Positions 1 through 64,000 of a stretch of 64,000 bases of DNA are shown one piece after another. The DNA comes from Brevibacillus brevis. GTDB taxonomy: Bacteria; Bacillota; Bacilli; Brevibacillales; Brevibacillaceae. Each line of letters starts with the position of its first letter. Position 1 is the stretch's first letter. The notes beneath the pieces were generated by a model. It was not told where the DNA came from, ran no database searches, and saw nothing but the letters and a program-made list of their open reading frames with translations. The DNA lies in contig NZ_CP134050.1 of assembly GCF_031583145.1 (NCBI RefSeq), positions 5,011,501-5,075,500 on the forward strand, read 5' to 3'. The position numbers and the translations under genes are program-made.

Positions 1-764
1 GGCCGAAAGCCGAATCTGGCCCCGTCATGCGCCAAATCCCCCACGTTCATCGGAGGCACACCGATAAACTGGGCCGCGAACAAATTGCTCGGCTGGCGGT
101 AGATCACCTCGGGAGCGGCTTCCTGCTGAATGCGTCCCTGATTCATCAGGACGATCGTATCCGCCATCGACATCGCTTCCACCTGATCGTGCGTGACATA
201 GACGAAGGTAGTTCCCAGCTTTTTATGTAGTTCGATCAGCTCGATGCGCATTTGTGCGCGAAGCTTGGCGTCCAAATTGGAGAGCGGCTCATCCATGAGA
301 AAGACAGACGGTTTTTTGACCATCGCCCGGGCGAGAGCCACCCGCTGTCTTTGCCCACCCGAGAGCATCGCAGGCTTGCGGTCCAGGTAAGGGGTCAAGC
401 CGACTGTCTCGCTGATGCTCTCTACCAGCCGTTTTCTCTCCTCTTTGCCCACCTTGTTGTTCTTCAAGCCGAATTCGATGTTCTCGCGCACCGTCATCGT
501 CGGGTACAAGGCGTAGTTTTGAAACACCATGGCTACGCCTCGCTGGCCCGGCGGTACATCCGTGACGTCCTCCCCTCCGATGAGCACATTCCCGGAGGTC
601 TGTCTGTCCAGCCCGGCGATCATCCGCAGCAGCGTCGTTTTGCCGCAGCCCGACGGTCCGACCAGCACGGTAAACTTCCCATCCTCGATCTTCAGATTCA
701 GATCCTTGATCACGACATTTTTGTCAAAAGCCTGCGTCACATTCACAAACTCAATAGCTGCCAA
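1..764 (-). CDS. Sugar ABC transporter ATP-binding protein (MsmX/UgpC/MalK type), C-terminus cut off
   Basis: This is the cytoplasmic ATPase that energises carbohydrate ABC importers. The translation shows a Walker A (GPSGCGKT), the signature LSGGQRQR, a Walker B ending in LMDEP and an H-loop in a THD motif, in the order and spacing of the MalK/UgpC family. The gene runs off the left edge, so about 254 residues are seen of a usual 360-370 and the regulatory OB-fold domain is missing. The start is a TTG at 764, placed 7-8 bases after a GGGGGAGGAG ribosome-binding site; no ATG fits. No permease or binding protein is in view, so it may be a shared ATPase like MsmX. A TATAAT lies on this strand at 860-855. 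Confidence 0.9.
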   Translation of the reverse strand, partial: MAAIEFVNVTQAFDKNVVIKDLNLKIEDGKFTVLVGPSGCGKTTLLRMIAGLDRQTSGNVLIGGEDVTDVPPGQRGVAMVFQNYALYPTMTVRENIEFGLKNNKVGKEERKRLVESISETVGLTPYLDRKPAMLSGGQRQRVALARAMVKKPSVFLMDEPLSNLDAKLRAQMRIELIELHKKLGTTFVYVTHDQVEAMSMADTIVLMNQGRIQQEAAPEVIYRQPSNLFAAQFIGVPPMNVGDLAHDGARFGFR

Positions 765-1046
765 TCGTACTCCTCCCCCTTCTGCACTCCCTGTTCCTCT
801 CGCCTACTTGGGAGAAGCAGTTTCGCTTGATAATGTTCATTTATGCTCATTTATATTATAAAATAGCTTTTTTCTGAAAATATGAAGCTCATTTTAAGAA
901 ATCGTAAACTTGAATGATGGCGCTTTCATTTTTGGGGAACCGGATATGGAGCGAAGGAGCTTGCCGCATCCTCTGCCCCTCCCTCCATACCGCTCTTTCC
1001 TTGCCGAGAGATTTTCGTCTATAATTCTTGGTAGACCTTCACTGCG

Positions 1047-2144
1047 TCACCAGTGAAAGTCGAGATAGGTTTTTTTCCATGCTCGGTGCGCCAAGGCGGA
1101 TTCCATAGCGGAAGCGAAGTCTTCTGCCTTGGCCACCACTGTATAAGTATCTGGAATCAAGCGCCTCAGCGTCTCCTGACAGTCCTTTTCCTCCATGACG
1201 CGAAGCACCGCTTCGAAGTCCGGGATGGAGCTTCGGCTGCTGCCGTAGATCGTGAGTCCCTTCTCCAGCACGTCCCGCGTATTGATGGGGACGAGATCCT
1301 CGCTGACGCCCATCGCGATGAGATGCCCCCCTGCGGCGAGCAGATCGATTCCTTGATTGATCGCGCTCTGGCTAAATGCCCCTCCTGTGCACTCCACGAC
1401 GATGTCTGCCTTGTCTCCCGATTGGAAGTCGTACTCCTGCACCATCTTCGTTTTGGCAAAGGTAAACTGCCCCAGCTTTTCCCGAATCGCGCCGAAAACC
1501 GTCAATCGCTCCGGCTCGACACGGAAGGCATGATGCAGCATGGCTGCCGTCAAATACCCGACGGGCCCGTCGCCAAATACGGCGACTCTGGCAGTGGCAA
1601 GCCTGTCTTTCACCGGTCTGAGCGCCCGGTACGATACGCTGCACAGCTCGGTCAGCACGGCGATGTCGTCCGGGATGGAATCCGGGATCGGAATGGCGCA
1701 TGCCTCGGGAATGACCAGACGGCTCTGTGCGATTCCATCCGTCCCGCTGCCCAGAAACTTGCTGTGGGAGCAGTAGTTGTCCGCGATTTCCCCCCTGCAC
1801 GCCGGACAGCATTGCGCGGGGTCGAGAGCCTCCAGCAAAAAGCCTGCCAAGTAAGGAACGATCACAACTTTCTGACTACGGGAGAGCTTTGTCTTCTTCC
1901 CTCCCACGACTTTTCCGATGCCTTCGTGCAGCAGTGCCATCGGCAGTTTTTTGGCCAGTACTTCCGGTTTCCGGGTCCCTCCGAAATAGCGCAGATCGGC
2001 ATGGCAAATGCTGGCGAGAGTCGGCTCTACTACGACATAGCCTTCGGGCACGCTGCGCAGGACATCCTCCTCCAGCACCATGTGGGGCTTCGTCAGGCGC
2101 AGCGTTCGCGAATGTACTGATTCTGTTGTTGTGGCGCCCACCAA
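1047..2144 (-). CDS. Medium-chain dehydrogenase, ribitol-5-phosphate dehydrogenase (TarJ)-like
   Basis: A zinc-type NAD(P) alcohol dehydrogenase of about 365 residues. It resembles TarJ, which reduces ribulose-5-phosphate to ribitol-5-phosphate, in several blocks: a SICHAD metal-site region, KLPMALLHEG, the nucleotide-binding GDGPVGYL and the late GLTIYGSSRS motif. The longest frame begins at 2201, but a TTG at 2144 (or GTG at 2141) has a GGAGGT site at the right distance and gives a length closer to TarJ (about 341), so I start there. It lies directly downstream of a DeoR-type regulator, probably co-transcribed. The tarI/tarL partners of teichoic-acid synthesis are absent, so a catabolic polyol dehydrogenase is as likely as wall synthesis. 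Confidence 0.75.
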   Translation of the reverse strand: MVGATTTESVHSRTLRLTKPHMVLEEDVLRSVPEGYVVVEPTLASICHADLRYFGGTRKPEVLAKKLPMALLHEGIGKVVGGKKTKLSRSQKVVIVPYLAGFLLEALDPAQCCPACRGEIADNYCSHSKFLGSGTDGIAQSRLVIPEACAIPIPDSIPDDIAVLTELCSVSYRALRPVKDRLATARVAVFGDGPVGYLTAAMLHHAFRVEPERLTVFGAIREKLGQFTFAKTKMVQEYDFQSGDKADIVVECTGGAFSQSAINQGIDLLAAGGHLIAMGVSEDLVPINTRDVLEKGLTIYGSSRSSIPDFEAVLRVMEEKDCQETLRRLIPDTYTVVAKAEDFASAMESALAHRAWKKTYLDFHW

Positions 2145-2217
2145 CAGAACACCTCCATCTGAAATATCTATGATTTTGAATCCCGGGTCTCTCGAGATCA
2201 CCGGAAGGATTCAACAC

Positions 2218-2979
2218 TCATACGGTAATGACGTTGATGCCCGCATCCTGAAAAGGCTTGATGTCGTAATCCGGCACTTCCTTGCCCGTGATCAGCGTGT
2301 GGATCGCGCTGTTGGGGGCGACCTCGTAGAGGGAAAGCTTGCCGATCTTCGTGTCGTCCGCAACGACGATGACTTCCTGGGAAGCGGCGATCATCCCCTG
2401 TTTGGCCAGTACGAGCTGCGCCTCTGGATGCATCAGTCCGTATTTGGGATGGATGGCAGGGGTGCCGATAAACGCCTTGGATACATGCAGAGAGCGAAGC
2501 ACGTGATCCGTGAACATGCCATTGAGCATATAGCTGGATGGGTACAGCTCTCCGCCTGTGACCGTCACTTTGACCCCGGGAGCGTCCCTCAGCTCCGCCG
2601 CGACGTTGATATCGTTGGTCACGACCGTGAGATGGGAGCGGTTCACGAGATTTCTCGCGATGTGCAGCGTCGTCGTCCCCGAATCGATGATGATGTGATC
2701 CCCGTCCTCCACGAGACTCGCCGCCATTTTGCCTATGCGCATCTTCTGATCGAGCTGTACGTGGGTTCTTTCGTTGAAGGACGGCTCGTTGTGCGTCAGC
2801 TTCTCCACAATGACTCCGCCGTGCGTCCGTTTGAGCAAGCCTTCCTGCTCCACTTCCGCCAGATCCCTCCGAATGGTCGCCTCGTGCACGCCAAATTCCT
2901 TGGCCAGCACGGCGACCGACGCCGTCCGGTGCTGTCTCACATATTCAACGATCCGCAATTTTCTTTCAGCCGCCAACAT
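2218..2979 (-). CDS. DeoR family transcriptional regulator
   Basis: A sugar-phosphate-responsive repressor of about 253 residues. The N-terminal winged helix (first 55 residues) carries the family pattern with VAVLAKEFGVHEATIRRDL, followed by the DeoR C-terminal sensor domain with the phosphate-binding DSGTTTLHIA and VVTNDINVA motifs. Of two ATGs, 2979 is preferred because AAAGGATGAGGGCA puts the ribosome-binding site at a normal distance, whereas 2988 overlaps it. It is the first gene of a likely two-gene operon with the TarJ-like dehydrogenase. It probably represses its own promoter through the phased repeats at 3029-3067. Confidence 0.88.
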   Translation of the reverse strand: MLAAERKLRIVEYVRQHRTASVAVLAKEFGVHEATIRRDLAEVEQEGLLKRTHGGVIVEKLTHNEPSFNERTHVQLDQKMRIGKMAASLVEDGDHIIIDSGTTTLHIARNLVNRSHLTVVTNDINVAAELRDAPGVKVTVTGGELYPSSYMLNGMFTDHVLRSLHVSKAFIGTPAIHPKYGLMHPEAQLVLAKQGMIAASQEVIVVADDTKIGKLSLYEVAPNSAIHTLITGKEVPDYDIKPFQDAGINVITV

Positions 2980-3028
2980 TGCCCTCATCCTTTACACGTG
3001 AATAAGCGCGCAATTCACTTGTGTGTTC

Positions 3029-3067
3029 TTGCTCGTTTTGCGCACTTTTGCTCGTTCTTGCACTTTT
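3029..3067 (-). promoter_or_regulatory. Four phased TTGCnC repeats, likely DeoR-family operator
   Basis: On the + strand TTGCTC (3029), TTGCGC (3038), TTGCTC (3048) and TTGCAC (3058) recur every 9-10 bases, so one face of the helix carries the same motif over four turns. The block starts immediately downstream of the -10 box of the minus-strand promoter and lies 50-90 bases upstream of the DeoR gene. DeoR-family repressors commonly bind such short repeated sites. The link to this regulator is inferred from position. Confidence 0.55.
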
Positions 3068-3096
3068 AGATTACTTGGCAGATTTCCCCTTGTCAA
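3068..3096 (-). promoter_or_regulatory. Sigma-A promoter of the deoR-dehydrogenase operon
   Basis: On the minus strand a perfect -35 TTGACA (3096-3091) is followed after 17 bases by TAATCT (3073-3068), one change from consensus. It reads toward the DeoR gene and abuts the repeat block. Confidence 0.75.
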
Positions 3097-3143
3097 TATC
3101 GAACTTTGTCGCCGTATCCCCCCTCTACATTCCTCCCGCCAGC

Positions 3144-3173
3144 AAAAAAAAGCGAGCTTGTCACGCTCGCTTT
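3144..3173 (-). terminator. Intrinsic terminator after the sigma/anti-sigma pair
   Basis: A 9-bp stem (AAAGCGAGC with GCTCGCTTT, loop of 7) is followed on the minus strand by eight T residues. It sits 29 bases after the stop of the membrane partner gene. Confidence 0.85.
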
Positions 3174-3201
3174 CCCTTTCACACGCTCTTTGATTGCTCG
3201 A

Positions 3202-4140
3202 TCAGTTCATATACGCTTCGGCCATCTTCATCAGTTCTTCTTTGCTGATCGGATTGGATGCTTCAATATGGTAGCGGATCGTTTGGTTCGTATTTGGCAC
3301 GTTATATACCCATTGAATATTTTTCCCGGTACCAAAATCCGTGAAAATCATCTCCACCCCGTTTACTGTGAGCCTCTCCTCTTTGAAGTCCCATTCCTTG
3401 TGAACGATGAACGTTTCTTTGCCGCTTGTTCGGGACATCGAAACCCGGATTCTTTTCCCCTGCTTGATGTATGTGCTGTTGAGAATCCAGTGATCCTTGG
3501 ACAGCTCTACGGGCATCATCGCATACTCTTTCTTCGTTTCCTCCGCCTGCTTTCGCAGCTTTTCCCCTATAGCGGCTTTCTCTTCCGGGCTCGGAGGATT
3601 CACTTCTGTAATCGGGGCAAAGGTCACGCTTGCACTTTCAAACTTGTACGTACCTTCCAGACTGTCGAGAATCTTCACCGATTGGTCCTTCATTTTCTTG
3701 CGAAGTGCCGACACATCGGTAAAGCTGATTCCCTTGCTCTTGGTGTAGGTCTTTCCGTCCGGAATGTCAGAGGCGACATAGAAGATAGCGGCGGTGCCTT
3801 CTTTCAGCAGCTCGTTGGCGTATCCTTCGCTTTTCAGGGAGCGCAATTGCTCTTCCTTCGAAGGCGGGGTATAGTTCGCTTCCTCCAGCGTCTTTTTCTC
3901 GTAGACGACCTCTCCCCGATTGTTTTTCAACGTCTGATAGTGAACCGCAGCGAAGGCGGTAGATACCGTCAAAACCATTCCCGCCGCTACCAAAATGCCC
4001 ACTTTGTATTTCACAAAAAATCGCTCCTTTGTTTTCTGCTCCGCATGCAATTTCCTCATCACTTTTCCCGCCAAGTCTGCATCGGGAAGCCGTGGGTCAT
4101 GAAAAAGTTTTCTCAAATCCTGATCCTTGTCCGATCCCAT
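3202..4140 (-). CDS. Putative membrane anti-sigma factor partner of the ECF sigma factor
   Basis: A 312-residue protein with a cytoplasmic N-terminus of about 48 residues, one membrane segment (residues 49-66, VGILVAAGMVLTVSTAFAA) and a large outside domain rich in charged residues and Pro. This is the topology of anti-sigma factors. No Cys/His zinc motif of the ZAS type is visible in the N-terminus. Its start lies inside the sigma gene (44-base overlap), so the two are translationally coupled. The family is not recognised with certainty; the outside half resembles DUF4367/DUF4179-type domains only in general character. The anti-sigma role is inferred from topology and coupling. Confidence 0.7.
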   Translation of the reverse strand: MGSDKDQDLRKLFHDPRLPDADLAGKVMRKLHAEQKTKERFFVKYKVGILVAAGMVLTVSTAFAAVHYQTLKNNRGEVVYEKKTLEEANYTPPSKEEQLRSLKSEGYANELLKEGTAAIFYVASDIPDGKTYTKSKGISFTDVSALRKKMKDQSVKILDSLEGTYKFESASVTFAPITEVNPPSPEEKAAIGEKLRKQAEETKKEYAMMPVELSKDHWILNSTYIKQGKRIRVSMSRTSGKETFIVHKEWDFKEERLTVNGVEMIFTDFGTGKNIQWVYNVPNTNQTIRYHIEASNPISKEELMKMAEAYMN

Positions 4141-4690
4141 AAGGTCCCACTCCCTTTCCTTGCGTATAGTGCTTGCGGAATTTGGCAGCCGTACGTTCGT
4201 ATTTTTTTCGAAGAGTGGCGCTGCTTTGATTCAGGATAAGGCTGATTTCCTGATAGCTCTTCTCCTCCACGCAGCGCAATAGGAGCAGGTTTCGTTCCTC
4301 CACCGTCAATTTTGCCATGGCCATATGGACGAACTCGTCAAAATAATGGGTTTCGATTTGCTGGTCGATGTGCTTGTTCTCTTTCTCATCCCGGTAAAAG
4401 AAGGGCAAGTATCTCGCCAGCTTTCGCCTGCGAATCACATCGATGCATTGATGGTAGGCAATCTTGTACAGCCAGGCGCCGAACGGAATCTCGCGGTTGT
4501 ACTTCTCCAAATGGCGGTATGCCTTCAGGAACACTTCCTGCCCGCAGTCCTCCGCTTCGGAATCGTGACCCAGCATGTGATAACAGTAGAGGAAGATCGA
4601 TTTCTGGTAGAAGTGCACGATCTTCTCGAATTTGTCGGTAGCCCCTTGCAATACTTCCGTAATGGTCTGATGGAGATCGATGTCAGCCAA
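4097..4690 (-). CDS. ECF RNA polymerase sigma factor (sigma-70 family)
   Basis: A 197-residue sigma factor with region 2 at about residues 20-90 (FYQKSIFLYCYHML, EDCGQEVFLKAYRHL, the -10-binding PFGAWLYKIAYHQCID helix) and region 4 at about 125-180 (MAKLTVEERNLLLLR, YQEISLILNQSSATLRKKY). It lacks regions 1 and 3, as ECF factors do. The start is TTG at 4690 behind AAAGGAGGTG. The last 14 codons overlap the downstream membrane protein, its likely inhibitor. It would direct polymerase to an envelope-stress regulon; its own promoter is not identified. Confidence 0.88.
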   Translation of the reverse strand: MADIDLHQTITEVLQGATDKFEKIVHFYQKSIFLYCYHMLGHDSEAEDCGQEVFLKAYRHLEKYNREIPFGAWLYKIAYHQCIDVIRRRKLARYLPFFYRDEKENKHIDQQIETHYFDEFVHMAMAKLTVEERNLLLLRCVEEKSYQEISLILNQSSATLRKKYERTAAKFRKHYTQGKGVGPYGIGQGSGFEKTFS

Positions 4691-4880
4691 CCCTCCTCAC
4701 CTCCTTTCACCCTACACAACGAATCAGGAACACCAGAATGTGACGCCCGTCAAAAAATCCTGCACACCAAGATTAGAAAACCTGGCTACGCCATGCCTTT
4801 TGGCGGAGCCGCGGTACCCAAAGGGCACAAGTCTCGCTCTCTCACTGTGTTCGAGTCTCGCTATGTTGCCCTTATACTGG

Positions 4881-4903
4881 ATAGGAATTTTATAAATTCC
4901 TAT
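4881..4903. repeat. Perfect 10-bp inverted repeat in the 4691-5025 gap
   Basis: ATAGGAATTT and AAATTCCTAT flank a three-base centre. It lies in the 335-base gap between the sigma gene and the GntR gene, just beyond the GntR terminator. It could be an AT-rich operator for the sigma operon or a second hairpin. The rest of the gap holds a repeated GTCTCGCT (near 4831 and 4855) and the sigma ribosome-binding site, and I see no gene in it. Confidence 0.5.
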
Positions 4904-4905
4904 CT

Positions 4906-4940
4906 GTATAAAGAAAAGGAGTGCGCAAAAAGCGCACTCC
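4906..4940 (-). terminator. Intrinsic terminator of the GntR/FadR regulator gene
   Basis: GGAGTGCGC and GCGCACTCC form a perfect 9-bp stem with a five-base loop. On the minus strand it is followed by the T-rich TTTTCTTTATA. Confidence 0.85.
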
Positions 4941-5025
4941 CAATCCGACTAGAGGGAAGGCTGCTCCGATGGTCCCTCAAACCGGAAAGCAGGGTGTTTG
5001 ACTGGCGACTCTGCAGGATGATCGA

Positions 5026-5718
5026 TTACTCGGGTGATGGGCTTTTGCTCTTGTCCGCCTCCAATGTGGATATCCGGCGTTGAAAGCTCTCCCGCCAATT
5101 GGCTTCCAGACTTTCGGCAACCGCCTCAAAGTTTTTATCTTTGAGTGCTTGAATGATCGCTTTATGTTCCTCCACCGATTGTTCGGCCCCTGCTATTCCA
5201 TGGAAGTAGGTCACTTCGTAGCGTCGCAGCTTTTTCTTCAATCCGTCCAGCACATGAATCAGCTCTTCATTTTCCGATAAATCGATCATCACCTGATGGA
5301 AGCGGGCATCGTGGTGCTGGGCGCCAAGCGCATCCTCCTGTTGCAATGCCCGTTCCAATTCTTCATTGATGCTTTCCAATTCCTCGATATGCTCTTGCCT
5401 GACGTTCTCTTTGGCAAAGGAAACCGCGAGCTTCTCAAGCGTCCAGATGATCGGATACAGGCGATAGGCCTGATGAATATCCACGGGGGCTACCTGTGTC
5501 CAGCTGTTCGCTTTGCTCTGAATCATTCCCTCTTCTTCCAGTCTCAGCAAGGCTTCACGAATAGGCGTACGGCTTGCCCCCAACGCTTCTGCCAATTCCT
5601 GATCTTTTAGTCGGTCACCCGGCTTTAATACCCCGCTGATGATCCACTCCTGAATTTGCCTATATACTTGCTCGCGAATGGATGAGCGCTTCACTTTATT
5701 GACGTGCTCTGATAACAA
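5026..5718 (-). CDS. GntR family regulator, FadR subfamily (FCD domain)
   Basis: A 230-residue repressor. Residues 10-75 form the GntR winged helix (LKDQELAEALGASRTPIREALLRLEEEGMI in outline). Residues 85-215 form the all-helical FCD ligand domain, with the metal-ligand pattern D137-x3-H141 and H185; the usual last His appears replaced in the EANW segment. The start is TTG at 5718 after GGAGG. It faces the diaminopropionate ammonia-lyase operon, and a 14-bp motif is repeated over both promoters, so it most likely represses itself and that operon. The ligand would then be an amino-acid-derived acid, which is inference. Confidence 0.88.
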   Translation of the reverse strand: MLSEHVNKVKRSSIREQVYRQIQEWIISGVLKPGDRLKDQELAEALGASRTPIREALLRLEEEGMIQSKANSWTQVAPVDIHQAYRLYPIIWTLEKLAVSFAKENVRQEHIEELESINEELERALQQEDALGAQHHDARFHQVMIDLSENEELIHVLDGLKKKLRRYEVTYFHGIAGAEQSVEEHKAIIQALKDKNFEAVAESLEANWRESFQRRISTLEADKSKSPSPE

Positions 5719-5745
5719 ATGCTACGCCTCCTCACTACTATCTGC

Positions 5746-5759
5746 ATGTAATATATCAC
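5746..5759. promoter_or_regulatory. Operator copy 1, ATGTAATATATCAC
   Basis: This 14-base motif recurs exactly at 5845-5858. Here it covers the -10 box of the minus-strand promoter of the GntR gene. Its outer GT/AC ends give partial dyad symmetry as in GntR-family operators. Confidence 0.6.
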
Positions 5760-5779
5760 GTGCAATTTATAGGTTTCAA
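5750..5779 (-). promoter_or_regulatory. Promoter of the GntR regulator gene
   Basis: On the minus strand TTGAAA (5779-5774) and TATATT (5755-5750) are 18 bases apart. The -10 lies inside operator copy 1. Confidence 0.5.
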
Positions 5780-5816
5780 TGCTGCCGTGAGCGCTCCTGC
5801 TTCTCTCGCAACCTGC

Positions 5817-5846
5817 TTGACACCGATTCAGTAGGGTGAGTAGAAT
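5817..5846 (+). promoter_or_regulatory. Promoter of the diaminopropionate ammonia-lyase operon
   Basis: A perfect TTGACA (5817-5822) is followed after 18 bases by TAGAAT (5841-5846). The -10 runs into operator copy 2, a layout that allows direct repression. Confidence 0.7.
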
Positions 5847-5858
5847 GTAATATATCAC
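5845..5858. promoter_or_regulatory. Operator copy 2, ATGTAATATATCAC
   Basis: This copy is identical to the motif at 5746-5759, 99 bases away and in the same orientation. It overlaps the end of the -10 and the likely transcription start of the operon to its right. Confidence 0.6.
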
Positions 5859-5974
5859 ATATCACCGATCAACTTTTCTAACGAAACCTGTTTTTCGAGG
5901 GTGGAGTCACTTCAGGAGGATAGCGATCGGGGTGATCGGTATTGCTATTCGAAATGAGAAACGGGGGGAACGAA

Positions 5975-7201
5975 ATGGCAGACAGCGCTTCATTTACGTA
6001 CATCGCGAATGCTCAGGCGCGCAAAATCGAGGCCGAGCACATATCCGTACCTTTTATGGACCAGGAAGTGATCGGGAAGGTCAGAAGCTTTCACAAGAGG
6101 TTTGCCGAATACCAGGTGACGCCACTGCATAGCCTGCAACAATTGTCCCGCAGGCTGAACGTTCAGAAAATATGGGTGAAAGACGAATCTCACAGATTTG
6201 GCCTGCATGCTTTTAAAGTATTGGGCGGCTCCTATGCGGTTGGAAAGTACGTGGCAAATAGGCTCGGCATCGATATTTCGGAGCTTTCCTTTGAGATGCT
6301 GAAGTCGAAGGATATGAAAGAACGGCTGGGCAATATCACGTTTGTCACTGCGACAGACGGCAACCACGGCAGGGGGATCGCCTGGGCCGCAAGCCAGCTG
6401 GGGCAAAAATCAGTCGTGTTTATGCCCAAAGGCTCTTCCGAGATCCGTTTGAACCATATTAAAAAAGAAGGCGCGACGGCTTCGATCACCGAGCTGAACT
6501 ATGACGATACGGTCAGGTTGGCCAAGCAATACGCCGCCGAACATGACGGGGTGTTGATCCAGGACAGCGCATGGGAGGGTTATGAGGAGATCCCTACCTG
6601 GATTATGCAAGGTTATTCCACGCTCATCGACGAGGCGATGGAGCAGATCGAGAAAGCGGGAGATGAATGGCCGACGCATGTGTTTTTGCAAGCAGGCGTA
6701 GGTTCTTTTGCGGCCAGCATGCTCGGGTATCTCCTGTCGAGATTCGGCAAGAACAGGCCGATCACAGTCATCGTGGAACCGAATGAAGCCGCGTGTATCT
6801 ACAAATCCGTTGCCATCAACGACGGAAAGCCTCATGCGGTAACCGGTTTTATGCCGACGATCATGGCTGGACTGGCCTGCGGAGAACCAAGCACAGTGGC
6901 ATGGGGTCTGTTGCGTGATTATGCAGATATGTACATCTCTTGCCCGGACTATGTATCGGCAAAGGCCATGCGGATGCTTGGCAACCCATTGCCTGGAGAT
7001 CCCCCTGTCATTGCCGGAGAGTCAGGGGCTGTCGGATTGGGTGTTCTCAGCTTGCTTCAGGAAGAACAAGCGTTTCATCCAATCGCCTCCCAGCTCCGGA
7101 TTCACGCCGATTCACGGATTCTCTTCATTAATACAGAAGGCGACACGGATCCGGAAGGCTATCGAAAGATCGTATGGGACGGCATGTACCCGTCTTTTTA
7201 A
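5975..7201 (+). CDS. dpaL: Diaminopropionate ammonia-lyase
   Basis: A fold-type II PLP enzyme of 408 residues that splits 2,3-diaminopropionate into pyruvate and two ammonia. The family motif around the PLP lysine, FGLHAFKVLGGSYA, is present (K81 counted from the chosen start), as is the substrate/phosphate loop TDGNHGRG (128-134). Length matches E. coli YgeX (398). The frame is open from 5942, but the ATG at 5975 follows GGGGGGAACGAA, so it is the best start. It is followed after 50 bases by a carbamoylase-like hydrolase, a pairing that recalls E. coli ygeX-ygeY, and is preceded by a repressed promoter. Confidence 0.9.
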   Translation: MADSASFTYIANAQARKIEAEHISVPFMDQEVIGKVRSFHKRFAEYQVTPLHSLQQLSRRLNVQKIWVKDESHRFGLHAFKVLGGSYAVGKYVANRLGIDISELSFEMLKSKDMKERLGNITFVTATDGNHGRGIAWAASQLGQKSVVFMPKGSSEIRLNHIKKEGATASITELNYDDTVRLAKQYAAEHDGVLIQDSAWEGYEEIPTWIMQGYSTLIDEAMEQIEKAGDEWPTHVFLQAGVGSFAASMLGYLLSRFGKNRPITVIVEPNEAACIYKSVAINDGKPHAVTGFMPTIMAGLACGEPSTVAWGLLRDYADMYISCPDYVSAKAMRMLGNPLPGDPPVIAGESGAVGLGVLSLLQEEQAFHPIASQLRIHADSRILFINTEGDTDPEGYRKIVWDGMYPSF

Positions 7202-7251
7202 TCGGGATAGGAATGCCAAGTTGACATGAATTCGAAAAGGGGAAATGTTTC

Positions 7252-8502
7252 ATGACGTACCATTCTTCCGGCATATCGATCGATGCTGTCCGATTGCTGA
7301 GCCGAATTGAGCAGCTTGGGCAAATAGGACGTGACGGCGAGGACAGGCTGGTCAGGCTGGCAGCATCGGACGCGGACAAGAGCGGCCGTGACGCGCTCGT
7401 CTCCTGGATGAAGGAGGCGGACTTGGAGGTAGCGGTAGATCGAATCGGCAACATTTTTGGCATCTGGCGCGCTTCATCTGCAGAAGATCAAGCGCCCATC
7501 ATGATCGGATCGCACATCGATACGGTCATCGATGCGGGAGTGTACGACGGATGCTATGGTGTGCTCTCCGGGCTCGAGGTCATTCAGTCGTTGCGGTCAG
7601 CGGGCTTTGTCCCTTCTCGTCCGATTGTCGTCGCTGCGTTTACGAATGAAGAAGGGGTGCGCTACACACCCGACATGATGGGGTCGCTGGTGTATGCCGG
7701 CGGGCTGCCAGTTGAGGAAGCATTGGCTTCCGTCGGGACGGATGGCACCGTACTCGGCGAAGAATTGGCGCGGATCGGCTATGCCGGTTCGAAGGAGCCT
7801 GGCTTTTTGAAACCCCATGCCTATGTCGAGCTTCACATTGAACAAGGTCCTGTATTGGAAAAGGCAGGCGTTCAGGTAGGGGCCGTTGAGAACCTCCAGG
7901 GCATTTCGTGGCAGCGGATCACCATAGAAGGGGTCGCAAACCATGCCGGTACCACGCCTATGTCGCTGCGGGCAGATGCCGGATACGCAGCGTCACGCGT
8001 CATTTCCTTCCTGCGGGACCGGGCGGCGAGCTCACCGACACCTACCGTAGCAACGGTCGGTTGCATCAGCTTTGAGCCCAATGCGGTCAATATCATCCCT
8101 TCCCGCGCTGTATTTACCGTTGATCTGCGCGACCCCAACGAGGATCGCTTACAAGCTGAGGAAGCGGCTCTGGCGGACTTTCTCATCGAACTGGCTGCTG
8201 CCGAAAAAGTGACGATCGCCACCGAGCGCATGGCTCGCTTTACACCTGTCACATTCGACAGAGCGATTGTCAAGCTGGTGGAAGCCGCAGCCGAGCAGCG
8301 CGGATTGTCCTCAATGAGGATGACGTCCGGTGCCGGACATGACGCCCAGATGATCGCTCGCATCTGCCCGGCAGCGATGATTTTCGTACCGAGCATCGGG
8401 GGCATCAGCCACAACCCTCGCGAATTCACACCAGAAGCGGATCTGGTTGCCGGAGCGAATGTGCTGCTGGACGTGGTCAGCCAGCTGGCAAGCAAACAGT
8501 AA
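7252..8502 (+). CDS. M20-type hydrolase, allantoate amidohydrolase / N-carbamoyl-amino-acid hydrolase family
   Basis: A two-metal amidohydrolase of 416 residues. The metal ligands of the hydantoinase/carbamoylase branch of M20 are visible: GSHIDTV (H88), GVYDG (D99), TNEEG (E133/E134), ELHIEQGP and the terminal GISHNPREFT. GAGHDAQM is the usual late motif. It could hydrolyse carbamoyl-amino acids, allantoate or a related ureido compound, and the sequence does not decide which. It is second in the operon after dpaL. Together they suggest use of a diaminopropionate-containing or carbamoylated amino acid as nitrogen source. Confidence 0.85.
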   Translation: MTYHSSGISIDAVRLLSRIEQLGQIGRDGEDRLVRLAASDADKSGRDALVSWMKEADLEVAVDRIGNIFGIWRASSAEDQAPIMIGSHIDTVIDAGVYDGCYGVLSGLEVIQSLRSAGFVPSRPIVVAAFTNEEGVRYTPDMMGSLVYAGGLPVEEALASVGTDGTVLGEELARIGYAGSKEPGFLKPHAYVELHIEQGPVLEKAGVQVGAVENLQGISWQRITIEGVANHAGTTPMSLRADAGYAASRVISFLRDRAASSPTPTVATVGCISFEPNAVNIIPSRAVFTVDLRDPNEDRLQAEEAALADFLIELAAAEKVTIATERMARFTPVTFDRAIVKLVEAAAEQRGLSSMRMTSGAGHDAQMIARICPAAMIFVPSIGGISHNPREFTPEADLVAGANVLLDVVSQLASKQ

Positions 8503-8519
8503 AAGTTGGTCGATTTGGC

Positions 8520-8565
8520 AAGCGAGGCAGCCCCTCTCGAAGAGGAAGCTGCCCCGCTTGTTTTT
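8520..8565 (+). terminator. Intrinsic terminator of the dpaL operon
   Basis: AAGCG-A-GGCAGC pairs with GCTGCC-C-CGCTT, followed by five T residues. It overlaps the last codon of the convergent permease gene and has no T tract on the minus strand. Confidence 0.8.
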
Positions 8566-9214
8566 ATTGCTCTTTCACGCTCTTTGCCTGAACGCGGAAC
8601 GTCGCCTTTTTCTCGACCTTCCCGATCAGCATGTCGACCGCGATCACCAGAATCGCAGCCGGGATCGCACCCGCCAGGATCTTCTGGTCATCCGTCGTGG
8701 AAATGCCTCGCATGATCATCTCCCCAAGTCCGCCCGCGCCGACGAACGTCGCGATGGTAGCGGACCCTACGGCCACGACTGCCGCGATACGGATGCCCGC
8801 CAGGATGATCGGCATGGCCAGCGGAAATTTCACCTGGGTCAGCAGCTGCAGCGGCGTCATCCCCATGCCGGCTCCCGCCTCGATCATGCTTTTGTCCACG
8901 TTTTCCAGACCGGCGTACGTATTTTGGACGATCGGCAGCAGGGAGTAGAGCGCGAGCGCGACGATGGCGGTGCTATACCCCAGTCCCAAAAAGATCATGA
9001 TGATCAGCAGCAGGGAAATCGACGGAATGGTCTGGATGATGTTGATGACCGACTGGATCGCCACCGCGATTTTGCGGTTGCGGGTCATCCATACCGCCAG
9101 CGGGATGCCGACCGCGATCGAGATGAGAATGGCGCTCGCGCTCATGTAGAGATGCTCCCCGGTCAGCTCCACGATTTGCCCCCAGTACCTTGTCAGAAAT
9201 TCGATGGCATTCAC
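8564..9214 (-). CDS. Osmoprotectant ABC transporter permease (OpuCD/OpuBD type)
   Basis: A 216-residue inner-membrane permease with five to six hydrophobic segments. The ABC-permease loop with EAGAGMGMTPLQLLTQVKFPLAMP contacts the ATPase. Start MNAIEFLTRYWGQIVELTGEHLYM is typical of the family. It is last in the ATPase-permease-binding protein-permease operon, the order of B. subtilis opuC. Substrates of this family are glycine betaine, choline or carnitine; which one is not readable here. Confidence 0.85.
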   Translation of the reverse strand: MNAIEFLTRYWGQIVELTGEHLYMSASAILISIAVGIPLAVWMTRNRKIAVAIQSVINIIQTIPSISLLLIIMIFLGLGYSTAIVALALYSLLPIVQNTYAGLENVDKSMIEAGAGMGMTPLQLLTQVKFPLAMPIILAGIRIAAVVAVGSATIATFVGAGGLGEMIMRGISTTDDQKILAGAIPAAILVIAVDMLIGKVEKKATFRVQAKSVKEQ

Positions 9215-9236
9215 CGTATCAGCCTCCCTTTCTGCT

Positions 9237-10136
9237 CTATTCTTTGATCAGGCCTTGCTCCTTCAAAAACGTCCGGGCGACTTCTTCCGGATCGCGCTTC
9301 TCGATATCTACCTGATAATTCAACGCCGTCATCGTCGCCGTATCGATCCGGTTCGTCAGCTTGCCGATCAGCTCCGTCAGCTGCGGATGCTGCTTCAGCG
9401 TATCGTTGCGGACGACCGGAGAAGCTCCGTACGGCGGGAAGAACTTCTTGTCGTCCTGAAGCGTGACGAGGTTGTATTCCTTCAGGCGAGAGTCCGTGGA
9501 GTAGGCGAGGACGATATCCACCTCCCCGTTTGCGACCGCCTTGTAGACGAGTCCGATGTCCATGGGCGTCGTTTTGCCAAAGGAGAAGCCGTACGCCTGC
9601 TTGAAGGCTTCGTACCCGTCATTCGGCCGCTCCAGCCAGCCGGAATCGGTGCCCAGGTGCAGCTGGTCCGCCACTTTCGCCAGGTCGGAGATTTTTTGCA
9701 GATGATATTTCTCCGCCACTTCCTTGCGTACCGTAAAAATGTACGTATTATCAAAGCCGTAAGACGGGAACCATTCCTGGTCAAACTTTTCGGCCACGCC
9801 CTTTTTCACCAGCTCAAAGGCTTCCTTGGGGTCCTTGCTGAATTCCTTCAGTCCTAGACTGCTCGTCAGATCCGTACCGACGTAGCGCACCGCGGAGATT
9901 TGAATGTCGCCGCTCTCCATCGCCTTGAGCACGACAGGCGTCGCCCCCAGCCCCCCCACCAGCTGTGTCTTGAGGTCGGAATTGCCTTCGATCACCTGCT
10001 TTAGCATCTGGGCCAAAATCGTCTGCTCCGTCGTCGGCTGATGCCCGATCTTGACGACATCACCCGAGCCGCAGCCAGCTGCGATGACGACCGCGAACAC
10101 CGCCATGACCAGCACACGCATCCATCTGATTTTCAT
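9237..10136 (-). CDS. Osmoprotectant-binding lipoprotein (OpuCC type)
   Basis: A substrate-binding protein of 299 residues anchored to the outer face of the membrane. The signal peptide ends in a lipobox VIAAGC. The mature part has the OpuAC/QAT fold features, with WFPSYGFDNTYIFTVRKE, LGTDSGWLERPNDGY and VLAYSTDSRL. The open frame starts at 10160, but the ATG at 10136 follows AAGGGGGAAATCGAG and gives a proper signal sequence. It lies between the two permease genes. Confidence 0.87.
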   Translation of the reverse strand: MKIRWMRVLVMAVFAVVIAAGCGSGDVVKIGHQPTTEQTILAQMLKQVIEGNSDLKTQLVGGLGATPVVLKAMESGDIQISAVRYVGTDLTSSLGLKEFSKDPKEAFELVKKGVAEKFDQEWFPSYGFDNTYIFTVRKEVAEKYHLQKISDLAKVADQLHLGTDSGWLERPNDGYEAFKQAYGFSFGKTTPMDIGLVYKAVANGEVDIVLAYSTDSRLKEYNLVTLQDDKKFFPPYGASPVVRNDTLKQHPQLTELIGKLTNRIDTATMTALNYQVDIEKRDPEEVARTFLKEQGLIKE

Positions 10137-10163
10137 CTCGATTTCCCCCTTGGTCCGCACGCT

Positions 10164-10796
10164 CTATCTCAGCCCTTTCGGCGTGCATATCGCTTGAATT
10201 TTCCGTGTGACAAAGTCGGCAATCGTCGCCAGCATTGCGGTTGCAAGCGCTCCTGCGAGCAGCATGCTGTCGTTTGCAACCCCAAGTCCGGTAAACACCA
10301 GATAGCCGAGTCCTCCTCCGATCACTGCAGCGAGCGTCGCCCAGCTGATGGTATAGATCGTCGCCGTCCGAAAGCCTCCCAAAATAATCGAGAGGGCAAG
10401 CGGCAGCTCGACCTTGAATAAAATTTGCCAGCCGGTCATCCCCATTCCTCTCGCCGCTTCTTTCAGGGCCGGGTCCACCTCCCTGATTCCCGTATACGTA
10501 TTGCGCAGCATGGGCAGCAGCGAGTAGAGGAACAAAGCTGCAATGGCGGGCACCGCGCCGATCCCCAAAAGCGGAATCATCAGACCGAGCAGAGCCAGGC
10601 TGGGGATCGTCTGCAAAATATTGACAAAGCCGATGACATACCGGTTGATTTTTTCCGTCCGGGTCAATAGGATACCGAGCGGAACCGCAATCAAAAAGCC
10701 GGCCGCCACCGCGAGTACGGAAATGTACGTATGCTGCCAGAGCAAGGACAGAAGCTGCTCCCTTCTTTCACTTACAAACTGAATAAACTCGTTCAT
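10164..10796 (-). CDS. Osmoprotectant ABC transporter permease (OpuCB/OpuBB type)
   Basis: A 210-residue permease paralogous to the last gene of the operon (shared ILQTIPSLALLGL and YSLLPMLRNTYTG blocks, and EAARGMGMTGWQILFKVELPLA as coupling loop). Its ATG overlaps the TGA of the ATPase gene (ATGA, four bases), a mark of translational coupling. The two different permeases probably form a heterodimer. Confidence 0.85.
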   Translation of the reverse strand: MNEFIQFVSERREQLLSLLWQHTYISVLAVAAGFLIAVPLGILLTRTEKINRYVIGFVNILQTIPSLALLGLMIPLLGIGAVPAIAALFLYSLLPMLRNTYTGIREVDPALKEAARGMGMTGWQILFKVELPLALSIILGGFRTATIYTISWATLAAVIGGGLGYLVFTGLGVANDSMLLAGALATAMLATIADFVTRKIQAICTPKGLR

Positions 10797-11605
10797 ACGC
10801 CGCTCACTCCCTGGTTCGGAAGCGCACTGCCGGGAAAGCGCCGTTTCTTGGGCGATGCCGCATGCAGCTCCTGTACGCGGCGAAGCCGTCTGACCCCAAT
10901 GAAGTCGATGACGAACTGGTTGGCCGGACGCTGCAGCAGCCTTTCCGGCGTGTCGAGCTGTACGACCGCGCCATCGTTCATCAGGCAGATGCGATCCGCG
11001 ATCTTGATCGCTTCGTCCATGTCGTGCGTCACAAATACGATTGTCTTGCGGATCTCCTTTTGCAGCCGAACGAACTCATCCTGCAGCTGCTCCCGGCTGA
11101 TCGGGTCCAACGCGCTGAACGGCTCATCCATCAAAATGATCGGCGGGTCTGCGGCCATCGCGCGAATGACACCCACTCGCTGCTGCTGTCCCCCGCTCAG
11201 CTCCGACGGGTAGCGGTTTTTGAACACCTTGGGATCCAGCCCCACCATATCCAGCAGTTCGTCGACCTTCTTTTCGTAGCTCGCGCGGTCCATCTTTTTC
11301 AGCTTGGGTACCAGCGCGACGTTTTGCCCGATCGTCATGTGCGGAAACAGCGCGATCTGCTGAATGACATACCCGATGCTGCGCCTCAGTTCCACGGGAT
11401 CCGCCAGGGAAATGTCCTGCCCGTCGATTTCAATCCTCCCTGAGGTAGGCTCGATCAGACGGTTGATCATTTTCATGGTCGTCGTCTTCCCGCAGCCGCT
11501 CGGCCCGATCAGGACGAACAGCTCGCCGGGCTGGATCTGCAAATCGAGATTCCGGATGATCGGCACCTCATTGATCGTCTTTTCTACGTGGTGAAAGGAA
11601 ATCAT
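10793..11605 (-). CDS. Osmoprotectant ABC transporter ATPase (OpuCA/OpuBA type) without CBS domains
   Basis: A 270-residue ATPase: Walker A GPSGCGKT (34-41), signature LSGGQQQR (136-143), Walker B IILMDE (156-161). The frame is open to 11689, but the ATG at 11605 has AAGGAG nine bases upstream and starts the usual MISFHHVEK. OpuCA proteins are normally 380-400 residues with two C-terminal CBS domains that sense ionic strength or c-di-AMP. Here the protein ends after a short basic tail and has no CBS domain. It is the first gene of the operon and is preceded by a c-di-AMP riboswitch. Confidence 0.88.
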   Translation of the reverse strand: MISFHHVEKTINEVPIIRNLDLQIQPGELFVLIGPSGCGKTTTMKMINRLIEPTSGRIEIDGQDISLADPVELRRSIGYVIQQIALFPHMTIGQNVALVPKLKKMDRASYEKKVDELLDMVGLDPKVFKNRYPSELSGGQQQRVGVIRAMAADPPIILMDEPFSALDPISREQLQDEFVRLQKEIRKTIVFVTHDMDEAIKIADRICLMNDGAVVQLDTPERLLQRPANQFVIDFIGVRRLRRVQELHAASPKKRRFPGSALPNQGVSGV

Positions 11606-11830
11606 ACACACCCGCTCCTTCCCGAAAGTGGTTTTATGGAAAGAAAAAAGCCGACACACCGCTGCTGCCGGGAGGGCCCTTCCCGACAAAAGCAGATGAG
11701 TCGACTACTCTCTCACATACAACAGATGACCAAACAAGCTTGACGGCTGCCAGGCCCATGCCGCGGGATGCTGCATCAGCCGTTTGCACTCCATGCAAGC
11801 GGAAAAAAGGATCTTGTATGCTTGTTCTGC

Positions 11831-11945
11831 TTTAGCCGACGAGGTTAGCTGACGGGTAGGATGGCAGTTTGCATCCCTTCTGCTTGCACAGAATTAACCC
11901 CAAAAATGGTTCCCCCGCTTTCGTCCGAGACGAAACTAGGCCCGT
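11831..11945 (-). promoter_or_regulatory. c-di-AMP riboswitch (ydaO/yuaA leader)
   Basis: On the minus strand the conserved parts of the ydaO aptamer appear in order: GGCCTAG, a hairpin TTTCGTC/GACGAAA, GCGGGGGAACC, TTTGGGGTTAATTC, a hairpin GGATG/CATCC, then ACCCGTCAGCTAACCTCG and GGCT closing the P1 stem. The aptamer lies about 230 bases before the osmolyte transporter ATPase and on its strand. In known examples c-di-AMP binding turns expression off. The expression platform is not clear: a six-T run at 11649-11644 (minus strand) after GC-rich hairpins is the best terminator candidate. Confidence 0.9.
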
Positions 11946-12163
11946 TATGAAATTGTTAACATAACAAGGTAACAATAAAAGGTTACCATAATGCACCTGT
12001 ACACTCAATTTCGAAAATTCGACGTATTCTCGTCTCTCGGATTGTCAGAGTCAGTTAACCGTAATCACCATCCCGATGCTCCTGTATTCGGCTCGTTCCT
12101 TTTTTATCCATACCCGTTGTGCAGCGATCCGGTAAACAAATGCTCCATTTTGCATACATTTAT
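11946..12163. other. Non-coding region upstream of the riboswitch
   Basis: This is the right part of the 673-base gap between the transporter ATPase and glutaminase genes. It should hold the promoter of the riboswitch transcript. I see AT-rich sequence with a palindrome GTTAAC (11955-11960) and an inverted repeat GGTAAC (11968) / GTTACC (11982), possibly an operator, but no confident -35/-10 pair. A 71-codon frame at 11991-12206 has no ribosome-binding site and runs into a terminator, so I do not call it a gene. Confidence 0.4.
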
Positions 12164-12164
12164 G

Positions 12165-12215
12165 AAAAAATGGTTGTCCCCGCGGTTATGGAAACCGGAT
12201 CGGTGACAACCATTT
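12165..12215 (-). terminator. Intrinsic terminator of the glutaminase operon
   Basis: AAATGGTTGTC (12168-12178) and GACAACCATTT (12205-12215) form an 11-bp stem, with a small inner GGTT/AACC hairpin. On the minus strand it ends in a run of T residues. It lies 64 bases after the glutaminase stop. Confidence 0.85.
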
Positions 12216-12278
12216 GTCTCTACGTTACACATTGGCATGCGGCTAGTGGCGGTTCAAGAATCACCCGGAGCAGCGTCC

Positions 12279-13238
12279 TCAGGGGATGATCCGCCGCTCT
12301 TCCCTTTCCGAAAACAGATGCAATCCAAATGTCTTGGACAAATCCTCCAACACCCTGATTCCAGCCACACTGTTTCCTTTGTCATCGATCGCGGGACCAA
12401 TGACCCCGATGCCCATGCGGTTCGGCACCACGGCCATGATTCCGCCGCTGACGCCGCTTTTGGCGGGAATGCCCACATGGATGGCAAATTCACCGGAAGC
12501 ATTATACATGCCGGATGTCACCATAATCGTCAGGAGAATCTGTACCAAGCAAGGATCAATCTGCAGGGAATCGCTTCCCTCCATACGCCCCCAATTGGCC
12601 AGATACAACCCGATTTTCGCCAGATCGCTGCACCGTACCTCGATGGAACAAAGTCGAAAGTACAGATCGAGCGCCTCTTCTACATCGCTTTCAATAATGC
12701 CGGTGCTTTTCATAAAGTAAGCGAGTGCGCGGTTTCGATCTCCTGTCGCCTTCTCCGATTGGTACGTCTGTTCACTCAGGGAAATGCCGTTGTTCCCGGT
12801 CATCATTCGAATCAACCCGCACACGCGCTGAAATCGCTCTTCTACATTCCTGCCGGAAATCATGGAGGCAACGGCGATCGCTCCGGCGTTTATCATTGGG
12901 TTTAGAGGCTTGTGATGGTTCATTGTTTCCAATTTGATGATCGAGTTGAACGGGTCTCCACTCGGTTCCATGCCGACCTTGGCAAATACCTTCTCAGGTC
13001 CATGGTCCAACAGGGCAACCAGCAGGCTGATCACTTTCGAGATGCTTTGCAAGGTAAACGTCGTATCGCAATCTCCCACGGAAGCGATGCCCGTGTCCTT
13101 TGCGGCGACTGTAAGGCCAAGGGCGGCGGGATTCGCGCGTCGCAGCTCCGGAATATAATCGGCGACCTTACCCATTGCCGTGTACTTGCGGTTTTCATCC
13201 AGGATGCGCTGAAGCGTCTGTTTGTCTGCTTGTCTCAT
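12279..13238 (-). CDS. glsA: Glutaminase (serine-dependent, GlsA family)
   Basis: A 319-residue cytoplasmic glutaminase that hydrolyses glutamine to glutamate and ammonia. It belongs to the beta-lactamase-like family: the catalytic S-x-x-K is at S65-K68 in LQSISKVIS. NPMINAGAI, SGMYNASGEFA and GIPAKSGVSGGI are the other family blocks. Length is close to B. subtilis YbgJ/YlaM (about 310-327). It starts 27 bases after the ThDP enzyme stop behind GGAAGG, as the third gene of the operon with aldehyde dehydrogenase. Confidence 0.92.
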   Translation of the reverse strand: MRQADKQTLQRILDENRKYTAMGKVADYIPELRRANPAALGLTVAAKDTGIASVGDCDTTFTLQSISKVISLLVALLDHGPEKVFAKVGMEPSGDPFNSIIKLETMNHHKPLNPMINAGAIAVASMISGRNVEERFQRVCGLIRMMTGNNGISLSEQTYQSEKATGDRNRALAYFMKSTGIIESDVEEALDLYFRLCSIEVRCSDLAKIGLYLANWGRMEGSDSLQIDPCLVQILLTIMVTSGMYNASGEFAIHVGIPAKSGVSGGIMAVVPNRMGIGVIGPAIDDKGNSVAGIRVLEDLSKTFGLHLFSEREERRIIP

Positions 13239-13265
13239 TTCTGCTTTTTCCTTCCGCCGGCTTCC

Positions 13266-14924
13266 CTACAGCCTGCAAACCATCTTCCCCAAGTGCTGGC
13301 TCAGCTTCAGGTTTTCCTCGGCATCCACGGGAATTTCCACGAGAACGATCTCTTTCATGCTCAGCGCTTTTTGCAGGGCCGCCTCCAGCTCCGTGACGTG
13401 GTTGACACGTATGCCGGTGATGCCAAAGCTTTCGGCGAAACGGACGAAATCCGGGTTCGCAAATTCTACCCCGTAGCTTGCGTCAAAACGATTTTTCAGC
13501 TTCCAATCAATCAACCCGTACTTTGAGTCATTCAGGAGAAGGATGGTGAATGCGACGCCCAGACGTTTGGCTGTCTCCACTTCCACTCCATTCATCAGGA
13601 AACCGCCGTCACCCGTAATGCAGATGACCGGATCGTCGGGACAGGCCAGCTTCGCGCCGATCGCTCCCGGTACGGCGATCCCCATGGTGGCAAAGCCATT
13701 CGAGATGACTACGCGGTTCGGGAGCTTGGGCTGGTAATTCCTTGCGATCCAAAGCTTATGGGCGCCTACATCGGATATCACAATGGTGTTGTCTGTGGCG
13801 ATTTTGGCGACCTCATCCAGAATGGTCTTTGGCTTGATCCTTGCTCCCCCGCTGGCCGAAGGGGATGCTTCCTCTTTATGGATGTGTGTCAGCTCCTGCA
13901 CGAGTTTTTGGTGAAGCTCGCCGCCAGGCATCCACTCTTTTGTTCCTTTGAGATGTGCCGTCAGATATGTCAAAGCGGCTGGGATATCTCCGACCAACTC
14001 GGCCGCGACCGGGTAATGCTCGTCTACCTCGGCGGGCAGCGTATCGATGTGGATGATCGGCTTGGGGTTGTTTTCATTCCAGTACATGGGCAAGTATTCC
14101 ACAAAATCGTAGCCGATCGCGAGGATCAAATCCGCCTCATGAAGCCCGCACAGGACATAATCCTTCATTTGCAGCCCGACCGTGTACATGTTCAAAGGAT
14201 GGTCGGGGGGCAACACTCCTTTTGCCATAAATGTATGAGTGACGGGAGCCTTCAACGCCTCGGCAAAAGCCTGCAATTCCTTGGATGCCTTTCGCCTTAG
14301 CACGCCATTGCCCGCAATGATGAACGGCTTTTGGCTTTTCTCGATCAGCTCCAACGCCTTTTTCATGCTCGTCTCACAGGGAACTGACACTGGCAGCGGC
14401 GTTTTCGGAAGCACTTTCGCCTCGATGTCGTCTGCTGCCATATCTTCAGGCAGCTCGATGTGTACGGCTCCCGGTTTCTCCAATTCCGCCAGCTTAAAAG
14501 CTTTCCGCACAATTTCCGGGATCGTCTGCGGCCGCTTGATCTGGATCGACCATTTCGTTACCGGCTCAAACATGGCGACTACGTCAATGTATTGGTGCGA
14601 TTCTTTGTGCATCCGCTCCAACCCGGCTTGTCCGGTAATGGCAACCACGGGGGCATGGTCCAGGTTGGCGTCGCCTATGCCAGTCAGCAAATTGGTTGCC
14701 CCCGGCCCCAAGGTCGCCAGGCAAACACCGGCCTTCCCTGTCAATCTGCCGTAAACGTCTGCCATGAAGGCCGCCCCTTGCTCATGCCTGACTGCCACAA
14801 ACTGAATTTGGTCAGAGGAAGCCAACGAATGGACCAGATCGATATTTTCTTCTCCAGGAATGCCAAAAATGTACTGTACACCTTCATTCTCCAGGCACTT
14901 GACCATCAAATCCGTAGCTTTCAT
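13266..14924 (-). CDS. ThDP-dependent acetolactate synthase-like enzyme
   Basis: A 552-residue ThDP enzyme of the acetohydroxyacid synthase/2-oxoacid decarboxylase superfamily. The N-terminal catalytic Glu is E48 in the AVRHEQGAAFMADVYGR block. GPGATNLLTG and the C-terminal ThDP/Mg motif GDGGFLMNGVE ... LLNDSKYG follow. It resembles catabolic, single-subunit AlsS-type proteins, and no ilvN or alsD gene is near. The neighbours are an aldehyde dehydrogenase (22 bases upstream) and glutaminase, which fits a decarboxylase acting with an aldehyde oxidiser as well as it fits an acetolactate synthase. Confidence 0.8.
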   Translation of the reverse strand: MKATDLMVKCLENEGVQYIFGIPGEENIDLVHSLASSDQIQFVAVRHEQGAAFMADVYGRLTGKAGVCLATLGPGATNLLTGIGDANLDHAPVVAITGQAGLERMHKESHQYIDVVAMFEPVTKWSIQIKRPQTIPEIVRKAFKLAELEKPGAVHIELPEDMAADDIEAKVLPKTPLPVSVPCETSMKKALELIEKSQKPFIIAGNGVLRRKASKELQAFAEALKAPVTHTFMAKGVLPPDHPLNMYTVGLQMKDYVLCGLHEADLILAIGYDFVEYLPMYWNENNPKPIIHIDTLPAEVDEHYPVAAELVGDIPAALTYLTAHLKGTKEWMPGGELHQKLVQELTHIHKEEASPSASGGARIKPKTILDEVAKIATDNTIVISDVGAHKLWIARNYQPKLPNRVVISNGFATMGIAVPGAIGAKLACPDDPVICITGDGGFLMNGVEVETAKRLGVAFTILLLNDSKYGLIDWKLKNRFDASYGVEFANPDFVRFAESFGITGIRVNHVTELEAALQKALSMKEIVLVEIPVDAEENLKLSQHLGKMVCRL

Positions 14925-14946
14925 CCTGTCACCCCCAAGAATGGAT

Positions 14947-16371
14947 TTATCGCCAATGAATACTCACAAACTTTTCCTCCATCATTTCCGTTACGGCAAA
15001 CTTGACGCCTTCTCTTCCCGTCCCGCTGTCTTTGATCCCGCCATACGGCATGTGGTCCAATCGGTAGGTAGGAATGTCATTGATCAGCACTCCACCTGTT
15101 TCAATCTCATGGACGCAGACAAATGCCCGATGGATGTCGCGGGTATACACGCCTGCATTCAGACCGTAGCGAGAATCATTGACCAGGCGGATGGCATCCT
15201 CCATGGATTCAAATGGCATTACGCTCACGATCGGACCGAAGACCTCTTCCTGGATGACTTTGGCCTGATGGGGGACAGCGGTCAATACGGCGGGTGTCAT
15301 GACCGGCCCCTGCACTTCTCCCCCACACTCCACCTTTGCGCCCATTTGAACGGCTTCCTCGATCCAGCTTGCCAGACGCTCCAGCGAATCCTTGTTGATC
15401 ACTGCCGTTACATCCGTCTTTTCATCGAAGGGGGAACCGATTACCAGCTGCTTGGTGCGAGCGACCAGCTTTTTCAGGAACGTTTCGTACAAGGAACGGT
15501 GCACGTAGATGCGCTGGATGGAAATACAGACTTGGCCGTTGTATGAAAACGCCCCTTCGACCACTCGATCCATTATGGCATCTGCATCAATTCCTTCATC
15601 GACGATCAAAGCGGAATTGGAGCCCAACTCCAATGTCACTTTGCGAAACTCGGCCAGCTTGCGAATTTCCTTTCCGACTCGGGGACTCCCTGTAAACGTA
15701 ATGTTCTTCACGTATGGGTGCGTGTTCAAGACGGGCCCCAATTCCGGTCCGAGCCCGGGAATGATCTGCAGCACGCCGTCCGGCAATCCTGCCTCTTGAA
15801 AAAGCTCTGCGAGAAAAAGCGCGCTGAGCGGTGTTTTTTCGGCCGGCTTCAACACGATGGTATTTCCTGCTGCGATGGCCGGCCCCACTTTGTGGGCGAC
15901 CAGATTAAAAGGAAAATTGAACGGAGTAATAGCCGAAACGACTCCCATTGGCACTCGCATCGTGAAACCGATGCGATTTTCTCCACCGACGGCTGCATCC
16001 ATGGGGATCCGTTCCCCGTATATCCGCTTGGCTTCCTCCGCGGCGAATTGGTACGTCTGAATGGTTCTCACGATTTCCATGCGAGCTGCTTTGATCGGCT
16101 TGGCTGCCTCCGAGGCGATGATTCGGGCCGCTTCTTCTTTTCGCTGCTCCAATAAATGCACCGCGTTGGCGAGAATCTGCGCTCGTTCATAGGCGGGTCG
16201 ATCTTTAAACGCTTGAAAGGCGGCATGGGCGCCCTCAATAGCTTTTTTTGCATCCTCTATTGTCGCTTGGGCAATATGAGCGAGGACCTCACCCGTATAC
16301 GGGGAGTGCAACGGTTCGTACTTTTCGCCTTCCACCCACTTACCGTTGATCCACAGATGCCTTTTATCCAT
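14947..16371 (-). CDS. NAD(P)-dependent aldehyde dehydrogenase
   Basis: A 474-residue member of the aldehyde dehydrogenase superfamily. Catalytic Cys is C282 in YNGQVCISIQR, the general base Glu E248 in TLELGSNSAL, and the oxyanion Asn N154 in TPFNFPFNL. The Cys motif and the C-terminal GGVLINDIPTYRLDHMPYGG resemble GabD/lactaldehyde/phosphonoacetaldehyde-type enzymes. It is the first gene of the operon with the ThDP enzyme and glutaminase. An aldehyde made by decarboxylation of a 2-oxoacid is a reasonable substrate, but that is inferred from gene order only. Confidence 0.85.
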   Translation of the reverse strand: MDKRHLWINGKWVEGEKYEPLHSPYTGEVLAHIAQATIEDAKKAIEGAHAAFQAFKDRPAYERAQILANAVHLLEQRKEEAARIIASEAAKPIKAARMEIVRTIQTYQFAAEEAKRIYGERIPMDAAVGGENRIGFTMRVPMGVVSAITPFNFPFNLVAHKVGPAIAAGNTIVLKPAEKTPLSALFLAELFQEAGLPDGVLQIIPGLGPELGPVLNTHPYVKNITFTGSPRVGKEIRKLAEFRKVTLELGSNSALIVDEGIDADAIMDRVVEGAFSYNGQVCISIQRIYVHRSLYETFLKKLVARTKQLVIGSPFDEKTDVTAVINKDSLERLASWIEEAVQMGAKVECGGEVQGPVMTPAVLTAVPHQAKVIQEEVFGPIVSVMPFESMEDAIRLVNDSRYGLNAGVYTRDIHRAFVCVHEIETGGVLINDIPTYRLDHMPYGGIKDSGTGREGVKFAVTEMMEEKFVSIHWR

Positions 16372-16545
16372 CTTTCCATCTCTCCTTTTCCTTCCGGGAC
16401 GCCTCCCTTTCTCAAAGAGAGTCCATTTGAAGAGCCTCCCGAGTGCCGTTCGTGAACAATCGGAATTAGTGTTTCATATGAATCTGTTTTTATGTAGACC
16501 TTTCCAACTTGGGCCAGCAGAAAGCAGAAAAGACTGCCGCCTAGC

Positions 16546-16596
16546 AAAAAAGCACTTCCATGCCCTGCTTTTCGAGGGACACGGAAGTGCTTTTTT
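16546..16596. terminator. Bidirectional intrinsic terminator after the chemoreceptor gene
   Basis: AAAAAAGCACTTCC (16546-16559) and GGAAGTGCTTTTTT (16583-16596) form a perfect 14-bp stem with A/T runs at the base. It lies six bases after the stop of the minus-strand chemoreceptor. Confidence 0.88.
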
Positions 16597-16601
16597 CGGT
16601 T

Positions 16602-18335
16602 CTATACGCGGAATCGCCCGATCATGCCTTGCAGCTCCTCCGCCATTTCGGACAAGGTCGTAGCCGATGCGGCGATTTCCTGCATGGCAGCCAGCTGTTC
16701 CTCGGCGGCTGCCGAGACGCTTTGTGTGCCATCCGCCGTCGTTCTGGTCACATCCGCAATCTGACCGATCGCTTCCACGACCTGCAAAGTGAAGGCCGAC
16801 ATTTCCTCTGCGGCAGCAGAAACGCTTTGGATTTGTCCGGATACATCAGCAATGGACGACTGGATCTGCCCGAACGTCTCCCCTGCATGATGGACGACCG
16901 TAATGCCGGCCTGAACTTCCCGGGTGCCGGTCTCCATCGACTCGACGGCAAGCCTCGTGTCTGCCTGGATCGTCCCGATGAGCTGCGCGATTTGCCCTGC
17001 GGATTGGGAAGACTGCTCGGCCAATTTCCGGACCTCGTCGGCAACCACCGCAAACCCTCTTCCCTTGTCTCCCGCCCGCGCCGCTTCGATCGCCGCATTC
17101 AACGCCAGCAGGTTGGTCTGTTCGGCGATCCCCGTGATGACTTCCACGATCTGGCCGATCGCCTCCGAATGGTTGCCCAATCCATCCACCACCCCGCTCA
17201 ATTGACGCATCGTGTCGTGGATGGCGCTCATTTGACGGACGGCCGCCTGAACGGATTGGTTGCCTTCGCCCGCCACCCGAGAGACCTGGACGACCGTTTC
17301 GGAGACGCCCTTCACATTGCCGGCGATTTGCTGGATGCCCGCAGACAGGCTGTCCATGGAAGCCGAGCTGCGCTCCACGCTCTCTACCTGCCGATCGGTC
17401 CCCGTCGCCACCTCTTGGACGGTCACGGCGATCTGCTCGGTCGCTTGACTGGTCTGCTCGGAGCTGGCCATCAGCTGCTCGGCCGTAAACGCCACTTGCT
17501 TGGAGGTCGTTTTGACCTGGCCGATCACCTGCTGCAAATTGCTTGTCATTTCGTTGACGGAATCGCTGAGGTCTTTCAATTCGTCACGGTTTTTGACCGC
17601 GATCGGTTCCACTTGCAAATTTCCGTTCGCCACTTCCCTCACGTTTTTCACGATCCGCAAGATCGGCCCGCGCAAGCTGCGGGTCAGCCAAATAGCCACG
17701 ACCAGGAATTCCAGGATCGATGCGACAAGCAGGATGGCGTTGTCCCGAATGCCGGTCTGATAGAGGCTCTCGCTCTCCTGAGAGGCGCGTGTCGTGCCGT
17801 CCCGATTGTACGCAATCATGGCGTTCGTGTACGTCGAGCGGTCGGCAAACAGCTCATCCTCTTTTTTCTTGGCCTCCTCCAGCTGCCGAAGGTCTTCTGC
17901 GGACACGCTTTGGGACAGATCCATCTTCTTCCCGAACGACACCATCGTTGGATTGAACTGCTTGTACGCCTCCACGGCGCTCTTCAAGCCCTCGAAGTTT
18001 TTCCGGTCTTCCTCTTCCCCTTCTGCCATGGTGGCTTGGTATGCAGCCAGCTTTTCCTCAATGACCGCAAACTGTTCATCGATCTGTCTGATGATGGCCG
18101 CCTTTTGCTGTGCGTCCATCGTGGTGAACAGGCTGCGGTCATACGCATAGACGCGCTGCAATGCCGTATCGATCTGCAGAATGGCCTCGAGCCTCGGTCT
18201 CCAGTCGTTGACGAGCTCGTCTACCTTATGATTGAACTTGTACAGCTTGTAAATCGAGAGGCCCCCCATAAACCCGAGAATGATCAAAGTCAGTGCGAAA
18301 ACACTTGTCAATTTTTTGCCAATCGTCCATCTCAT
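16602..18335 (-). CDS. Methyl-accepting chemotaxis protein
   Basis: A 577-residue membrane chemoreceptor. A first membrane helix (residues about 10-28) precedes an extracellular four-helix bundle (4HB_MCP-like, about 30-185). A second helix (about 195-212) leads into HAMP (about 213-265) and a long MCP signalling coiled coil. The conserved hairpin tip reads [31 protein letters not shown] in outline. The ligand is not readable. It stands alone between a terminator and the divergent exonuclease gene. Confidence 0.92.
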
Positions 18336-18527
18336 GCTTCTGCCCTCATTTTTCTATGAAAATAGGAAATCGCTCCTATCATGTATTACCCTGATCTGTC
18401 CTCGGTAAAACGGCGGGCCGGTATCCGCTCCATCTTACCCGTTGCTTTCCTGTCCAAAAAACTGATATATCTAGTAAGAGAAGAGACAAAAGGAATCTTG
18501 CAGGTCCGAGAAGGAGATCAGCCCGCT

Positions 18528-19286
18528 ATGAAAATGGTATCGTGGAACGTAAACGGATTGAGAGCTTGTATGAATAAAGGATTTGCGGAGTACTTTTCCA
18601 AAGTGGATGCAGACATCTTCTGTATCCAGGAGACGAAGCTGCAAGAAGGACAGATCACCGTGGATTTTGCCGACGGTTACCATTCGTTTTGGAATTACGC
18701 AGAGAAAAAAGGCTATTCCGGGACGGCGGTCTTCACCAGGCACGAGCCCGTCTCCGTGCGCTATGGACTGGAAGAAGATCAGGAGCCGGAGGGGCGCATC
18801 CTGACGCTGGAATACGATTCGTTCTTCCTGGTCAATGTCTATACCCCCAATGCCAAACGGGATCTTTCGCGACTCGATTACAGAATGGAATGGGAAGACC
18901 GATTCCGCAGCTATTTGTTGCAGCTGGACGAGAAGAAACCGGTGATTGTCTGCGGAGATCTCAATGTCGCTCATCAGGAAATCGACATCCGGAATGCCAA
19001 ATCCAATCGCGGAAATTCCGGCTTTACCGATGAAGAGCGCGCCAAGATGAGCCAATTGCTCCAGTCCGGTTTCCTCGATACATTCCGGCATTTTTATCCC
19101 GATCGGACAGATGCCTATACCTGGTGGTCCTATATGCCCAAGGTCAGGGAGCGCAATATCGGCTGGAGGATTGATTACTTTCTCGCCTCGGCCAGACTGG
19201 CCCCTTCTTTGACGGACGCCCGCATCGATGCCGAAGTGACCGGCAGCGACCATTGCCCGATCATCCTGGAATTGACGGATTTGTAG
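18528..19286 (+). CDS. exoA: Exodeoxyribonuclease III (AP endonuclease family)
   Basis: A 252-residue Mg-dependent DNA repair nuclease acting at abasic sites, the same length as B. subtilis ExoA. Active-site residues are present: N8 (SWNVNG), E35 (IQETKL), the Tyr in VNVYTPNA, D/N in CGDLNVAH and the D-H pair in GSDHCPI. The frame is open from 18381, but the ATG at 18528 has AAGGAGAT nine bases before it and starts the conserved MKMVSWNVNG. Confidence 0.95.
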   Translation: MKMVSWNVNGLRACMNKGFAEYFSKVDADIFCIQETKLQEGQITVDFADGYHSFWNYAEKKGYSGTAVFTRHEPVSVRYGLEEDQEPEGRILTLEYDSFFLVNVYTPNAKRDLSRLDYRMEWEDRFRSYLLQLDEKKPVIVCGDLNVAHQEIDIRNAKSNRGNSGFTDEERAKMSQLLQSGFLDTFRHFYPDRTDAYTWWSYMPKVRERNIGWRIDYFLASARLAPSLTDARIDAEVTGSDHCPIILELTDL

Positions 19287-19341
19287 CGCACTCGCCTGTC
19301 CTGTGTGACGGCATAAATGAACATGAAATGATTCGCGCATC

Positions 19342-19390
19342 AAAAAAGACAAGGTACCCGCCACGCACTGTGGCGAACCTTGTCTTTTTT
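19342..19390. terminator. Bidirectional terminator between exoA and the Pel-like operon end
   Basis: AAAAAAGACAAGGT (19342-19355) pairs with ACCTTGTCTTTTTT (19377-19390), with an inner CGCCAC/GTGGCG stem. It serves the convergent exoA and DUF4956 genes. Confidence 0.9.
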
Positions 19391-19411
19391 AATGATCACA
19401 TCGGCAAAGGC

Positions 19412-20092
19412 TTACTGTGCATAATCCCCGTTGTAGCTGACGAGCGCGACATCCTTCACGCCTTCCAAGGCGGAAAACTCGCCCACAAACGCCGTATTGT
19501 CGTCGCGTATGCGCAGCTCGACCGTCAATTCGGTAATGTCTGCCCGTACAGACTTCGATTTCAGCGTACCGTTCATTTTCCGTACACGCCGTTTCACTTC
19601 TTCCTCTGCCGCCGCTTCGTAATGCACGATCAGCAAATAGGGAGCGGTTGCTTCTCGCCGCCGCGTCAGCCACCAAATGGTCGCGCCGACTACGAGGGAA
19701 CCGATGATTGCCACCGAATAGATTTTCGCTCCCGACGCGATGCCCGCCGATACCGCCCAAAACATGTACATGATATCCATCGGATCTTTGACAGCCGTAC
19801 GGAACCGGACGATGCTGAGCGCCCCGACCATCCCGAGCGAGAGCACGATATTGGTGCTGATGGTCATGATGATCAGGGCTGTGATGATGGTCATCAGCAC
19901 AAACGTCATATTGTAATTATGGCTGAAAACGACGCCGCGGTAGCATTTTTGATAGACGTAATAGATGAACATTCCGATCAAAAAGGCGACCAGCAAACTC
20001 AATAGCAGATCGACCAAAGACACGCCCTCGAACGCATCCATCTTCAGCACACTTTTTTTAAACATGTCTTTAAAATTTAGCAAATTATCCAT
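19412..20092 (-). CDS. DUF4956 membrane protein, end of the Pel-like operon
   Basis: A protein of about 226 residues with three or four membrane helices in the first 150 residues and a soluble C-terminal alpha/beta part of about 75. The family hallmark SLGMVGALSIVRFRTAVKDP follows the second helix group. The start at 20092 follows GGAGAGTGAG; a GTG at 20110 has no site. DUF4956 proteins are often next to VTC and CotH proteins, as here. Function is unknown. It is probably the membrane partner of the VTC protein encoded 60 bases upstream. Confidence 0.8.
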   Translation of the reverse strand: MDNLLNFKDMFKKSVLKMDAFEGVSLVDLLLSLLVAFLIGMFIYYVYQKCYRGVVFSHNYNMTFVLMTIITALIIMTISTNIVLSLGMVGALSIVRFRTAVKDPMDIMYMFWAVSAGIASGAKIYSVAIIGSLVVGATIWWLTRRREATAPYLLIVHYEAAAEEEVKRRVRKMNGTLKSKSVRADITELTVELRIRDDNTAFVGEFSALEGVKDVALVSYNGDYAQ

Positions 20093-20152
20093 GACACACT
20101 CACTCTCCACCCGTTTGCTTTCGGAAATGCTGCTGTTTCTATGGACGAACCG

Positions 20153-20860
20153 TCATCTGGTGTAAATTTTTTGTCGTTCCTTGCACAATACATATTTGGA
20201 TATCGTGGAACGCTGATGGGCAGTCATTTGCAGCAAGGAACGAATCATATGGGGCAAAAACTGCCTGAATTTCACTTCCAGAATGAGGCGCGGCCCTTCA
20301 ATCGCCTCCCAGGTCTGCAAATCACGATCAAACAAAAGGGCAGAGTGGAATCCCGCCGCCAGCCGCTTGTCAAACGTAATACGCGTATCGCTCATCTCAT
20401 CGATGTACGCTTCCCGGATATAGTCGACACTCACGGACGGTTTGAGCGCGTTCTGCTTCCAGTCCCGGTAGAAATCGGCAAGCAGCGGATGGTCTTCCCC
20501 TCGCAGCCATTCCGCATCGCCGCTCAGGAGCCGGTCTGTTTGCTGCCGCGTCAAGCTGGCTGCCTCCTTGAGGACGTATTCGTTCCATTTGCTTTTTCTC
20601 TCCAGCTTGATGATGCCGTCGCTTAGGTTGTAAATGCGAATCCGGTATTTTTTCCGCTGATACACCCCATTGTTTTTGTCATACAGCGCCGTTTCCGATA
20701 GGTTGTCGAAATACAGGCTGCGAATGTGATAGCCTTCGTCGCTTACAGAATGGCGGTCAAGCGACATCAACGTCCGAAGCCGGTTGCGTGTCGCAATGTA
20801 ATCTTGCGGGTTGATATAATATTTTTGCTCATGGCGCAGCTTTTTTCCGTTCACGTGCAT
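20153..20860 (-). CDS. VTC-domain (polyphosphate polymerase-like) protein
   Basis: A 235-residue soluble protein of the VTC/CYTH-like tunnel fold. The N-terminal RHEQKYYI strand, SLYFDN, the basic KKYRIRIYN (R-x-R) and KLERKSK motifs, and the late ILEVKFRQFLP with an acidic and a basic residue are the nucleotide- and phosphate-binding signature of VTC4-type polymerases. It starts at the ATG at 20860, 22 bases after the CotH stop. In bacteria these proteins are linked with CotH and DUF4956. The substrate is not known. Confidence 0.85.
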   Translation of the reverse strand: MHVNGKKLRHEQKYYINPQDYIATRNRLRTLMSLDRHSVSDEGYHIRSLYFDNLSETALYDKNNGVYQRKKYRIRIYNLSDGIIKLERKSKWNEYVLKEAASLTRQQTDRLLSGDAEWLRGEDHPLLADFYRDWKQNALKPSVSVDYIREAYIDEMSDTRITFDKRLAAGFHSALLFDRDLQTWEAIEGPRLILEVKFRQFLPHMIRSLLQMTAHQRSTISKYVLCKERQKIYTR

Positions 20861-20882
20861 GCTGATTTTTCACCCCAAAGCT

Positions 20883-22628
20883 TCAATCGATATAGAACTC
20901 GCGCATACCATGGTACACATTTCCGTCTTCGTCATAGTAATCGTCAAATGCCGTCATTTCGTGTCCTTTGGCATCCGTAACCGTCACGCGCCAAAAGAAT
21001 CGCCCTTTTCCAAATTCATCAAGGGAAATCGACGTTTCCTTCAATCCCTTCTTGTCATAGAGCGGATGGGCAAACGACGGTTCCTTGGCGATTTGCACAT
21101 GATAGGTCAATTCGTCGCCTTGGAGGTCATACGACGTGCCCCAGTGAAACACAAGCTTCCCATTTTCCTTCCTCACTTGATCTAAGTAAAACGGCATGGG
21201 AACCTGCAAGCTTTCCTGGAACTTCCGCTCGTTTTCTACCGGCAGCTGAATGATCCGTTCCAGCTCTTTGTCATAGTCGGCCAACGGACCGGGCAAATAG
21301 CGAATGTCCGGCTCGCGCGACACGTATGAGTAGACAATGGGCTTGTACTTCTCGATCATGCTCCTGCTTTGCTCCGGATTGATGATCGCGCTCAGTTCCC
21401 GTACCTTTGCTACCAGCTGCTCGACGTTTCGCGGATTTTTGAAGAACCGGTTTTGCAGCTCGCTCCCCCAGTAGTTGTGAATGCCCCGCATCCACGGCGA
21501 ACGCCGTCCGTGATCCTGCATGGGCGATTCAAAGAAGCCCCAGGCCCCGTCGTAATCCCACGGAAGGAAAAACCACTTCTCCGAATTGAGCGGCGAATAC
21601 AGCAAGAAGTTTTGCGAGTTCGTGTCGATATTGTCCATCAGGATGTTAACGGCCATCCAAGTCAAGAAGTTGTCCCTGTCGAAATGTTGCTCGAACACTT
21701 CGTCAAAATCCTTCGACAGGTCGTTCACGTCGTCCAGCATGCGCAAAAGCTTCGAGTGATCGTCCCATCCCTTGCTTTCCAGTACCGTTTCAAACATGGC
21801 TTTGTCAAAAGCCGGATCATCCTTTGTTTTCAGCTTGTCAGGGTATCGGAAGAATTCGAAGTTTGACGCCTTGTACAAGTTGCCGTACCGGTCGAGGCCA
21901 TGCATGCGCAAAAACGACTTGTTCGGCTGCTCGATTTGGGTATACAACCCGTAATCTTCAAAAGCGGCATTGGCGTTCGCATTCGGAGCCGTCAAATCTT
22001 TGACATGCAAATGCACAAATTGGGTCCGCAAGCTGGTCATGTGCGGAATCATTTTCATATAATCAAAGCTGAGTTTATTCCGCAAACGGGTGAAATCGTA
22101 GGAGTGCTTGATCAAATTGATCGTCCGCTGGTCCAGCCAGTAGCCGGCGTTCTCAAACAGCTCGATTTTGTAAGCCTTCTGCGGAGCCTTGAGCGTCGAT
22201 TTACCGCGAATCTTGATCGAGGCGTTGGGATGCGACTCCTCGTACCCGAACAGTCCGTTCTCGGGTCCTTGTTCCGTTCCTTCCTGAATGATCACGTTCA
22301 TCTTCCGGGAATCGTTGTTTTCTGTCGCATTGGTGATCCGGTTTAATTCCGCCCATGTCATCGGTTTCTCCGCGGTCACATTGTCTCTGGTGATGGTCAT
22401 ATACAGGTGGACAACGGTGTCAGGCTTGTCTTGTTCGTAAACGAGCCGGTTTTCGACCAGTTTGGGCGAATAGTCGGTTGCTTCCGCAGGCGCCGGCGCG
22501 GCACCCTTGGCGTCTGGGCCGCGTTCCCCCGCCGGTCGTGCCACGTCAGTAGGTGCACATCCCGTCGCAGCTGTGACAACGACCGACATCAAAAGCGCCA
22601 CAAAGGCATTCTTCGATAGAAATTTCAT
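20883..22628 (-). CDS. CotH kinase family lipoprotein
   Basis: A 581-residue exported protein. The start is the ATG at 22628 after AGGAGGAAGAAG; the much longer frame (to 22925) runs into pelG and is rejected. The signal peptide ends in a lipobox-like VTAATGC. The CotH kinase fold shows KIRGKSTLKAPQKAYKIEL (ATP-binding Lys), YTQIEQPNKSFL, DNIDTNSQNFLLY and the metal-binding PWDYDGAWG. A C-terminal beta-sandwich follows, with a Fibronectin-III-like look (YHVQIAKEP). CotH enzymes phosphorylate proteins outside the cytoplasm. Here the target may be a surface protein or the polysaccharide machinery. Confidence 0.87.
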   Translation of the reverse strand: MKFLSKNAFVALLMSVVVTAATGCAPTDVARPAGERGPDAKGAAPAPAEATDYSPKLVENRLVYEQDKPDTVVHLYMTITRDNVTAEKPMTWAELNRITNATENNDSRKMNVIIQEGTEQGPENGLFGYEESHPNASIKIRGKSTLKAPQKAYKIELFENAGYWLDQRTINLIKHSYDFTRLRNKLSFDYMKMIPHMTSLRTQFVHLHVKDLTAPNANANAAFEDYGLYTQIEQPNKSFLRMHGLDRYGNLYKASNFEFFRYPDKLKTKDDPAFDKAMFETVLESKGWDDHSKLLRMLDDVNDLSKDFDEVFEQHFDRDNFLTWMAVNILMDNIDTNSQNFLLYSPLNSEKWFFLPWDYDGAWGFFESPMQDHGRRSPWMRGIHNYWGSELQNRFFKNPRNVEQLVAKVRELSAIINPEQSRSMIEKYKPIVYSYVSREPDIRYLPGPLADYDKELERIIQLPVENERKFQESLQVPMPFYLDQVRKENGKLVFHWGTSYDLQGDELTYHVQIAKEPSFAHPLYDKKGLKETSISLDEFGKGRFFWRVTVTDAKGHEMTAFDDYYDEDGNVYHGMREFYID

Positions 22629-22683
22629 CTTCTTCCTCCTAAAATCGTACAAAACCATTTCCGATACGGTTCGGGGATGAATC

Positions 22684-24099
22684 TCATGCTTCCGCTTTTT
22701 CGGGCATGCCGCGCTCGCTGGCAGACAGCGGCTGCGCGCTGAACGTGGCGTAATGCAGGCGGCGCATGCGGTAAACCAGTCTGGACAATGCCGCGACCAA
22801 CGTGAGAATCGAGGCTGCAAACAACGGCAATCCTTGGTACTGCACATCCCGCAGCAGCCAGGAGCAAACGAGATTCGCCGCCAGCAGCAGCGCCGAAAGA
22901 GCGAGCGCTCCCTTCCGATCGTCAAAGTAGAGCAGCAGCAGCAAGACGATACTGGTCATGATGTATACGAAGAAAGCCATGACCAAGATGTTGAAGGTGT
23001 CCACCATCTGCGAAGTGAACCCGATGAGCGGCAAAAACTGAATTCCTGCAGCAATCGCGATCAGTGAAAACACCAACTGAATGCCCATCAGCATCGCCAT
23101 CTCGCCGATCAGGACTTTTTCCATTTCTTTGCGAGCCACATCGATGTCCAGAATGGTCCCCCCTCCGATGACGGAATCGTAATACTGACGGAATTTGGGG
23201 TAAAAGGCCGTCTCGACGGAAATCACAAACCAGATCAGGGAGGGCAGCACCGACAGTACCGCATAAAAAACCGCTACATCGTACTCCGGCGAAATCCGGA
23301 ACGTATCCTCCAGCCACATCCCGTTCCACATCCATTGGGCAAACTGGTGCTCATACATCGAGAGGCCCGTAAACAGCCCGATAAACCAAAGCGACTGATA
23401 ACGTTTGGCATCCTTTCGGAAAGAAAACGGAATAGCAGGCTTCTCTGTCCGAAAAAATCGTTCGATTTCGGACAGAAGCAGGCAGGCCGTCACAAAAAAT
23501 CCGCCCGCCATTCCCCATAGCAGCCCGGAAGCGGACACGGCTTGTCCGCTTCCATACAGCAATATCCAGATTCCCAGCACGGCAACGCCCATGCCGCCTG
23601 CAAATGCCACGGCGACCTTTCGATACGCTTTCATGGCGGATACATACACCACTTCCATCCAGATCACAACCAGCTCCATGTACAGGACAAACAAAGGGAT
23701 CTTTTCCGCAAGCCCAAGCGGCGTGAACAAAGCGAACAAAAAAGCGGGCACGAAGGCAACAGCCAACGTGATCTGCATGCAGCTGTAGAAAGACGGCAGC
23801 AGGGCATCGTAGCGCTTTTCGTACAATTGATCCGAAACGGAACGGGTAACATACATCGCAAACGGCGAAGTAATAATGAAGGAAAAAGCAAACGCATAGG
23901 AAACGCCCGCCTGAAAAATCTCGCGGGGATGGAATGGCGCGTTTGTCTGGACAAGCAGCCAATGAATGACCGTTACCGCAAGCATGCAGCTCAGCATCGG
24001 GCCAACGGTCACAAATGACGCGTAGGAAATCGCCTGAATGCGGCCAGCCAGACCTTCCCTGTCAAACAGTCGCTTCAATTGAAAGCCAATACCGGCCAT
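22684..24099 (-). CDS. pelG: PelG-like exopolysaccharide transporter (MOP/Wzx superfamily)
   Basis: A polytopic membrane protein of 471 residues with about 12 helices. The N-terminus MAGIGFQLKRLF and the early SYASFVTVGPML block are characteristic of PelG, the membrane transport/synthase subunit of Pel. The start ATG at 24099 overlaps the pelF stop (TAATG), so the two are translated together; a longer frame to 24150 is less likely. It is encoded between pelF and the CotH gene. It probably carries the nascent polymer across the membrane with PelD, PelE and PelF. Confidence 0.85.
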   Translation of the reverse strand: MAGIGFQLKRLFDREGLAGRIQAISYASFVTVGPMLSCMLAVTVIHWLLVQTNAPFHPREIFQAGVSYAFAFSFIITSPFAMYVTRSVSDQLYEKRYDALLPSFYSCMQITLAVAFVPAFLFALFTPLGLAEKIPLFVLYMELVVIWMEVVYVSAMKAYRKVAVAFAGGMGVAVLGIWILLYGSGQAVSASGLLWGMAGGFFVTACLLLSEIERFFRTEKPAIPFSFRKDAKRYQSLWFIGLFTGLSMYEHQFAQWMWNGMWLEDTFRISPEYDVAVFYAVLSVLPSLIWFVISVETAFYPKFRQYYDSVIGGGTILDIDVARKEMEKVLIGEMAMLMGIQLVFSLIAIAAGIQFLPLIGFTSQMVDTFNILVMAFFVYIMTSIVLLLLLYFDDRKGALALSALLLAANLVCSWLLRDVQYQGLPLFAASILTLVAALSRLVYRMRRLHYATFSAQPLSASERGMPEKAEA

Positions 24100-25532
24100 T
24101 ATTCTCTCGCCCCCTCCCGCAATAACGATTGGTACATGGAGTCGTACCAATGGATAAACTGTTCGTGCGTGTACCCTTTCAGGACACGCTGAAACCCGAT
24201 TTGCCCCATCTCTTTTCGCTTGCCTTCATTTTTGCAGAGCGTAATAATGGCACGTGCGATCTCCTTGTCGTCCAGAACGGGGGCGATCAAACCGGCTTGT
24301 CCATCCACACCATCCGCTTCGTTTCCGTGCAGCAGTTCCCGGCAGCTTCCGACGTCGGTGGCGACCACCGGCTTGCCTGCTGCCATCGCTTCCAGCACGG
24401 CAAGCGGCTGGCCTTCGCTGATGCTGGTCAGCACGATGACGTCCATCCGCCCGATGTACTGTTTGACGTCGACGCTGCCCGTGAATGTCAGGTCTTCCAC
24501 CCCCAGCATGTCGACGAGCTCCAGGCATTCCCGATAATACTCGGGATCCTCATCGTATGGCCCCATGATTGTAAATGTGGCGTTCGGCACTTCGCGCTTT
24601 ACCGCGTAAAAACTGTGGATCATCGTCTTAATGTCTTTGATGGGTACCACTCTGACAATGGCGCCGATGTGGATCGAGCCGTCATCCGGCTTTTTTCCGG
24701 GGAGATCGACATATTCGGGCGCTTTGATCCCGTTTGGCACGATGGCGATTTTGGATGCGGGGCAGCCGAGCTCCATCTGAATTTCCTTGTTTCGATGAAA
24801 CAAGGTGACCACCTGATCTGCGCTCTCATACGCGCAATTGGCCAAACCGTAGAAATAGCGGATCCACAGATCTTTGAAATACCCTTTTACCCAATCCGCC
24901 TTGATTATTTCCTCTTCCCGCTCGCGCGAATAGATGCCATGCTCCGTGAGCAGCATCGGCTTTTGATACAGATACTTGCCGAGGCTGGCAATGACGCCGG
25001 CGTATCCCGTAGAAACCGAGTGATAGACATCCGCCTCCGGCAGCGTTTCACGGACGAGCTGCATGAACGGCAGGATCATCGAGCGCACGGTCCAAAACAT
25101 TTCCCGAAACGGCAAGTGATCATATTGTTCTCTGCACAATTCGCTCAGGAGATCGAAATAATCGCGGCTCATCAAAAATTCCGTCGACGTCTCCCAGCGG
25201 TTGTCTCGCATCAGACGGAACAAGGTGTTCCAATCCATATCGTTCTTTCCTGACAGAAGTGACTTCAACGCGTCTCTCTCACCCTTGGCGAGCGAGAAGG
25301 AGCGGCCCCATCGACTTTCCTCCAGCAGAAAAGCGTCGAGGAACACCTCCCTGACCTCCCCGACATTGGCTGGAATCTCGTACCGAAACTTCCCCCTCGA
25401 TTTCTCCTCAGCCCCGATGGCGAAAATCGTGAATTCGTGGTGCGGCATCGATTGAATCAACGCATGGATCCAACTGGAGACGCCACCGGTCACGTATGGA
25501 TAAGATCCTTCCGCAACAATGCAAATCCTCAT
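24099..25532 (-). CDS. pelF: PelF-like glycosyltransferase (GT4)
   Basis: A 477-residue cytoplasmic GT-B glycosyltransferase, the predicted polymerase of Pel. The N-terminal CIVAEGSYPYVTGGVSSW and the C-terminal EGQPLAVLE (EX7E) with GKPVVATDVG are typical of PelF. A DUF3492 N-terminal region fits the long segment before TEHGIYSRERE. Its ATG overlaps the stop of the deacetylase gene by four bases, and its stop overlaps pelG. Donor in Pel systems is UDP-GalNAc/GlcNAc, matching the epimerase at the head of the operon. Confidence 0.9.
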   Translation of the reverse strand: MRICIVAEGSYPYVTGGVSSWIHALIQSMPHHEFTIFAIGAEEKSRGKFRYEIPANVGEVREVFLDAFLLEESRWGRSFSLAKGERDALKSLLSGKNDMDWNTLFRLMRDNRWETSTEFLMSRDYFDLLSELCREQYDHLPFREMFWTVRSMILPFMQLVRETLPEADVYHSVSTGYAGVIASLGKYLYQKPMLLTEHGIYSREREEEIIKADWVKGYFKDLWIRYFYGLANCAYESADQVVTLFHRNKEIQMELGCPASKIAIVPNGIKAPEYVDLPGKKPDDGSIHIGAIVRVVPIKDIKTMIHSFYAVKREVPNATFTIMGPYDEDPEYYRECLELVDMLGVEDLTFTGSVDVKQYIGRMDVIVLTSISEGQPLAVLEAMAAGKPVVATDVGSCRELLHGNEADGVDGQAGLIAPVLDDKEIARAIITLCKNEGKRKEMGQIGFQRVLKGYTHEQFIHWYDSMYQSLLREGARE

Positions 25533-27370
25533 TTTTTCTCAGTCCATTCAATCGTGAAAGTTTCTTTCTCCGCCCGGACCAGATAGACCCCGTCGTCTAT
25601 CTTGCGAACGTCGCAGTTTTCCGTCCGCGCGATCCGCTTGTCGGTTCGCAGCATAAAATACAGATCCCCCGTAAACCTGTTTACGTAGCCTTTCAATGCT
25701 TCTTCACGATGCTCGATTACCGGCTCGCTGATCAGGATCTTCTCTGCTTCCGCACTGGCTTCCGAGGCCGTCATGCTGCGGAGCCAGCTGTGGCGTTCTT
25801 TGACGAGCTTCAGATAATCCTCAAAATCTTTGTAGAGCTCTTTCCAGCTCGCATCCTGGCTTCGATTGTGGTCCAGCACGTCATCAGGATGGATGAAGTG
25901 TGAAAAAATACCTGACGATGTCACGGCATTCGCCATCATCCATTTTTCGTATTCGCCGATTCGATACCCATAGGTCACCCGCGGCAGCTCCACGATCCCG
26001 TCCTGAGCGAGTTCGTATTCCTGGACATACGAAAGCCCCCGTCCGTCTTCTCCATACAAGGATGATACGTTCTGCAGATCGGGCAGCACCTGCCGAAGCA
26101 CTTGGCGCCCGTCTTCCCCCAATGCGTTCGACGGCGGAACGTAGGTACGCAACGGATAGTTCGGGAAAACCGTATGCACATATTGCTTGACTGCTTCCAA
26201 GGATTGAACCATGTCCCCGGTTCCTGTCCAGGATTTGTAGCCGAACATATGGGAAACCCGCTTATCGATGGTCAGGGATTGGTGATTATACCCGTGAACC
26301 GCGATCTCCCCGCCGTTTTTCAACAATTCCCTTCCAAAGATCAGCAAATCTTCCGGTTCCGCCTCACGCTTCCAATCAAATGGAGCCGTCACACGGTTGT
26401 TGTAAGTGGCGATGAGCGCCCCCGTGTACTTGAGGTCGTAGTTCCTGGCCAGACGAATCATATCCGGCCACCAAACCCTTTTGATAAACTGGGGAACATC
26501 GAGCTGGTAATCCCGAAAGATCGCTGGATTGGTTCCCTTTCGGATCGGTGCCGGAAAATCGTCGAGGTACATGACTTTAGCATTCATGACGGGATACATG
26601 AAGTCGGGAAGCAGGACCGCGATCCCTCCCGCCAGAAGGCCCCGACTCGCTTTCTCCTGCAGCATCGTTCCGTTGAAAACAAGAAAAGCGCCTTTTTCGT
26701 ACGGGGTCTTCCACATGAGCGGAATTCCGTTCCCTGCGGTTGCCTGGATGAGGGCGCGGTCGTCGAGCTTCACGTGCATCACCGTGTTTTGCAGACTGTC
26801 ATCCTTGAACGAGACATTCGCGTACCCCGGCAGCACATTCGTTTCAAACGTGATCCCGTGCGTATCGACATAGTTGCCGATTTCAAGTATCCCCAGCTTG
26901 CGGTACAGGTTGTAGAACGAGTCGTTCGTATCCGAGACGGCGGACAAAAACACGTTTCCCCCTTCAGCCACATACCGTTCGAGAGGTTCAATCCCCCCAA
27001 GAAGGGACAGATCAGGCAGCGCCACAATCACTGCGTCGGGTTTTTCCGCCCAAGGCACCGCTTTTCCGATCTCGATGCTTTCATATGATTTTTTCATCCC
27101 CTTCAGCACCTGTTCGGCATTTTGCTTTATCTTCGCGCTGAATGGATTGTGCGGATCGAAGACAATGACCAGTCTCTCCGGACGTATTTTTTCCTTTTCT
27201 TCAGGGGAAAGCGCGTTTGTTGCAGGCAATTCAGACGGCTTATGAAAAGACTGGGCGCTTTTGTCCCAGCGAAACACCAGCTCTGAGCGTGAAACCTGCA
27301 GCAAGGCGGTTAACAAGCAAACAAACAGCAGGAACGCCCCGATTCGTTTGAGCGATTTTGACTCTTTCAT
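25529..27370 (-). CDS. DUF2194 protein, PelA deacetylase-like
   Basis: A 613-residue exported protein with an N-terminal signal anchor (about residues 8-25). Residues 60-250 look like a Rossmann-like or glutaminase-amidotransferase-like fold (VIVALPDLSLLGG). From about 260 on, a polysaccharide-deacetylase-type barrel carries D270/D271 in MYLDDFPAP and the H-x3-H metal ligands H359 and H363 in AVHGYNHQS. This fits the stand-alone deacetylase part of PelA in Gram-positive Pel loci. The protein would partly deacetylate the exported polymer. It starts three bases after the PelE-like gene and overlaps pelF by four. Confidence 0.82.
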   Translation of the reverse strand: MKESKSLKRIGAFLLFVCLLTALLQVSRSELVFRWDKSAQSFHKPSELPATNALSPEEKEKIRPERLVIVFDPHNPFSAKIKQNAEQVLKGMKKSYESIEIGKAVPWAEKPDAVIVALPDLSLLGGIEPLERYVAEGGNVFLSAVSDTNDSFYNLYRKLGILEIGNYVDTHGITFETNVLPGYANVSFKDDSLQNTVMHVKLDDRALIQATAGNGIPLMWKTPYEKGAFLVFNGTMLQEKASRGLLAGGIAVLLPDFMYPVMNAKVMYLDDFPAPIRKGTNPAIFRDYQLDVPQFIKRVWWPDMIRLARNYDLKYTGALIATYNNRVTAPFDWKREAEPEDLLIFGRELLKNGGEIAVHGYNHQSLTIDKRVSHMFGYKSWTGTGDMVQSLEAVKQYVHTVFPNYPLRTYVPPSNALGEDGRQVLRQVLPDLQNVSSLYGEDGRGLSYVQEYELAQDGIVELPRVTYGYRIGEYEKWMMANAVTSSGIFSHFIHPDDVLDHNRSQDASWKELYKDFEDYLKLVKERHSWLRSMTASEASAEAEKILISEPVIEHREEALKGYVNRFTGDLYFMLRTDKRIARTENCDVRKIDDGVYLVRAEKETFTIEWTEKK

Positions 27371-27373
27371 CTC

Positions 27374-28258
27374 CTAAACTCCCTGATTCCAGTATCGAAT
27401 GAGCTGCAACGTTCGAGGCGATACCTTTACGGTCGATCGCTTCAAGCTTTCGAGAACCTCATTGAATTTCGTCCCCGCTCTCAGCGTATAGTACAGCTTC
27501 ATCGCCATATAAAAAGCCATTTCCGATTGGGGATTCTCTTGAATGAAGCGCTTGCTTGCCTCTTCGGCTTTTTCGTATCGGCCCAGCCTGATTTCGCAGT
27601 CAATTTTGTCGATAAAAACCTCTTCCATGCAGTTGTCCTGGGCAATCAAGCGCTCAAGCACGTCCGCCTGCAGAAGGGAATACGTCCTTTCTGTTTCCGG
27701 GTCAAACAAGCCATTTTCGATCGATTGTTTTACGATTTCCGCGTATCGCTGAAGGACATGGATATCATCCGGCTTCTGTTCGGCTGCCACCGCTGCGCGC
27801 TGCAATTCGGCCATCATTTGACGCTTTAGCTCCAGCATCGCTGTCACGGCGTAATGGGACGTTTCGCTGTCCTCGTTCCGCACTGCCTTGGCGAGAAAGG
27901 AAGCCAAATCAAGCGAATTGTCTTTGAGCATGTCCAGCACTATGCGCCGGCGGGTGCGAAAGTCGTTCAACAGGAGCGCTTCCTCGATCGGCACGATCGA
28001 CGTTTCCTTCTGCAAATCTACCTTGTCAAAAAAACCGCTCCGATCCTTTTGCAGATCGACTACTAGTTCAAAGCGGCGCGTATCCTCCAAGGCCGCCTGA
28101 GACCTCCTCCACTCTGCGACAAGCGCGAGCGGCAGACCGGCAAACGGTACGAAGCAGACGATTGCCGCCAGACCATTCTTTGCCTCTCGATGGCGGAGGG
28201 AATACAAGACGTACACTACAGCCAGCACATAATATGCGACCAACAGCCATTTACCCAT
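27374..28258 (-). CDS. PelE-like TPR membrane protein
   Basis: A 294-residue protein with two N-terminal membrane helices (about residues 4-21 and 29-47). A helical C-terminal region shows TPR-like pairs (EVFIDKIDCEIRLGRYEKAEEASKRF in outline). PelE of Pseudomonas has the same plan: two helices and TPRs that hold the synthase complex together. Sequence similarity alone would be weak, and the call leans on position between the PelD-like fusion (8-base overlap, ATGGGTAA) and the deacetylase. Confidence 0.7.
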   Translation of the reverse strand: MGKWLLVAYYVLAVVYVLYSLRHREAKNGLAAIVCFVPFAGLPLALVAEWRRSQAALEDTRRFELVVDLQKDRSGFFDKVDLQKETSIVPIEEALLLNDFRTRRRIVLDMLKDNSLDLASFLAKAVRNEDSETSHYAVTAMLELKRQMMAELQRAAVAAEQKPDDIHVLQRYAEIVKQSIENGLFDPETERTYSLLQADVLERLIAQDNCMEEVFIDKIDCEIRLGRYEKAEEASKRFIQENPQSEMAFYMAMKLYYTLRAGTKFNEVLESLKRSTVKVSPRTLQLIRYWNQGV

Positions 28259-30428
28259 AGATCGCTTCCTCGCTTACGAGCCTGGTGGCGAAACCGTTTT
28301 TCGCAAGCCGCTCCATTGCCGTATGTGCTTCACCCGGTCTGGAGTTGGAAAGGAGCAGCAGCATCTTGCCGTCGCATACCCCGAGGTAGTCGGTGTCTCG
28401 GAGCAGCCGGGAAATGCGTTGACCCGTCTTTTTCAGATCCTGGCCTCCCAGGTCGACGGACAGGAGCGTAAACTCGGAATCAAACCTCTCCTTCGCCGCC
28501 AATTTACTGCGCAGGACCTCCTGGAACGCTGCTTCCTGCAGAATCGGCGTATCGTCGACATATCGTTTGCTTCGCGTCGCATCTGTAAAGGTCAGGGCAC
28601 GAGAAAACGAACTGGAGATCAGGTCGACGGAAATTTTGAACAAATTTTCGTGGTACAAGGAAAAACGCTCAAAATCTTGATCGTACACGCAGACAAGAGC
28701 CATCGTCTCGCCTTGGAACACAACCGGCGCCGCAAGAAGCGGCAGTTCCGGGGAAAGTGCCTTGTTGACCCACATTCGGTTTGTCGTGACGACATCCGCC
28801 AGCTCCGGCACGTCAGCAAGGCGGATAGACCGCGGCAGTTTCCACTCGCCGTCGTTCGATTGCAAAAGGAGGCGCAAGTAGCCTGTCGAAGAGACGGAAT
28901 AGATGGAGATCCTCCGTGTTTCCATCAAATCTTCCAAAACCTTGACAGCAGCTCCCGCAACCTGTTCGGGCTCCAGCGTTTCCAGTTCGCTCACGATGGA
29001 ATGGATGCGGCCCAAGCTGTCCTTCGTAGTCAAAACCTGACGCTGCAATGCGTCCTTTACTCTGCGGGTGTCTTTATGTATCTCAGTGAGCAGGCGGTAG
29101 CGCTGTTGTTCGACATCCAGCTCGTTTTTGGCAAATGACAGCTTTTTATTCTTCCTGTCTGTGACAAACCCGACGGCGAGCCCAAAAAACAGGTAGACCG
29201 CCACAAGCAGCAGCGATTCGGGATCGTACAGGAGAGAAGCCCAATCTCGCCCGTTATAGACCACACTGTCAGCGACAACCATACCGATTACAGCTGCGGA
29301 AGCCAGAAGCGACTGGCGTGTCCCGTACAATAACCCCATCAGCAAAATGTAAATCAGTCTGAAATCGAATTGCTGATGAAAGAACAGGTTGTCGGGCCGC
29401 GAAAACAGGAACACCACGGCGAAAGCCAGCACATTCTCGACATACGGACGCACGGAAGCGATCCATTTCGGTTTTGCCGGGGCCTGCACCTCATTGCCGA
29501 CGGTCGTCGCGGCAGCTTCCTGCTGGAGCATCCATTGATATGTTCGGAACAACCCTTCCTGCAGCGAGTACAAGGGGAGCCAATCGAAATCGCGCTTGAT
29601 TTTGCTGTTGTCCAAGCTCGATCGGATGATTTCGCCCGGGCGGCTCTCCAAGTGCAGGACGTCCGGGACGGATGCGAATGTCCGTATCAATGCAATCAGC
29701 TCATTTACGCTCGTCTCGTGCGCAGTGGACAGATTGTAGACGCCGGTTGCGCTGTTCATGGACCCCCGGAAGATCGCGTCCGCGACATCCTCAACGTAGA
29801 TGAAGTCCCGCGTTTGCCCCCCGTCGCCAAACACAGTCAGCTGCTTCCCGTCGCGAACATGCTTGAGGAAGATGGAAATGACGCCCCCTTCCCCTTCGCT
29901 TCCCTGCCGCGGGCCATACACGTTGGAAAATCGCAGGCAAAGCGTGTCGAGATTGTACATCTCTTTCCACTTTTCGCAATACTGCTCACCCAGCCGTTTA
30001 TTGATTCCGTACGGCGACATCGGAGAGCAAGCGACTTCTTCCGCAATCGGAACGTCCGCTTGTTCTCCATACACCGCCGCTGAAGAGGCGAAAATGAATT
30101 TTTTCACGCCGTACCGCGCCGACAATTCCAGCATGTTTACCAGCCCGAGAACATTGGTGTGCGTGTCCGTATAAGGCTGCTGAATGGAAGCGGCGACGCT
30201 GGTCTGCGCTGCCAGATGGACGACGATATCGAATCCGGCGCTGCGAAACACTTCCTCGCACGCTTTGTCCTCCACGTTGAGTTGATAGAATTTATGCGGG
30301 ACGGACACGTTTCCCTTTCTCCCTGTCGACTGATTGTCGATAATGCATATGTTATGGCCTTCTTTGTAATATCGTTCGACCAAAGCTGAGCCGATGAATC
30401 CATATCCCCCTGTGATCAGGACGTTCAC
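28251..30428 (-). CDS. UDP-sugar 4-epimerase fused to a PelD-like c-di-GMP receptor
   Basis: A 725-residue two-part protein. Residues 1-300 are an extended SDR epimerase: GGYGFIG (G7, G10, G13), the catalytic Y140-x3-K144 and S115/S116. Residues 325-425 form a cluster of about four membrane helices, then a coiled coil, a GAF-like domain (about 480-610) and a degenerate GGDEF domain. That last domain keeps the inhibitory-site RDTD (677-680), while the GGDEF loop has become CDGKM (685-689), as in PelD, which binds c-di-GMP but makes none. The GTG at 30428 after GGTGGAGGG is the likely start. It is the first gene of the operon and couples precursor supply (GlcNAc/GalNAc epimerisation, as PelX) to the receptor. 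Confidence 0.82.
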   Translation of the reverse strand: MNVLITGGYGFIGSALVERYYKEGHNICIIDNQSTGRKGNVSVPHKFYQLNVEDKACEEVFRSAGFDIVVHLAAQTSVAASIQQPYTDTHTNVLGLVNMLELSARYGVKKFIFASSAAVYGEQADVPIAEEVACSPMSPYGINKRLGEQYCEKWKEMYNLDTLCLRFSNVYGPRQGSEGEGGVISIFLKHVRDGKQLTVFGDGGQTRDFIYVEDVADAIFRGSMNSATGVYNLSTAHETSVNELIALIRTFASVPDVLHLESRPGEIIRSSLDNSKIKRDFDWLPLYSLQEGLFRTYQWMLQQEAAATTVGNEVQAPAKPKWIASVRPYVENVLAFAVVFLFSRPDNLFFHQQFDFRLIYILLMGLLYGTRQSLLASAAVIGMVVADSVVYNGRDWASLLYDPESLLLVAVYLFFGLAVGFVTDRKNKKLSFAKNELDVEQQRYRLLTEIHKDTRRVKDALQRQVLTTKDSLGRIHSIVSELETLEPEQVAGAAVKVLEDLMETRRISIYSVSSTGYLRLLLQSNDGEWKLPRSIRLADVPELADVVTTNRMWVNKALSPELPLLAAPVVFQGETMALVCVYDQDFERFSLYHENLFKISVDLISSSFSRALTFTDATRSKRYVDDTPILQEAAFQEVLRSKLAAKERFDSEFTLLSVDLGGQDLKKTGQRISRLLRDTDYLGVCDGKMLLLLSNSRPGEAHTAMERLAKNGFATRLVSEEAIYG

Positions 30429-30489
30429 CTGATATCCCTCCACCGATATTTCTAGTACTTTTTCTCTACTACTTTCGCACTACGGAACA

Positions 30490-30518
30490 ATCATAGTCCT
30501 CCGATTGTCTATATGCAA
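30490..30518 (-). promoter_or_regulatory. Promoter of the Pel-like operon
   Basis: On the minus strand TTGCAT (30518-30513) and TATGAT (30495-30490) are 17 bases apart, about 60 bases before the GTG start of the fusion gene. Confidence 0.6.
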
Positions 30519-30587
30519 CATTTTTCACAAAATCTTGTTTTGTAGGTAATTTTTAGATAAAACTTCTCCATGAGCTTTTCCTTGTCG

Positions 30588-30616
30588 TTGAACTCCTGTT
30601 TTTTTTCGAATATACT
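30588..30616 (+). promoter_or_regulatory. Promoter of the GH114 glycosidase gene
   Basis: TTGAAC (30588-30593) and TATACT (30611-30616) are 17 bases apart. It reads away from the Pel-like operon promoter 70 bases to the left. Confidence 0.65.
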
Positions 30617-30704
30617 CACTATAATAAATTCCGAAAGCAGGGATGCTCTCTTTACCTTCCCCCATCACAAACAGGAACGCTGCCCGACTAGAGGAGGTTA
30701 TGCC

Positions 30705-31730
30705 ATGAAATACAGACGTCTATGTATGTTCTTGCTGTTATTCGCTTGCTTTTTCACTCTGGTACTCCCCGCCGGCGCGGCCAATTCCAGCAACTCAAAA
30801 GGATACAGGCTGCTCATTTACTACGGAATTCCGGCCGGGGTAAACGAGGTATGGGACGACACAAAAGCAGCCGAAGTCTTCGCCGAATACGATGTCTTGG
30901 TGTTTGGTGCCGGTTTGGAAGAAGAAAAGCATTCGTATCACGATTCAACCGCCGAGATCTTTCGTCTGATCCGGGAAAAGAATCCGGATGCCCGACTGTT
31001 CGGGTATGTCGACCTCGGCGTTACCACCTCCAACTTTTCACCTGCAGCCATGGAATCCAAGGCGAAAAAGTGGAAGGCTCTCGGGGCCAATGGCATTTTC
31101 CTTGACGATGCCGGATACGACTACGGTGTCTCGCGCGCCCGGCTGAATCAAACGGTAAACGCCGTGCATCGCTTGGGCATGTCCGTTTTTGTGAACGCAT
31201 GGAATCCGGACGATGTCATGGGCAGCAAGGTGGATCGCAAATACAATCCGAAGGGCCAAGCGAGCGCTCTCGACAAACGGGACATCTATTTGCTGGAGGA
31301 TTTCTTGCAGCCGACCGACATCACGAAGAAAAGCAGCCCCAGCGTGTTCAATTCCGCGTTTCGGGGAAAAATGGACAAATCGCTTGCTTACCGAAAAAAA
31401 CTGGGCGTCAAGCTCATGTCCGTCAGCATCATCGATTACGCGAAGTACTCGGAAAATGCAGTCCGCAAGTTCTTTCGCATGAACGAAGCCACGGCGGCCG
31501 TTTTTTCGCTGGATGCCTATGGGATCGCCCCGACGCACTACTCCTCCGAACGTCCGAACAAACACAAGGTGCGCTCCTTCCCGTACATTCTCAATTACAT
31601 GTCATACTATTCGACTAATGTCGAGTATGTCTCCAAGTACGGAAACAGGGACTTCTCCCGAGGAGGATTCCGCATCCACTCGCTGCCTGGTGAGCATTAC
31701 TACAACTATCCCGCCGATGCAAAGTCCTAG
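30705..31730 (+). CDS. Secreted GH114-type endo-alpha-1,4-polygalactosaminidase (PelA hydrolase-like)
   Basis: A 341-residue secreted glycosidase. A signal peptide (about 1-25, ending PAGAA) is followed by a TIM barrel with the GH114 motifs YVDLG (101-105) and GIFLDDAGYDYG, carrying acidic residues D134, D135 and D139. Length equals a single-domain hydrolase. The ATG at 30705 has GAGGAGG seven bases before it. The enzyme would cut partly deacetylated GalNAc polymers, the role of the PelA hydrolase domain, and it is transcribed divergently from the Pel-like operon. It may limit or remodel the polymer. Confidence 0.85.
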   Translation: MKYRRLCMFLLLFACFFTLVLPAGAANSSNSKGYRLLIYYGIPAGVNEVWDDTKAAEVFAEYDVLVFGAGLEEEKHSYHDSTAEIFRLIREKNPDARLFGYVDLGVTTSNFSPAAMESKAKKWKALGANGIFLDDAGYDYGVSRARLNQTVNAVHRLGMSVFVNAWNPDDVMGSKVDRKYNPKGQASALDKRDIYLLEDFLQPTDITKKSSPSVFNSAFRGKMDKSLAYRKKLGVKLMSVSIIDYAKYSENAVRKFFRMNEATAAVFSLDAYGIAPTHYSSERPNKHKVRSFPYILNYMSYYSTNVEYVSKYGNRDFSRGGFRIHSLPGEHYYNYPADAKS

Positions 31731-31861
31731 CCTGCGGAGAGATGGGTGTAAGCTCCTCCCTCTTCTTAGGAAAATGGGACCACGAAACGACAGGGATATC
31801 CTACCAGTTCCATCTAAACAATTTCTAAACATGCGCTTTTCTTTCTTCTCCTGAAAATATA

Positions 31862-31912
31862 AAAAGGCTACTATCCGCTGGTGAACTGTTCTCCAGCGAA
31901 TAGTAGCCTTTT
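31862..31912. terminator. Bidirectional terminator between GH114 gene and yuiH
   Basis: AAAAGGCTACTAT (31862-31874) with ATAGTAGCCTTTT (31900-31912) and an inner CGCTGG/CCAGCG make a long stem. The minus strand has a T-rich tail, and the plus strand ends in TTTTAT. Confidence 0.88.
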
Positions 31913-31933
31913 ATAACCTTCCTCTTATCCCTA

Positions 31934-32530
31934 TCAATCCCACGCAAACCTTTGCTCTTTCCAGGGATCTCCATACATATTGTAGCCGTTTTTCTCCCAG
32001 AAGCCCTGCTTGTCTTTCTCCAAAAACTCGATGCCGCGTACCCATTTGGCGCTCTTCCAGAAGTACAGATGCGGGATGACAAAGCGCAGCGGCCAGCCGT
32101 GATCAGGGGTGAGGTCTGCGCCGTTGTGCTTGTAGGCAAACAGGTTGCCGGGCGTCATGAAGTCTTTCAGCGGCATGTTCGCCGTCCAGCCGTGCTCAGC
32201 GTGCAGCATGACGTACTTCGCTTCCGGCTTGACTTTCACCAGCTTCAGCACTTCTTCTACCGGGATGCCCTCCCATTCGTTGTCCAGCTTGCTCCATCCG
32301 GTGACGCAGTGGATGTCGTTGGTCGTGTGCCCTTTTGGCAGTGCCATCATTTGCTCATACGAGAGAGTGACTTCCTCTTCGACCAGCCCAAACAGGCGGA
32401 AGTCCCACTGAGTGGTCAGATCCGTATACTCCGGCACATCGCCGTAGTGAAGGACCGGGAAGCCGGTCGTCTGCTTCTGATTCGGGGGGATGCGGTCGCG
32501 CTGCGCATTCGTCGATGGATTCACAAACAT
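31934..32530 (-). CDS. yuiH: Molybdopterin-dependent oxidoreductase, sulfite oxidase fold (YuiH-like)
   Basis: A 198-residue single-domain molybdoenzyme of the MsrP/sulfite-oxidase family. The molybdenum-ligand Cys is C75 in NDIHCVTGWS. Other family blocks are YVMLHAEHGWTANMPLKD and DHGWPLRFVIPHLYFWKS. No Tat signal is present, so it is probably cytoplasmic or uses a partner, like B. subtilis YuiH. The ATG at 32530 is preferred to a GTG at 32542 that lies inside the AAAGGAG site. The substrate is unknown. Confidence 0.85.
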   Translation of the reverse strand: MFVNPSTNAQRDRIPPNQKQTTGFPVLHYGDVPEYTDLTTQWDFRLFGLVEEEVTLSYEQMMALPKGHTTNDIHCVTGWSKLDNEWEGIPVEEVLKLVKVKPEAKYVMLHAEHGWTANMPLKDFMTPGNLFAYKHNGADLTPDHGWPLRFVIPHLYFWKSAKWVRGIEFLEKDKQGFWEKNGYNMYGDPWKEQRFAWD

Positions 32531-32661
32531 GGTAGCACACACTCCTTTCTGTCGAAATGCTTCGTACTTCTCTTCTTATCATATCTGGAATCGGTCCGCA
32601 AGCGATTCAGCACACTCGCCCGGGGAACATCGGCGGGGATGGTTGCCCGTGCATCCGTAGG

Positions 32662-32688
32662 AAGACCCCCGCCGCATGCGAGGGTCTT
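32662..32688. terminator. Weak terminator-like hairpin after the CoA-binding protein gene
   Basis: AAGACCC and GGGTCTT flank a GC-rich centre with CGC/GCG. T runs are short on both strands. It lies about 50 bases after the stop of the minus-strand gene. Confidence 0.4.
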
Positions 32689-32739
32689 TGTAATCGTACG
32701 GGCCGCTTATTGCAGCTAGCTGCGTGCGAACGGGACGAC

Positions 32740-33171
32740 TTACTTCCCGACGCGCAGCAGGGCGTGGTCGACCTTGATGCACATATCGTTGACCACAGCG
32801 ATCCCTTCAGCTCCCACCATGGAGGCTGCTTCATCGTTGGAGATTCCTTGCTGCATCCAGAACGCCTTGGGCTTGTGCTTCATTTTGAGCGTATCTTCGG
32901 CCACAGGAACGATGTCCTCGCTTCTGCGGAATACGTTGACAATATCGACCGGCTCGTCGATCTCCGCCAGGCTGGCAACCGCTTTTTCACCCAATACCGT
33001 CTCGCCGGCAATGACCGGATTGACCGGGATGATCCGGTAGCCTGCATTTTGCATGGCGTTTGCAACCATGTAGCTGGTGCGCTCCGGCTTGTTGGACAGA
33101 CCTACCACTGCGATCGTCTTGGCGTTTTCCAGCAGCTCGCGACGTGCTTCATTGCTCGGATTTTGTACCAT
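32740..33171 (-). CDS. CoA-binding domain protein (YccU family)
   Basis: A 143-residue Rossmann-like protein with the CoA-binding pattern TIAVVGLSNKPERTSYMVANAM near the N-terminus and the late AFWMQQGISND block, typical of YccU. Such proteins bind CoA or a CoA ester; no catalytic role is established. It starts 22 bases after the aminopeptidase stop behind AAAGGAG, so it is the second gene of that operon. Confidence 0.85.
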   Translation of the reverse strand: MVQNPSNEARRELLENAKTIAVVGLSNKPERTSYMVANAMQNAGYRIIPVNPVIAGETVLGEKAVASLAEIDEPVDIVNVFRRSEDIVPVAEDTLKMKHKPKAFWMQQGISNDEAASMVGAEGIAVVNDMCIKVDHALLRVGK

Positions 33172-33193
33172 ATCTCAACAACTCCTTTTGGAA

Positions 33194-34693
33194 TTAAGCT
33201 TGACTGCGGCTCATGACAAACTGGGTGATGGTCCGGGTCATGACCCCGGTGCCTCCGGAAGGCTGCATGTCGCCCTTGTTGGCGTTGTAGGCTGTCCCGG
33301 CGATGTCCAGGTGGACCCACGGCGTATTGCCCACGAACTCCTGCAAGAACACACCGCCGATGATTCCGTGACCGTAGCGGCCTCCCGAGTTTTTCAGATC
33401 GGCGAAGTTGCTCCTGTTCAGCTCGCGATACTCGTCGAAGGTCGGAAGCTGCCACAGACGCTCGCCCGCGGTGTCGGCTGCAGCCAGCAGCTCATCCATG
33501 AGCGCTTTGTCGTTCGTCATCGCGCCGGAACAGAAGTGTCCCAGTGCCACGACGATGCCGCCCGTCAAGGTAGCCGCGTCCACCAGGCAGGATACGCCCT
33601 GCTGCTTCGCGTATGTAATGCAATCCGCCAGTACTAGGCGGCCTTCCGCGTCCGTCGTGATGATTTCCACCGTTTTTCCGCTCATCGTCGTGATGACGTC
33701 ACCAGGACGGAAAGCGGTGCCGGACGGCATGTTTTCAACCGTGCCGATCACGGCGAGCACGTTTACCTTCGGCTTGATTTGCCCCAGCGCTTCGAGGGCG
33801 CCGATCATCGCCGCTGCCCCGCCCATATCGGACTTCATGTCCTCCATGCCTGCGACCGGCTTGATGGAAATGCCGCCCGTGTCAAAGGTGACCCCTTTTC
33901 CGATGAGTCCGATGACATCGTCCCACGTTTCCCGGCCCTGGTATTTGACGGCGACGACGTACGGCTCGAGCACACTGCCTTTCGCGACGGAAAGCACGCC
34001 GCCCATTCCCAGCTCCTCGAGCTTGGCCTGATCCAGCACTTCCACGCTCATTCCGTATCGGTTGGCCACTCCCACCGCCGCATCCTTCAAAGCGCGAGGC
34101 GTCAAATAGTTGGCTGGCTCGTTTACCAACGTGCGAGCCAGATTGGTCCCCGACACGAGCGCTGTTGCTCGTTTCACGCCCGCACGCACTTCCTCGGCGG
34201 CATCGTCAGCCGCCAGGATGAGGACCGACGCGACCGGGTCCGCTTCACGCTTCGGCTTTTGGCGGTAGCCCTCGTAGTGATAGTCTGCCAGTCCAAATGC
34301 TTCCGTGACGGCCTGCGCCAGCCGGTCAGCCGCGAGCCGGTCCGTCGTTGGCAAATCGATTGCGACCGACTTTTCCTTCCCTTTTGCAAGAACCGTCTTC
34401 GCCGCCCGCCCCCACGCTCCACGGGCTACGACAAAATCGAATTTTTCCGGATCGCCCATGCCGATGACAACCAGCTTTTTGGCTGCCAGTTTGCCCATGC
34501 TGTGGACGACAGCTACGGCCTTGGCCTCTCCGCTGATTTCTTTCTCCTGCTGCAGGACGCTCAAACTGCCGCCAAAGGCTTCCTCCAGCTCCGGATACAC
34601 CTCTGCCAGCTCCTCTCCCTTCCACAGGGGAACGATCAGTTCGTGGCATGCGACCTGCACGAGCGGCAGTCGTTTTTCTACAGTTACTTGCAT
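33194..34693 (-). CDS. pepA: Leucyl aminopeptidase (M17)
   Basis: A 499-residue cytosolic two-metal aminopeptidase that removes N-terminal residues from peptides. The C-terminal catalytic domain carries GKGVTFDTGGISIKP, DMGGAAA and the M17 signature NTDAEGRLVLAD in the form TTDAEGRLVLAD. The N-terminal domain is complete. It corresponds to B. subtilis YuiE and lies in the same yui neighbourhood. The CoA-binding gene follows in the same operon. Confidence 0.93.
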   Translation of the reverse strand: MQVTVEKRLPLVQVACHELIVPLWKGEELAEVYPELEEAFGGSLSVLQQEKEISGEAKAVAVVHSMGKLAAKKLVVIGMGDPEKFDFVVARGAWGRAAKTVLAKGKEKSVAIDLPTTDRLAADRLAQAVTEAFGLADYHYEGYRQKPKREADPVASVLILAADDAAEEVRAGVKRATALVSGTNLARTLVNEPANYLTPRALKDAAVGVANRYGMSVEVLDQAKLEELGMGGVLSVAKGSVLEPYVVAVKYQGRETWDDVIGLIGKGVTFDTGGISIKPVAGMEDMKSDMGGAAAMIGALEALGQIKPKVNVLAVIGTVENMPSGTAFRPGDVITTMSGKTVEIITTDAEGRLVLADCITYAKQQGVSCLVDAATLTGGIVVALGHFCSGAMTNDKALMDELLAAADTAGERLWQLPTFDEYRELNRSNFADLKNSGGRYGHGIIGGVFLQEFVGNTPWVHLDIAGTAYNANKGDMQPSGGTGVMTRTITQFVMSRSQA

Positions 34694-34769
34694 ATACTCT
34701 TCCCTCTTTCGCTGTGATAGGATACAATTATGTGCACATTTGTGTTTTCAACGTCTCAGAATTTATGAG

Positions 34770-34783
34770 TGAAAGCGCTAATA
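34770..34783. promoter_or_regulatory. cre-like sequence upstream of pepA
   Basis: TGAAAGCGCTAATA matches the CcpA-box consensus in its left half and core, with mismatches on the right. It is 77 bases upstream of the pepA start. This is a weak call from one motif. Confidence 0.25.
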
Positions 34784-34855
34784 AATTATCGTACGCATGG
34801 AAAGCAAAAGCCCAAATCGCGGCCGCTTTCCATAAATCGGCGTTGAAGCGGTTCT

Positions 34856-35284
34856 TCACGATTGGTCGATCAGCAAACGCAAGGACGGAAACGCCATGGC
34901 TTTGGCCTTTGCATATGGAATCGAGTCAGCATCAGGCAAGGCCTGCTCGCAAGATTGTATGTACAAGATAATCTGGTCGATGTCCAATCCCCAACGGGAC
35001 GGGGCGTAACGGGCCAGGTACTTGCGCGCATTGCCAAACATCCACCGGGCGCCCTTGATATTTCCGCATTCCCGGTGGTACAGGCCCACCGCCAGCTGCA
35101 AGAGTCCCTGCAGGAACTTGTCGGATTTGTCTTCCATCCAGATCTCTTCCAGCAGGTCATGGCATTCGTAGTATTCTCCTTCATTGAACTTCTCAATGAA
35201 TTGCAGATACTGCTCAGGGTACCGCACGCCAGCCTCACCTTCCGTTTCCTGCTCGACGAAACCATCGTGAAACATATCTTCCAA
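34856..35284 (-). CDS. DUF309 protein
   Basis: A 142-residue helical protein of the DUF309 family, recognised by EKFNEGEYYECHDLLEEIWM and LLQLAVGLYHRECGN, with conserved His/Glu residues that look metal-binding. Function is unknown. The start is uncertain: TTG at 35284 is used, but the ribosome-binding site is poor and an ATG three codons later is possible. Confidence 0.8.
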   Translation of the reverse strand: MEDMFHDGFVEQETEGEAGVRYPEQYLQFIEKFNEGEYYECHDLLEEIWMEDKSDKFLQGLLQLAVGLYHRECGNIKGARWMFGNARKYLARYAPSRWGLDIDQIILYIQSCEQALPDADSIPYAKAKAMAFPSLRLLIDQS

Positions 35285-35435
35285 TGCTTCCGTAAAAAAT
35301 CTTCGACCACTGCTTCCCTTATCGTATCACAGATTGGCAGTCCGTAAAATCCAAACGAAAACTTCACGGATGGAGACCACGCCCTTCTGTTACAATAAAT
35401 GAAAGAAGCGTACAGTAGAAAGGAATGGATTTTCC

Positions 35436-35912
35436 GTGGCGGATATTTTAGAAAACTTCCCCTTATGGGCTGCGCTGCTTGCCATAGGAATCGCCCAATT
35501 CATCAAAATTCCCCTCAACTATTTTGCCACAAAAACATGGCAATGGTCGCTGATGCTCAGCACTGGCGGCATGCCCAGTTCGCACTCTTCCGCGGTGACC
35601 GCGCTTTCGACGGCGGTAGGACTCCGCGAAGGATTTTCCAGCAATATGTTCGCCATCTCCGCCATTCTAGGCGTCATCGTCATGTTCGATGCGGCTGGTG
35701 TCCGTCGGCATGCCGGGATGCAAGCGGTCGTACTGAACAAGCTCGTGGATGAATTCAACCATCTTCTGGAGGGGATGAAGTCGCTCAAAGTGCGCCCCAA
35801 CCAGGAAAAAGCCAAAAAGTTGAAGGAGCTGCTGGGCCATCAACCGATCGAGGTCCTGATCGGCGGCTGGCTGGGAATTATGATCGCGCTCCTCGTGCAT
35901 CCGTTTTTCTAG
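35436..35912 (+). CDS. yuiD: Divergent PAP2 family membrane protein (YuiD)
   Basis: A 158-residue membrane protein of the DUF212/YuiD family. GGMPSSHSSAVTAL contains the Ser-His pair that recalls the acid phosphatase/PAP2 motif. VMFDAAGVRRHAGMQA and NKLVDEF follow, and the C-terminal helix is hydrophobic. The start is GTG at 35436. The reaction is not established. It is followed 25 bases later by the cobalamin-binding protein gene. Confidence 0.88.
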   Translation: MADILENFPLWAALLAIGIAQFIKIPLNYFATKTWQWSLMLSTGGMPSSHSSAVTALSTAVGLREGFSSNMFAISAILGVIVMFDAAGVRRHAGMQAVVLNKLVDEFNHLLEGMKSLKVRPNQEKAKKLKELLGHQPIEVLIGGWLGIMIALLVHPFF

Positions 35913-35937
35913 GCATAAGCCAAAGGGGGACTCTCGC

Positions 35938-36705
35938 ATGCGCATCGTTTCCATCTGCCCGAGCAATACGGAAATCCTCTATTACCTGGGCCTCGGCGAT
36001 CACGTAGTCGGACTGGACGATCATTCCGACTGGCCTTTGGAGTGGCAGCACTTGCCCAGGGTAGGTCCGGATCTAACCATCGACATGGAGCGCGTAGCGG
36101 CATTGCGACCCGATCTGGTCGTCGCCTCCCTCAGCGTCCCAGGCATGGAGGCAAACGTGCAGGAGCTTGAGACTCGGGGCATTCCCCACATCGTCCTCAA
36201 TCCGTCGCGGATTCAGGACATTGCGGCAGACATACGGCTCGTGGGCGAAGCGACAGGATGGCACAAACAAGCGGACCGGCTGGCGGACCAGTTTGCCGAA
36301 AGAGTGGAAACCGTCCGACAGCGGGCAGCCCGGTTTCCCCGAAAGCCCAAGCTGTTCTGGGAATGGTGGCCCAACCCGATCTACACACCCGGCCGGGATA
36401 ACTGGCTGACGGATGTGAGCGAAATCGCCGGAGCGATCAATGTGTTCGCTGACTACCCCGTCCCCAACGTGAAAGCGACCCGGGAGATGGTTGCCCAGCG
36501 CAATCCCGATCACATCTGCGTCGTCTGGTGCGGCATCGAGCTCAAGCGAATCAAGCCGGCGATGATCACGGAGCGGCCGGAATGGCAAGGCATGGCCGCC
36601 ATTGCACTGGGACGCGTCCACTTGCTCGAGGAAGGATTGTACTGCCGTCCTTCGCCCCGCATCCTCGATGGACTGGAAAAGCTGGTCGAACTGATCCATC
36701 CCTAA
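35938..36705 (+). CDS. Cobalamin-binding protein (BtuF-like) lacking a signal peptide
   Basis: A 255-residue protein of the helical-backbone metal-receptor/BtuF fold. RIVSICPSNTEILYYLGLGDHVVG and RPDLVVAS mark the N-terminal lobe, and the C-terminal lobe holds WCGIELKRIKPAMI. The gene starts at an ATG directly after AAAGGGGG and has no signal sequence or lipobox, so it is predicted cytoplasmic. That is unlike periplasmic BtuF and rules out a usual uptake role unless the annotation of topology is wrong. It may bind a corrinoid or other metal complex inside the cell. Confidence 0.78.
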   Translation: MRIVSICPSNTEILYYLGLGDHVVGLDDHSDWPLEWQHLPRVGPDLTIDMERVAALRPDLVVASLSVPGMEANVQELETRGIPHIVLNPSRIQDIAADIRLVGEATGWHKQADRLADQFAERVETVRQRAARFPRKPKLFWEWWPNPIYTPGRDNWLTDVSEIAGAINVFADYPVPNVKATREMVAQRNPDHICVVWCGIELKRIKPAMITERPEWQGMAAIALGRVHLLEEGLYCRPSPRILDGLEKLVELIHP

Positions 36706-36709
36706 CGCC

Positions 36710-36749
36710 AAAAACGTTCAGTACCGAATCACTGGTCTGAACGTTTTTT
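36710..36749 (+). terminator. Intrinsic terminator after the cobalamin-binding protein gene
   Basis: AAAAACGTTCAG and CTGAACGTTTTT form a perfect stem, followed by more T residues. The A-rich other side makes it usable from the right as well. Confidence 0.85.
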
Positions 36750-36824
36750 CTTTTCTTCTTTCATGCTGCCTGCGCAGCATCTTCGCTACGTTGCGTTTCG
36801 TTTCTTCTATTCTGTTTTTCTGGG

Positions 36825-37442
36825 TTAATTCTCGACGTCCGCCATTGCGGCGATTCCTTTTTGGTTGAGCGTGTTCAGAAAGGCTTCTGTCAGCTTTCCG
36901 TCGCCGCGTCGGACGACATAGACGTCCACCGCTTTTTTCCCCCATTGCTTGAACACATCTTGCTTGGTTTCGAAGTACAAGTCGATCTTGTGACCGCGAA
37001 TCGCTCCTCCCTTGTCGGCCACTACTCCGTAGCCATAGCCCGGAATGTACAGGACCGTTCCAATCGGAAAGATGCGCAGGTCCGCAGCAATGGTGGAATA
37101 ATCGTCTCTTCGCACTTTCACGCCTGAATATGTAATGCCGTAGGACGGATGCGACGGGTTCTTGCCCGTCGACTCGTATCCGGCGTAGTAGCCCGTCGCG
37201 ATGACGCGCACCTTCGGATACTGATCCAGCAGTACGTCCGTTTTATCGATGACTTGAGTGAGCGAGCCGGACGACACCGTCCTCTTTTTGACGACTCGCT
37301 GGCCCTCCTTGGTTTCCCTGATTCCGAATGCAGACTGGATGCTACTGTCTCCTACTGCATTGTAGCCGTAGCCATCGCTGGTGAATCCCGTCAAGACCAT
37401 CATGGTCAAAGCGATGATGCTAACGAATAGCTTCCCATTCAT
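36825..37442 (-). CDS. yuiC: 3D-domain secreted protein (YuiC-like putative lytic transglycosylase)
   Basis: A 205-residue exported protein with an N-terminal hydrophobic signal. The C-terminal 3D (Asp-Asp-Asp) domain has a double-psi barrel like Mlt[43 protein letters not shown]. subtilis YuiC is a stationary-phase muralytic enzyme of similar size. The ATG at 37442 has AGAGGAGG upstream. Confidence 0.87.
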
Positions 37443-37551
37443 TTCTGGTAAACCTCCTCTCGGTTCTAGTCATGTCCCGAAGAGGAGGAAACTATACACA
37501 AATTTTGGATAATCGGCAAAAAATTCCGTATGTTGAGGATTTCAGGAATGT

Positions 37552-38412
37552 TTACAAGGCGGTGCGCAGGCTCCACAGCTCAGGAAAGAAGCGGTGGTCC
37601 AAAGCCCTTCGCAAATAGGATACGCCGGAAGAGCCCCCTGTCCCCTGCTTGTGCCCGATGATGCGTTCTACGGTCGTCATATGGTTGAATCGCCATTGCT
37701 GCTGCTGGCTTGCGATGTCCACCAGCTTTTCGGCCAGCTCGTACAGATCCCAATACTGATGGACATCGCGGTACACCGTCAGCCATGCCTGTTCGACACT
37801 TGCATGGGGCTGGTAGGGCTGCGACCAGTCCCGTTCCAGGCATTCCGGAGCGATCGGCAGTCCGCGCGTCGCCATGGCTTGGATCGCCGCATCGTAAATG
37901 CTCGGCGCGTGCAGCGCGTTTTTCAATTGCTCATGCAGCTGCGGCTGATGCTGGTAGACGGTAAGTACATGACCGTTTTTATAACCGAGCGTAAATTCAA
38001 TAAGCCGGTTTTGGTACGACTGAAAGCCGGAAGAATGCCCCAGCTTGTCGCGAAACTGCAAATATTCGGCAGGCGTGAGGGTCGAAAGCACATCCCACGA
38101 TTTGATCAGCTGCTGCTGAATTCGCGAGACGCGCGCGAACATTTTGAAGGCGGGCTCGAGGTCGTCCTGGCGAATGCACTCCAAGGCTGCGGCCAGCTCG
38201 TGCCGGATCAGCTTCATCCACAATTCGCTGACCTGGTGGATGACGATGAACAGCATCTCGTCGTGGTGGGTGGACAGCCTCACCTGGCTTGACAGGATTT
38301 GATCCAGCTTCAGGTAGTCCCCGTACGTCATTTCCTTCTGAAAGTCCGTATGAATGTCCTTTTCCAAAGGCGAGCTCAGCTCTTCCCGCCCTTCATGCGG
38401 TTGTGACACCAT
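37552..38412 (-). CDS. kynA: Tryptophan 2,3-dioxygenase
   Basis: A 286-residue heme enzyme that opens the indole ring of tryptophan to N-formylkynurenine. The distal His H59 is in [13 protein letters not shown], the proximal heme His H244 in [12 protein letters not shown], and the substrate loop KQGTGGSSG follows. The start ATG at 38412 follows GGGAGAGGGG; an upstream GTG frame start at 38448 is less likely. No kynB or kynU is in the window, so the rest of the kynurenine route must lie elsewhere or be absent. Confidence 0.95.
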
Positions 38413-38590
38413 TTCCGTCGCCCCTCTCCCTATCTGTTCAATTTCCACCTGTATTTCTTGCGTCCCGGATCTCTCACGAAGAACGGCGCTCCCGGTGTGG
38501 CGAGGCGCACCCTCTGAATGTTAAGTTATCACGCATTTCGAACAATTTCCACTACATCCATGACCGAAGCGACGTTCCCACACATAAAAG

Positions 38591-39013
38591 TCATTTGATT
38601 CTTTTGGATATCGGATGATCTTCATTCAGCTCCAGCAAATCCCACAGGTTCCCATATAGGTCTTTAAAAACGGCAACCATTCCATATGGCTGTTCTTTGG
38701 GCTCTCTCACGAATTCAATTCCCTTTGATCGCATGTCATGATAATCTCGCCAGAAATCATCCGTATTTAAGAACAGAAACACTCTTCCGCCCGTCTGGTT
38801 TCCGATGAATTCCTCCTGCTGAGGTTTCGATGCTTTTGCTAGCAGCAGTGTGGTGCCTGCCGAGCCCGGCGGCGATACTACGACCCACCGTTTATCTTGT
38901 TCCGGTTGATACGTATCTTCCACTAAAGTGAAGTGCAGCTTTTTTGTATAAAATTCGATTGCCTCATCGTAATCTTTTACCACAAGAGCGATATGTACTA
39001 TGGATTGGATCAT
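38591..39013 (-). CDS. VOC/glyoxalase superfamily protein
   Basis: A 140-residue metalloprotein of the vicinal oxygen chelate fold. IVHIALVVKDYDEAIEFYTKKL opens the first module and VFLFLNTDDFWRDYHDM the second, and the C-terminus has AVFKDLYGNLWDLLE with the acidic ligand. The ATG at 39013 follows GAAGGAGG; the longer frame to 39118 has no site. Function could be antibiotic resistance, dioxygenase or lyase; this cannot be decided. Confidence 0.85.
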   Translation of the reverse strand: MIQSIVHIALVVKDYDEAIEFYTKKLHFTLVEDTYQPEQDKRWVVVSPPGSAGTTLLLAKASKPQQEEFIGNQTGGRVFLFLNTDDFWRDYHDMRSKGIEFVREPKEQPYGMVAVFKDLYGNLWDLLELNEDHPISKRIK

Positions 39014-39433
39014 GGACGATGGCCTCCTTCGTTGATAAAGTGATCGATACTCATTCGACCTGTAATACGAATATGTTACCTTTTTGAGAAAAAGCGAGTA
39101 AACATGATTGTTCCTCACGCAGCTGCATAGGTCCGGACTCTTGAGCGATTCATTCTGGACAGTTGTGTATACTCTGTGTTCAATTTGAACAGAAGTGTTT
39201 TGCCACTTTGTCGTTTATGGCTGCCATTTCTCGTCGAAAATGCGAAAATCATCGAATCCGAACCGTTGGTACGATCCTTGCTATTCCATTGACCGAATGA
39301 TCCGAATAGAGAAAGAAATTCAGATTGGGGGGCGTCATACATGCAAGTGGAAGGGAAAGCACGGCCTTTTTCCAGGGGTTTGCTAACGGTACCGAGCCAT
39401 CCGCCATGTAAAAAAAATTTTTAATGTCCAATA
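39014..39433. other. Largely empty intergenic region
   Basis: This is most of the 525-base gap between the VOC protein and the proline symporter. Frames at 39115-39342 (minus) and 39195-39386 (plus) have no ribosome-binding site and no recognisable features. Apart from a 27-codon frame at 39341 I see nothing in it. Confidence 0.5.
39341..39424 (+). CDS. Possible 27-residue peptide
   Basis: An ATG at 39341 lies seven bases after TTGGGGGG, a plausible ribosome-binding site. The frame runs 27 codons to TAA at 39422 and ends in a Pro/Cys/Lys-rich tail. It overlaps the start of the symporter promoter region. No promoter for it is evident. It may be a real small peptide, a leader or chance. Confidence 0.2.
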   Translation: MQVEGKARPFSRGLLTVPSHPPCKKNF

Positions 39434-39463
39434 TTGACATTATGCCATTTGTCATTCTAGATA
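39434..39463 (+). promoter_or_regulatory. Promoter of the proline symporter gene with overlapping inverted repeat
   Basis: A perfect TTGACA (39434-39439) and TAGATA (39458-39463) are 18 bases apart. AATGTC (39423) and GACATT (39436) form an inverted repeat that covers the -35, a possible operator. Confidence 0.6.
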
Positions 39464-39538
39464 TTTTCGCAGGGAGATGATAATGTATAGATTGTTCATA
39501 CTTTTTTCAATAATATTAAAAAGAGGTGCATCTATCCT

Positions 39539-41005
39539 ATGAACATGCTACTTGTTTCTATTATCGTGTACATGGCCGGCATGCTGCTGATCGGCTATTA
39601 TGCCTTCAAACGTACCTCCAATTTGACCGATTACATGCTCGGCGGGCGAACGCTCGGTCCGGCTGTCACCGCTTTGAGCGCCGGGGCATCCGACATGAGC
39701 GGCTGGCTGATGATGGGCTTGCCCGGTGCGATGTTCGCCCAAGGTCTAAGCGCTTCGTGGATCGCCATCGGCCTCACGCTCGGCGCCTATGCCAACTGGC
39801 TGTATGTGGCACCCCGCCTGCGAACGTACACAGAGGTGGCCAACAACTCCATTACGATCCCCGCTTTCCTGGAGAATCGTTTTGGGGACAGCTCGCGGAT
39901 GCTCCGCCTCGTATCCGGCCTCGTCATCATGATCTTTTTTACGTTCTACGTCTCGTCCGGGCTCGTGTCTGGCGGCGTGCTGTTTGAAAACACGTTTCAC
40001 CTGAACTACCAAACCGGCTTGTGGATCGTCGGCCTGGTAACGATCGCCTACACACTGTTCGGCGGATTTCTCGCGGTGAGCTGGACGGACGCCGTTCAGG
40101 GAATGATCATGGTTCTCGCCCTCGTACTCGTTCCACTCGTCACGATCCTGACGACAGGCGGCATCGGGCCTACCTTCACGGAAATTCACGCGGTCGACCC
40201 CGCATTGCTGGACATTTTCAAAGGGACAAGCTTCCTCGGCATCGTCTCGTTGTTTGCCTGGGGATTGGGCTATTTTGGCCAGCCGCACATCATCGTCCGC
40301 TTTATGGCCATCACCTCGACAAAAGAAATCAAAAAAGCCCGCGGCATCGGCATGGGCTGGATGATCTTCTCCGTCGTCGGAGCCATGCTGACCGGGCTGG
40401 TGGGAATCGCCCTGTATTCACAGCAAGGATGGACGCTGGCCGATCCGGAGACCATTTTTATCCAGCTGGGCACGATTCTGTTCCATCCGTTGATCACAGG
40501 CTTTCTTTTGGCAGCGATCCTGGCGGCCATCATGAGCACGATCTCTTCTCAGCTGCTTGTCACCTCCAGCTCGCTTACGGAAGACATTTACAAAACGTTT
40601 TTCCGCCGTTCCGCAACCGATAAAGAACTGGTTACCGTCGGCCGCCTCTCCGTCCTGCTCGTTGCCGTCATTGCTTTCCTGCTCGCGATCAACAAGAACG
40701 ACACGATCCTCGACCTGGTCGGGTACGCGTGGGCCGGATTCGGGGCTTCGTTCGGTCCGGTGATTCTGCTCTCCCTGTACTGGAAGCGGATGAACAAGTG
40801 GGGCGCCCTCGCCGGCATGATCGCCGGTGCCGTCACCGTAATCGTCTGGACCCGATTCGATGTGCTGAAAGACTTCCTGTACGAAATGGTTCCCGGATTT
40901 GCTGCAAGCCTCCTCGCGATCATCATCGTCAGCCGGCTGACGGCCAAACCATCCCGGGAAGTGGAAGCGCAATTTGACGAATACGAAAAGAGCAATGAGA
41001 AGTAA
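39539..41005 (+). CDS. putP: Sodium/proline symporter
   Basis: A 488-residue sodium:solute symporter with about 13 membrane helices. Family marks include SDYMLGGR in the form TDYMLGGRTLGPAVTALSAGASDMSGWL and the helix-8 GFLLAAILAAIMSTISSQLLVTSSSLTEDIYK that holds the sodium site. It imports proline, as nutrient or osmoprotectant. The ATG at 39539 follows AAGAGGTG. No putB/putC catabolic genes are adjacent, which favours an osmotic role but does not prove it. Confidence 0.93.
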   Translation: MNMLLVSIIVYMAGMLLIGYYAFKRTSNLTDYMLGGRTLGPAVTALSAGASDMSGWLMMGLPGAMFAQGLSASWIAIGLTLGAYANWLYVAPRLRTYTEVANNSITIPAFLENRFGDSSRMLRLVSGLVIMIFFTFYVSSGLVSGGVLFENTFHLNYQTGLWIVGLVTIAYTLFGGFLAVSWTDAVQGMIMVLALVLVPLVTILTTGGIGPTFTEIHAVDPALLDIFKGTSFLGIVSLFAWGLGYFGQPHIIVRFMAITSTKEIKKARGIGMGWMIFSVVGAMLTGLVGIALYSQQGWTLADPETIFIQLGTILFHPLITGFLLAAILAAIMSTISSQLLVTSSSLTEDIYKTFFRRSATDKELVTVGRLSVLLVAVIAFLLAINKNDTILDLVGYAWAGFGASFGPVILLSLYWKRMNKWGALAGMIAGAVTVIVWTRFDVLKDFLYEMVPGFAASLLAIIIVSRLTAKPSREVEAQFDEYEKSNEK

Positions 41006-41011
41006 ACGGGT

Positions 41012-41043
41012 GCCCCCTTCGTGCGAATACGAAGGGGGCGTTT
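41012..41043 (+). terminator. Intrinsic terminator of putP
   Basis: GCCCCCTTCGT and ACGAAGGGGGC form a perfect 11-bp stem with a six-base loop, then GTTTCCC. Confidence 0.8.
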
Positions 41044-41131
41044 CCCTATAATCCCCCCTGTCCTTCCCGTACGCTACTTTCACTCTCTTTCGAATTCAAG
41101 GAATTCGTAAACAATCCTGCTTTCCACTTTT

Positions 41132-41164
41132 ACGGCCAGCCAGTGTAACCGGTTGGCCGTTTTT
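41132..41164 (+). terminator. Second terminator-like hairpin downstream of putP
   Basis: ACGGCCA and TGGCCGT with five T residues after the stem. It isolates the amidase gene from upstream transcription. The 41006-41267 gap otherwise holds only the amidase leader. Confidence 0.7.
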
Positions 41165-41267
41165 CCTAAGAAAATCTTCGCCTGAAGTTATCGGGATGGG
41201 TGAATTGGGGACAATAAACCAGAGGTTCGTGACCGTTCTTTTACCATTTGCGGGAGGGCAGTTGAAT

Positions 41268-42368
41268 TTGAAAGGATTACTTCGAGTTTTTTTCTTCCTT
41301 TTCCTGATATCTGTGACTATCGATACAGCTTATTCCCAAGACCATCAAGACCAGGAAGTTCAATCGTTTCTCCAACGACTTTTTGCTGTACGCATCCAAT
41401 CTCTGGCGGATAGACAATATGAAAATTTGCAGCCATTTTATTTGCCTTCGGACAAGCGAAGTCGATCAGCGATGGTTCATGAAAAAAACAGGAGCATTTA
41501 TATCCATCGATGGGCGGAAGCCCGCGGGGTCAAATTTGTGCAGTCTTCCGGTGAAATCCGTGTGATCCGTGTAAAGAACATGGGGGAACTCACGCAGGCA
41601 ACCGTTGTGCAGTCCCTTCAGCTAACGTACCGTTACCCGGATAACGAGCTGCACACGATGGGAGTCGGCACGAGACACTTGTTGACCTTAAAAAAGCAAG
41701 ATGGCAATTGGCGTGTTCTCAAAGAATGGTACCTGGATCCATTGGATGAAAACCCCCGGTTAATCCCGACCTTCGCGCCTGCAGACAAGAATATCATAGA
41801 GGGCGGCCCTGCCATTCAGGGGCGGAAAAGAAAATATGACCGCGAAAAGGCTGTCCGTTACGCCAACAAGTATGCCGGTCTCGCAAACAGACCGGGAACG
41901 TACCAACGATACAACCAAAAATACGTGGATTATACCTATCAAGGAGGAGATTGCACCAATTTCACCTCACAGGTTTTGGGGGACCCCGAAGAAGGAGGAG
42001 GTCTTCCCATGCGCCACGAGTGGAGGTACAAATTCAACAGGGGCGGCAGCGTAGCATGGGTTCGCACCGATTCCCTGAAGCATTTTTTGATTCGAAGCGG
42101 TTATGGTACCTTGATTGCGCGTGGAACCTATGAGCAGGTTGCGAAGCCTACTAAAAAATTCCCTCGTTCGGCCCTCGCCGAATTAAAGCCTGGAGACATC
42201 ATTGGCTATGAAATGAACGGCGATGTTGACCATTTCTCCGTTGTGACAGCGAGGGATTCCAAAGGTTATGTCCTGGTGAATTCGCATACGGCTGATCGAT
42301 TTCAGGTACCATGGGACTTGGGGTGGGACAAGCATACCAAGTTTCTCTTGTTTCGGATTGGGGAGTAA
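41268..42368 (+). CDS. Secreted amidase-domain protein
   Basis: A protein of about 366 residues with a signal peptide (LKGLLRVFFFLFLISVTIDTAYS). A mixed alpha/beta region (about 25-190) is followed by the putative amidase domain (Amidase_6 type), with YDREKAVRYANKYAG and the catalytic-Cys motif GGDCTNFTSQ. The later VDHFSVV has the matching His. The start is a TTG; 41268 is nine bases from GGGAGGG and 41262 is three. It probably acts on cell-wall or extracellular substrates. Confidence 0.82.
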   Translation: MKGLLRVFFFLFLISVTIDTAYSQDHQDQEVQSFLQRLFAVRIQSLADRQYENLQPFYLPSDKRSRSAMVHEKNRSIYIHRWAEARGVKFVQSSGEIRVIRVKNMGELTQATVVQSLQLTYRYPDNELHTMGVGTRHLLTLKKQDGNWRVLKEWYLDPLDENPRLIPTFAPADKNIIEGGPAIQGRKRKYDREKAVRYANKYAGLANRPGTYQRYNQKYVDYTYQGGDCTNFTSQVLGDPEEGGGLPMRHEWRYKFNRGGSVAWVRTDSLKHFLIRSGYGTLIARGTYEQVAKPTKKFPRSALAELKPGDIIGYEMNGDVDHFSVVTARDSKGYVLVNSHTADRFQVPWDLGWDKHTKFLLFRIGE

Positions 42369-42441
42369 GGGGGTGGTACATAGTTGTCCCCCCTCCTACA
42401 TAGAATGGGAAATAAAGGCTATGTAAAGAGGGCGTGGCAAA

Positions 42442-43947
42442 TTGTATATACCCCAACTCCTGAAGGATTTCGTGGTCCGATCCTCAACACTCACGATCGT
42501 GAAACTGATCGGTGCTCTGGGGCGTCTGATCCTGTTTCGTTTACTGGGAGCAGAAGGAATCGGGCTTTATCAAATGGCGTATTCGTACTACGGCCTCATG
42601 ATTACGTTCATAACCGGGGGGTTTGCTTCTAGCATTTCTCTGGCAACGGCAAAAGACATCCAAACAGGACGGCGATTGTTTCACCTCTCCTTGTTCATTC
42701 TTTTGTTTCTGGGAGCCGCTGGCGGGTTCTTTACCTATTTTTTTGCTCATCCCATCGCGGCTATTTTCAATAAAACCGAACTTGTTAGACCCATTCAGCT
42801 TTTGGCACCTGCCATTTTACTCGTTCCCGTATTAAGCCTGATCCGTGGATTCCTGCAAGGAGTATCGCGTTACGGATACATAGCGATGTCAGAATTGATT
42901 GAACAAGTCGTGCGGGTAATCGGCATGGTATTTCTAGCTGGCTATCTTTTGCAGTTTGGCCTTTCCGAGGCAGTAACCGGTGTGATCGTAGGTGCATTAT
43001 TGGGGGCACTCATCGCATTCTTGTTTCTGCTAATTCCACTGTCTTCCGCAACGCCAAATTTGCCTGAGCGGCATAAACCGCAATCAACTGCTATCCCTGT
43101 ATTTATCCTGTCCTGTCTCGCTATTATGGGCACTCGAATCATTCTTCCCGTTACGGATTTCATCGATTCCCTCCTCGTACCAAACCGGCTTGTTTTCGCT
43201 GGCTATTCCGCACAAGAAGCCACCGTTATTTTTGGCGAATTTTTTGGGATCACGGCTACTGTCGTTTATGTCCCCGCACTCATTACCAGCTCTCTTGGCC
43301 ATATTATCATGCCTCGATTAACCACTGCCTGGTGTACCCTTGATGTTCCAGGATTTATGGCCAAGCTGAAAGTCGCCTTTACCACCGCTCTGCTTTGGGG
43401 GTTATGCTCGTCCTATCTTTTAGCGGTTTACGCCGACACGATCTCCGCTCTCGTCATAGGAAATGATTCACTCTCAAGCACCATCCGTTATCTATCCATC
43501 ATTCCATTGCTTACAGGCATAAGGGAGCTTTCCACAGTCGTTCTCTGGACCATGGATATCAAGAGAAAACCATTCGTGGGCCTCATTCTGGCCACGGGAG
43601 TATCGACGATCGTGAATTTTCTGGTCATCGGAATTCCCGGATACAGTATGATGGGTATTGCACTGGGAATTCTCTCTTTTGAAATCACGTCCCTGATGGT
43701 GAATCTGGCCGCTTTAAAGAAAGAGATCGCCCCGCAAAAAATAAGGGTATTTGATTGGAAAGAGATGATGATCTGCGCCATTTTTCTCGTTTTCCTGCAC
43801 GTTTCCGCCGGATTCTTCCGTTCGCCTGCCATCTTTTCGAACCCGGCTTGGGCTCCCTATGCAGCGATGGGTCTCTCGCTCCTGCTGATCCCTCCCTATT
43901 TGTTTTGGCACTTGATGTACTCCCGGCGAAAGACGCGACCTTGGTAA
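42442..43947 (+). CDS. SpoVB-like polysaccharide flippase (MOP superfamily)
   Basis: A 501-residue membrane protein with 12-14 helices. SSTLTIVKLIGALGRLILFRLLGAEGIGLYQMAYSYY in outline is the start typical of SpoVB/YkvU-type oligosaccharide flippases. SpoVB-class proteins move lipid-linked precursors during spore cortex formation or vegetative growth; which applies is not readable. The start is TTG at 42442 after GAGGG. Confidence 0.82.
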   Translation: MYIPQLLKDFVVRSSTLTIVKLIGALGRLILFRLLGAEGIGLYQMAYSYYGLMITFITGGFASSISLATAKDIQTGRRLFHLSLFILLFLGAAGGFFTYFFAHPIAAIFNKTELVRPIQLLAPAILLVPVLSLIRGFLQGVSRYGYIAMSELIEQVVRVIGMVFLAGYLLQFGLSEAVTGVIVGALLGALIAFLFLLIPLSSATPNLPERHKPQSTAIPVFILSCLAIMGTRIILPVTDFIDSLLVPNRLVFAGYSAQEATVIFGEFFGITATVVYVPALITSSLGHIIMPRLTTAWCTLDVPGFMAKLKVAFTTALLWGLCSSYLLAVYADTISALVIGNDSLSSTIRYLSIIPLLTGIRELSTVVLWTMDIKRKPFVGLILATGVSTIVNFLVIGIPGYSMMGIALGILSFEITSLMVNLAALKKEIAPQKIRVFDWKEMMICAIFLVFLHVSAGFFRSPAIFSNPAWAPYAAMGLSLLLIPPYLFWHLMYSRRKTRPW

Positions 43948-44017
43948 TATTTTGACCGTGAATTCCTCCTCCAAAATTGATAGGATACTCTAGTAATCCA
44001 ATCAGGAGGTGTAATCG

Positions 44018-44569
44018 GTGAAAACTATTTCTCGTTTAGCCAAATGGTCGGTTATTCTTGCTGCCCTGACTTGGTCAACGGTTTCTCCAATCAGCAGCGC
44101 ATCCGCTCAATCTGATGTTTCCGCTCCAAGCAAGGCACATACAGCTGCCGAGTCTCAAGAGCTGGTTGATAAAATTATCCATGACGGCTTGTCGTATTGG
44201 GGCACGCCATACGTATACGGTGCTACGAGATTTCAGGATCAATCCTTTGATTGCTCTTCCTTTGTTCAATACCTGTTTTCTCAATATGGCGTTCAATTGG
44301 GGTGGAATGCCCGGGAACAAGCCCGGCAAGGAGAATGGATTCCGTTTTCCGAGATGAAAAAGGGCGATTTGATGTTTTTCTCTGATGAAGATTTCCCGAA
44401 CGAACAAGGTCTCAACAAGGTTAGACATGTAGGCATTTACATGGGGAACGGGAAAATTCTCCACACTTACGAGGAAGGCATCGGGGTAACCGTCAGCGAT
44501 ATCAAAAACGATGCGCGAGAGAAAAATTACTGGTACGAGCATTTTTTGTTTGCGAAGCGCGTCATTTAG
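44018..44569 (+). CDS. Secreted NlpC/P60 peptidase (C40)
   Basis: A 183-residue secreted wall hydrolase. The signal peptide ends at about residue 30 (ASA-Q). The catalytic triad of the D,L-endopeptidase domain is C79 in FDCSSFVQYLF, H137 in VRHVGIYMG and H149 in ILHTYEE. No SH3 or LysM binding domain is present. The start is GTG at 44018, eight bases after AGGAGG. It probably cuts between D-Glu and the diamino acid in peptidoglycan stems. Confidence 0.9.
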   Translation: MKTISRLAKWSVILAALTWSTVSPISSASAQSDVSAPSKAHTAAESQELVDKIIHDGLSYWGTPYVYGATRFQDQSFDCSSFVQYLFSQYGVQLGWNAREQARQGEWIPFSEMKKGDLMFFSDEDFPNEQGLNKVRHVGIYMGNGKILHTYEEGIGVTVSDIKNDAREKNYWYEHFLFAKRVI

Positions 44570-44596
44570 GACCGTTTTGCTCTTATGACCAGATGG

Positions 44597-44632
44597 AGAG
44601 GCGATGTTTCCCAGAAGCATCGCCTCTTTTTA
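44597..44632 (+). terminator. Intrinsic terminator of the NlpC/P60 gene
   Basis: AGAGGCGATG and CATCGCCTCT with an 11-base loop, followed by TTTTATTTTC. Confidence 0.87.
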
Positions 44633-44652
44633 TTTTCTGCACCATCCGCACG

Positions 44653-44700
44653 AAAAAAGGACGTTTCCCCGCAGGTTTCCCTTACGGAAGAAACATCCTT
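44653..44700 (-). terminator. Intrinsic terminator of yuiB
   Basis: On the minus strand AAGGATGTTTC pairs with GAAACGTCCTT (one G-U pair), followed by six T residues. It lies 11 bases after the yuiB stop. Confidence 0.82.
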
Positions 44701-44711
44701 CTCTTTCGGCT

Positions 44712-44972
44712 TTAAAACATCCGGTATCCTTTTTTGCGCAAGGTCTGAATGGTCCAGCCGCTTCCGACCGTCCCCGCCATCCCGCAGCCGAGAATGAGCG
44801 CATCCCATATTCCCGGAACGATTTTTTGGTACACCAACGCTCCGACAACCACACCGATCCCAATCACGACAGGCAGCCAGGTCGTTTTTAAAATCATGTT
44901 TAGAATAAATCCGATGCCAAAACCAAGCACGGTAAAAAGGACAATGGATACCACAAACTGAAGCAAGCTCAT
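44712..44972 (-). CDS. yuiB: YuiB-like small membrane protein
   Basis: An 86-residue protein with two or three hydrophobic segments (LLQFVVSIVLFTVLGFGIGF, LPVVIGIGVVVGALVY) and a basic C-terminus. It matches the YuiB family in size and position near yuiA and yumC. The start ATG follows AGGAGGG. Function is unknown. Confidence 0.75.
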   Translation of the reverse strand: MSLLQFVVSIVLFTVLGFGIGFILNMILKTTWLPVVIGIGVVVGALVYQKIVPGIWDALILGCGMAGTVGSGWTIQTLRKKGYRMF

Positions 44973-44991
44973 CGTTCGAACGCCCTCCTGC

Positions 44992-45120
44992 CTACTCGCT
45001 CACCACTGAATCTTTCGAAGCGGACTCTTCCTCGAGGGAATTGTTGTCGCTCCCGTTTTTCTCGGCGGAAGCGCTTTTCAAATCCTGCCCGGTGAAGAAA
45101 AAGTTGGTTATTTCCGTCTT
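44992..45120 (-). other. Open frame of about 42 codons upstream of yuiB, uncertain gene
   Basis: Reading the minus strand, a frame with no stop from 45120 to the TAG at 44994-44992 encodes an acidic, Ser-rich tail (LEEESASKDSVVSE at the end). There is no ATG, GTG or TTG with a ribosome-binding site near its start; a TTG in GGGCAGGATTTG is the only candidate. It ends 19 bases before the yuiB start. It is most of the 302-base gap 44973-45274. Confidence 0.25.
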
Positions 45121-45223
45121 TCAGTGTAGCCTAAATCAGACAGGCAGGTCAATATTCGAACACCTTTTGCCAGAGCCGCGGTTGACCTTGTACGGATAGG
45201 AATGTGATCCATTCCAGCTGAAC

Positions 45224-45260
45224 AAGAAAACCGGCCACGTCTCTCGCGCAGCCGGCTTTT
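45224..45260 (-). terminator. Intrinsic terminator of yuiA
   Basis: On the minus strand AAAA(G)CCGGC pairs with GCCGGTTTT with one bulge, ending in TTTTCTTG. It lies just after the yuiA stop. Confidence 0.7.
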
Positions 45261-45274
45261 GGGCAGGTTTGCAA

Positions 45275-45418
45275 TTATGGGCGGGTGGCCGAAACAGGCT
45301 CCTGTTCGTGATGCGTACCGGATCCCTCACAGTTCGGGCAGTTCTCCGTTCCGCCCAGGAGCAGATGGAAATAGCCTTGTCCGCCGCAGTACGGGCATTG
45401 TTCTTGATTGGTTCTCAT
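45275..45418 (-). CDS. yuiA: YuiA-like zinc-ribbon small protein
   Basis: A 47-residue protein with two CxxCxGxG-type knuckles, CPYCGGQGYF and CPNCEGSG, as in the DnaJ zinc domain and YuiA. The open frame begins at 45520, but the ATG at 45418 follows AAAGGGGAGC and starts right at the zinc motif. It probably binds one zinc. Function is unknown. Confidence 0.8.
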   Translation of the reverse strand: MRTNQEQCPYCGGQGYFHLLLGGTENCPNCEGSGTHHEQEPVSATRP

Positions 45419-45547
45419 GGTGAGCTCCCCTTTCCTATCGTACATGCGCTGGTAATAATTGCATGTATTTTCTGATAATTTTGATGTATCTAACTTTAGC
45501 AGATTCGCTTGCTTTTGCAAAACGCATTCTCGAACGGAAAACGCGGG

Positions 45548-45578
45548 AAAAACCGCGATGTAAGCGGAAACATCGCGG
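45548..45578 (-). terminator. Intrinsic terminator of the Nudix gene
   Basis: CCGCGATGT and ACATCGCGG form a 9-bp stem with an eight-base loop, followed on the minus strand by five T residues. Confidence 0.85.
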
Positions 45579-45594
45579 ATTATCTATCCCTTTC

Positions 45595-46077
45595 TCACCA
45601 TTGCTTAAAGATTTTGTAGGACGTGTACTGAAAGACAGGATCGATGTCGTACGTCTGGCCGGACATGCCACGGGCTCTCTCCGCATAACCGGGCAAAATA
45701 ATCTTCAAATAGGTCGAGGAGAGCGGATCCGTCAACAGCTCGCGGATCGGCATGAAACGTGTCTCCGCGATCTCTCCTTCCTGTGGCCGGGGCTCCCCGG
45801 ATACGTAATCCATCCAAAAGACGACCATATTGTCGCTGATCGACTCCCGGATGACGCCGGAACGTATCCCGGCTACCTGGCGGACGACAGCATCGACTCC
45901 CGTCTCTTCCAGCACCTCCCGAACAGCAGCCTCGTCCACCGTCTCTCCCTCTTGTACGAAGCCGGCCGGAAACGACCATTGTCCCTTTAATCCGCTATAC
46001 GTTTTTTTGACCACGAGCGCCTCTTCCCCGCGAATGACGATTCCGCAGGCACCCAGCCAGACTTTGCCTTCTCGCAC
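45595..46077 (-). CDS. Nudix hydrolase
   Basis: A 160-residue pyrophosphohydrolase. The Nudix box is complete: GFVQEGETVDEAAVREVLEETGV, with the metal-binding REVLEE glutamates. The start is set at GTG 46077, which follows AGAGGAAG; the frame extends to 46155 without a site and across the upstream terminator. The substrate (sugar nucleotide, NADH or oxidised nucleotide) is unknown. Confidence 0.85.
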   Translation of the reverse strand: MREGKVWLGACGIVIRGEEALVVKKTYSGLKGQWSFPAGFVQEGETVDEAAVREVLEETGVDAVVRQVAGIRSGVIRESISDNMVVFWMDYVSGEPRPQEGEIAETRFMPIRELLTDPLSSTYLKIILPGYAERARGMSGQTYDIDPVFQYTSYKIFKQW

Positions 46078-46135
46078 ACCTATCGCTTCCTCTCTTGTCC
46101 GTTGCTTATGCTTTGAGTATACACCACAAGCATGC

Positions 46136-46164
46136 AAAAACCCCCGGTATCCCACTACCGGGGG
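46136..46164 (-). terminator. Intrinsic terminator of the ndh operon
   Basis: CCCCCGGTA and TACCGGGGG form a 9-bp stem with a six-base loop and five T residues on the minus strand. It lies 22 bases after the small gene downstream of ndh. Confidence 0.87.
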
Positions 46165-46186
46165 CAGTCCAAAAGTTCATTTCGTC

Positions 46187-46438
46187 TCACTCGTCATCGT
46201 CGTCCAACAGCCCGTTGTCGATCATATAGCGGAGGTTTTCCCGATCCCGTTCCCGCCCTTTTTCCTTGAGGCGTTCGATGGCGGGCAAAATCAGGATATC
46301 CACTTCCCGCTGCACGTGCCAGGCGAGGTCGTGACGCTTTTGCTCCTCCAGATATGCCCCTACTTCCATCAGAGCGTTGTAGCGGTCCAGCTCTTCGCGG
46401 GTCATCAGGCCTCTGACCTGTACGCTTGCATGACGCAT
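46187..46438 (-). CDS. Small conserved-looking hypothetical protein
   Basis: An 83-residue, mainly helical and highly charged protein (REELDRYNALMEVGAYLEEQ, AIERLKEKGRERDREN) ending in an acidic DDDDE tail. It has no membrane segment or known motif. It begins three bases after the NADH dehydrogenase stop, so it is co-transcribed with it and ends at a terminator. I do not recognise the family. Confidence 0.7.
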   Translation of the reverse strand: MRHASVQVRGLMTREELDRYNALMEVGAYLEEQKRHDLAWHVQREVDILILPAIERLKEKGRERDRENLRYMIDNGLLDDDDE

Positions 46439-46441
46439 GGC

Positions 46442-47632
46442 TTACAGCTTTACCTTTTTTAGCGCGAGTCCCACGCCGCCGATTTTGTACAGGTAGCGCA
46501 GATCGCTTGCCTTTTTCATCAAGGCTGCCGCAGAGCCAAACAGCTTCTTGGATCCGACTTGACCGATGCCTTCGCCTTTGCCGAGGGATGCGAGTGTTCC
46601 TTGGAGGTGCGGGATGAACTTTTGGGTGAGTCCGCCGCGAATCATCGCGACGAGGTTTTCTCCGAGCGTTTCGCCTTCTTGCACCGCGATCTGGGCGGTC
46701 GGCGGATAAGGCCGGCCCTCATCGTTGAAAATCAGGGCGCAGTCGCCGACGACGAAGACGTTGTCATACCCGGGGGCTCGCAGATATTCATCCACTTTGA
46801 CCCTGCCGCGCATCGTTTCGAAGCCGGCCTTCTCGACGATGCTGTTGCCGCGCACGCCTGCCGCCCAAACCACGGTTTGCGCCTTGATTTCCTCTCCGGT
46901 CGCAAGCAGGACGCCATCCGGCGTGCATTGCTTGATCGGGGTTCCGATTTTGAATTCGATGCCTTTTTTGCCGAGGACGTCCATCGCGTAGTTGACCAGC
47001 TCCGGGTCGAAGCCTGGCAGTGCCGTCGGCGCCGCTTCGATACAGTACACTTTCACATGGCGCGGATCGACGTCGAATTCCTTGCACAGCTCAGGAATTC
47101 GGTCTCCCAGCTCGCCGCAAAACTCGATCCCCGTAAACCCGGCCCCTCCGACCACGAACGTCACATAGTCCGTGCGGTGCGGCTCGTTTTTAAATTTGGA
47201 GAACATGTACTGGATGTGCTCGCGGATGTTGCGCACTGCGTTGATGCTGCGAATGCTGAACGCATGCTCCTTCAGCCCTTCGATGCCAAATGTCTCGGGC
47301 TCGCTCCCCAGGCCGATCACGAGGTAGTCGTACGAGAGCACGTTGCCGTTTTCCAGTGTGACGGTCTGCTCTTCCGGCTCGATGGATTGCACCGTGCCTT
47401 TGATGAAATTCACCTTTTGCTTGTCGACGATCCGGTCCAGGTCTACGCGGGCGTGCTCGGCCGAGGCCGTTCCCGCTGCGGGTTCGTGAAGCCAGGTCGT
47501 GATGTAGTGATAGTCGTGCTTGTTGACCAGGGTCACTTCCGCCTCGTTATAATGAAGCTTTTGCTGCAGCTGCAGCGTGGTGAGCAGGCCGCCGTACCCG
47601 GCACCGAGAATGAGGATTTTGGGTGTGCTCAT
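46442..47632 (-). CDS. ndh: Type II NADH dehydrogenase (YumB/Ndh-like)
   Basis: A 396-residue membrane-associated flavoprotein that passes electrons from NADH to quinone without pumping protons. The FAD-binding ILGAGYGGLLT is at the N-terminus, the NADH-binding FVVGGAGFTGIEFCGEL in the middle, and FVVGDCALI and the quinone-facing PPTAQIAVQEG near the end. The C-terminal helices give membrane attachment. Upstream, two Rex-like boxes suggest repression when NADH is low. Confidence 0.9.
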   Translation of the reverse strand: MSTPKILILGAGYGGLLTTLQLQQKLHYNEAEVTLVNKHDYHYITTWLHEPAAGTASAEHARVDLDRIVDKQKVNFIKGTVQSIEPEEQTVTLENGNVLSYDYLVIGLGSEPETFGIEGLKEHAFSIRSINAVRNIREHIQYMFSKFKNEPHRTDYVTFVVGGAGFTGIEFCGELGDRIPELCKEFDVDPRHVKVYCIEAAPTALPGFDPELVNYAMDVLGKKGIEFKIGTPIKQCTPDGVLLATGEEIKAQTVVWAAGVRGNSIVEKAGFETMRGRVKVDEYLRAPGYDNVFVVGDCALIFNDEGRPYPPTAQIAVQEGETLGENLVAMIRGGLTQKFIPHLQGTLASLGKGEGIGQVGSKKLFGSAAALMKKASDLRYLYKIGGVGLALKKVKL

Positions 47633-47675
47633 GGTATCCCTTCCATTCTTCAGGATAATTGAGATTCTAGGAAGT

Positions 47676-47693
47676 TTGTGCGAAATTTCACGT
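47676..47693. promoter_or_regulatory. Rex-like box, proximal to ndh
   Basis: TTGTGCGAAATTTCACGT keeps TTGTG at the left and TTCAC at the right of the Rex consensus (TTGTGAANNNNTTCACAA). It lies 44-61 bases upstream of the ndh start. Confidence 0.5.
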
Positions 47694-47773
47694 GATCTGG
47701 TACAACCTCTGATGTCCCATACGCGAACGCGACTCGATTACGAATGATTGCCATGATTTATATTTATTCCAAC

Positions 47774-47791
47774 CTGTGAAAAAATGCACAA
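47774..47791. promoter_or_regulatory. Rex-like box, distal to ndh
   Basis: CTGTGAAAAAATGCACAA matches the Rex consensus at the TGTGAA and CACAA ends. It lies just upstream of a TATAAA on the minus strand and may overlap the ndh promoter. The 334-base gap 47633-47966 contains no gene; its right end carries a TATAAT (47919) for the reductase gene. Confidence 0.5.
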
Positions 47792-47966
47792 AGCCAGATG
47801 AAAATGTGTCAATTTCTTTACAGTCACCCTCATCTTATCCAGTGCCGATCTGATTTGCAAGGCTTTTTTGCCTATCTGACGGAATTTTCTCTGCTTTTTT
47901 TCGCTTGGAAGTTTACGGTATAATGATGGGTGAGTTCGGTTCAGATTAAATCGGAGGTGCTTTGGA

Positions 47967-48977
47967 TTGAATTTTCTGCAAAAGGACGAGCAAATCTACG
48001 ACATCACCATCATCGGAGGAGGCCCAGCCGGCTTGTTCACCGCCTTTTACGGTGGAATGCGCCAGGCGAGCGTAAAGATTATCGAGAGCATGCCCCAGCT
48101 TGGCGGGCAATTGTCTGCTCTTTATCCGGAAAAATACATATACGATGTTGCCGGATTTCCCAAGGTGCTGGCTCAAGACCTGATCAATAATCTGAAAGAT
48201 CAGATTTCACGCTTTCAGCAGTCGATCTGCCTGGAAGAAAAAGTGGAAAACGTCGTAAAGAAACCGGACAATGTCTTTGAAATCACTACGGACAAAGGCA
48301 TTCACTTCTCCAAAGCCGTCATCATCACGGCTGGCGTGGGTGCATTTGAACCTCGCAGGCTGGAACATCCGGACGCCGTCAAATATGAAAAATCCAATCT
48401 GCACTACTTTGTAACCGACCTGAACTCCTTCAAGGGACAACGCGTAGCTGTCATCGGCGGAGGCGACTCTGCCCTCGACTGGTCCCTCATGCTCGAACCG
48501 ATCGCCAAAGAAGTGCACCTCATCCATCGCCGAGACAAATTCCGGGCTCACGAGCACAGTGTCGAAATGCTGATGCAGTCCAAGGTCCAGGTGAAAACTC
48601 CCTACGAAGTATCGGCCTTGCACGGAGCCGACAAGATCGAGCGCCTCACGCTCTCCCACTGCACGACCAAGGAAGAGCTTGATTTGGAGGTGGACGCCGT
48701 AATCGTCAACTTCGGGTTTATTTCCTCTCTGGGCCCGATTAAAAACTGGGGGCTGGAGTTGGACAAGGGCTCGATCGTGGTGAACAGCCGGATGGAGTCG
48801 AACATTCCGGGAATTTTCGCGGCTGGCGACATTGCGACATACCCGGGCAAGGTGAAGCTGATCGCGGTCGGATTCGGGGAAGCGCCTACTGCGGTCAACA
48901 ATGCGGTGGGGTACTTCAATCCGGATGCGAAGCTGCAGCCTGGACATTCCTCGAGCATGGATAACTTCAAATCGTAG
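47967..48977 (+). CDS. yumC: Ferredoxin/flavodoxin-NADP reductase, thioredoxin reductase-like (YumC type)
   Basis: A 336-residue FAD/NADPH enzyme of the Bacillus YumC type, which lacks the CxxC of thioredoxin reductase. [16 protein letters not shown] binds [16 protein letters not shown] binds NADPH, and the C-terminal [31 protein letters not shown] closes the FAD site. The start is TTG after GGAGGTG. It is divergent from ndh, as in the B. subtilis yumB-yumC region. Confidence 0.93.
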
Positions 48978-49021
48978 GGCTTTTGCAAGAAGGGTTTGAA
49001 CCGAAGAGCTGTTTTGGAATC

Positions 49022-49050
49022 AAGCGCGGAAAATTTTTTCGCGCTTTTTG
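49022..49050 (+). terminator. Intrinsic terminator of yumC
   Basis: AAGCGCG and CGCGCTT with an 11-base loop and five T residues after the stem. Confidence 0.82.
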
Positions 49051-49170
49051 TTTTTGGCCGAGAACCAGCGGTAGCAAACGGAGAAAGGTTCGGGCTGTTA
49101 CTTGTATACTCCCCTGCTCTCTCGCGCAAAGTAGGAAAGACTCGAATACTTTCGTCACAGGAGGGGCGCC

Positions 49171-49455
49171 ATGAGCTATTTATGTCCGGTTTGCAATGGG
49201 CTAGCTGTCTTCTCGCAGACTTGCCCGGGCTGCGGAGGGGGATTGTCGGATGTGGGACGCTTGTACGATTATTACGGTCCTTACAGCCCTTACCGGGAGA
49301 TCGATGACACGAAAATGGACAACGCCTATCCGGACCGGCAGCGGCATCAATGCCTGCACACGGGATGGTGCCCGCAGTGCGGCGAGGAACATGTCGTCAT
49401 CGTCAAGGAATGGACGGCTGACGAGCTGAACGCACAAAAGGACGCGTACGAATGA
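49171..49455 (+). CDS. Small zinc-ribbon protein of unknown function
   Basis: A 94-residue protein with two Cys pairs near the N-terminus (CPVC, CPGC) and further CLHTGWCPQCGEEH in the middle, likely zinc-binding. It is rich in Tyr and Asp between them. The ATG follows CAGGAGGGG. I do not recognise the family. Its stop codon lies inside the loop of the terminator. Confidence 0.72.
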   Translation: MSYLCPVCNGLAVFSQTCPGCGGGLSDVGRLYDYYGPYSPYREIDDTKMDNAYPDRQRHQCLHTGWCPQCGEEHVVIVKEWTADELNAQKDAYE

Positions 49456-49467
49456 CACGTCCTTTTT
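49436..49467 (+). terminator. Terminator overlapping the end of the zinc-ribbon gene
   Basis: AAAAGGACG and CGTCCTTTTT form the stem; the TGA of the gene is in the loop. Confidence 0.8.
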
Positions 49468-49477
49468 CGTTCTTCGC

Positions 49478-50083
49478 TTATTTTTTCTTCTCCGCCAGCT
49501 TTTTGGCGAGACGTTCGTTTTTGGCCTTCATTTGCTCCAGCAGCTTGGGCAGGACGGCCTTGATCTTCTGGGCATCGCCGGACTCGATTGCAGCATCGAA
49601 TTCCTCGTGCGTCTGCCGGAATTTTTCCATTTGCGCCTGTCTGTCTTCCTTCTCCCCGGCAGGATCCTGCTCACCGAGGCGCTGTTCCTTCCACTCCTTG
49701 TACTTCTGCTCCATCTGCTCGCTGGTGATTTCTCCTTTGTTCACCTGCTCTCTGAGCTTCGCCCGCATCTGGCTTTTTTCTTCGCTCGCCGTCTCACGGG
49801 CAGCGCGCAATTGCTCCAGCAGCCGCTCCCGCTCTTTCAGGACGGATTGCCATTCGTTTACGCTGCCTGGCGTGTACTTTTCCGCCAGCAATGTCATGTA
49901 CATCCGCTGATGGGCTCCCATATACATGCCAAACCGCTTTTTGACATGGCCATCGTGGTCGCCGCGGTTGTGGAGCGCACTGCTTTCCGCAGGGCTTGTG
50001 TGGTCTGCGGCCGAAACGCCCCCCGGAATCGCCAGGCCCATCACCAGGGCGGTTGCCATCATACTCTTTTTCCATTGCTTCAT
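49478..50083 (-). CDS. Secreted coiled-coil protein of unknown function
   Basis: A 201-residue protein with a signal peptide (about 1-25, VSAAD). The mature part is almost wholly charged helix (Glu, Lys, Arg, Gln, Met) and probably a long coiled coil. The frame is open to 50254, but the ATG at 50083 follows AAGGAG. A His/Asp-rich patch (HNRGDHDGH) sits near the mature N-terminus. Function is not known; a spacer, chaperone-like or spore-envelope role is possible. Confidence 0.72.
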   Translation of the reverse strand: MKQWKKSMMATALVMGLAIPGGVSAADHTSPAESSALHNRGDHDGHVKKRFGMYMGAHQRMYMTLLAEKYTPGSVNEWQSVLKERERLLEQLRAARETASEEKSQMRAKLREQVNKGEITSEQMEQKYKEWKEQRLGEQDPAGEKEDRQAQMEKFRQTHEEFDAAIESGDAQKIKAVLPKLLEQMKAKNERLAKKLAEKKK

Positions 50084-50257
50084 GCTGTTCACTCCTTGTC
50101 TTGAGTCTGCAATTTGGTCCCTCGCTGTGAGAGGAAAACGGCCGGTCTGTGCCTCCATGCACGGGTGTCTGTCCGCTTTCACCCGAAAGTGTGTCCAAGG
50201 CCTGTGGCACAATTGTCGAAGGGATGTGGAAAAATATGTAAATCTCTCGCGCACCCG

Positions 50258-50701
50258 CTAAAGAGGGCGCAGCTCATCGCGATCCAGTCCCAGCCTTTCG
50301 ACCAATCCCATCTGTTCGAGATCGTGCTTAGTTTTGGGAGTCCCATGCTGGTAGAGGAACTGGTAGATCGAACGCAGGTTGTCGTCGTACTCGTCGTTGT
50401 CCCGGTCCGGCATGTCGCTCCACAGCGTATGGCCGTGCATCCACATCATGAAGTCGCCGTGCACGCAGTTGTTAAGCCAGTCGCGCAGCATCCCGACCTC
50501 GACGTCGGTCGCTTCGACTTCGAAATCGTATGTAGAGGAACCTTTTTCATCGCGGATTTCCGCCACCGTCGTGCCGCTTTGCAGCGTGACGTAATACCGT
50601 TTTTTATCCAGGGCCACCCACTCCTTTGCTTCGAACTCGGCCCTGCCTCTGAGCGGAGCCTTTTGGGGTGCTTGCGAGCATTTCTTTCTTACCTTGCGCA
50701 A
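50258..50701 (-). CDS. Hypothetical protein, start uncertain
   Basis: A frame of up to 147 residues, soluble and acidic, with no motif I recognise (KKRYYVTLQSGTTVAEIRDEKG, HGDFMMWMHGHTLWSDMPD). The TTG at 50701 has no ribosome-binding site. A GTG at 50617 lies just after AAAGGAG, at short spacing, and may be the true start, giving about 119 residues that begin VALDKKRYY. It is downstream of nothing obvious and convergent with no gene. Confidence 0.6.
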   Translation of the reverse strand: MRKVRKKCSQAPQKAPLRGRAEFEAKEWVALDKKRYYVTLQSGTTVAEIRDEKGSSTYDFEVEATDVEVGMLRDWLNNCVHGDFMMWMHGHTLWSDMPDRDNDEYDDNLRSIYQFLYQHGTPKTKHDLEQMGLVERLGLDRDELRPL

Positions 50702-50963
50702 ACAGAAGGGAAAATATGTATTTGGCTATGCGGAAAAATGGAGCAAAATGGCTTGACGTGTCCGATTCCGGCCGACTCCATCACTTCCCTGAGCCAGGCG
50801 GAGGCGAAACGAAACGGAAGCCGATGCCGGAAGAGACCCATGAACGAACACGCAGATCAGCAATGGAGAAAAGCGTGTAAAGAATGAAGCACTTGCCGCC
50901 AGCCGCGCTATCCATTATGCTGGGCTCATAAACAGCCTTTTCCGAAAGACGGGTGATGAACAC

Positions 50964-51389
50964 GTGCTCTCCAACTACAATACGTTTGTGCTTGTAGCGC
51001 CGGATTGTCCCGTCACGACGGGGGTCGTCCCGACTGCGAAGCCAAACGCGAAGCCGCCGATCCACGTACTTCAATACGAATTGCTGACCCGGCATCCATA
51101 CCGTTTCACTTTAGAAGACTTGATCTACGAAGTGCATATCCGCCACAAGGAATTTCCCGCGGATCAGGTCAGGGAGCATGGGGAAGAAATTCGTGCGGCG
51201 TTGTTTTCGAAAAGCCATCCGTGCATGCGAGCCTCCATGCTGCCCAAAAAGTACGGCTGGGGCGTTCATTACGATTCGGATGGCCGACTGGCGATCTACG
51301 CCATGGAAACAGAGCAGTACCGCCAATTTGCCGAGGGGGATGCCGGTGGGCCCAAGCTCGTCTACGCCATGCGAAACAAGCGGGCCTAG
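50964..51389 (+). CDS. DUF6157 family protein
   Basis: A 141-residue soluble protein recognisable as DUF6157 from the N-terminal NYNTFVLVAPDCPVT, the middle QYELLTRHPYRFTLEDLIYEV and the CMRASMLPKKYGWGVHYDSDGRLAIYAMET block. Function is unknown. The start is GTG at 50964; the ribosome-binding site (GGGTGATG) is weak. Confidence 0.8.
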   Translation: MLSNYNTFVLVAPDCPVTTGVVPTAKPNAKPPIHVLQYELLTRHPYRFTLEDLIYEVHIRHKEFPADQVREHGEEIRAALFSKSHPCMRASMLPKKYGWGVHYDSDGRLAIYAMETEQYRQFAEGDAGGPKLVYAMRNKRA

Positions 51390-51427
51390 CGCAAATGGTG
51401 CAGGGGTCCGCTGACCAGGCTTCCCAT

Positions 51428-51483
51428 AAAAAAAGCGCGGCTGGCAAGAACGGACACGCCTCGTTCTTGCTCCGCGCTTTTTC
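51428..51483. terminator. Bidirectional intrinsic terminator
   Basis: AAAAAAAGCGCGG...GGCAAGAACG pairs with CGTTCTTG...CCGCGCTTTTT. It separates the DUF6157 gene from the minus-strand small gene. Confidence 0.88.
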
Positions 51484-51518
51484 GGCGGCCTCCCTCCATC
51501 TTCAGCGAGAAGTCCGCC

Positions 51519-51635
51519 TTACTTGTTTTCCTTCCGCGTGTTGTGCCGCGTGTTTTCTCCTGTCTTGGGCGGCGTGCTGCGCGACCCGGCCGAGGCCTCG
51601 GTCGGCCTTTTGTCCGTGTTGTTGTGCTTGGACAT
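51519..51635 (-). CDS. Very small hydrophilic protein
   Basis: A 38-residue, basic, Thr/Asn/Lys-rich peptide with no hydrophobic segment. The ATG at 51635 follows GGAGGAGAAGACGAC, a strong site, which is the main reason to call it. Its composition recalls minor small acid-soluble spore proteins, but no conserved motif proves that. Confidence 0.55.
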   Translation of the reverse strand: MSKHNNTDKRPTEASAGSRSTPPKTGENTRHNTRKENK

Positions 51636-51694
51636 GTCGTCTTCTCCTCCTACAGCTGGAATCTCCCTGCGATTGTAGTATGCGCCTCCCAACG

Positions 51695-51732
51695 AAAAAA
51701 CACCCTGACCCGCGCTGCAGGCCAAAGTGTTT
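51695..51732 (-). terminator. Intrinsic terminator of the CuA lipoprotein gene
   Basis: On the minus strand AAACACTTTGGC pairs over 12 positions with GTCAGGGTGTTT, using three G-U pairs, and is followed by TTTTTT. Confidence 0.75.
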
Positions 51733-51770
51733 GGTGGACGTTGCTTTGCTTTTCGATTATCGTTTCAAGC

Positions 51771-52160
51771 CTATTTTACAACGAGTTTGGCGACCATTTT
51801 GCCGTGGTCCGGACCGCAGATCACGTTGCAGAAAATGTTGTATTCGCCAGCCTTGTCAATTTTCAACGTTTTGCTGCCTTCTTTTTGAAGCTCGAAATCC
51901 GTACCTTCGATGCCGATGCCGTGGAAGCCTTCCGCCGATTTGAAGTTGACGGTGAATTCCTCGCCCGCTTTCACTTCAAATGTATCTTGATTGAACTTCC
52001 AGTTGCTCGCCTCGATGTTCAGCACGGTTCCTGTCGTCGAAGCCGGAGCCGCAGCAGTCTGTGTTCCGTTTGCAGCCTGATCCTTCTCGCCTCCGCAGGC
52101 TGTCAGCATCATAGCGGAGAGAGCGACAGCAGAAACGAGCAATCCCCATTTTTTCGTCAT
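51771..52160 (-). CDS. Cupredoxin lipoprotein with a complete CuA motif
   Basis: A 129-residue exported lipoprotein (LTAC lipobox, C22). After a low-complexity Ala/Thr linker comes a cupredoxin domain like cytochrome oxidase subunit II. The CuA ligand set is intact: H80 (EGFHGIG), C111, C115, H119 and M122 in the pattern C-x3-C-x3-H-x2-M. There is no membrane helix and no oxidase gene nearby. It may donate electrons or copper at the outer face of the membrane. Confidence 0.85.
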   Translation of the reverse strand: MTKKWGLLVSAVALSAMMLTACGGEKDQAANGTQTAAAPASTTGTVLNIEASNWKFNQDTFEVKAGEEFTVNFKSAEGFHGIGIEGTDFELQKEGSKTLKIDKAGEYNIFCNVICGPDHGKMVAKLVVK

Positions 52161-52232
52161 CGTGACCCCTTCTTTCCCCTTTTTCTACACTTCCATTTTA
52201 CTGAAGAGTGCAGTCCAAAATCTGGGAGGTCT

Positions 52233-52265
52233 GTGACTGAATCGTGACTGAATGGTGACGAATTC
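52233..52265. promoter_or_regulatory. Three tandem 11-bp repeats upstream of the CuA lipoprotein gene
   Basis: GTGACTGAATC, GTGACTGAATG and GTGACGAATTC follow each other without a gap. Eleven-base tandem spacing is usual for OmpR/PhoB-type response regulators. The block ends about 33 bases upstream of a TAAAAT (-10 candidate, 52200-52195 on the minus strand) that has no good -35, which fits an activator site. Confidence 0.55.
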
Positions 52266-52303
52266 GCTAACATCTCGCCGACTCCCGCCCGGTAATGCCT
52301 TAC

Positions 52304-53617
52304 CTATGCGTCCGTCAGCCGAATCTGATAGATTTTCTTGGGCCTGCCCCGCAGTTTTTCCTGCTTCTTGTAAAGAATGGTGGCGACGCCTTTTTCCTCG
52401 AGCTGGTTCAGCATCCGGTTGGCGCTGCGAACGGTAATGCCCAGATGGAAAGCGAGCTCTTCGGCCGTCACTTCGTTTCGCTCCGTCTTGGCAAGGACGG
52501 CCATGATCTTCTGCAGCTGCAAGGTGGACAGATCGGTCTCTTCGCTCTTGCGCTGGACGAATTCATTGACCCGGTTTCGATAGGTCAGACAGCTCTCATC
52601 TCCAAGCGGACCGATGATCTGGTCGCTGTCCGTGATGACGAAAGTCCCCATCGTCTTGCTGGAGGCAGACATGCTGTTGGCCGACTGCGCATTGAGCCGC
52701 GCCTTGTACATGCTGTTTCCTACTCCCCAGCCGATGTGAACGGGAAAGGGCAGCGTCTTTTCTAAGTAGGACAGCAGGAGGCATTGCGTGAGATTGTCCG
52801 TCAATGCCTTCAAGTCTTTAAACGAGCTGATGATTTCGAAGCTCGCCGGCGATTTTTGAATGATGAACGGCACCTTTTGCTCCGTGCTGAACTCGAGGAG
52901 CGACTTGTGCAGCAGCATTTGCCGCAGCTCCCATTCGTTCAGGTTTTCTTTGGCGGTATCCATCTCCCCCATCGTGACGTGGCCGATGGCGATCCGGCTC
53001 TCCGCCATTTTGACGGCAGACAGCTCGCTGATGATGTACTCGAACTGCTGGACCACCGAGTCCGGCGACGGGAACAAATACAGATGGGGTACCCCGCGCT
53101 CCGTCAACTCTTCGACGATATTGCTCATCCGCGTCAGGGACATGTCGATTTTCCCCGCCTCCCACAATCGGAGGTGCTCGTATAGCACTTCTTCATGGAT
53201 CCTGTCGCTGATGCGGAAGGAAGAAACGGTAATGGGCCAGGCCTCTTCCGGGAGGACATCCCTGATTCCCAGATAGCCGTTCTGGGCGGAAAGAAAGTCG
53301 ATATATACGCGGGAAAAGTCGAGGTCCCGCCGCTGCAAGCTGAGCTGAAACAGCTTTTTGTAAAATTCATGCTCGCTGATTTGAAAGGTATAGGTCGGCG
53401 CCGGGAAGCTGCCCCACTGCTCCGTCAAGTACCAGTAAGCCAGTTCCGTCAAGACGAAGCCGTCCACCAGCTGCTCGTTTGTGCGGTACAGCTCCACCGT
53501 CTCGGGCAGCCGATGGTAGGGCAGCAGCACGACCTCGCAATTTTCCGCGACACGCGCCGGCACCGTAGCCAATTCTTTGAGAGAGTGCTGGGCGATGATT
53601 GCACCCAAACGGATCAT
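52304..53617 (-). CDS. Transcriptional regulator with sensor region and C-terminal winged helix
   Basis: A 437-residue soluble protein. The C-terminal 80 residues look like a winged helix (TAEELAFHLGITVRSANRMLNQLEEKG then a basic RGRPKKIYQIRL). The middle contains GWGVGNSMYKARLNAQSANSMSA, which resembles the A-rich helix of degenerate GGDEF/GTP-cyclohydrolase-III-like domains. The N-terminal 120 residues are unassigned. The ATG at 53617 follows AAAGGAGGG. It is divergent from the MFS-amidohydrolase operon and is its likely regulator. Confidence 0.7.
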   Translation of the reverse strand: MIRLGAIIAQHSLKELATVPARVAENCEVVLLPYHRLPETVELYRTNEQLVDGFVLTELAYWYLTEQWGSFPAPTYTFQISEHEFYKKLFQLSLQRRDLDFSRVYIDFLSAQNGYLGIRDVLPEEAWPITVSSFRISDRIHEEVLYEHLRLWEAGKIDMSLTRMSNIVEELTERGVPHLYLFPSPDSVVQQFEYIISELSAVKMAESRIAIGHVTMGEMDTAKENLNEWELRQMLLHKSLLEFSTEQKVPFIIQKSPASFEIISSFKDLKALTDNLTQCLLLSYLEKTLPFPVHIGWGVGNSMYKARLNAQSANSMSASSKTMGTFVITDSDQIIGPLGDESCLTYRNRVNEFVQRKSEETDLSTLQLQKIMAVLAKTERNEVTAEELAFHLGITVRSANRMLNQLEEKGVATILYKKQEKLRGRPKKIYQIRLTDA

Positions 53618-53681
53618 ACCAATCCCTCCTTTCACTCACTTGCCTATTATAGGAGATTCGGACTTCTTTGAAAATCAATTT

Positions 53682-53771
53682 AAAATACTTGAAATCGTCC
53701 TGACATTGATTTAAAGTATTTTTAGAAAACGTCTTTAATATGTCCAAAAATAGTTTTCACTCGTCCAAAAA
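53682..53771. promoter_or_regulatory. Operator-like repeats in the divergent promoter region
   Basis: AAAATACTT (53682-53690) and AAGTATTTT (53714-53722) form an inverted repeat. GTCCAAAAA occurs at 53742 and again at 53763, 21 bases or two turns apart. They lie between the regulator and MFS genes and could bind that regulator. No convincing -35/-10 pair was found. Confidence 0.4.
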
Positions 53772-53861
53772 GGTGGTGATCACCCTCATTCGATTGCACC
53801 GCGGCTCTCGTCCTCTCGCTTTTGGCAACAAACTTTGAAAACGCTACCAAGGGGGATCTCG

Positions 53862-55103
53862 ATGAACGTACCACCTGCTGCAAACGGCAAACACAAATAC
53901 CTGGTCCTGGGGCTGCTCTGTCTGGGATGGATCATCAATTACTTCGACAAAGTCGCCATCAACGTGGCGGTCATTCCGATTTCGCAAGAGTTTGGCCTCA
54001 CGGAGACGCAGGTCGGGCTTATTCTTAGCAGCTTCTTCCTCAGCTATGCAATCATGCAGCCGATCGGCGGAAGTCTGGCCGACAAATTCGGCTCGCGCAA
54101 AGTCATTCTTTTTTCCGTAGTCTGCTGGTCCTTGTTTACCATTCTGACAGGCACCGCTTGGTCGTTTCTCTCCCTGATCGCCATTCGTTTCTTGTTCGGA
54201 ATCGGGGAAGGCAGCTATCCTTCCGCCAGCTCCGTAGCCGTTGCAGAAAGCTTCCCGCAGCATGAGCGAGCGCGCGCCAAATCGATCCTGACTTCCGCGA
54301 CTACCATCGGGAGCGTCCTCGCCACTTTGGTCGCGGCTACCCTCTCCAACCATTTCGGCTGGCAAGCCATGTTTATCGTCCTCGGGATCCTCGGATTGTT
54401 TTTAGCCCTGCTTTACGCCAAGTTCCTCCATCCGGGCGGCTCCCAGTCAGGGATCGCCAAAGGTGCAAAAGAGAAGCTGCCTCTGAAGGATTTGCTGAAA
54501 ATTTCAATGATTTGGAAACTGACAGCAATTTATTTCGGCATTTCCATGGTGAACTGGGGCATGATGTCCTGGATGCCTTCCTATATGGTCAAAGTGCGCC
54601 ATCTGGACATGGTTTCCATGGGAGCCCTCGCCTCCATTCCCGCGATCCTGTCTTTCGTTACCGTCTTGGCCACTGGCTGGATGCTGGACAAACGCCTGGT
54701 CGGACGGGAAAAGCACCTGATTGCAATCGGCTCATTCATCGGGATCATAGCGCTTTACTTGTTGTCAAAAGCCCCTACCGTAGCTCTCGTGGTCACCTAC
54801 CAGACGATTGCCAGCATCGGGCTTGGGGCCGCGGTCACCACCACCCTGACCATGCCGCTCAAGTACATAGATCCGTCTTCCGTAGGCGCTGCTTCCGGCC
54901 TGATCTATCTCGGCGGACAATTGGCAGGGGTCATCGCGCCGACCGCCATGGGCTTCATGATCCAGCAGTTCAACGGCTCCTATAGTGCAGCATTCTGGCT
55001 GTTGATCGCCGCCACGGCCATTCCGTTTTTCGTCGGCATGACGCTGCGCCCCGGCCCTACAGCCGGACAACAGCCGCCGCAGGCCATGAGCGCGGGCAGC
55101 TAG
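53862..55103 (+). CDS. MFS transporter, anion:cation symporter (ACS) family
   Basis: A 413-residue permease with 12 membrane helices. YFDKVAINVAVIPISQEFGLTETQVGLILSSFFLSYAI and GSLADKFGSRKV (the MFS loop 2-3 motif) match the GudP/ExuT/phthalate ACS branch, which imports organic anions. The ATG at 53862 follows AAGGGGG; an upstream in-frame ATG at 53835 lacks a site. It is followed by an amidohydrolase gene, so its substrate is probably an acylated or aroyl amino acid. Confidence 0.87.
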   Translation: MNVPPAANGKHKYLVLGLLCLGWIINYFDKVAINVAVIPISQEFGLTETQVGLILSSFFLSYAIMQPIGGSLADKFGSRKVILFSVVCWSLFTILTGTAWSFLSLIAIRFLFGIGEGSYPSASSVAVAESFPQHERARAKSILTSATTIGSVLATLVAATLSNHFGWQAMFIVLGILGLFLALLYAKFLHPGGSQSGIAKGAKEKLPLKDLLKISMIWKLTAIYFGISMVNWGMMSWMPSYMVKVRHLDMVSMGALASIPAILSFVTVLATGWMLDKRLVGREKHLIAIGSFIGIIALYLLSKAPTVALVVTYQTIASIGLGAAVTTTLTMPLKYIDPSSVGAASGLIYLGGQLAGVIAPTAMGFMIQQFNGSYSAAFWLLIAATAIPFFVGMTLRPGPTAGQQPPQAMSAGS

Positions 55104-55153
55104 CATCGCGCGCTAGTCTGCTTCCAAACTAACTACATTGCGAGGTGTTCTAC

Positions 55154-56596
55154 ATGGTAAATCGTGACAGAATTGCAGAAATCATCGAACAGAAAAGAGA
55201 ACTCTTCACACAGGTGAGCGACCGCATCTGGGAGTTCGCGGAAACGCGCTTTGAAGAGTTTCGCTCCGCCGAATTGCTTTGCCAGACGCTCGAACAGGAA
55301 GGCTTCACTGTAGAAAAAAATCTCGCCGGGATCAAGACTGCCTTTGTCGGCAGCTACGGCAGCGGAGGTCCTGTCGTCGCGATCCTCGGCGAGTACGATG
55401 CCCTCTCCGGGTTGAGCCAGGAACGCGGCAATGCCGAACATCAGCCCATCACCGCTGGCGGAAACGGCCATGGCTGCGGTCACAACCTCTTGGGGACAGG
55501 CTCTCTGGCCGCAGCCGTCGCCATTCGCCATTACATGGAAGAAAACCGGATCAAAGGCACGGTTCGCTACTACGGCTGCCCAGCAGAAGAGGGCGGTTCC
55601 GGGAAAGCCTATATGGCGCGCGCCGGATTGTTCGACGATGTCGATTTCGCGATTTGCTGGCATCCGCAAAATTTCAATGCGATCATGTCGATCAGCAGTC
55701 TGGCCAACTACCAGGTGTACTTCAAGTTCAAAGGAAAAGCCGCGCACGCCGCAGCCGCTCCTCACCTCGGACGCAGCGCGCTGGATGCCGTCGAGCTGAT
55801 GAACATCGGCGTCAACTACCTGCGAGAGCACGTCATCCCGGAAGCTCGCTTGCATTACGCGATCACGAATACGGGCGGCTTCTCACCGAATGTCGTGCAA
55901 GCCGAAGCCCACGTCCTCTATTTGATCCGCGCGCCGAAAACGGAGCAAGTGGCGGAGATTTACGAGCGCGTCTGCAAAATCGCCCGCGGCGCTGCCATGA
56001 TGACGGAAACGGAGGTCGAGATCATCTTTGACAAAGCGTGCTCCAACCTCATCCCGAATCAGACCTTGGAGCGCGTCATGTACGAAAACTTCCAGGCGCT
56101 CGGCGTCCCGAAGTTTGACGAAGCCGAAAAGACGTTTGCCCGCCAGATTCGCACGACCATTCCCGAAGCGGATAAAAACAGCGAGCTGCACATGCTGGCC
56201 AAGCTGAAAGGGACAGGAGCGGGCGAATTCGTCAGCAAGCTGAAGGAACAGGTGCTGTCCGAATTCCTTCTGCCACATATGCAAACTCCCCGCCTGATGT
56301 CCGGATCGACGGACGTCGGGGATGTCAGCTGGATCACGCCGACTGTTCAGTGTTCGACGACGTGCTTTGCCATGGGCACGCAGCTGCACTCCTGGCAGGC
56401 CGTCTCGCAAGGCGGCATGTCCATCGGTCAAAAAGGGATGCTGCACGCCGGCAAGGTCATGGCTGCGACGGGAATCGACGTCCTGACGCGCCCGGACGTG
56501 ATCGAAGAAGCAAAAGCCGAGCTGAAAGAAAGGCTGGAGGGCAAAACATACGTCTGCCCGATTCCGGCTGACATTCAGCCGGCCGCCCGTCGATAG
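55154..56596 (+). CDS. M20 amidohydrolase, AbgB-like
   Basis: A 480-residue two-metal hydrolase of the M20D type, close to AbgB, the p-aminobenzoyl-glutamate hydrolase subunit. Metal-site motifs are GEYDALSG, GHGCGHNLLG, GCPAEEGGSGKAYMARAG and the late TDVGDVSW. A dimerisation domain occupies about residues 190-320. The ATG at 55154 follows GCGAGGTG. It is second in an operon with the MFS transporter and probably frees an amino acid from an imported conjugate. An AbgA partner is not present. Confidence 0.85.
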   Translation: MVNRDRIAEIIEQKRELFTQVSDRIWEFAETRFEEFRSAELLCQTLEQEGFTVEKNLAGIKTAFVGSYGSGGPVVAILGEYDALSGLSQERGNAEHQPITAGGNGHGCGHNLLGTGSLAAAVAIRHYMEENRIKGTVRYYGCPAEEGGSGKAYMARAGLFDDVDFAICWHPQNFNAIMSISSLANYQVYFKFKGKAAHAAAAPHLGRSALDAVELMNIGVNYLREHVIPEARLHYAITNTGGFSPNVVQAEAHVLYLIRAPKTEQVAEIYERVCKIARGAAMMTETEVEIIFDKACSNLIPNQTLERVMYENFQALGVPKFDEAEKTFARQIRTTIPEADKNSELHMLAKLKGTGAGEFVSKLKEQVLSEFLLPHMQTPRLMSGSTDVGDVSWITPTVQCSTTCFAMGTQLHSWQAVSQGGMSIGQKGMLHAGKVMAATGIDVLTRPDVIEEAKAELKERLEGKTYVCPIPADIQPAARR

Positions 56597-56612
56597 TCTC
56601 CTTGAAATGCAG

Positions 56613-56640
56613 AAGGGCTGCCCTGGTGGCAGCCCTTTTG
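56613..56640 (+). terminator. Intrinsic terminator of the MFS-amidohydrolase operon
   Basis: AAGGGCTGCC and GGCAGCCCTT with a five-base loop and TTTTG after the stem. Confidence 0.87.
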
Positions 56641-56721
56641 TCCTGTTCTTACCCGAAAAAGATCGTTTAGTCGTGATCACGCCCTCGCTTCCTCCGCTGT
56701 CTCAGTGGCTGATCCCGTCCA

Positions 56722-57918
56722 TCATTCACGCACCTTGCTGGCCAGCACCTTGTCGATCGCTGCCATCAGACGACCCATCCCCTCTTCGATCCTTTGCTGC
56801 GAAGAGTGGGTGTAGTTGAGCCGAAGCGTATTCGTTTGCGGCGTACCGGTGAAAAAGGAGGCTCCCGGCACGAAGGCTACTCCTTCATCTACAGCCGCTT
56901 TCAACAGCTCAGACGTATCGATCGGCCGATTGATCGCCACCCAGAGGAACATGCCGCCCTTCGGCTCCGCCCACTCAAACAAATGGGGACCGCTCCTGGC
57001 CAGGCAAGCCTGCATCGCCTGCATCCGTCGCTCGTAAACCGCCCTGAGCCTGTCTACGTGATCTTGTACAGGGAAATCCTTGAGGAAATAATAAAGGGCC
57101 CGCTGGTCAACCGAGCTTGTATGGAGATCGGTTGATTGCTTCGATAAAGCCCCCAAGCGGATCACCTCCTTGGGTCCCGCCAGCCAGCCGATGCGGAAGC
57201 CGGGAGCGACCGTTTTGGAAAAGGTGCTCGTGTAGATCACCCGTTTTCCCTCTGTATCCATCGCTGCCAGCGGTACCGGCTCCTCCTCCGCAAAGCGCAG
57301 CTCGGAGTAGGGGTCGTCTTCCACGATCAATACGTTGTGCTTTTCCGCGAGGCGCAAGAGCGCTTCCCGCCTCTCCCTGCTCCAAACCTTGCCTTCCGGG
57401 TTCGAGAAAGTGGGCACTACGTAAATGAACTTGGGTGAATGTGCGATGATCTTTTCTTCCAGGGCCTCCGGAATCATTCCGTCCGCGTCGCTCTCTACCG
57501 CGATGATGTCCGTCTCGTACAAGCGGAATGCTTGCAGGGCTGCCAGGTAGGACGGGTTTTCGACCAGAATCGTATCCCCTGCCGAAAGAAACACCTTTGC
57601 CAGCAAATCGATGGCCTGCTGCGAGCCTGTCGTCACCAAAATGTTTTCCACATGCGAAGAGATGCCTTTTTCTTGCATCCGCTCCGAAATGAGCATCCGT
57701 AGATCGGTGTCCCCTTCAGTGGGTCCGTACTGAAGATATTTTCCTCCCGAACGGAAGACCTTTTGATAAGCCATCTCCAGCTCCTGCACAGGGAACAGTG
57801 ATTCATCGGGCAAGCCCCCGGCAAACGAAATCACATCTCCCGCTTGTGTGACTTTGAGCAGATCCCGTACTGCAGACGAGGTGATTCTCTGCACGCGCGT
57901 TGCAAATGGATACGACAT
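56722..57918 (-). CDS. PLP-dependent aminotransferase, LysN/2-aminoadipate type
   Basis: A 398-residue class I/II aminotransferase. PLP Lys is K235 in STFSKTVAPGFRIGW. ISFAGGLPDESLFP near the N-terminus, TTGSQQAIDLLAKVF, PTFSNPEGKVWS and EDDPYSELRF are the usual blocks of the 2-aminoadipate/alanine-glyoxylate-like subgroup related to MocR domains. It lies divergent from a MocR-type regulator, which probably controls it. Confidence 0.87.
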   Translation of the reverse strand: MSYPFATRVQRITSSAVRDLLKVTQAGDVISFAGGLPDESLFPVQELEMAYQKVFRSGGKYLQYGPTEGDTDLRMLISERMQEKGISSHVENILVTTGSQQAIDLLAKVFLSAGDTILVENPSYLAALQAFRLYETDIIAVESDADGMIPEALEEKIIAHSPKFIYVVPTFSNPEGKVWSRERREALLRLAEKHNVLIVEDDPYSELRFAEEEPVPLAAMDTEGKRVIYTSTFSKTVAPGFRIGWLAGPKEVIRLGALSKQSTDLHTSSVDQRALYYFLKDFPVQDHVDRLRAVYERRMQAMQACLARSGPHLFEWAEPKGGMFLWVAINRPIDTSELLKAAVDEGVAFVPGASFFTGTPQTNTLRLNYTHSSQQRIEEGMGRLMAAIDKVLASKVRE

Positions 57919-58045
57919 GACTGACCACTCCTTGCCAAACGTTTTTGTAGAGCAAGCATACGGGGCTGAGAGTAGAACAGTAAAGATCCGTTTATAACAC
58001 TTTTCGAAAAATTAAAAGAACTCATACCCTTTTCCTGCTTCATGC

Positions 58046-58062
58046 GTTACACTGTCTGTAAC
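58046..58062. promoter_or_regulatory. Short inverted repeat between aminotransferase and MocR genes
   Basis: GTTAC and GTAAC are separated by seven bases in the 190-base divergent region. MocR-type regulators often bind repeats here, but this one is short. Confidence 0.3.
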
Positions 58063-58108
58063 CATTTTCCTGGCACGTGCGGCTTTAAACAGTAAAAGGA
58101 GAAAGAAG

Positions 58109-59596
58109 ATGCACATCGACCTGGACAGAAACGCTGGCATAACACTTTCAGAACAGATACGCTCCTCGATCGTGGATCGGATTCAATCCGGCTTGCTGCT
58201 GGAGGGGGAAAAACTTCCCTCGGTAAGGAATCTCGCCAAATGCCTGAATGTAAGCTTGATGACCGTCTTTCATGCTTATGAATTATTGGAGCAGGAAGGC
58301 ATGATCAAGCGGATTCAGGGAAAAGGCACCTTTATTCAGGGGAAAACGGACAGATTTCGGGATCGCCGGGAAGAGGGGCCGTCCATGGACTGGCAGAACA
58401 GCGTCGCCGATTATTTGCCCCGCGCCCAATACTGGCGCATGATGCAGACGCCGCTGGCGGATGTGGCGAACCTGTCGATGGCATCCCTGCACGAATCGCT
58501 CATCCCGACCGAATGGATCTCTGAGCAGCTTGCCCAGCACGCCCAGCTCGACCACACTCTTTTGACCGAATACGGCCCTGTCCAGGGGGACGGAAGCCTG
58601 CGTGAGGCGGTGCTTCCGTACTTTCGCGAAAAAGGCATCCTCGCCAGCCCGAGTGAAATCATGATTCTCAATGGCTCGCAGCAAGGGATCGATCTGGTCG
58701 CGTCTACGTTTGTGGGGCCTGGTGACACTGTCGTGCTGGAGGAGCCTGCCTATCCCTGCGCGATCGATGTCATGCGAAAGCGGGGCGCTACCGTATATAC
58801 GATCCCAATCGACGCAGAGGGAATGCAGGTGGATCGATTGGCAGCCCTGTGCGATTCGCGTCCGCCCAAGCTGATCTATACGAACCCGACCTTTCAGAAT
58901 CCAACAGGCGCAGTGATGAGCGCCAGGCGCCGTGCACAGCTGCTGGAGCTGGCCCAGAGCTATGGTTCCATCATTCTAGAGGATGATGCGACCAGCGATC
59001 TTTATTTTGGGGCGGAGCCTCCCCCGCCTCCTATCAAAAGCATGGATCGGCACGGCCACGTCATCTATTTGAAAGGGATCAGCAAGCTGATTTCCCCTGG
59101 CTGCCGCATCGGTTTTTTGATCGCAAACGGCACGTTCATCACGAGACTCGTCAGCTCCAAAGGGATCAGTGACCTCGGATCTCCGCTGATCACCCAGAAG
59201 GCCCTTCTCCCCTTCTTTGCATCCAGCCAGCTGAAAAAGCATGCGCCCCTGCTGCGGGAGAAACTAAAAGAGCGCAGGGATCTGGTTCTGCGAATATTGA
59301 ACCGTTCGGCGCCAAAAGGCGTTCATTGGAACAAGCCGGACGGAGGATTGAATATTTGGCTCTCGCTGCCCCCTGCGCTGAATGCGGATGACTTCCACAT
59401 GATTGCCCTGCAGAGAGGGATTTCCTTCTTGCCGGGACACGTCTGTTTTCCAAACCAGCAGCTATTCCACCATCTGCGGCTCTCGTTTTCCTACCTGGAT
59501 GCTCGCCAGCTCGAGCAGGCCGTGATGACGCTTTGCAGTCTGCTGCACGACTTTCTTCGGTCCGATCGGCTTTCTCAGCGGATGATGCCGATTTGA
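58109..59596 (+). CDS. MocR family regulator (GntR winged helix fused to aminotransferase domain)
   Basis: A 495-residue protein. Residues 1-75 form the GntR winged helix (EKLPSVRNLAKCLNVSLMTV). About 115-490 form a fold-type I aminotransferase domain with the PLP Lys K326 in LKGISKLISPGCRIG. Such proteins sense PLP or an amino acid through the second domain. It is divergent from the aminotransferase, the usual target arrangement. The ATG at 58109 follows AAAAGGAGAAAG. Confidence 0.9.
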   Translation: MHIDLDRNAGITLSEQIRSSIVDRIQSGLLLEGEKLPSVRNLAKCLNVSLMTVFHAYELLEQEGMIKRIQGKGTFIQGKTDRFRDRREEGPSMDWQNSVADYLPRAQYWRMMQTPLADVANLSMASLHESLIPTEWISEQLAQHAQLDHTLLTEYGPVQGDGSLREAVLPYFREKGILASPSEIMILNGSQQGIDLVASTFVGPGDTVVLEEPAYPCAIDVMRKRGATVYTIPIDAEGMQVDRLAALCDSRPPKLIYTNPTFQNPTGAVMSARRRAQLLELAQSYGSIILEDDATSDLYFGAEPPPPPIKSMDRHGHVIYLKGISKLISPGCRIGFLIANGTFITRLVSSKGISDLGSPLITQKALLPFFASSQLKKHAPLLREKLKERRDLVLRILNRSAPKGVHWNKPDGGLNIWLSLPPALNADDFHMIALQRGISFLPGHVCFPNQQLFHHLRLSFSYLDARQLEQAVMTLCSLLHDFLRSDRLSQRMMPI

Positions 59597-59612
59597 GCGG
59601 CTCTGTACATGA

Positions 59613-59646
59613 GAAAAGCGCAGACCGAGAAGAGCTGCGCTTTTCT
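59613..59646. terminator. Bidirectional terminator between mocR-like and phosphoesterase genes
   Basis: GAAAAGCGCAG (59613-59623) and CTGCGCTTTTC (59635-59645) form a perfect 11-bp stem between convergent genes. Confidence 0.82.
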
Positions 59647-59667
59647 GTGTGCCCCTCCCCTCTATCC

Positions 59668-60495
59668 TCATCCGGGTCGCTGCGGTTGGTTCAGCAAATA
59701 CACCGTCACTTCCGGAAAGCAGTTCAGGCGAAAAGGGAGTCTCGATGTCCCTAGCCCTCTGCTGATGGAGAAAACCCCCACCTCCCTGTCCTGTTTGGGA
59801 CCGATGTGAAAATGCTTGTACGCTCCGAATGTCCTCCTGACAACCCGGATCTGTCCCCCATGCGTATGGCCGGTGAGCAAGAGATCGCCTTGGATTCCTT
59901 TTTCACGAATGAACGAGATGATGTTCGGCGAGTGAGCCAGGAGCACCGTCCAGTATGTCCGTTTCGCTTTCTCCTCTTTATCTGGCTCATAGCGCTCATT
60001 GCCGTAGGTAGAATTGTCGAAGCCGTAGACCCGTATCCGGGCATCGCCGATATCAAAGAAGACCTCCTTGTTTTCCAGCACAGTCATCTTCGCTTGCCAC
60101 TGTTCCTTGCAGCTTGCGTACTCCTCTGCGGTGTACGCTCTCTTTTTCCAGCCCCGCGCTTCCTGTCGCTCGTAATTGCCCGGGACGAAACAGAACCCGT
60201 GCTGCGCCCGAATTTTTGCTATTTCTTGCATGACCCGTGGCAATTGACCGCGGTGTTGCGCCAAATCGCCAGTACAAAAGACAATGTCCGGCTCCCATCG
60301 ATTGACCAGCCGATGCAGCGAACCGTTGAGATAACGGGTGCGGCCATGCAAATCGGTCAGGTGGACGAGCGTCAAAGGCGGCAGCCCCGCTGCGGTCAGA
60401 TGGATGAGCGTGGTCTTCACGTAAAGCGTATGAACGAATAGAAGCATGCCTCCTGCTGCGAGGCAGAGCAAAATGATCCCAATCATCCCTGACAT
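59668..60495 (-). CDS. Membrane-anchored metallophosphoesterase (YkuE/YaeI-like)
   Basis: A protein of about 275 residues with one N-terminal membrane helix and an outside or membrane-facing calcineurin-like domain. Metal motifs are HLTDLHGR (D-x-H), FCTGDLAQ (GD), VPGNYERQ (normally GNH, here GNY) and TGHTHGGQI. The start is uncertain: ATG at 60495 or the next ATG (60486); the nearest GGAGAG is rather far. Relatives hydrolyse lipid-linked phosphates such as UDP-diacylglucosamine. Confidence 0.82.
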   Translation of the reverse strand: MSGMIGIILLCLAAGGMLLFVHTLYVKTTLIHLTAAGLPPLTLVHLTDLHGRTRYLNGSLHRLVNRWEPDIVFCTGDLAQHRGQLPRVMQEIAKIRAQHGFCFVPGNYERQEARGWKKRAYTAEEYASCKEQWQAKMTVLENKEVFFDIGDARIRVYGFDNSTYGNERYEPDKEEKAKRTYWTVLLAHSPNIISFIREKGIQGDLLLTGHTHGGQIRVVRRTFGAYKHFHIGPKQDREVGVFSISRGLGTSRLPFRLNCFPEVTVYLLNQPQRPG

Positions 60496-60550
60496 ATTAA
60501 TGGAACAAACTCTCCTCTCCTGCGTCCTATGGTGGAAGGAGTGATTCAAG

Positions 60551-61147
60551 ATGTCGACTCGTTTGTTTTTGTCTCCCGCGATGATCGTCCTATTCGCCCT
60601 CTGCCTGCTCGGCCCCTCTTTTTTCGCGCCTCCTGCCTATGCCTGCAGCTGCACCATGCCCCCCGACGCCCAGACCGCCCTGATGCAGGCGGACGCCGTC
60701 TTCTCGGGCAAAGTGCTGGGGGCACGCGAAGTCATCGACTGGCGCGAGTTTCGGCCATTTTCAAAGCCGATTCGCAAGCAGCTGGAAGTAACTTTGGAGG
60801 TGCACTCTGCCTGGAAAGGGGTCTCCACCTCGCAGGTACAGGTAGTCACCGATCTGTCTGAGGCTTCATGCGGTTTCGAGTTCCAAGCTGGCCAGTCGTA
60901 CCTCGTCTACTCCTCGTTCGGGGAGAATAACGAGCTCGGCACGCACCTGTGCACGCGTACGGCTGCACTGGCCGGCGCGGGTGAAGATTTGCTCGCCTTG
61001 GGTCAAGGCTCACCGCCGGACCAGCAGGTCGATCTTCTCGGCAGGCAGCGGCTTTGGTCGTACGGGCTGCCGGCTGCTGTCCTGGCCGTCGGATTGGCCG
61101 CCGCTGTCATCGCATCCCGCTCACACGCAAAGCGGGGACGCCCGTAA
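60551..61147 (+). CDS. Exported CSC-motif (TIMP/NTR-like) protein with C-terminal membrane helix
   Basis: A 198-residue surface protein. The signal peptide is followed at once by ACSCTMPP, then ADAVFSGKV, SAWKGV, CGFEFQAGQSYLVYSS and LCTRTAAL. This is the Cys pattern of bacterial proteins related to the tissue-inhibitor-of-metalloproteinase/netrin fold. A C-terminal membrane helix and basic tail (SHAKRGRP) act as anchor. Function is unknown. A hairpin GGGGACG/CGTCCCC (61134-61157) spans its stop codon, with poor T runs. Confidence 0.78.
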   Translation: MSTRLFLSPAMIVLFALCLLGPSFFAPPAYACSCTMPPDAQTALMQADAVFSGKVLGAREVIDWREFRPFSKPIRKQLEVTLEVHSAWKGVSTSQVQVVTDLSEASCGFEFQAGQSYLVYSSFGENNELGTHLCTRTAALAGAGEDLLALGQGSPPDQQVDLLGRQRLWSYGLPAAVLAVGLAAAVIASRSHAKRGRP

Positions 61148-61163
61148 TCGCGTCCCCACTCTC

Positions 61164-62648
61164 TCACTCCACGTATGCTTGGGCTCTGGATCTGGCCAGA
61201 TTGAACGATTGCCAGTCGCTTTCTTCCTCCAAATCCTCCACTTTTTCACGGATTTGCTGCATAACCGATTCGCCTACGGACTTGTCTTGTGCCAGCGTCA
61301 TGATTACCGGAACCGCATCGGAGGACAGGCCCGCCAAATACTCGGTGTCGATCTCTCCCGTCTCGTGATAGCGCTGAATGTTGTTTTCCGCGATCACGAC
61401 ATCGATGTTGAGGTAATTTACGATGACGTACGCTGCAATCGCCGCGATTCCGTAATATTTTGGCAAGGAAAAGCCGCTGCGCCAGATTCTCAGCAGAGCG
61501 ATCGCGAACAGCACGAACAAAAAGACCATGAAGGCGTGGGCGAGCAGCCGCGAGTATGTATAACCGTAAGCCTCCTGGTACAGCGAAAGGCGGAAGTAGG
61601 CAGAATAGAGCATGAAGCTCGTACAAACCGTCAGCAGGCTGAGCAGCACTTGAACGATCCGGTACGTGAGCGGTTTTTCCCGCGATACGAGATACATGGA
61701 GCTGACGAGCAGGATGAAATTGATGATCGTCACCACGACCAGCTCGTTGAAGCCTTTTTTCGCGTATTCCGCATACGTCATTCCATCCGGGAGGGCAGTC
61801 TGTGCTCCGCCGAACAAATACGAAATCTGGATCACGGTAAATGCCGCGTACACGACGTTGATGATGGTGAGGATCGTCACTACGATGACCCCATCCCAGG
61901 CGATTTTTTTCTCTTCGCGTATGACGGGTGCCGCCGCCACGTCATGTTGTCCCGGCCCCAAACTGGAATACAGGTAGCCAAAGCTCACGAGCGCCACCGA
62001 TCCGATCAAGACCAGTCGAAACAGCGCCTCTGCCGAGTCCCAGTCGAACAGCATGCGCGGTATTTCCTCCAGAAAATGCCCGAATACGCCGTCAGCCTGG
62101 GAGAGCAGCGTCAACACGACCAGGAGGAGCGGCAGGGAAATCCCGATCCCCGTCAGCACTTTCTTTGCCATTCTGTATTTGGTCCCATCCACACGCGACC
62201 TGATTCGTCGGCTCAACAGGACGAACGGGATACGCGTATGCCTCAGCGTATGGTACATCACCATCTCGACGATCTCTCCGAAAAATCCGAACGAGTGCCA
62301 TTCACGCTTGTACCGCCTGCTCAGCAGCATCGTTTGGGCGACCAACAGAAACGGGACGATCATGAAATTCAGCAAGTGAAAAAACAGATTGTCGTACAAA
62401 AAAAAGGTCAGGGCGAGCAGAAAGGTCGGCAGCGTCAGCAGCCATGCAAAGGCTTGATCCTGCGAAAAGCGCAAATGGATGCGCTCCCGGGCTTGCCAAA
62501 AGAACAGCCCGTACAAGCACAGGACAAACAGCGGATAAGAAATGCCAAAATCCTTTCCGTAAAACAAATAATCCCCGATCAAACCGATCACCAGCGAGCC
62601 GATGAACAGCCAGCGCAGACTGGGTTTTCTTTCTATTTGGAAGTCCAC
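61164..62648 (-). CDS. DUF4153/DUF4173 polytopic membrane protein
   Basis: A 494-residue protein with 10-12 membrane helices and an arginine-rich loop (SRRIRSRVDGTKYRMAKK). The plan and motifs such as AYFRLSLYQEAYGYTYSRLLAHAFM fit DUF4173. Many members lie near stress or two-component genes; none is near here. The start is GTG at 62648 after AAGGAG. Function is unknown. Confidence 0.82.
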   Translation of the reverse strand: MDFQIERKPSLRWLFIGSLVIGLIGDYLFYGKDFGISYPLFVLCLYGLFFWQARERIHLRFSQDQAFAWLLTLPTFLLALTFFLYDNLFFHLLNFMIVPFLLVAQTMLLSRRYKREWHSFGFFGEIVEMVMYHTLRHTRIPFVLLSRRIRSRVDGTKYRMAKKVLTGIGISLPLLLVVLTLLSQADGVFGHFLEEIPRMLFDWDSAEALFRLVLIGSVALVSFGYLYSSLGPGQHDVAAAPVIREEKKIAWDGVIVVTILTIINVVYAAFTVIQISYLFGGAQTALPDGMTYAEYAKKGFNELVVVTIINFILLVSSMYLVSREKPLTYRIVQVLLSLLTVCTSFMLYSAYFRLSLYQEAYGYTYSRLLAHAFMVFLFVLFAIALLRIWRSGFSLPKYYGIAAIAAYVIVNYLNIDVVIAENNIQRYHETGEIDTEYLAGLSSDAVPVIMTLAQDKSVGESVMQQIREKVEDLEEESDWQSFNLARSRAQAYVE

Positions 62649-62765
62649 ACATTTCCACTCCTTGCCGTTGTTCCGTCATCCAGACCATCCGTCTCAAAAT
62701 GACAGCCAACTGTAAATACGTGGAAGTCAGCCTGGGAGATACACGATGAGGACATCCCGACAAAC

Positions 62766-62801
62766 AAAAAAACCTCTACGGCTCTCGTACGCCATAGAGG
62801 T
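62766..62801 (-). terminator. Intrinsic terminator of the A-type Fe-S carrier gene
   Basis: ACCTCTA (62772-62778) and TAGAGGT (62795-62801) with inner GGC/GCC pairs; the minus strand continues with seven T residues. Confidence 0.8.
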
Positions 62802-62820
62802 CTGTTTGCACTGTCTTTGG

Positions 62821-63180
62821 TCAGTCGTCACACTTCTCCGCTTTGCCCTCGGCCAATGCCGTGCGGAACGACGAACCGCAGCCACAGGAAGCGATCGCAT
62901 TCGGATTCTCGATGGAAAAGCCTCCGCCCATCATCGATTCCTTGAAATCAATCTCGGTGCCTTTAATGTATGGATAGCTGTCCTTGTCGACAACGATTTT
63001 CACGCCGTGCTGCTCGAAGGTCGTGTCGCCTTCCTTCATTTCCTCATCCCAGCCCATGCCGTAGGTGAAGCCACTGCAACCTCCTGGTCTTACTCCGACC
63101 CGCAGGAACAGATTGGGTTTATCTTCAGCAGCCAGCATTTCCTTGACCTTGAGGCTGGCTCGCTCTGTCAACGTAATCAT
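62821..63180 (-). CDS. A-type iron-sulfur carrier (ErpA/SufA/YutM-like)
   Basis: A 119-residue carrier that accepts and delivers Fe-S clusters. The three conserved Cys are C35 (RPGGCSGF), C99 and C101 (ASCGCGSSF). The frame is open to 63252, but the ATG at 63180 follows AAAGGAGG. It stands alone and probably supplies clusters to target enzymes rather than being part of the scaffold operon. Confidence 0.92.
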   Translation of the reverse strand: MITLTERASLKVKEMLAAEDKPNLFLRVGVRPGGCSGFTYGMGWDEEMKEGDTTFEQHGVKIVVDKDSYPYIKGTEIDFKESMMGGGFSIENPNAIASCGCGSSFRTALAEGKAEKCDD

Positions 63181-63309
63181 GCTTCTTCCTCCTTTACAGG
63201 GCGATTTGTTTCCCATGCCTTTAGTATACCTAACAATCGTCTCTTCCCACAAGGTTCGACTGCACTTCGGCCGCCCAATCTTCCAGCCGCCTCAGGCTCC
63301 TGTAAATGA

Positions 63310-63333
63310 AGAAAAGAAGGGTTTCCCCTTCTT
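63310..63333 (-). terminator. Terminator overlapping the end of the Spo0E-like gene
   Basis: AAGAAGGG and CCCTTCTT flank a four-base loop; the minus strand continues with TTTTCTTC. Confidence 0.72.
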
Positions 63334-63553
63334 ATGCGAAAAATGCCTTGTTTTCAAGAAGATAAAAGCGATAAGGTTTCTTGCTGGTCCCTACCTTAGA
63401 CAGATTATGATCTATCTGGTTCAGTTCGTTGTGTAGTTGATCAATTTGTATACTGTATTCTAGGACTTCTGGATGATCTAACCCAAACTCTAACCCCATA
63501 TTTACCATACGCTGTCGAAGGAGTTCGATTTTTTCGAGCAAAACATCCCGCAT
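63332..63553 (-). CDS. Spo0E-family aspartyl-phosphate phosphatase
   Basis: A 73-residue helical hairpin of the Spo0E/YnzD/YisI family, which removes phosphate from Spo0A~P and restrains sporulation. The signature S-x-x-x-D is in YSIQIDQLHNELN. The N-terminal helix LLEKIELLRQRMVN is typical. The ATG at 63553 follows AGGAGG. It shows that the organism sporulates or descends from one that did. Confidence 0.88.
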   Translation of the reverse strand: MRDVLLEKIELLRQRMVNMGLEFGLDHPEVLEYSIQIDQLHNELNQIDHNLSKVGTSKKPYRFYLLENKAFFA

Positions 63554-63713
63554 TTTGAAGCTCCTCCTAATAGTAGATCAGGCTTAACTACCTATATTTT
63601 ACAAGATTACCTACGATTTCGCAAACAAAATTTCCCACGAATACCTATTTGTACGCAATATTTTGCCGATGATTGTAATATTTTTACAGTCGAGAGTTGG
63701 AGAACTTATGTTA

Positions 63714-63742
63714 TTGTTCCGGCAATCCAAGAGGTTTATAAT
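63714..63742 (+). promoter_or_regulatory. Strong sigma-A promoter at the right edge
   Basis: TTGTTC (63714-63719) and a perfect TATAAT (63737-63742) are 17 bases apart. It would start transcription near 63749, about 220 bases before the next start codon. Confidence 0.72.
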
Positions 63743-63748
63743 ATAGGT

Positions 63749-63970
63749 GCTTTATTGCCCGATTTTTGCATTTTCCTGCGATTGAAACGAAAGCGTTTTT
63801 TTGTTCGATATCGCTTGAAAAATGCAGGCTGAAGCTCCCTTAAGCTACCGGGAGTGAGGCATTTTTACTACCCCGGGATTCCTCCGCCCCCATGAACGCT
63901 CTAGCCAGGGTAGCCGGACGAATCTCAACGTATTTCACTATCGATATGATTTGGAAAGGAAGTGTTTGGA
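63749..63970 (+). promoter_or_regulatory. Long structured 5' leader, riboswitch-like, class unknown
   Basis: The leader can form AAAAATGC/GCATTTTT (63818-63825 with 63859-63866) enclosing CTCCC/GGGAG (63835-63839 with 63850-63854), and CTACCC/GGGTAG (63868-63873 with 63908-63913). A cre-like CGAAAGCGTTTTTT lies at 63788. I could not match it to a known riboswitch class. The rest of the 417-base gap 63554-63713 is AT-rich and empty. Confidence 0.45.
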
Positions 63971-64000
63971 ATGGCGCTTGAAACGATTGCCATCCAAGAC
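63971..64000 (+). CDS. Start of an unidentified gene, cut by the window edge
   Basis: An ATG at 63971 after AAAGGAAG opens a frame of ten codons (MALETIAIQD) to the window end. Too little is visible to name it. It is the gene controlled by the long leader. Confidence 0.5.
   Translation, partial: MALETIAIQD

Follow-up and report, generated by a model that had tools for sequence, protein, structure and literature searches.

A single polypeptide that joins an SDR-type 4-epimerase with a complete-looking active site to PelD heads a pel operon of Brevibacillus brevis, within the stretch of 64,000 nucleotides analyzed here (the window). The protein is a typical representative of the extended PelD of Gram-positive bacteria, the class that bears an SDR domain; this domain, the membrane helices, the GAF domain and the degenerate GGDEF domain are all present in one chain. 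We think it reasonably probable that this extended PelD would supply UDP-GalNAc from UDP-GlcNAc on the cytoplasmic side of the synthase and that c-di-GMP bound to its PelD part would switch the synthase on. The earlier note on this DNA held that epimerase and PelD are separate proteins in the known Pel systems. That was wrong, and the fusion is already known, since Whitfield 2020 (PLoS Pathog, PMC7112168; this and the mBio paper below are cited from parts of their text) reported that in every Brevibacillus strain identified PelD has an N-terminal SDR domain that may be a functional epimerase. The intact-site fusions in Paenibacillaceae and other groups, the Exiguobacterium proteins that lost catalytic residues and the presence of CotH-VTC-DUF4956 genes in Brevibacillus go beyond the parts of the published text available, but are possibly contained in published figures.

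The fusion gene is one uninterrupted frame, as the earlier note had claimed. The listed frame has its first start codon at GTG 30443; GTG 30428 is the better start, being preceded by GGAGG, and the coordinates 28251 to 30428 given earlier therefore hold, with the stop codon at 28251 to 28253. A frameshift, or two separate proteins, can be rejected because the frame in the window is intact and the same domain order recurs in one frame in 68 distinct proteins from many genomes. For the same reason it is extremely improbable that a sequencing or assembly artefact joined two genes: nothing at the window points to one, and although one relative (L171) looks frameshifted, the survey refutes this explanation. 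The features are collected in Table 1.

Table 1. Features of the pel operon region in the window (positions from the first nucleotide of the window)
Feature	Position	Strand	Basis or remark
Divergent, probably secreted protein	30705..31730	+	Weak Spherulin4 match, E 0.002, below cut-off
GGAGG, likely ribosome-binding site, 8 nt 5' of the GTG start	30437..30441	-	Read from sequence
pelD fusion gene, SDR 4-epimerase and PelD, 725 aa	28251..30428	-	Single open frame
SDR epimerase domain, residues 1-305 (S116, Y140, K144, N169, gatekeeper S270)	29514..30428	-	Pfam, structure comparison, alignments
Membrane region, about four helices, residues 321-430	29139..29468	-	AlphaFold model, hydrophobicity
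GAF domain, about residues 471-620	28569..29018	-	Model, structure comparison, Pfam on aligned members
Degenerate GGDEF domain, about residues 632-725	28254..28535	-	Model, Foldseek
RxxD I-site, R677-D680	28389..28400	-	Invariant in 49 aligned fusions
pelE-like gene, weak TPR, 294 aa; 8-nt overlap with the end of pelD	27374..28258	-	Operon position as in other loci
pelA deacetylase-type gene (DUF2194)	25529..27370	-	Weak polysaccharide deacetylase match
pelF glycosyltransferase	24099..25532	-	NF038011, 391.9 bits, cut-off 100
pelG exporter	22684..24150 (first start codon)	-	PF16933, 408.7 bits, cut-off 29
CotH-type kinase, lipoprotein-like signal	20883..22628	-	PF08757
VTC-domain protein	20153..20860	-	PF09359
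DUF4956 protein	19412..20110	-	PF16316

The N-terminal part was described in the earlier note as an SDR UDP-sugar 4-epimerase, and it does have the fold and the catalytic Ser-Tyr-Lys set of an extended-SDR 4-epimerase. Pfam Epimerase (PF01370) matches residues 3-222 with 214.6 bits (cut-off 20.9), and the cofactor motif GGYGFIG lies at residues 7-13. Against the part of E. coli K-12 galE that served as a reference (residues 86-338), S124, Y149, K153, and N179 of GalE align with S116, Y140, K144, and N169 of the fusion, and both the cofactor motif and the catalytic residues are intact, as in the published Brevibacillus type. The GalE equivalog TIGR01179 gave 176.8 bits, below its curated cut-off of 262.3, which makes this part a relative of GalE and not GalE proper. 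The best PDB match by sequence was 4zrm, with 6wjb second. The best solved structural relative was 4zrn, titled UDP-glucose 4-epimerase, with a Z of 44.3, and the UDP-GlcNAc enzymes ranked behind it. The P. protegens UDP-GlcNAc C4-epimerase 6wjb, which we take to be PelX, a Pel-linked enzyme, aligned over 298 residues with a Z of 41.3 and 37% identity; it has the same fold and catalytic set but is a free-standing protein. Position 299 of E. coli GalE, a tyrosine that aligns with S270 of the fusion, is the gatekeeper, at which a small residue presumably admits N-acetyl sugars (the title of 1lrk fits this). Judged from sequence, Ser270 would fit interconversion of UDP-GlcNAc and UDP-GalNAc but is only suggestive; read from the alignment, 4zrn also has Ser at this position, so the residue is no proof of substrate. 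The genome encodes a free-standing relative, 40% identical to the fused domain, next to UDP-glucose-dehydrogenase-like and sugar-transferase-like genes (the neighbors named by reading only). The fused epimerase, therefore, need not be the sole source.

Profile kinship, Foldseek comparison and the RxxD motif with its distal Arg together settle the identity of the C-terminal half as PelD. Family profiles alone recognized it poorly. Pfam GAF scored 18.2 bits on the window protein, under the cut-off of 22.4, and was found at E ≤ 1 in 17 of the 21 members of an alignment, among them the window protein. The Pfam PelD_GGDEF family (PF16963) was not among the matches of the window protein or the aligned members, and the PelD of B. 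cereus likewise escapes sequence-based detection (Whitfield 2020, PMC7112168). When PDB sequences were searched with a profile built from 21 PelD parts, no PelD was returned, and the matches were weak and apparently unrelated. A profile of the fused PelD parts gave 110 to 149 bits with the short PelD of each of the 22 unfused pel loci, in matches that spanned most of its length. In the window's genome, which has 12 GGDEF matches, the fusion gene (570.2 bits) was the only match of the 21-row profile at E ≤ 10, which shows that this is no general GAF/GGDEF profile.

In the AlphaFold model of the full-length protein (mean pLDDT 88.6), residues 321-342, 356-368, 370-392 and 403 onward form helices, and GAF-like and GGDEF-like folds come after them; with a pTM of 0.50 and a weak linker at 314-319, the model does not give the mutual placing of the SDR and PelD parts. 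A second model, of residues 321-725, was built from 45 aligned sequences (mean pLDDT 84.1). When it was compared with the PDB by Foldseek, the first seven rows were all P. aeruginosa PelD, with E values of 4.9e-8 to 4.2e-7 over about 280 aligned columns. The margin was thin, as row 8 was a diguanylate cyclase at 4.4e-7 and phytochromes followed from 5.8e-7. The rmsd to P. aeruginosa PelD was about 16 to 17 Å and the TM-scores by query were low (0.27 to 0.30), which we interpret as the result of differing angles between the domains. PelD was not among the 50 best rows by Z in VIA-align, nearly all of which were GAF-bearing sensors. The possibility that the C-terminal half is an unrelated GAF/GGDEF sensor was nevertheless rejected; Foldseek separates the two identities by little and the profile control by much. 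According to Whitfield 2020 (PMC7112168), R363, D366, and R395 of B. cereus PelD, that is, RxxD and the distal Arg, are needed for c-di-GMP binding. Their counterparts in the fusion are R677, D680, and R707, and the distal Arg, like RxxD, is invariant in the 49 aligned fusions. The PelD-like part with a degenerate GGDEF domain that had been proposed for this protein is thus borne out by the profile, the Foldseek result, the I-site and the model.

PelF and PelG are encoded in one operon with pelD and match NF038011 and PF16933 strongly, which confirms the proposal that the fusion heads a Gram-positive Pel-like operon. The order after the fused pelD is pelE-like, DUF2194/deacetylase, pelF, pelG, CotH, VTC, and DUF4956. 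The Pfam match of PelG begins at residue 18, and the true start of pelG may accordingly be later than its first start codon. The listed CotH frame begins at 22925, with the probable start at ATG 22628, which has AGGAGG upstream. Similarly, the listed frame of the divergent gene begins at 30570 and has an ATG at 30705 with AGGAGG upstream. A search of the PDB gave no match for the divergent gene (30570-31730). Its product is possibly a PelA-hydrolase-type enzyme; pelAH has been described in bacilli at this position (Whitfield 2020, PMC7112168).

The distribution of the fusion was surveyed by searching 398 genomes of the class for PelF (NF038011), with Clostridia and Actinobacteria lying outside the survey. 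Matches over the cut-off were obtained in 65 genomes, at 51 places with more than 320 bits (all taken, the window included) and at 17 places with 139 to 187 bits, which were left out. The 51 PelF loci comprised 28 with an SDR-PelD fusion, 22 with a short PelD and one other (L088), in which the N-terminal part ahead of PelD, in a protein of 588 aa, was unrecognized by the SDR profile. The CotH-VTC-DUF4956 set was present in 27 of the 28 fused loci, the exception being L103. None of the three genes was found in any of the 22 short-PelD loci or in L088, up to about 9 kb on either side and with the family profiles included. In a quick PelF tree of 92 rows, rooted at the midpoint and with long branches flagged, the two operon types separated with an SH-aLRT of 94 on either side, which argues for one ancestral association with CotH-VTC-DUF4956 and not 27 independent ones. 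The fusion marks one operon lineage. A separate SDR gene near pel was seen in one of 28 fused loci vs 7 of 22 unfused PelF-derived loci within the region examined, as expected if the fusion replaces it; all seven unfused loci belong to one family.

Within the genus Brevibacillus, the fusion accompanied a true PelF in 14 of 26 genomes, including that of the window, and a remnant was present in one more (G008). A scan of named genomes with an alignment of PelD parts yielded 56 loci, 54 of them fused; since fused PelDs seeded the scan, unfused PelDs cannot be counted from it. Of the other two, L159 was cut by a contig end and the other was the frameshifted-looking L171. The genera represented were Brevibacillus, Paenibacillus, Cohnella, Ureibacillus, Sporosarcina, Chryseomicrobium, Domibacillus, Exiguobacterium, Bacillus, and others, so that the survey of domain order proposed for Brevibacillus and Paenibacillus found the fused order in both. 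All three accessory genes were present in 49 of the 54 fused loci within the stretch examined. Among the five to six lacking the full set, four were short or ended soon after pelG or CotH, and L121 matches L103.

Across the surveys, the fused order in one frame was found in 84 rows, or 68 distinct proteins after duplicates were removed, the window protein included. Three of these are incomplete: L092 is without its N terminus, L119 is what a deletion left behind, and L171N covers the first half of the probably frameshifted gene. Of the 68, 65 have the catalytic Tyr140 and Lys144; the pair has been lost only in three Exiguobacterium fusions (L099, L101, and L110, whose compared parts are the same as those of the named L168, L166, and L175, respectively), which retain the cofactor motif GGYGF(I/L)G. 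The gatekeeper position is Ser in 63 of 68, with L, P, A, Q, and Y occurring once each. RxxD is complete in all but L119 and L171N (66 of 68).

The likeliest role of the fused domain is a predicted supply of UDP-GalNAc in situ. Anchored through PelD, the SDR domain would lie on the cytoplasmic side close to PelF, the polymerase, and turn UDP-GlcNAc into UDP-GalNAc there, and c-di-GMP bound to the RxxD motif in the GGDEF domain would switch the synthase on, as reported for the PelD proteins of B. cereus and P. aeruginosa (Whitfield 2020, PMC7112168). The fusion would in this way tie substrate supply to a synthase that is probably controlled by c-di-GMP, and with active sites intact in 65 of 68 proteins it lends itself well to testing whether substrates are channelled when exopolysaccharides are made. 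The need for a fused enzyme is weakened by the free 40%-identical epimerase and by the Exiguobacterium domain without Tyr and Lys. Also against this role, S. thermophilus JIM8232, in which the SDR domain is absent, still forms a pel-dependent biofilm (Whitfield 2020, PMC7112168). A probable additional role of the SDR domain is structural, because it persists in some lineages that have lost the catalytic residues. A less probable reading, with perhaps a quarter of the weight, gives the SDR domain chiefly a structural or sensing task within PelD (as a dimerizer, or a nucleotide-sugar or NAD sensor), with catalysis secondary or lost. The Exiguobacterium fusions, which keep the cofactor motif and have no catalytic pair, would fit it, as would the unrecognized N-terminal part of L088 and the degeneracy reported for the domain in streptococci, clostridia, and actinobacteria (Whitfield 2020, PMC7112168; for S. 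intermedius, mBio 2025, PMC12345266), but retention of Tyr and Lys in nearly all distinct fusions is hard to explain without catalysis.

It is unlikely that the domain, though catalytically active, epimerizes a different sugar (UDP-glucose/UDP-galactose, for instance) in an operon whose polymer is not Pel. The title of the best solved match, UDP-glucose 4-epimerase, and the presence of CotH, VTC, and DUF4956 genes that are absent from the 22 short-PelD loci would agree with that idea. Against it stand the prevailing gatekeeper Ser, though this is not specific, the strong matches of PelF and PelG to their own families, and the S. intermedius operon, which has CotH-type and other accessory genes and makes a GalNAc-rich Pel-like polymer (PMC12345266). 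Returning to UDP-GalNAc supply by an extended PelD, the closest described system is the Brevibacillus PelD of Whitfield 2020 (PMC7112168), from the same genus and with an N-terminal SDR/epimerase domain whose cofactor and catalytic residues fit a functional epimerase; compared by description and not by sequence, it differs in nothing that we found in the fusion itself. The same paper ties extended PelD to CotH, polyphosphate polymerase, and DUF4956 genes in streptococci and clostridia. The class IV PelD of S. intermedius (PMC12345266) is alike in its N-terminal SDR-type domain and in its CotH-type and further accessory genes, but its SDR domain is called degenerate and its GGDEF domain is missing. 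B. cereus ATCC 10987 shares the PelD membrane region, GAF domain, degenerate GGDEF domain, and the order pelDEA(DA)FG, whereas its PelD is without an SDR domain, its epimerase GalE is encoded by a separate divergent gene, and CotH-group accessory genes are not described for its locus in the available part of the text (PMC7112168).

A second fusion was observed in Paenibacillus and relatives, in which PelG and CotH are encoded in one frame of 1,030 to 1,183 aa (42 loci, 38 distinct proteins). We found no report of it in the open-access literature; the available text of Whitfield 2020 (PMC7112168) uses "fused" once, for a His tag, and "fusion" nowhere. The PelG-CotH rows fall in one part of the PelF tree, consistent with one or two origins. 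A loose lipobox pattern is matched between the PelG and CotH parts in 38 of 38 proteins, and the place of the match is unconvincing in at least two of them (L151 and L169). An internal restart looks unlikely as the explanation of these frames by a crude scan: 13 of the 38 proteins have an in-frame ATG in the stretch from 45 to 10 codons ahead of the lipobox, and in 2 of 38 any start codon there is preceded by a Shine-Dalgarno-like 4-mer. A PelG-CotH fusion with an internal lipoprotein-type signal would give the CotH-VTC-DUF4956 genes, whose presence is unexplained, a direct link to the exporter. It is conceivable, though rather improbable, that PelD carries the UDP-GalNAc supply inside while PelG carries a CotH kinase at the cell surface, which works on the polymer as it emerges or on neighbors of the polymer, giving a phosphorylated or otherwise modified Pel. 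In that case, the tie of PelG to CotH would be a gene fusion in Paenibacillus and relatives, by way of the internal lipobox-like signal. Among separate CotH proteins, the same pattern was found in 15 of 31, the hit in the window's protein falling at a spurious upstream place. In the window, CotH is encoded separately, as a lipoprotein whose signal, ending ATGC, follows the likely start at 22628.

Further fusions were found in the pel operons surveyed. The PelG exporter and the CotH kinase are encoded by a single reading frame in 38 distinct proteins of 1,030 to 1,183 amino acids, in which a hydrophobic, lipobox-like segment joins the two parts. This PelG-CotH fusion occurs in Paenibacillus, Cohnella, Ureibacillus, Sporosarcina, and part of Brevibacillus.

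In the Brevibacillus remnant, a large deletion seems to have taken out pelE, pelA, and pelF, together with the last part of pelD and a large part of pelG. What remains comprises the SDR domain and the membrane region of PelD, a complete CotH, and VTC and DUF4956 frames of reduced length. In Cohnella xylanilytica, the reading frames for the SDR and PelD parts overlap, which looks like the outcome of one frameshift or of a recent split.

Among the loci in which pelD carries the SDR domain, L097 is the only one, by the threshold applied, with a separate SDR gene immediately preceding pelD, and in L103 and L121 (the latter labelled a Brevibacillus MAG) the fused PelD operon is without CotH, VTC, and DUF4956 within the stretch fetched. 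The fused SDR domains of three Exiguobacterium loci (L099, L101, and L110) have lost the catalytic Tyr and Lys and kept the cofactor motif. Genome G092 has two pel operons, one fused (L110) and one unfused (L077).

In the window, a Pfam search with the frame downstream of the DUF4956 gene gave no matches at an E value of ≤0.01. Elsewhere in the same genome, the free epimerase relative is adjoined by dehydrogenase-like and sugar-transferase-like genes, as named by reading.

Coordinates of the additional features (local to each L-numbered locus)
Feature	Position	Strand	Source or remark
PelG-CotH single-frame fusion	L094:10365-13478		35 more distinct proteins besides these three
PelG-CotH single-frame fusion	L126:14359-17475
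PelG-CotH single-frame fusion	L156:14362-17481
Deletion remnant of pel operon	L119:7653-12694		G008, Brevibacillus
Overlapping SDR and PelD frames	L171:7866-10131		Cohnella xylanilytica
Separate SDR gene	L097:3089-4054
297-aa frame	window 18471-19364	-	Pfam search
Free UDP-sugar epimerase relative	L002:1480-2460		window's genome (at about 4.40 Mb on G000 C1)
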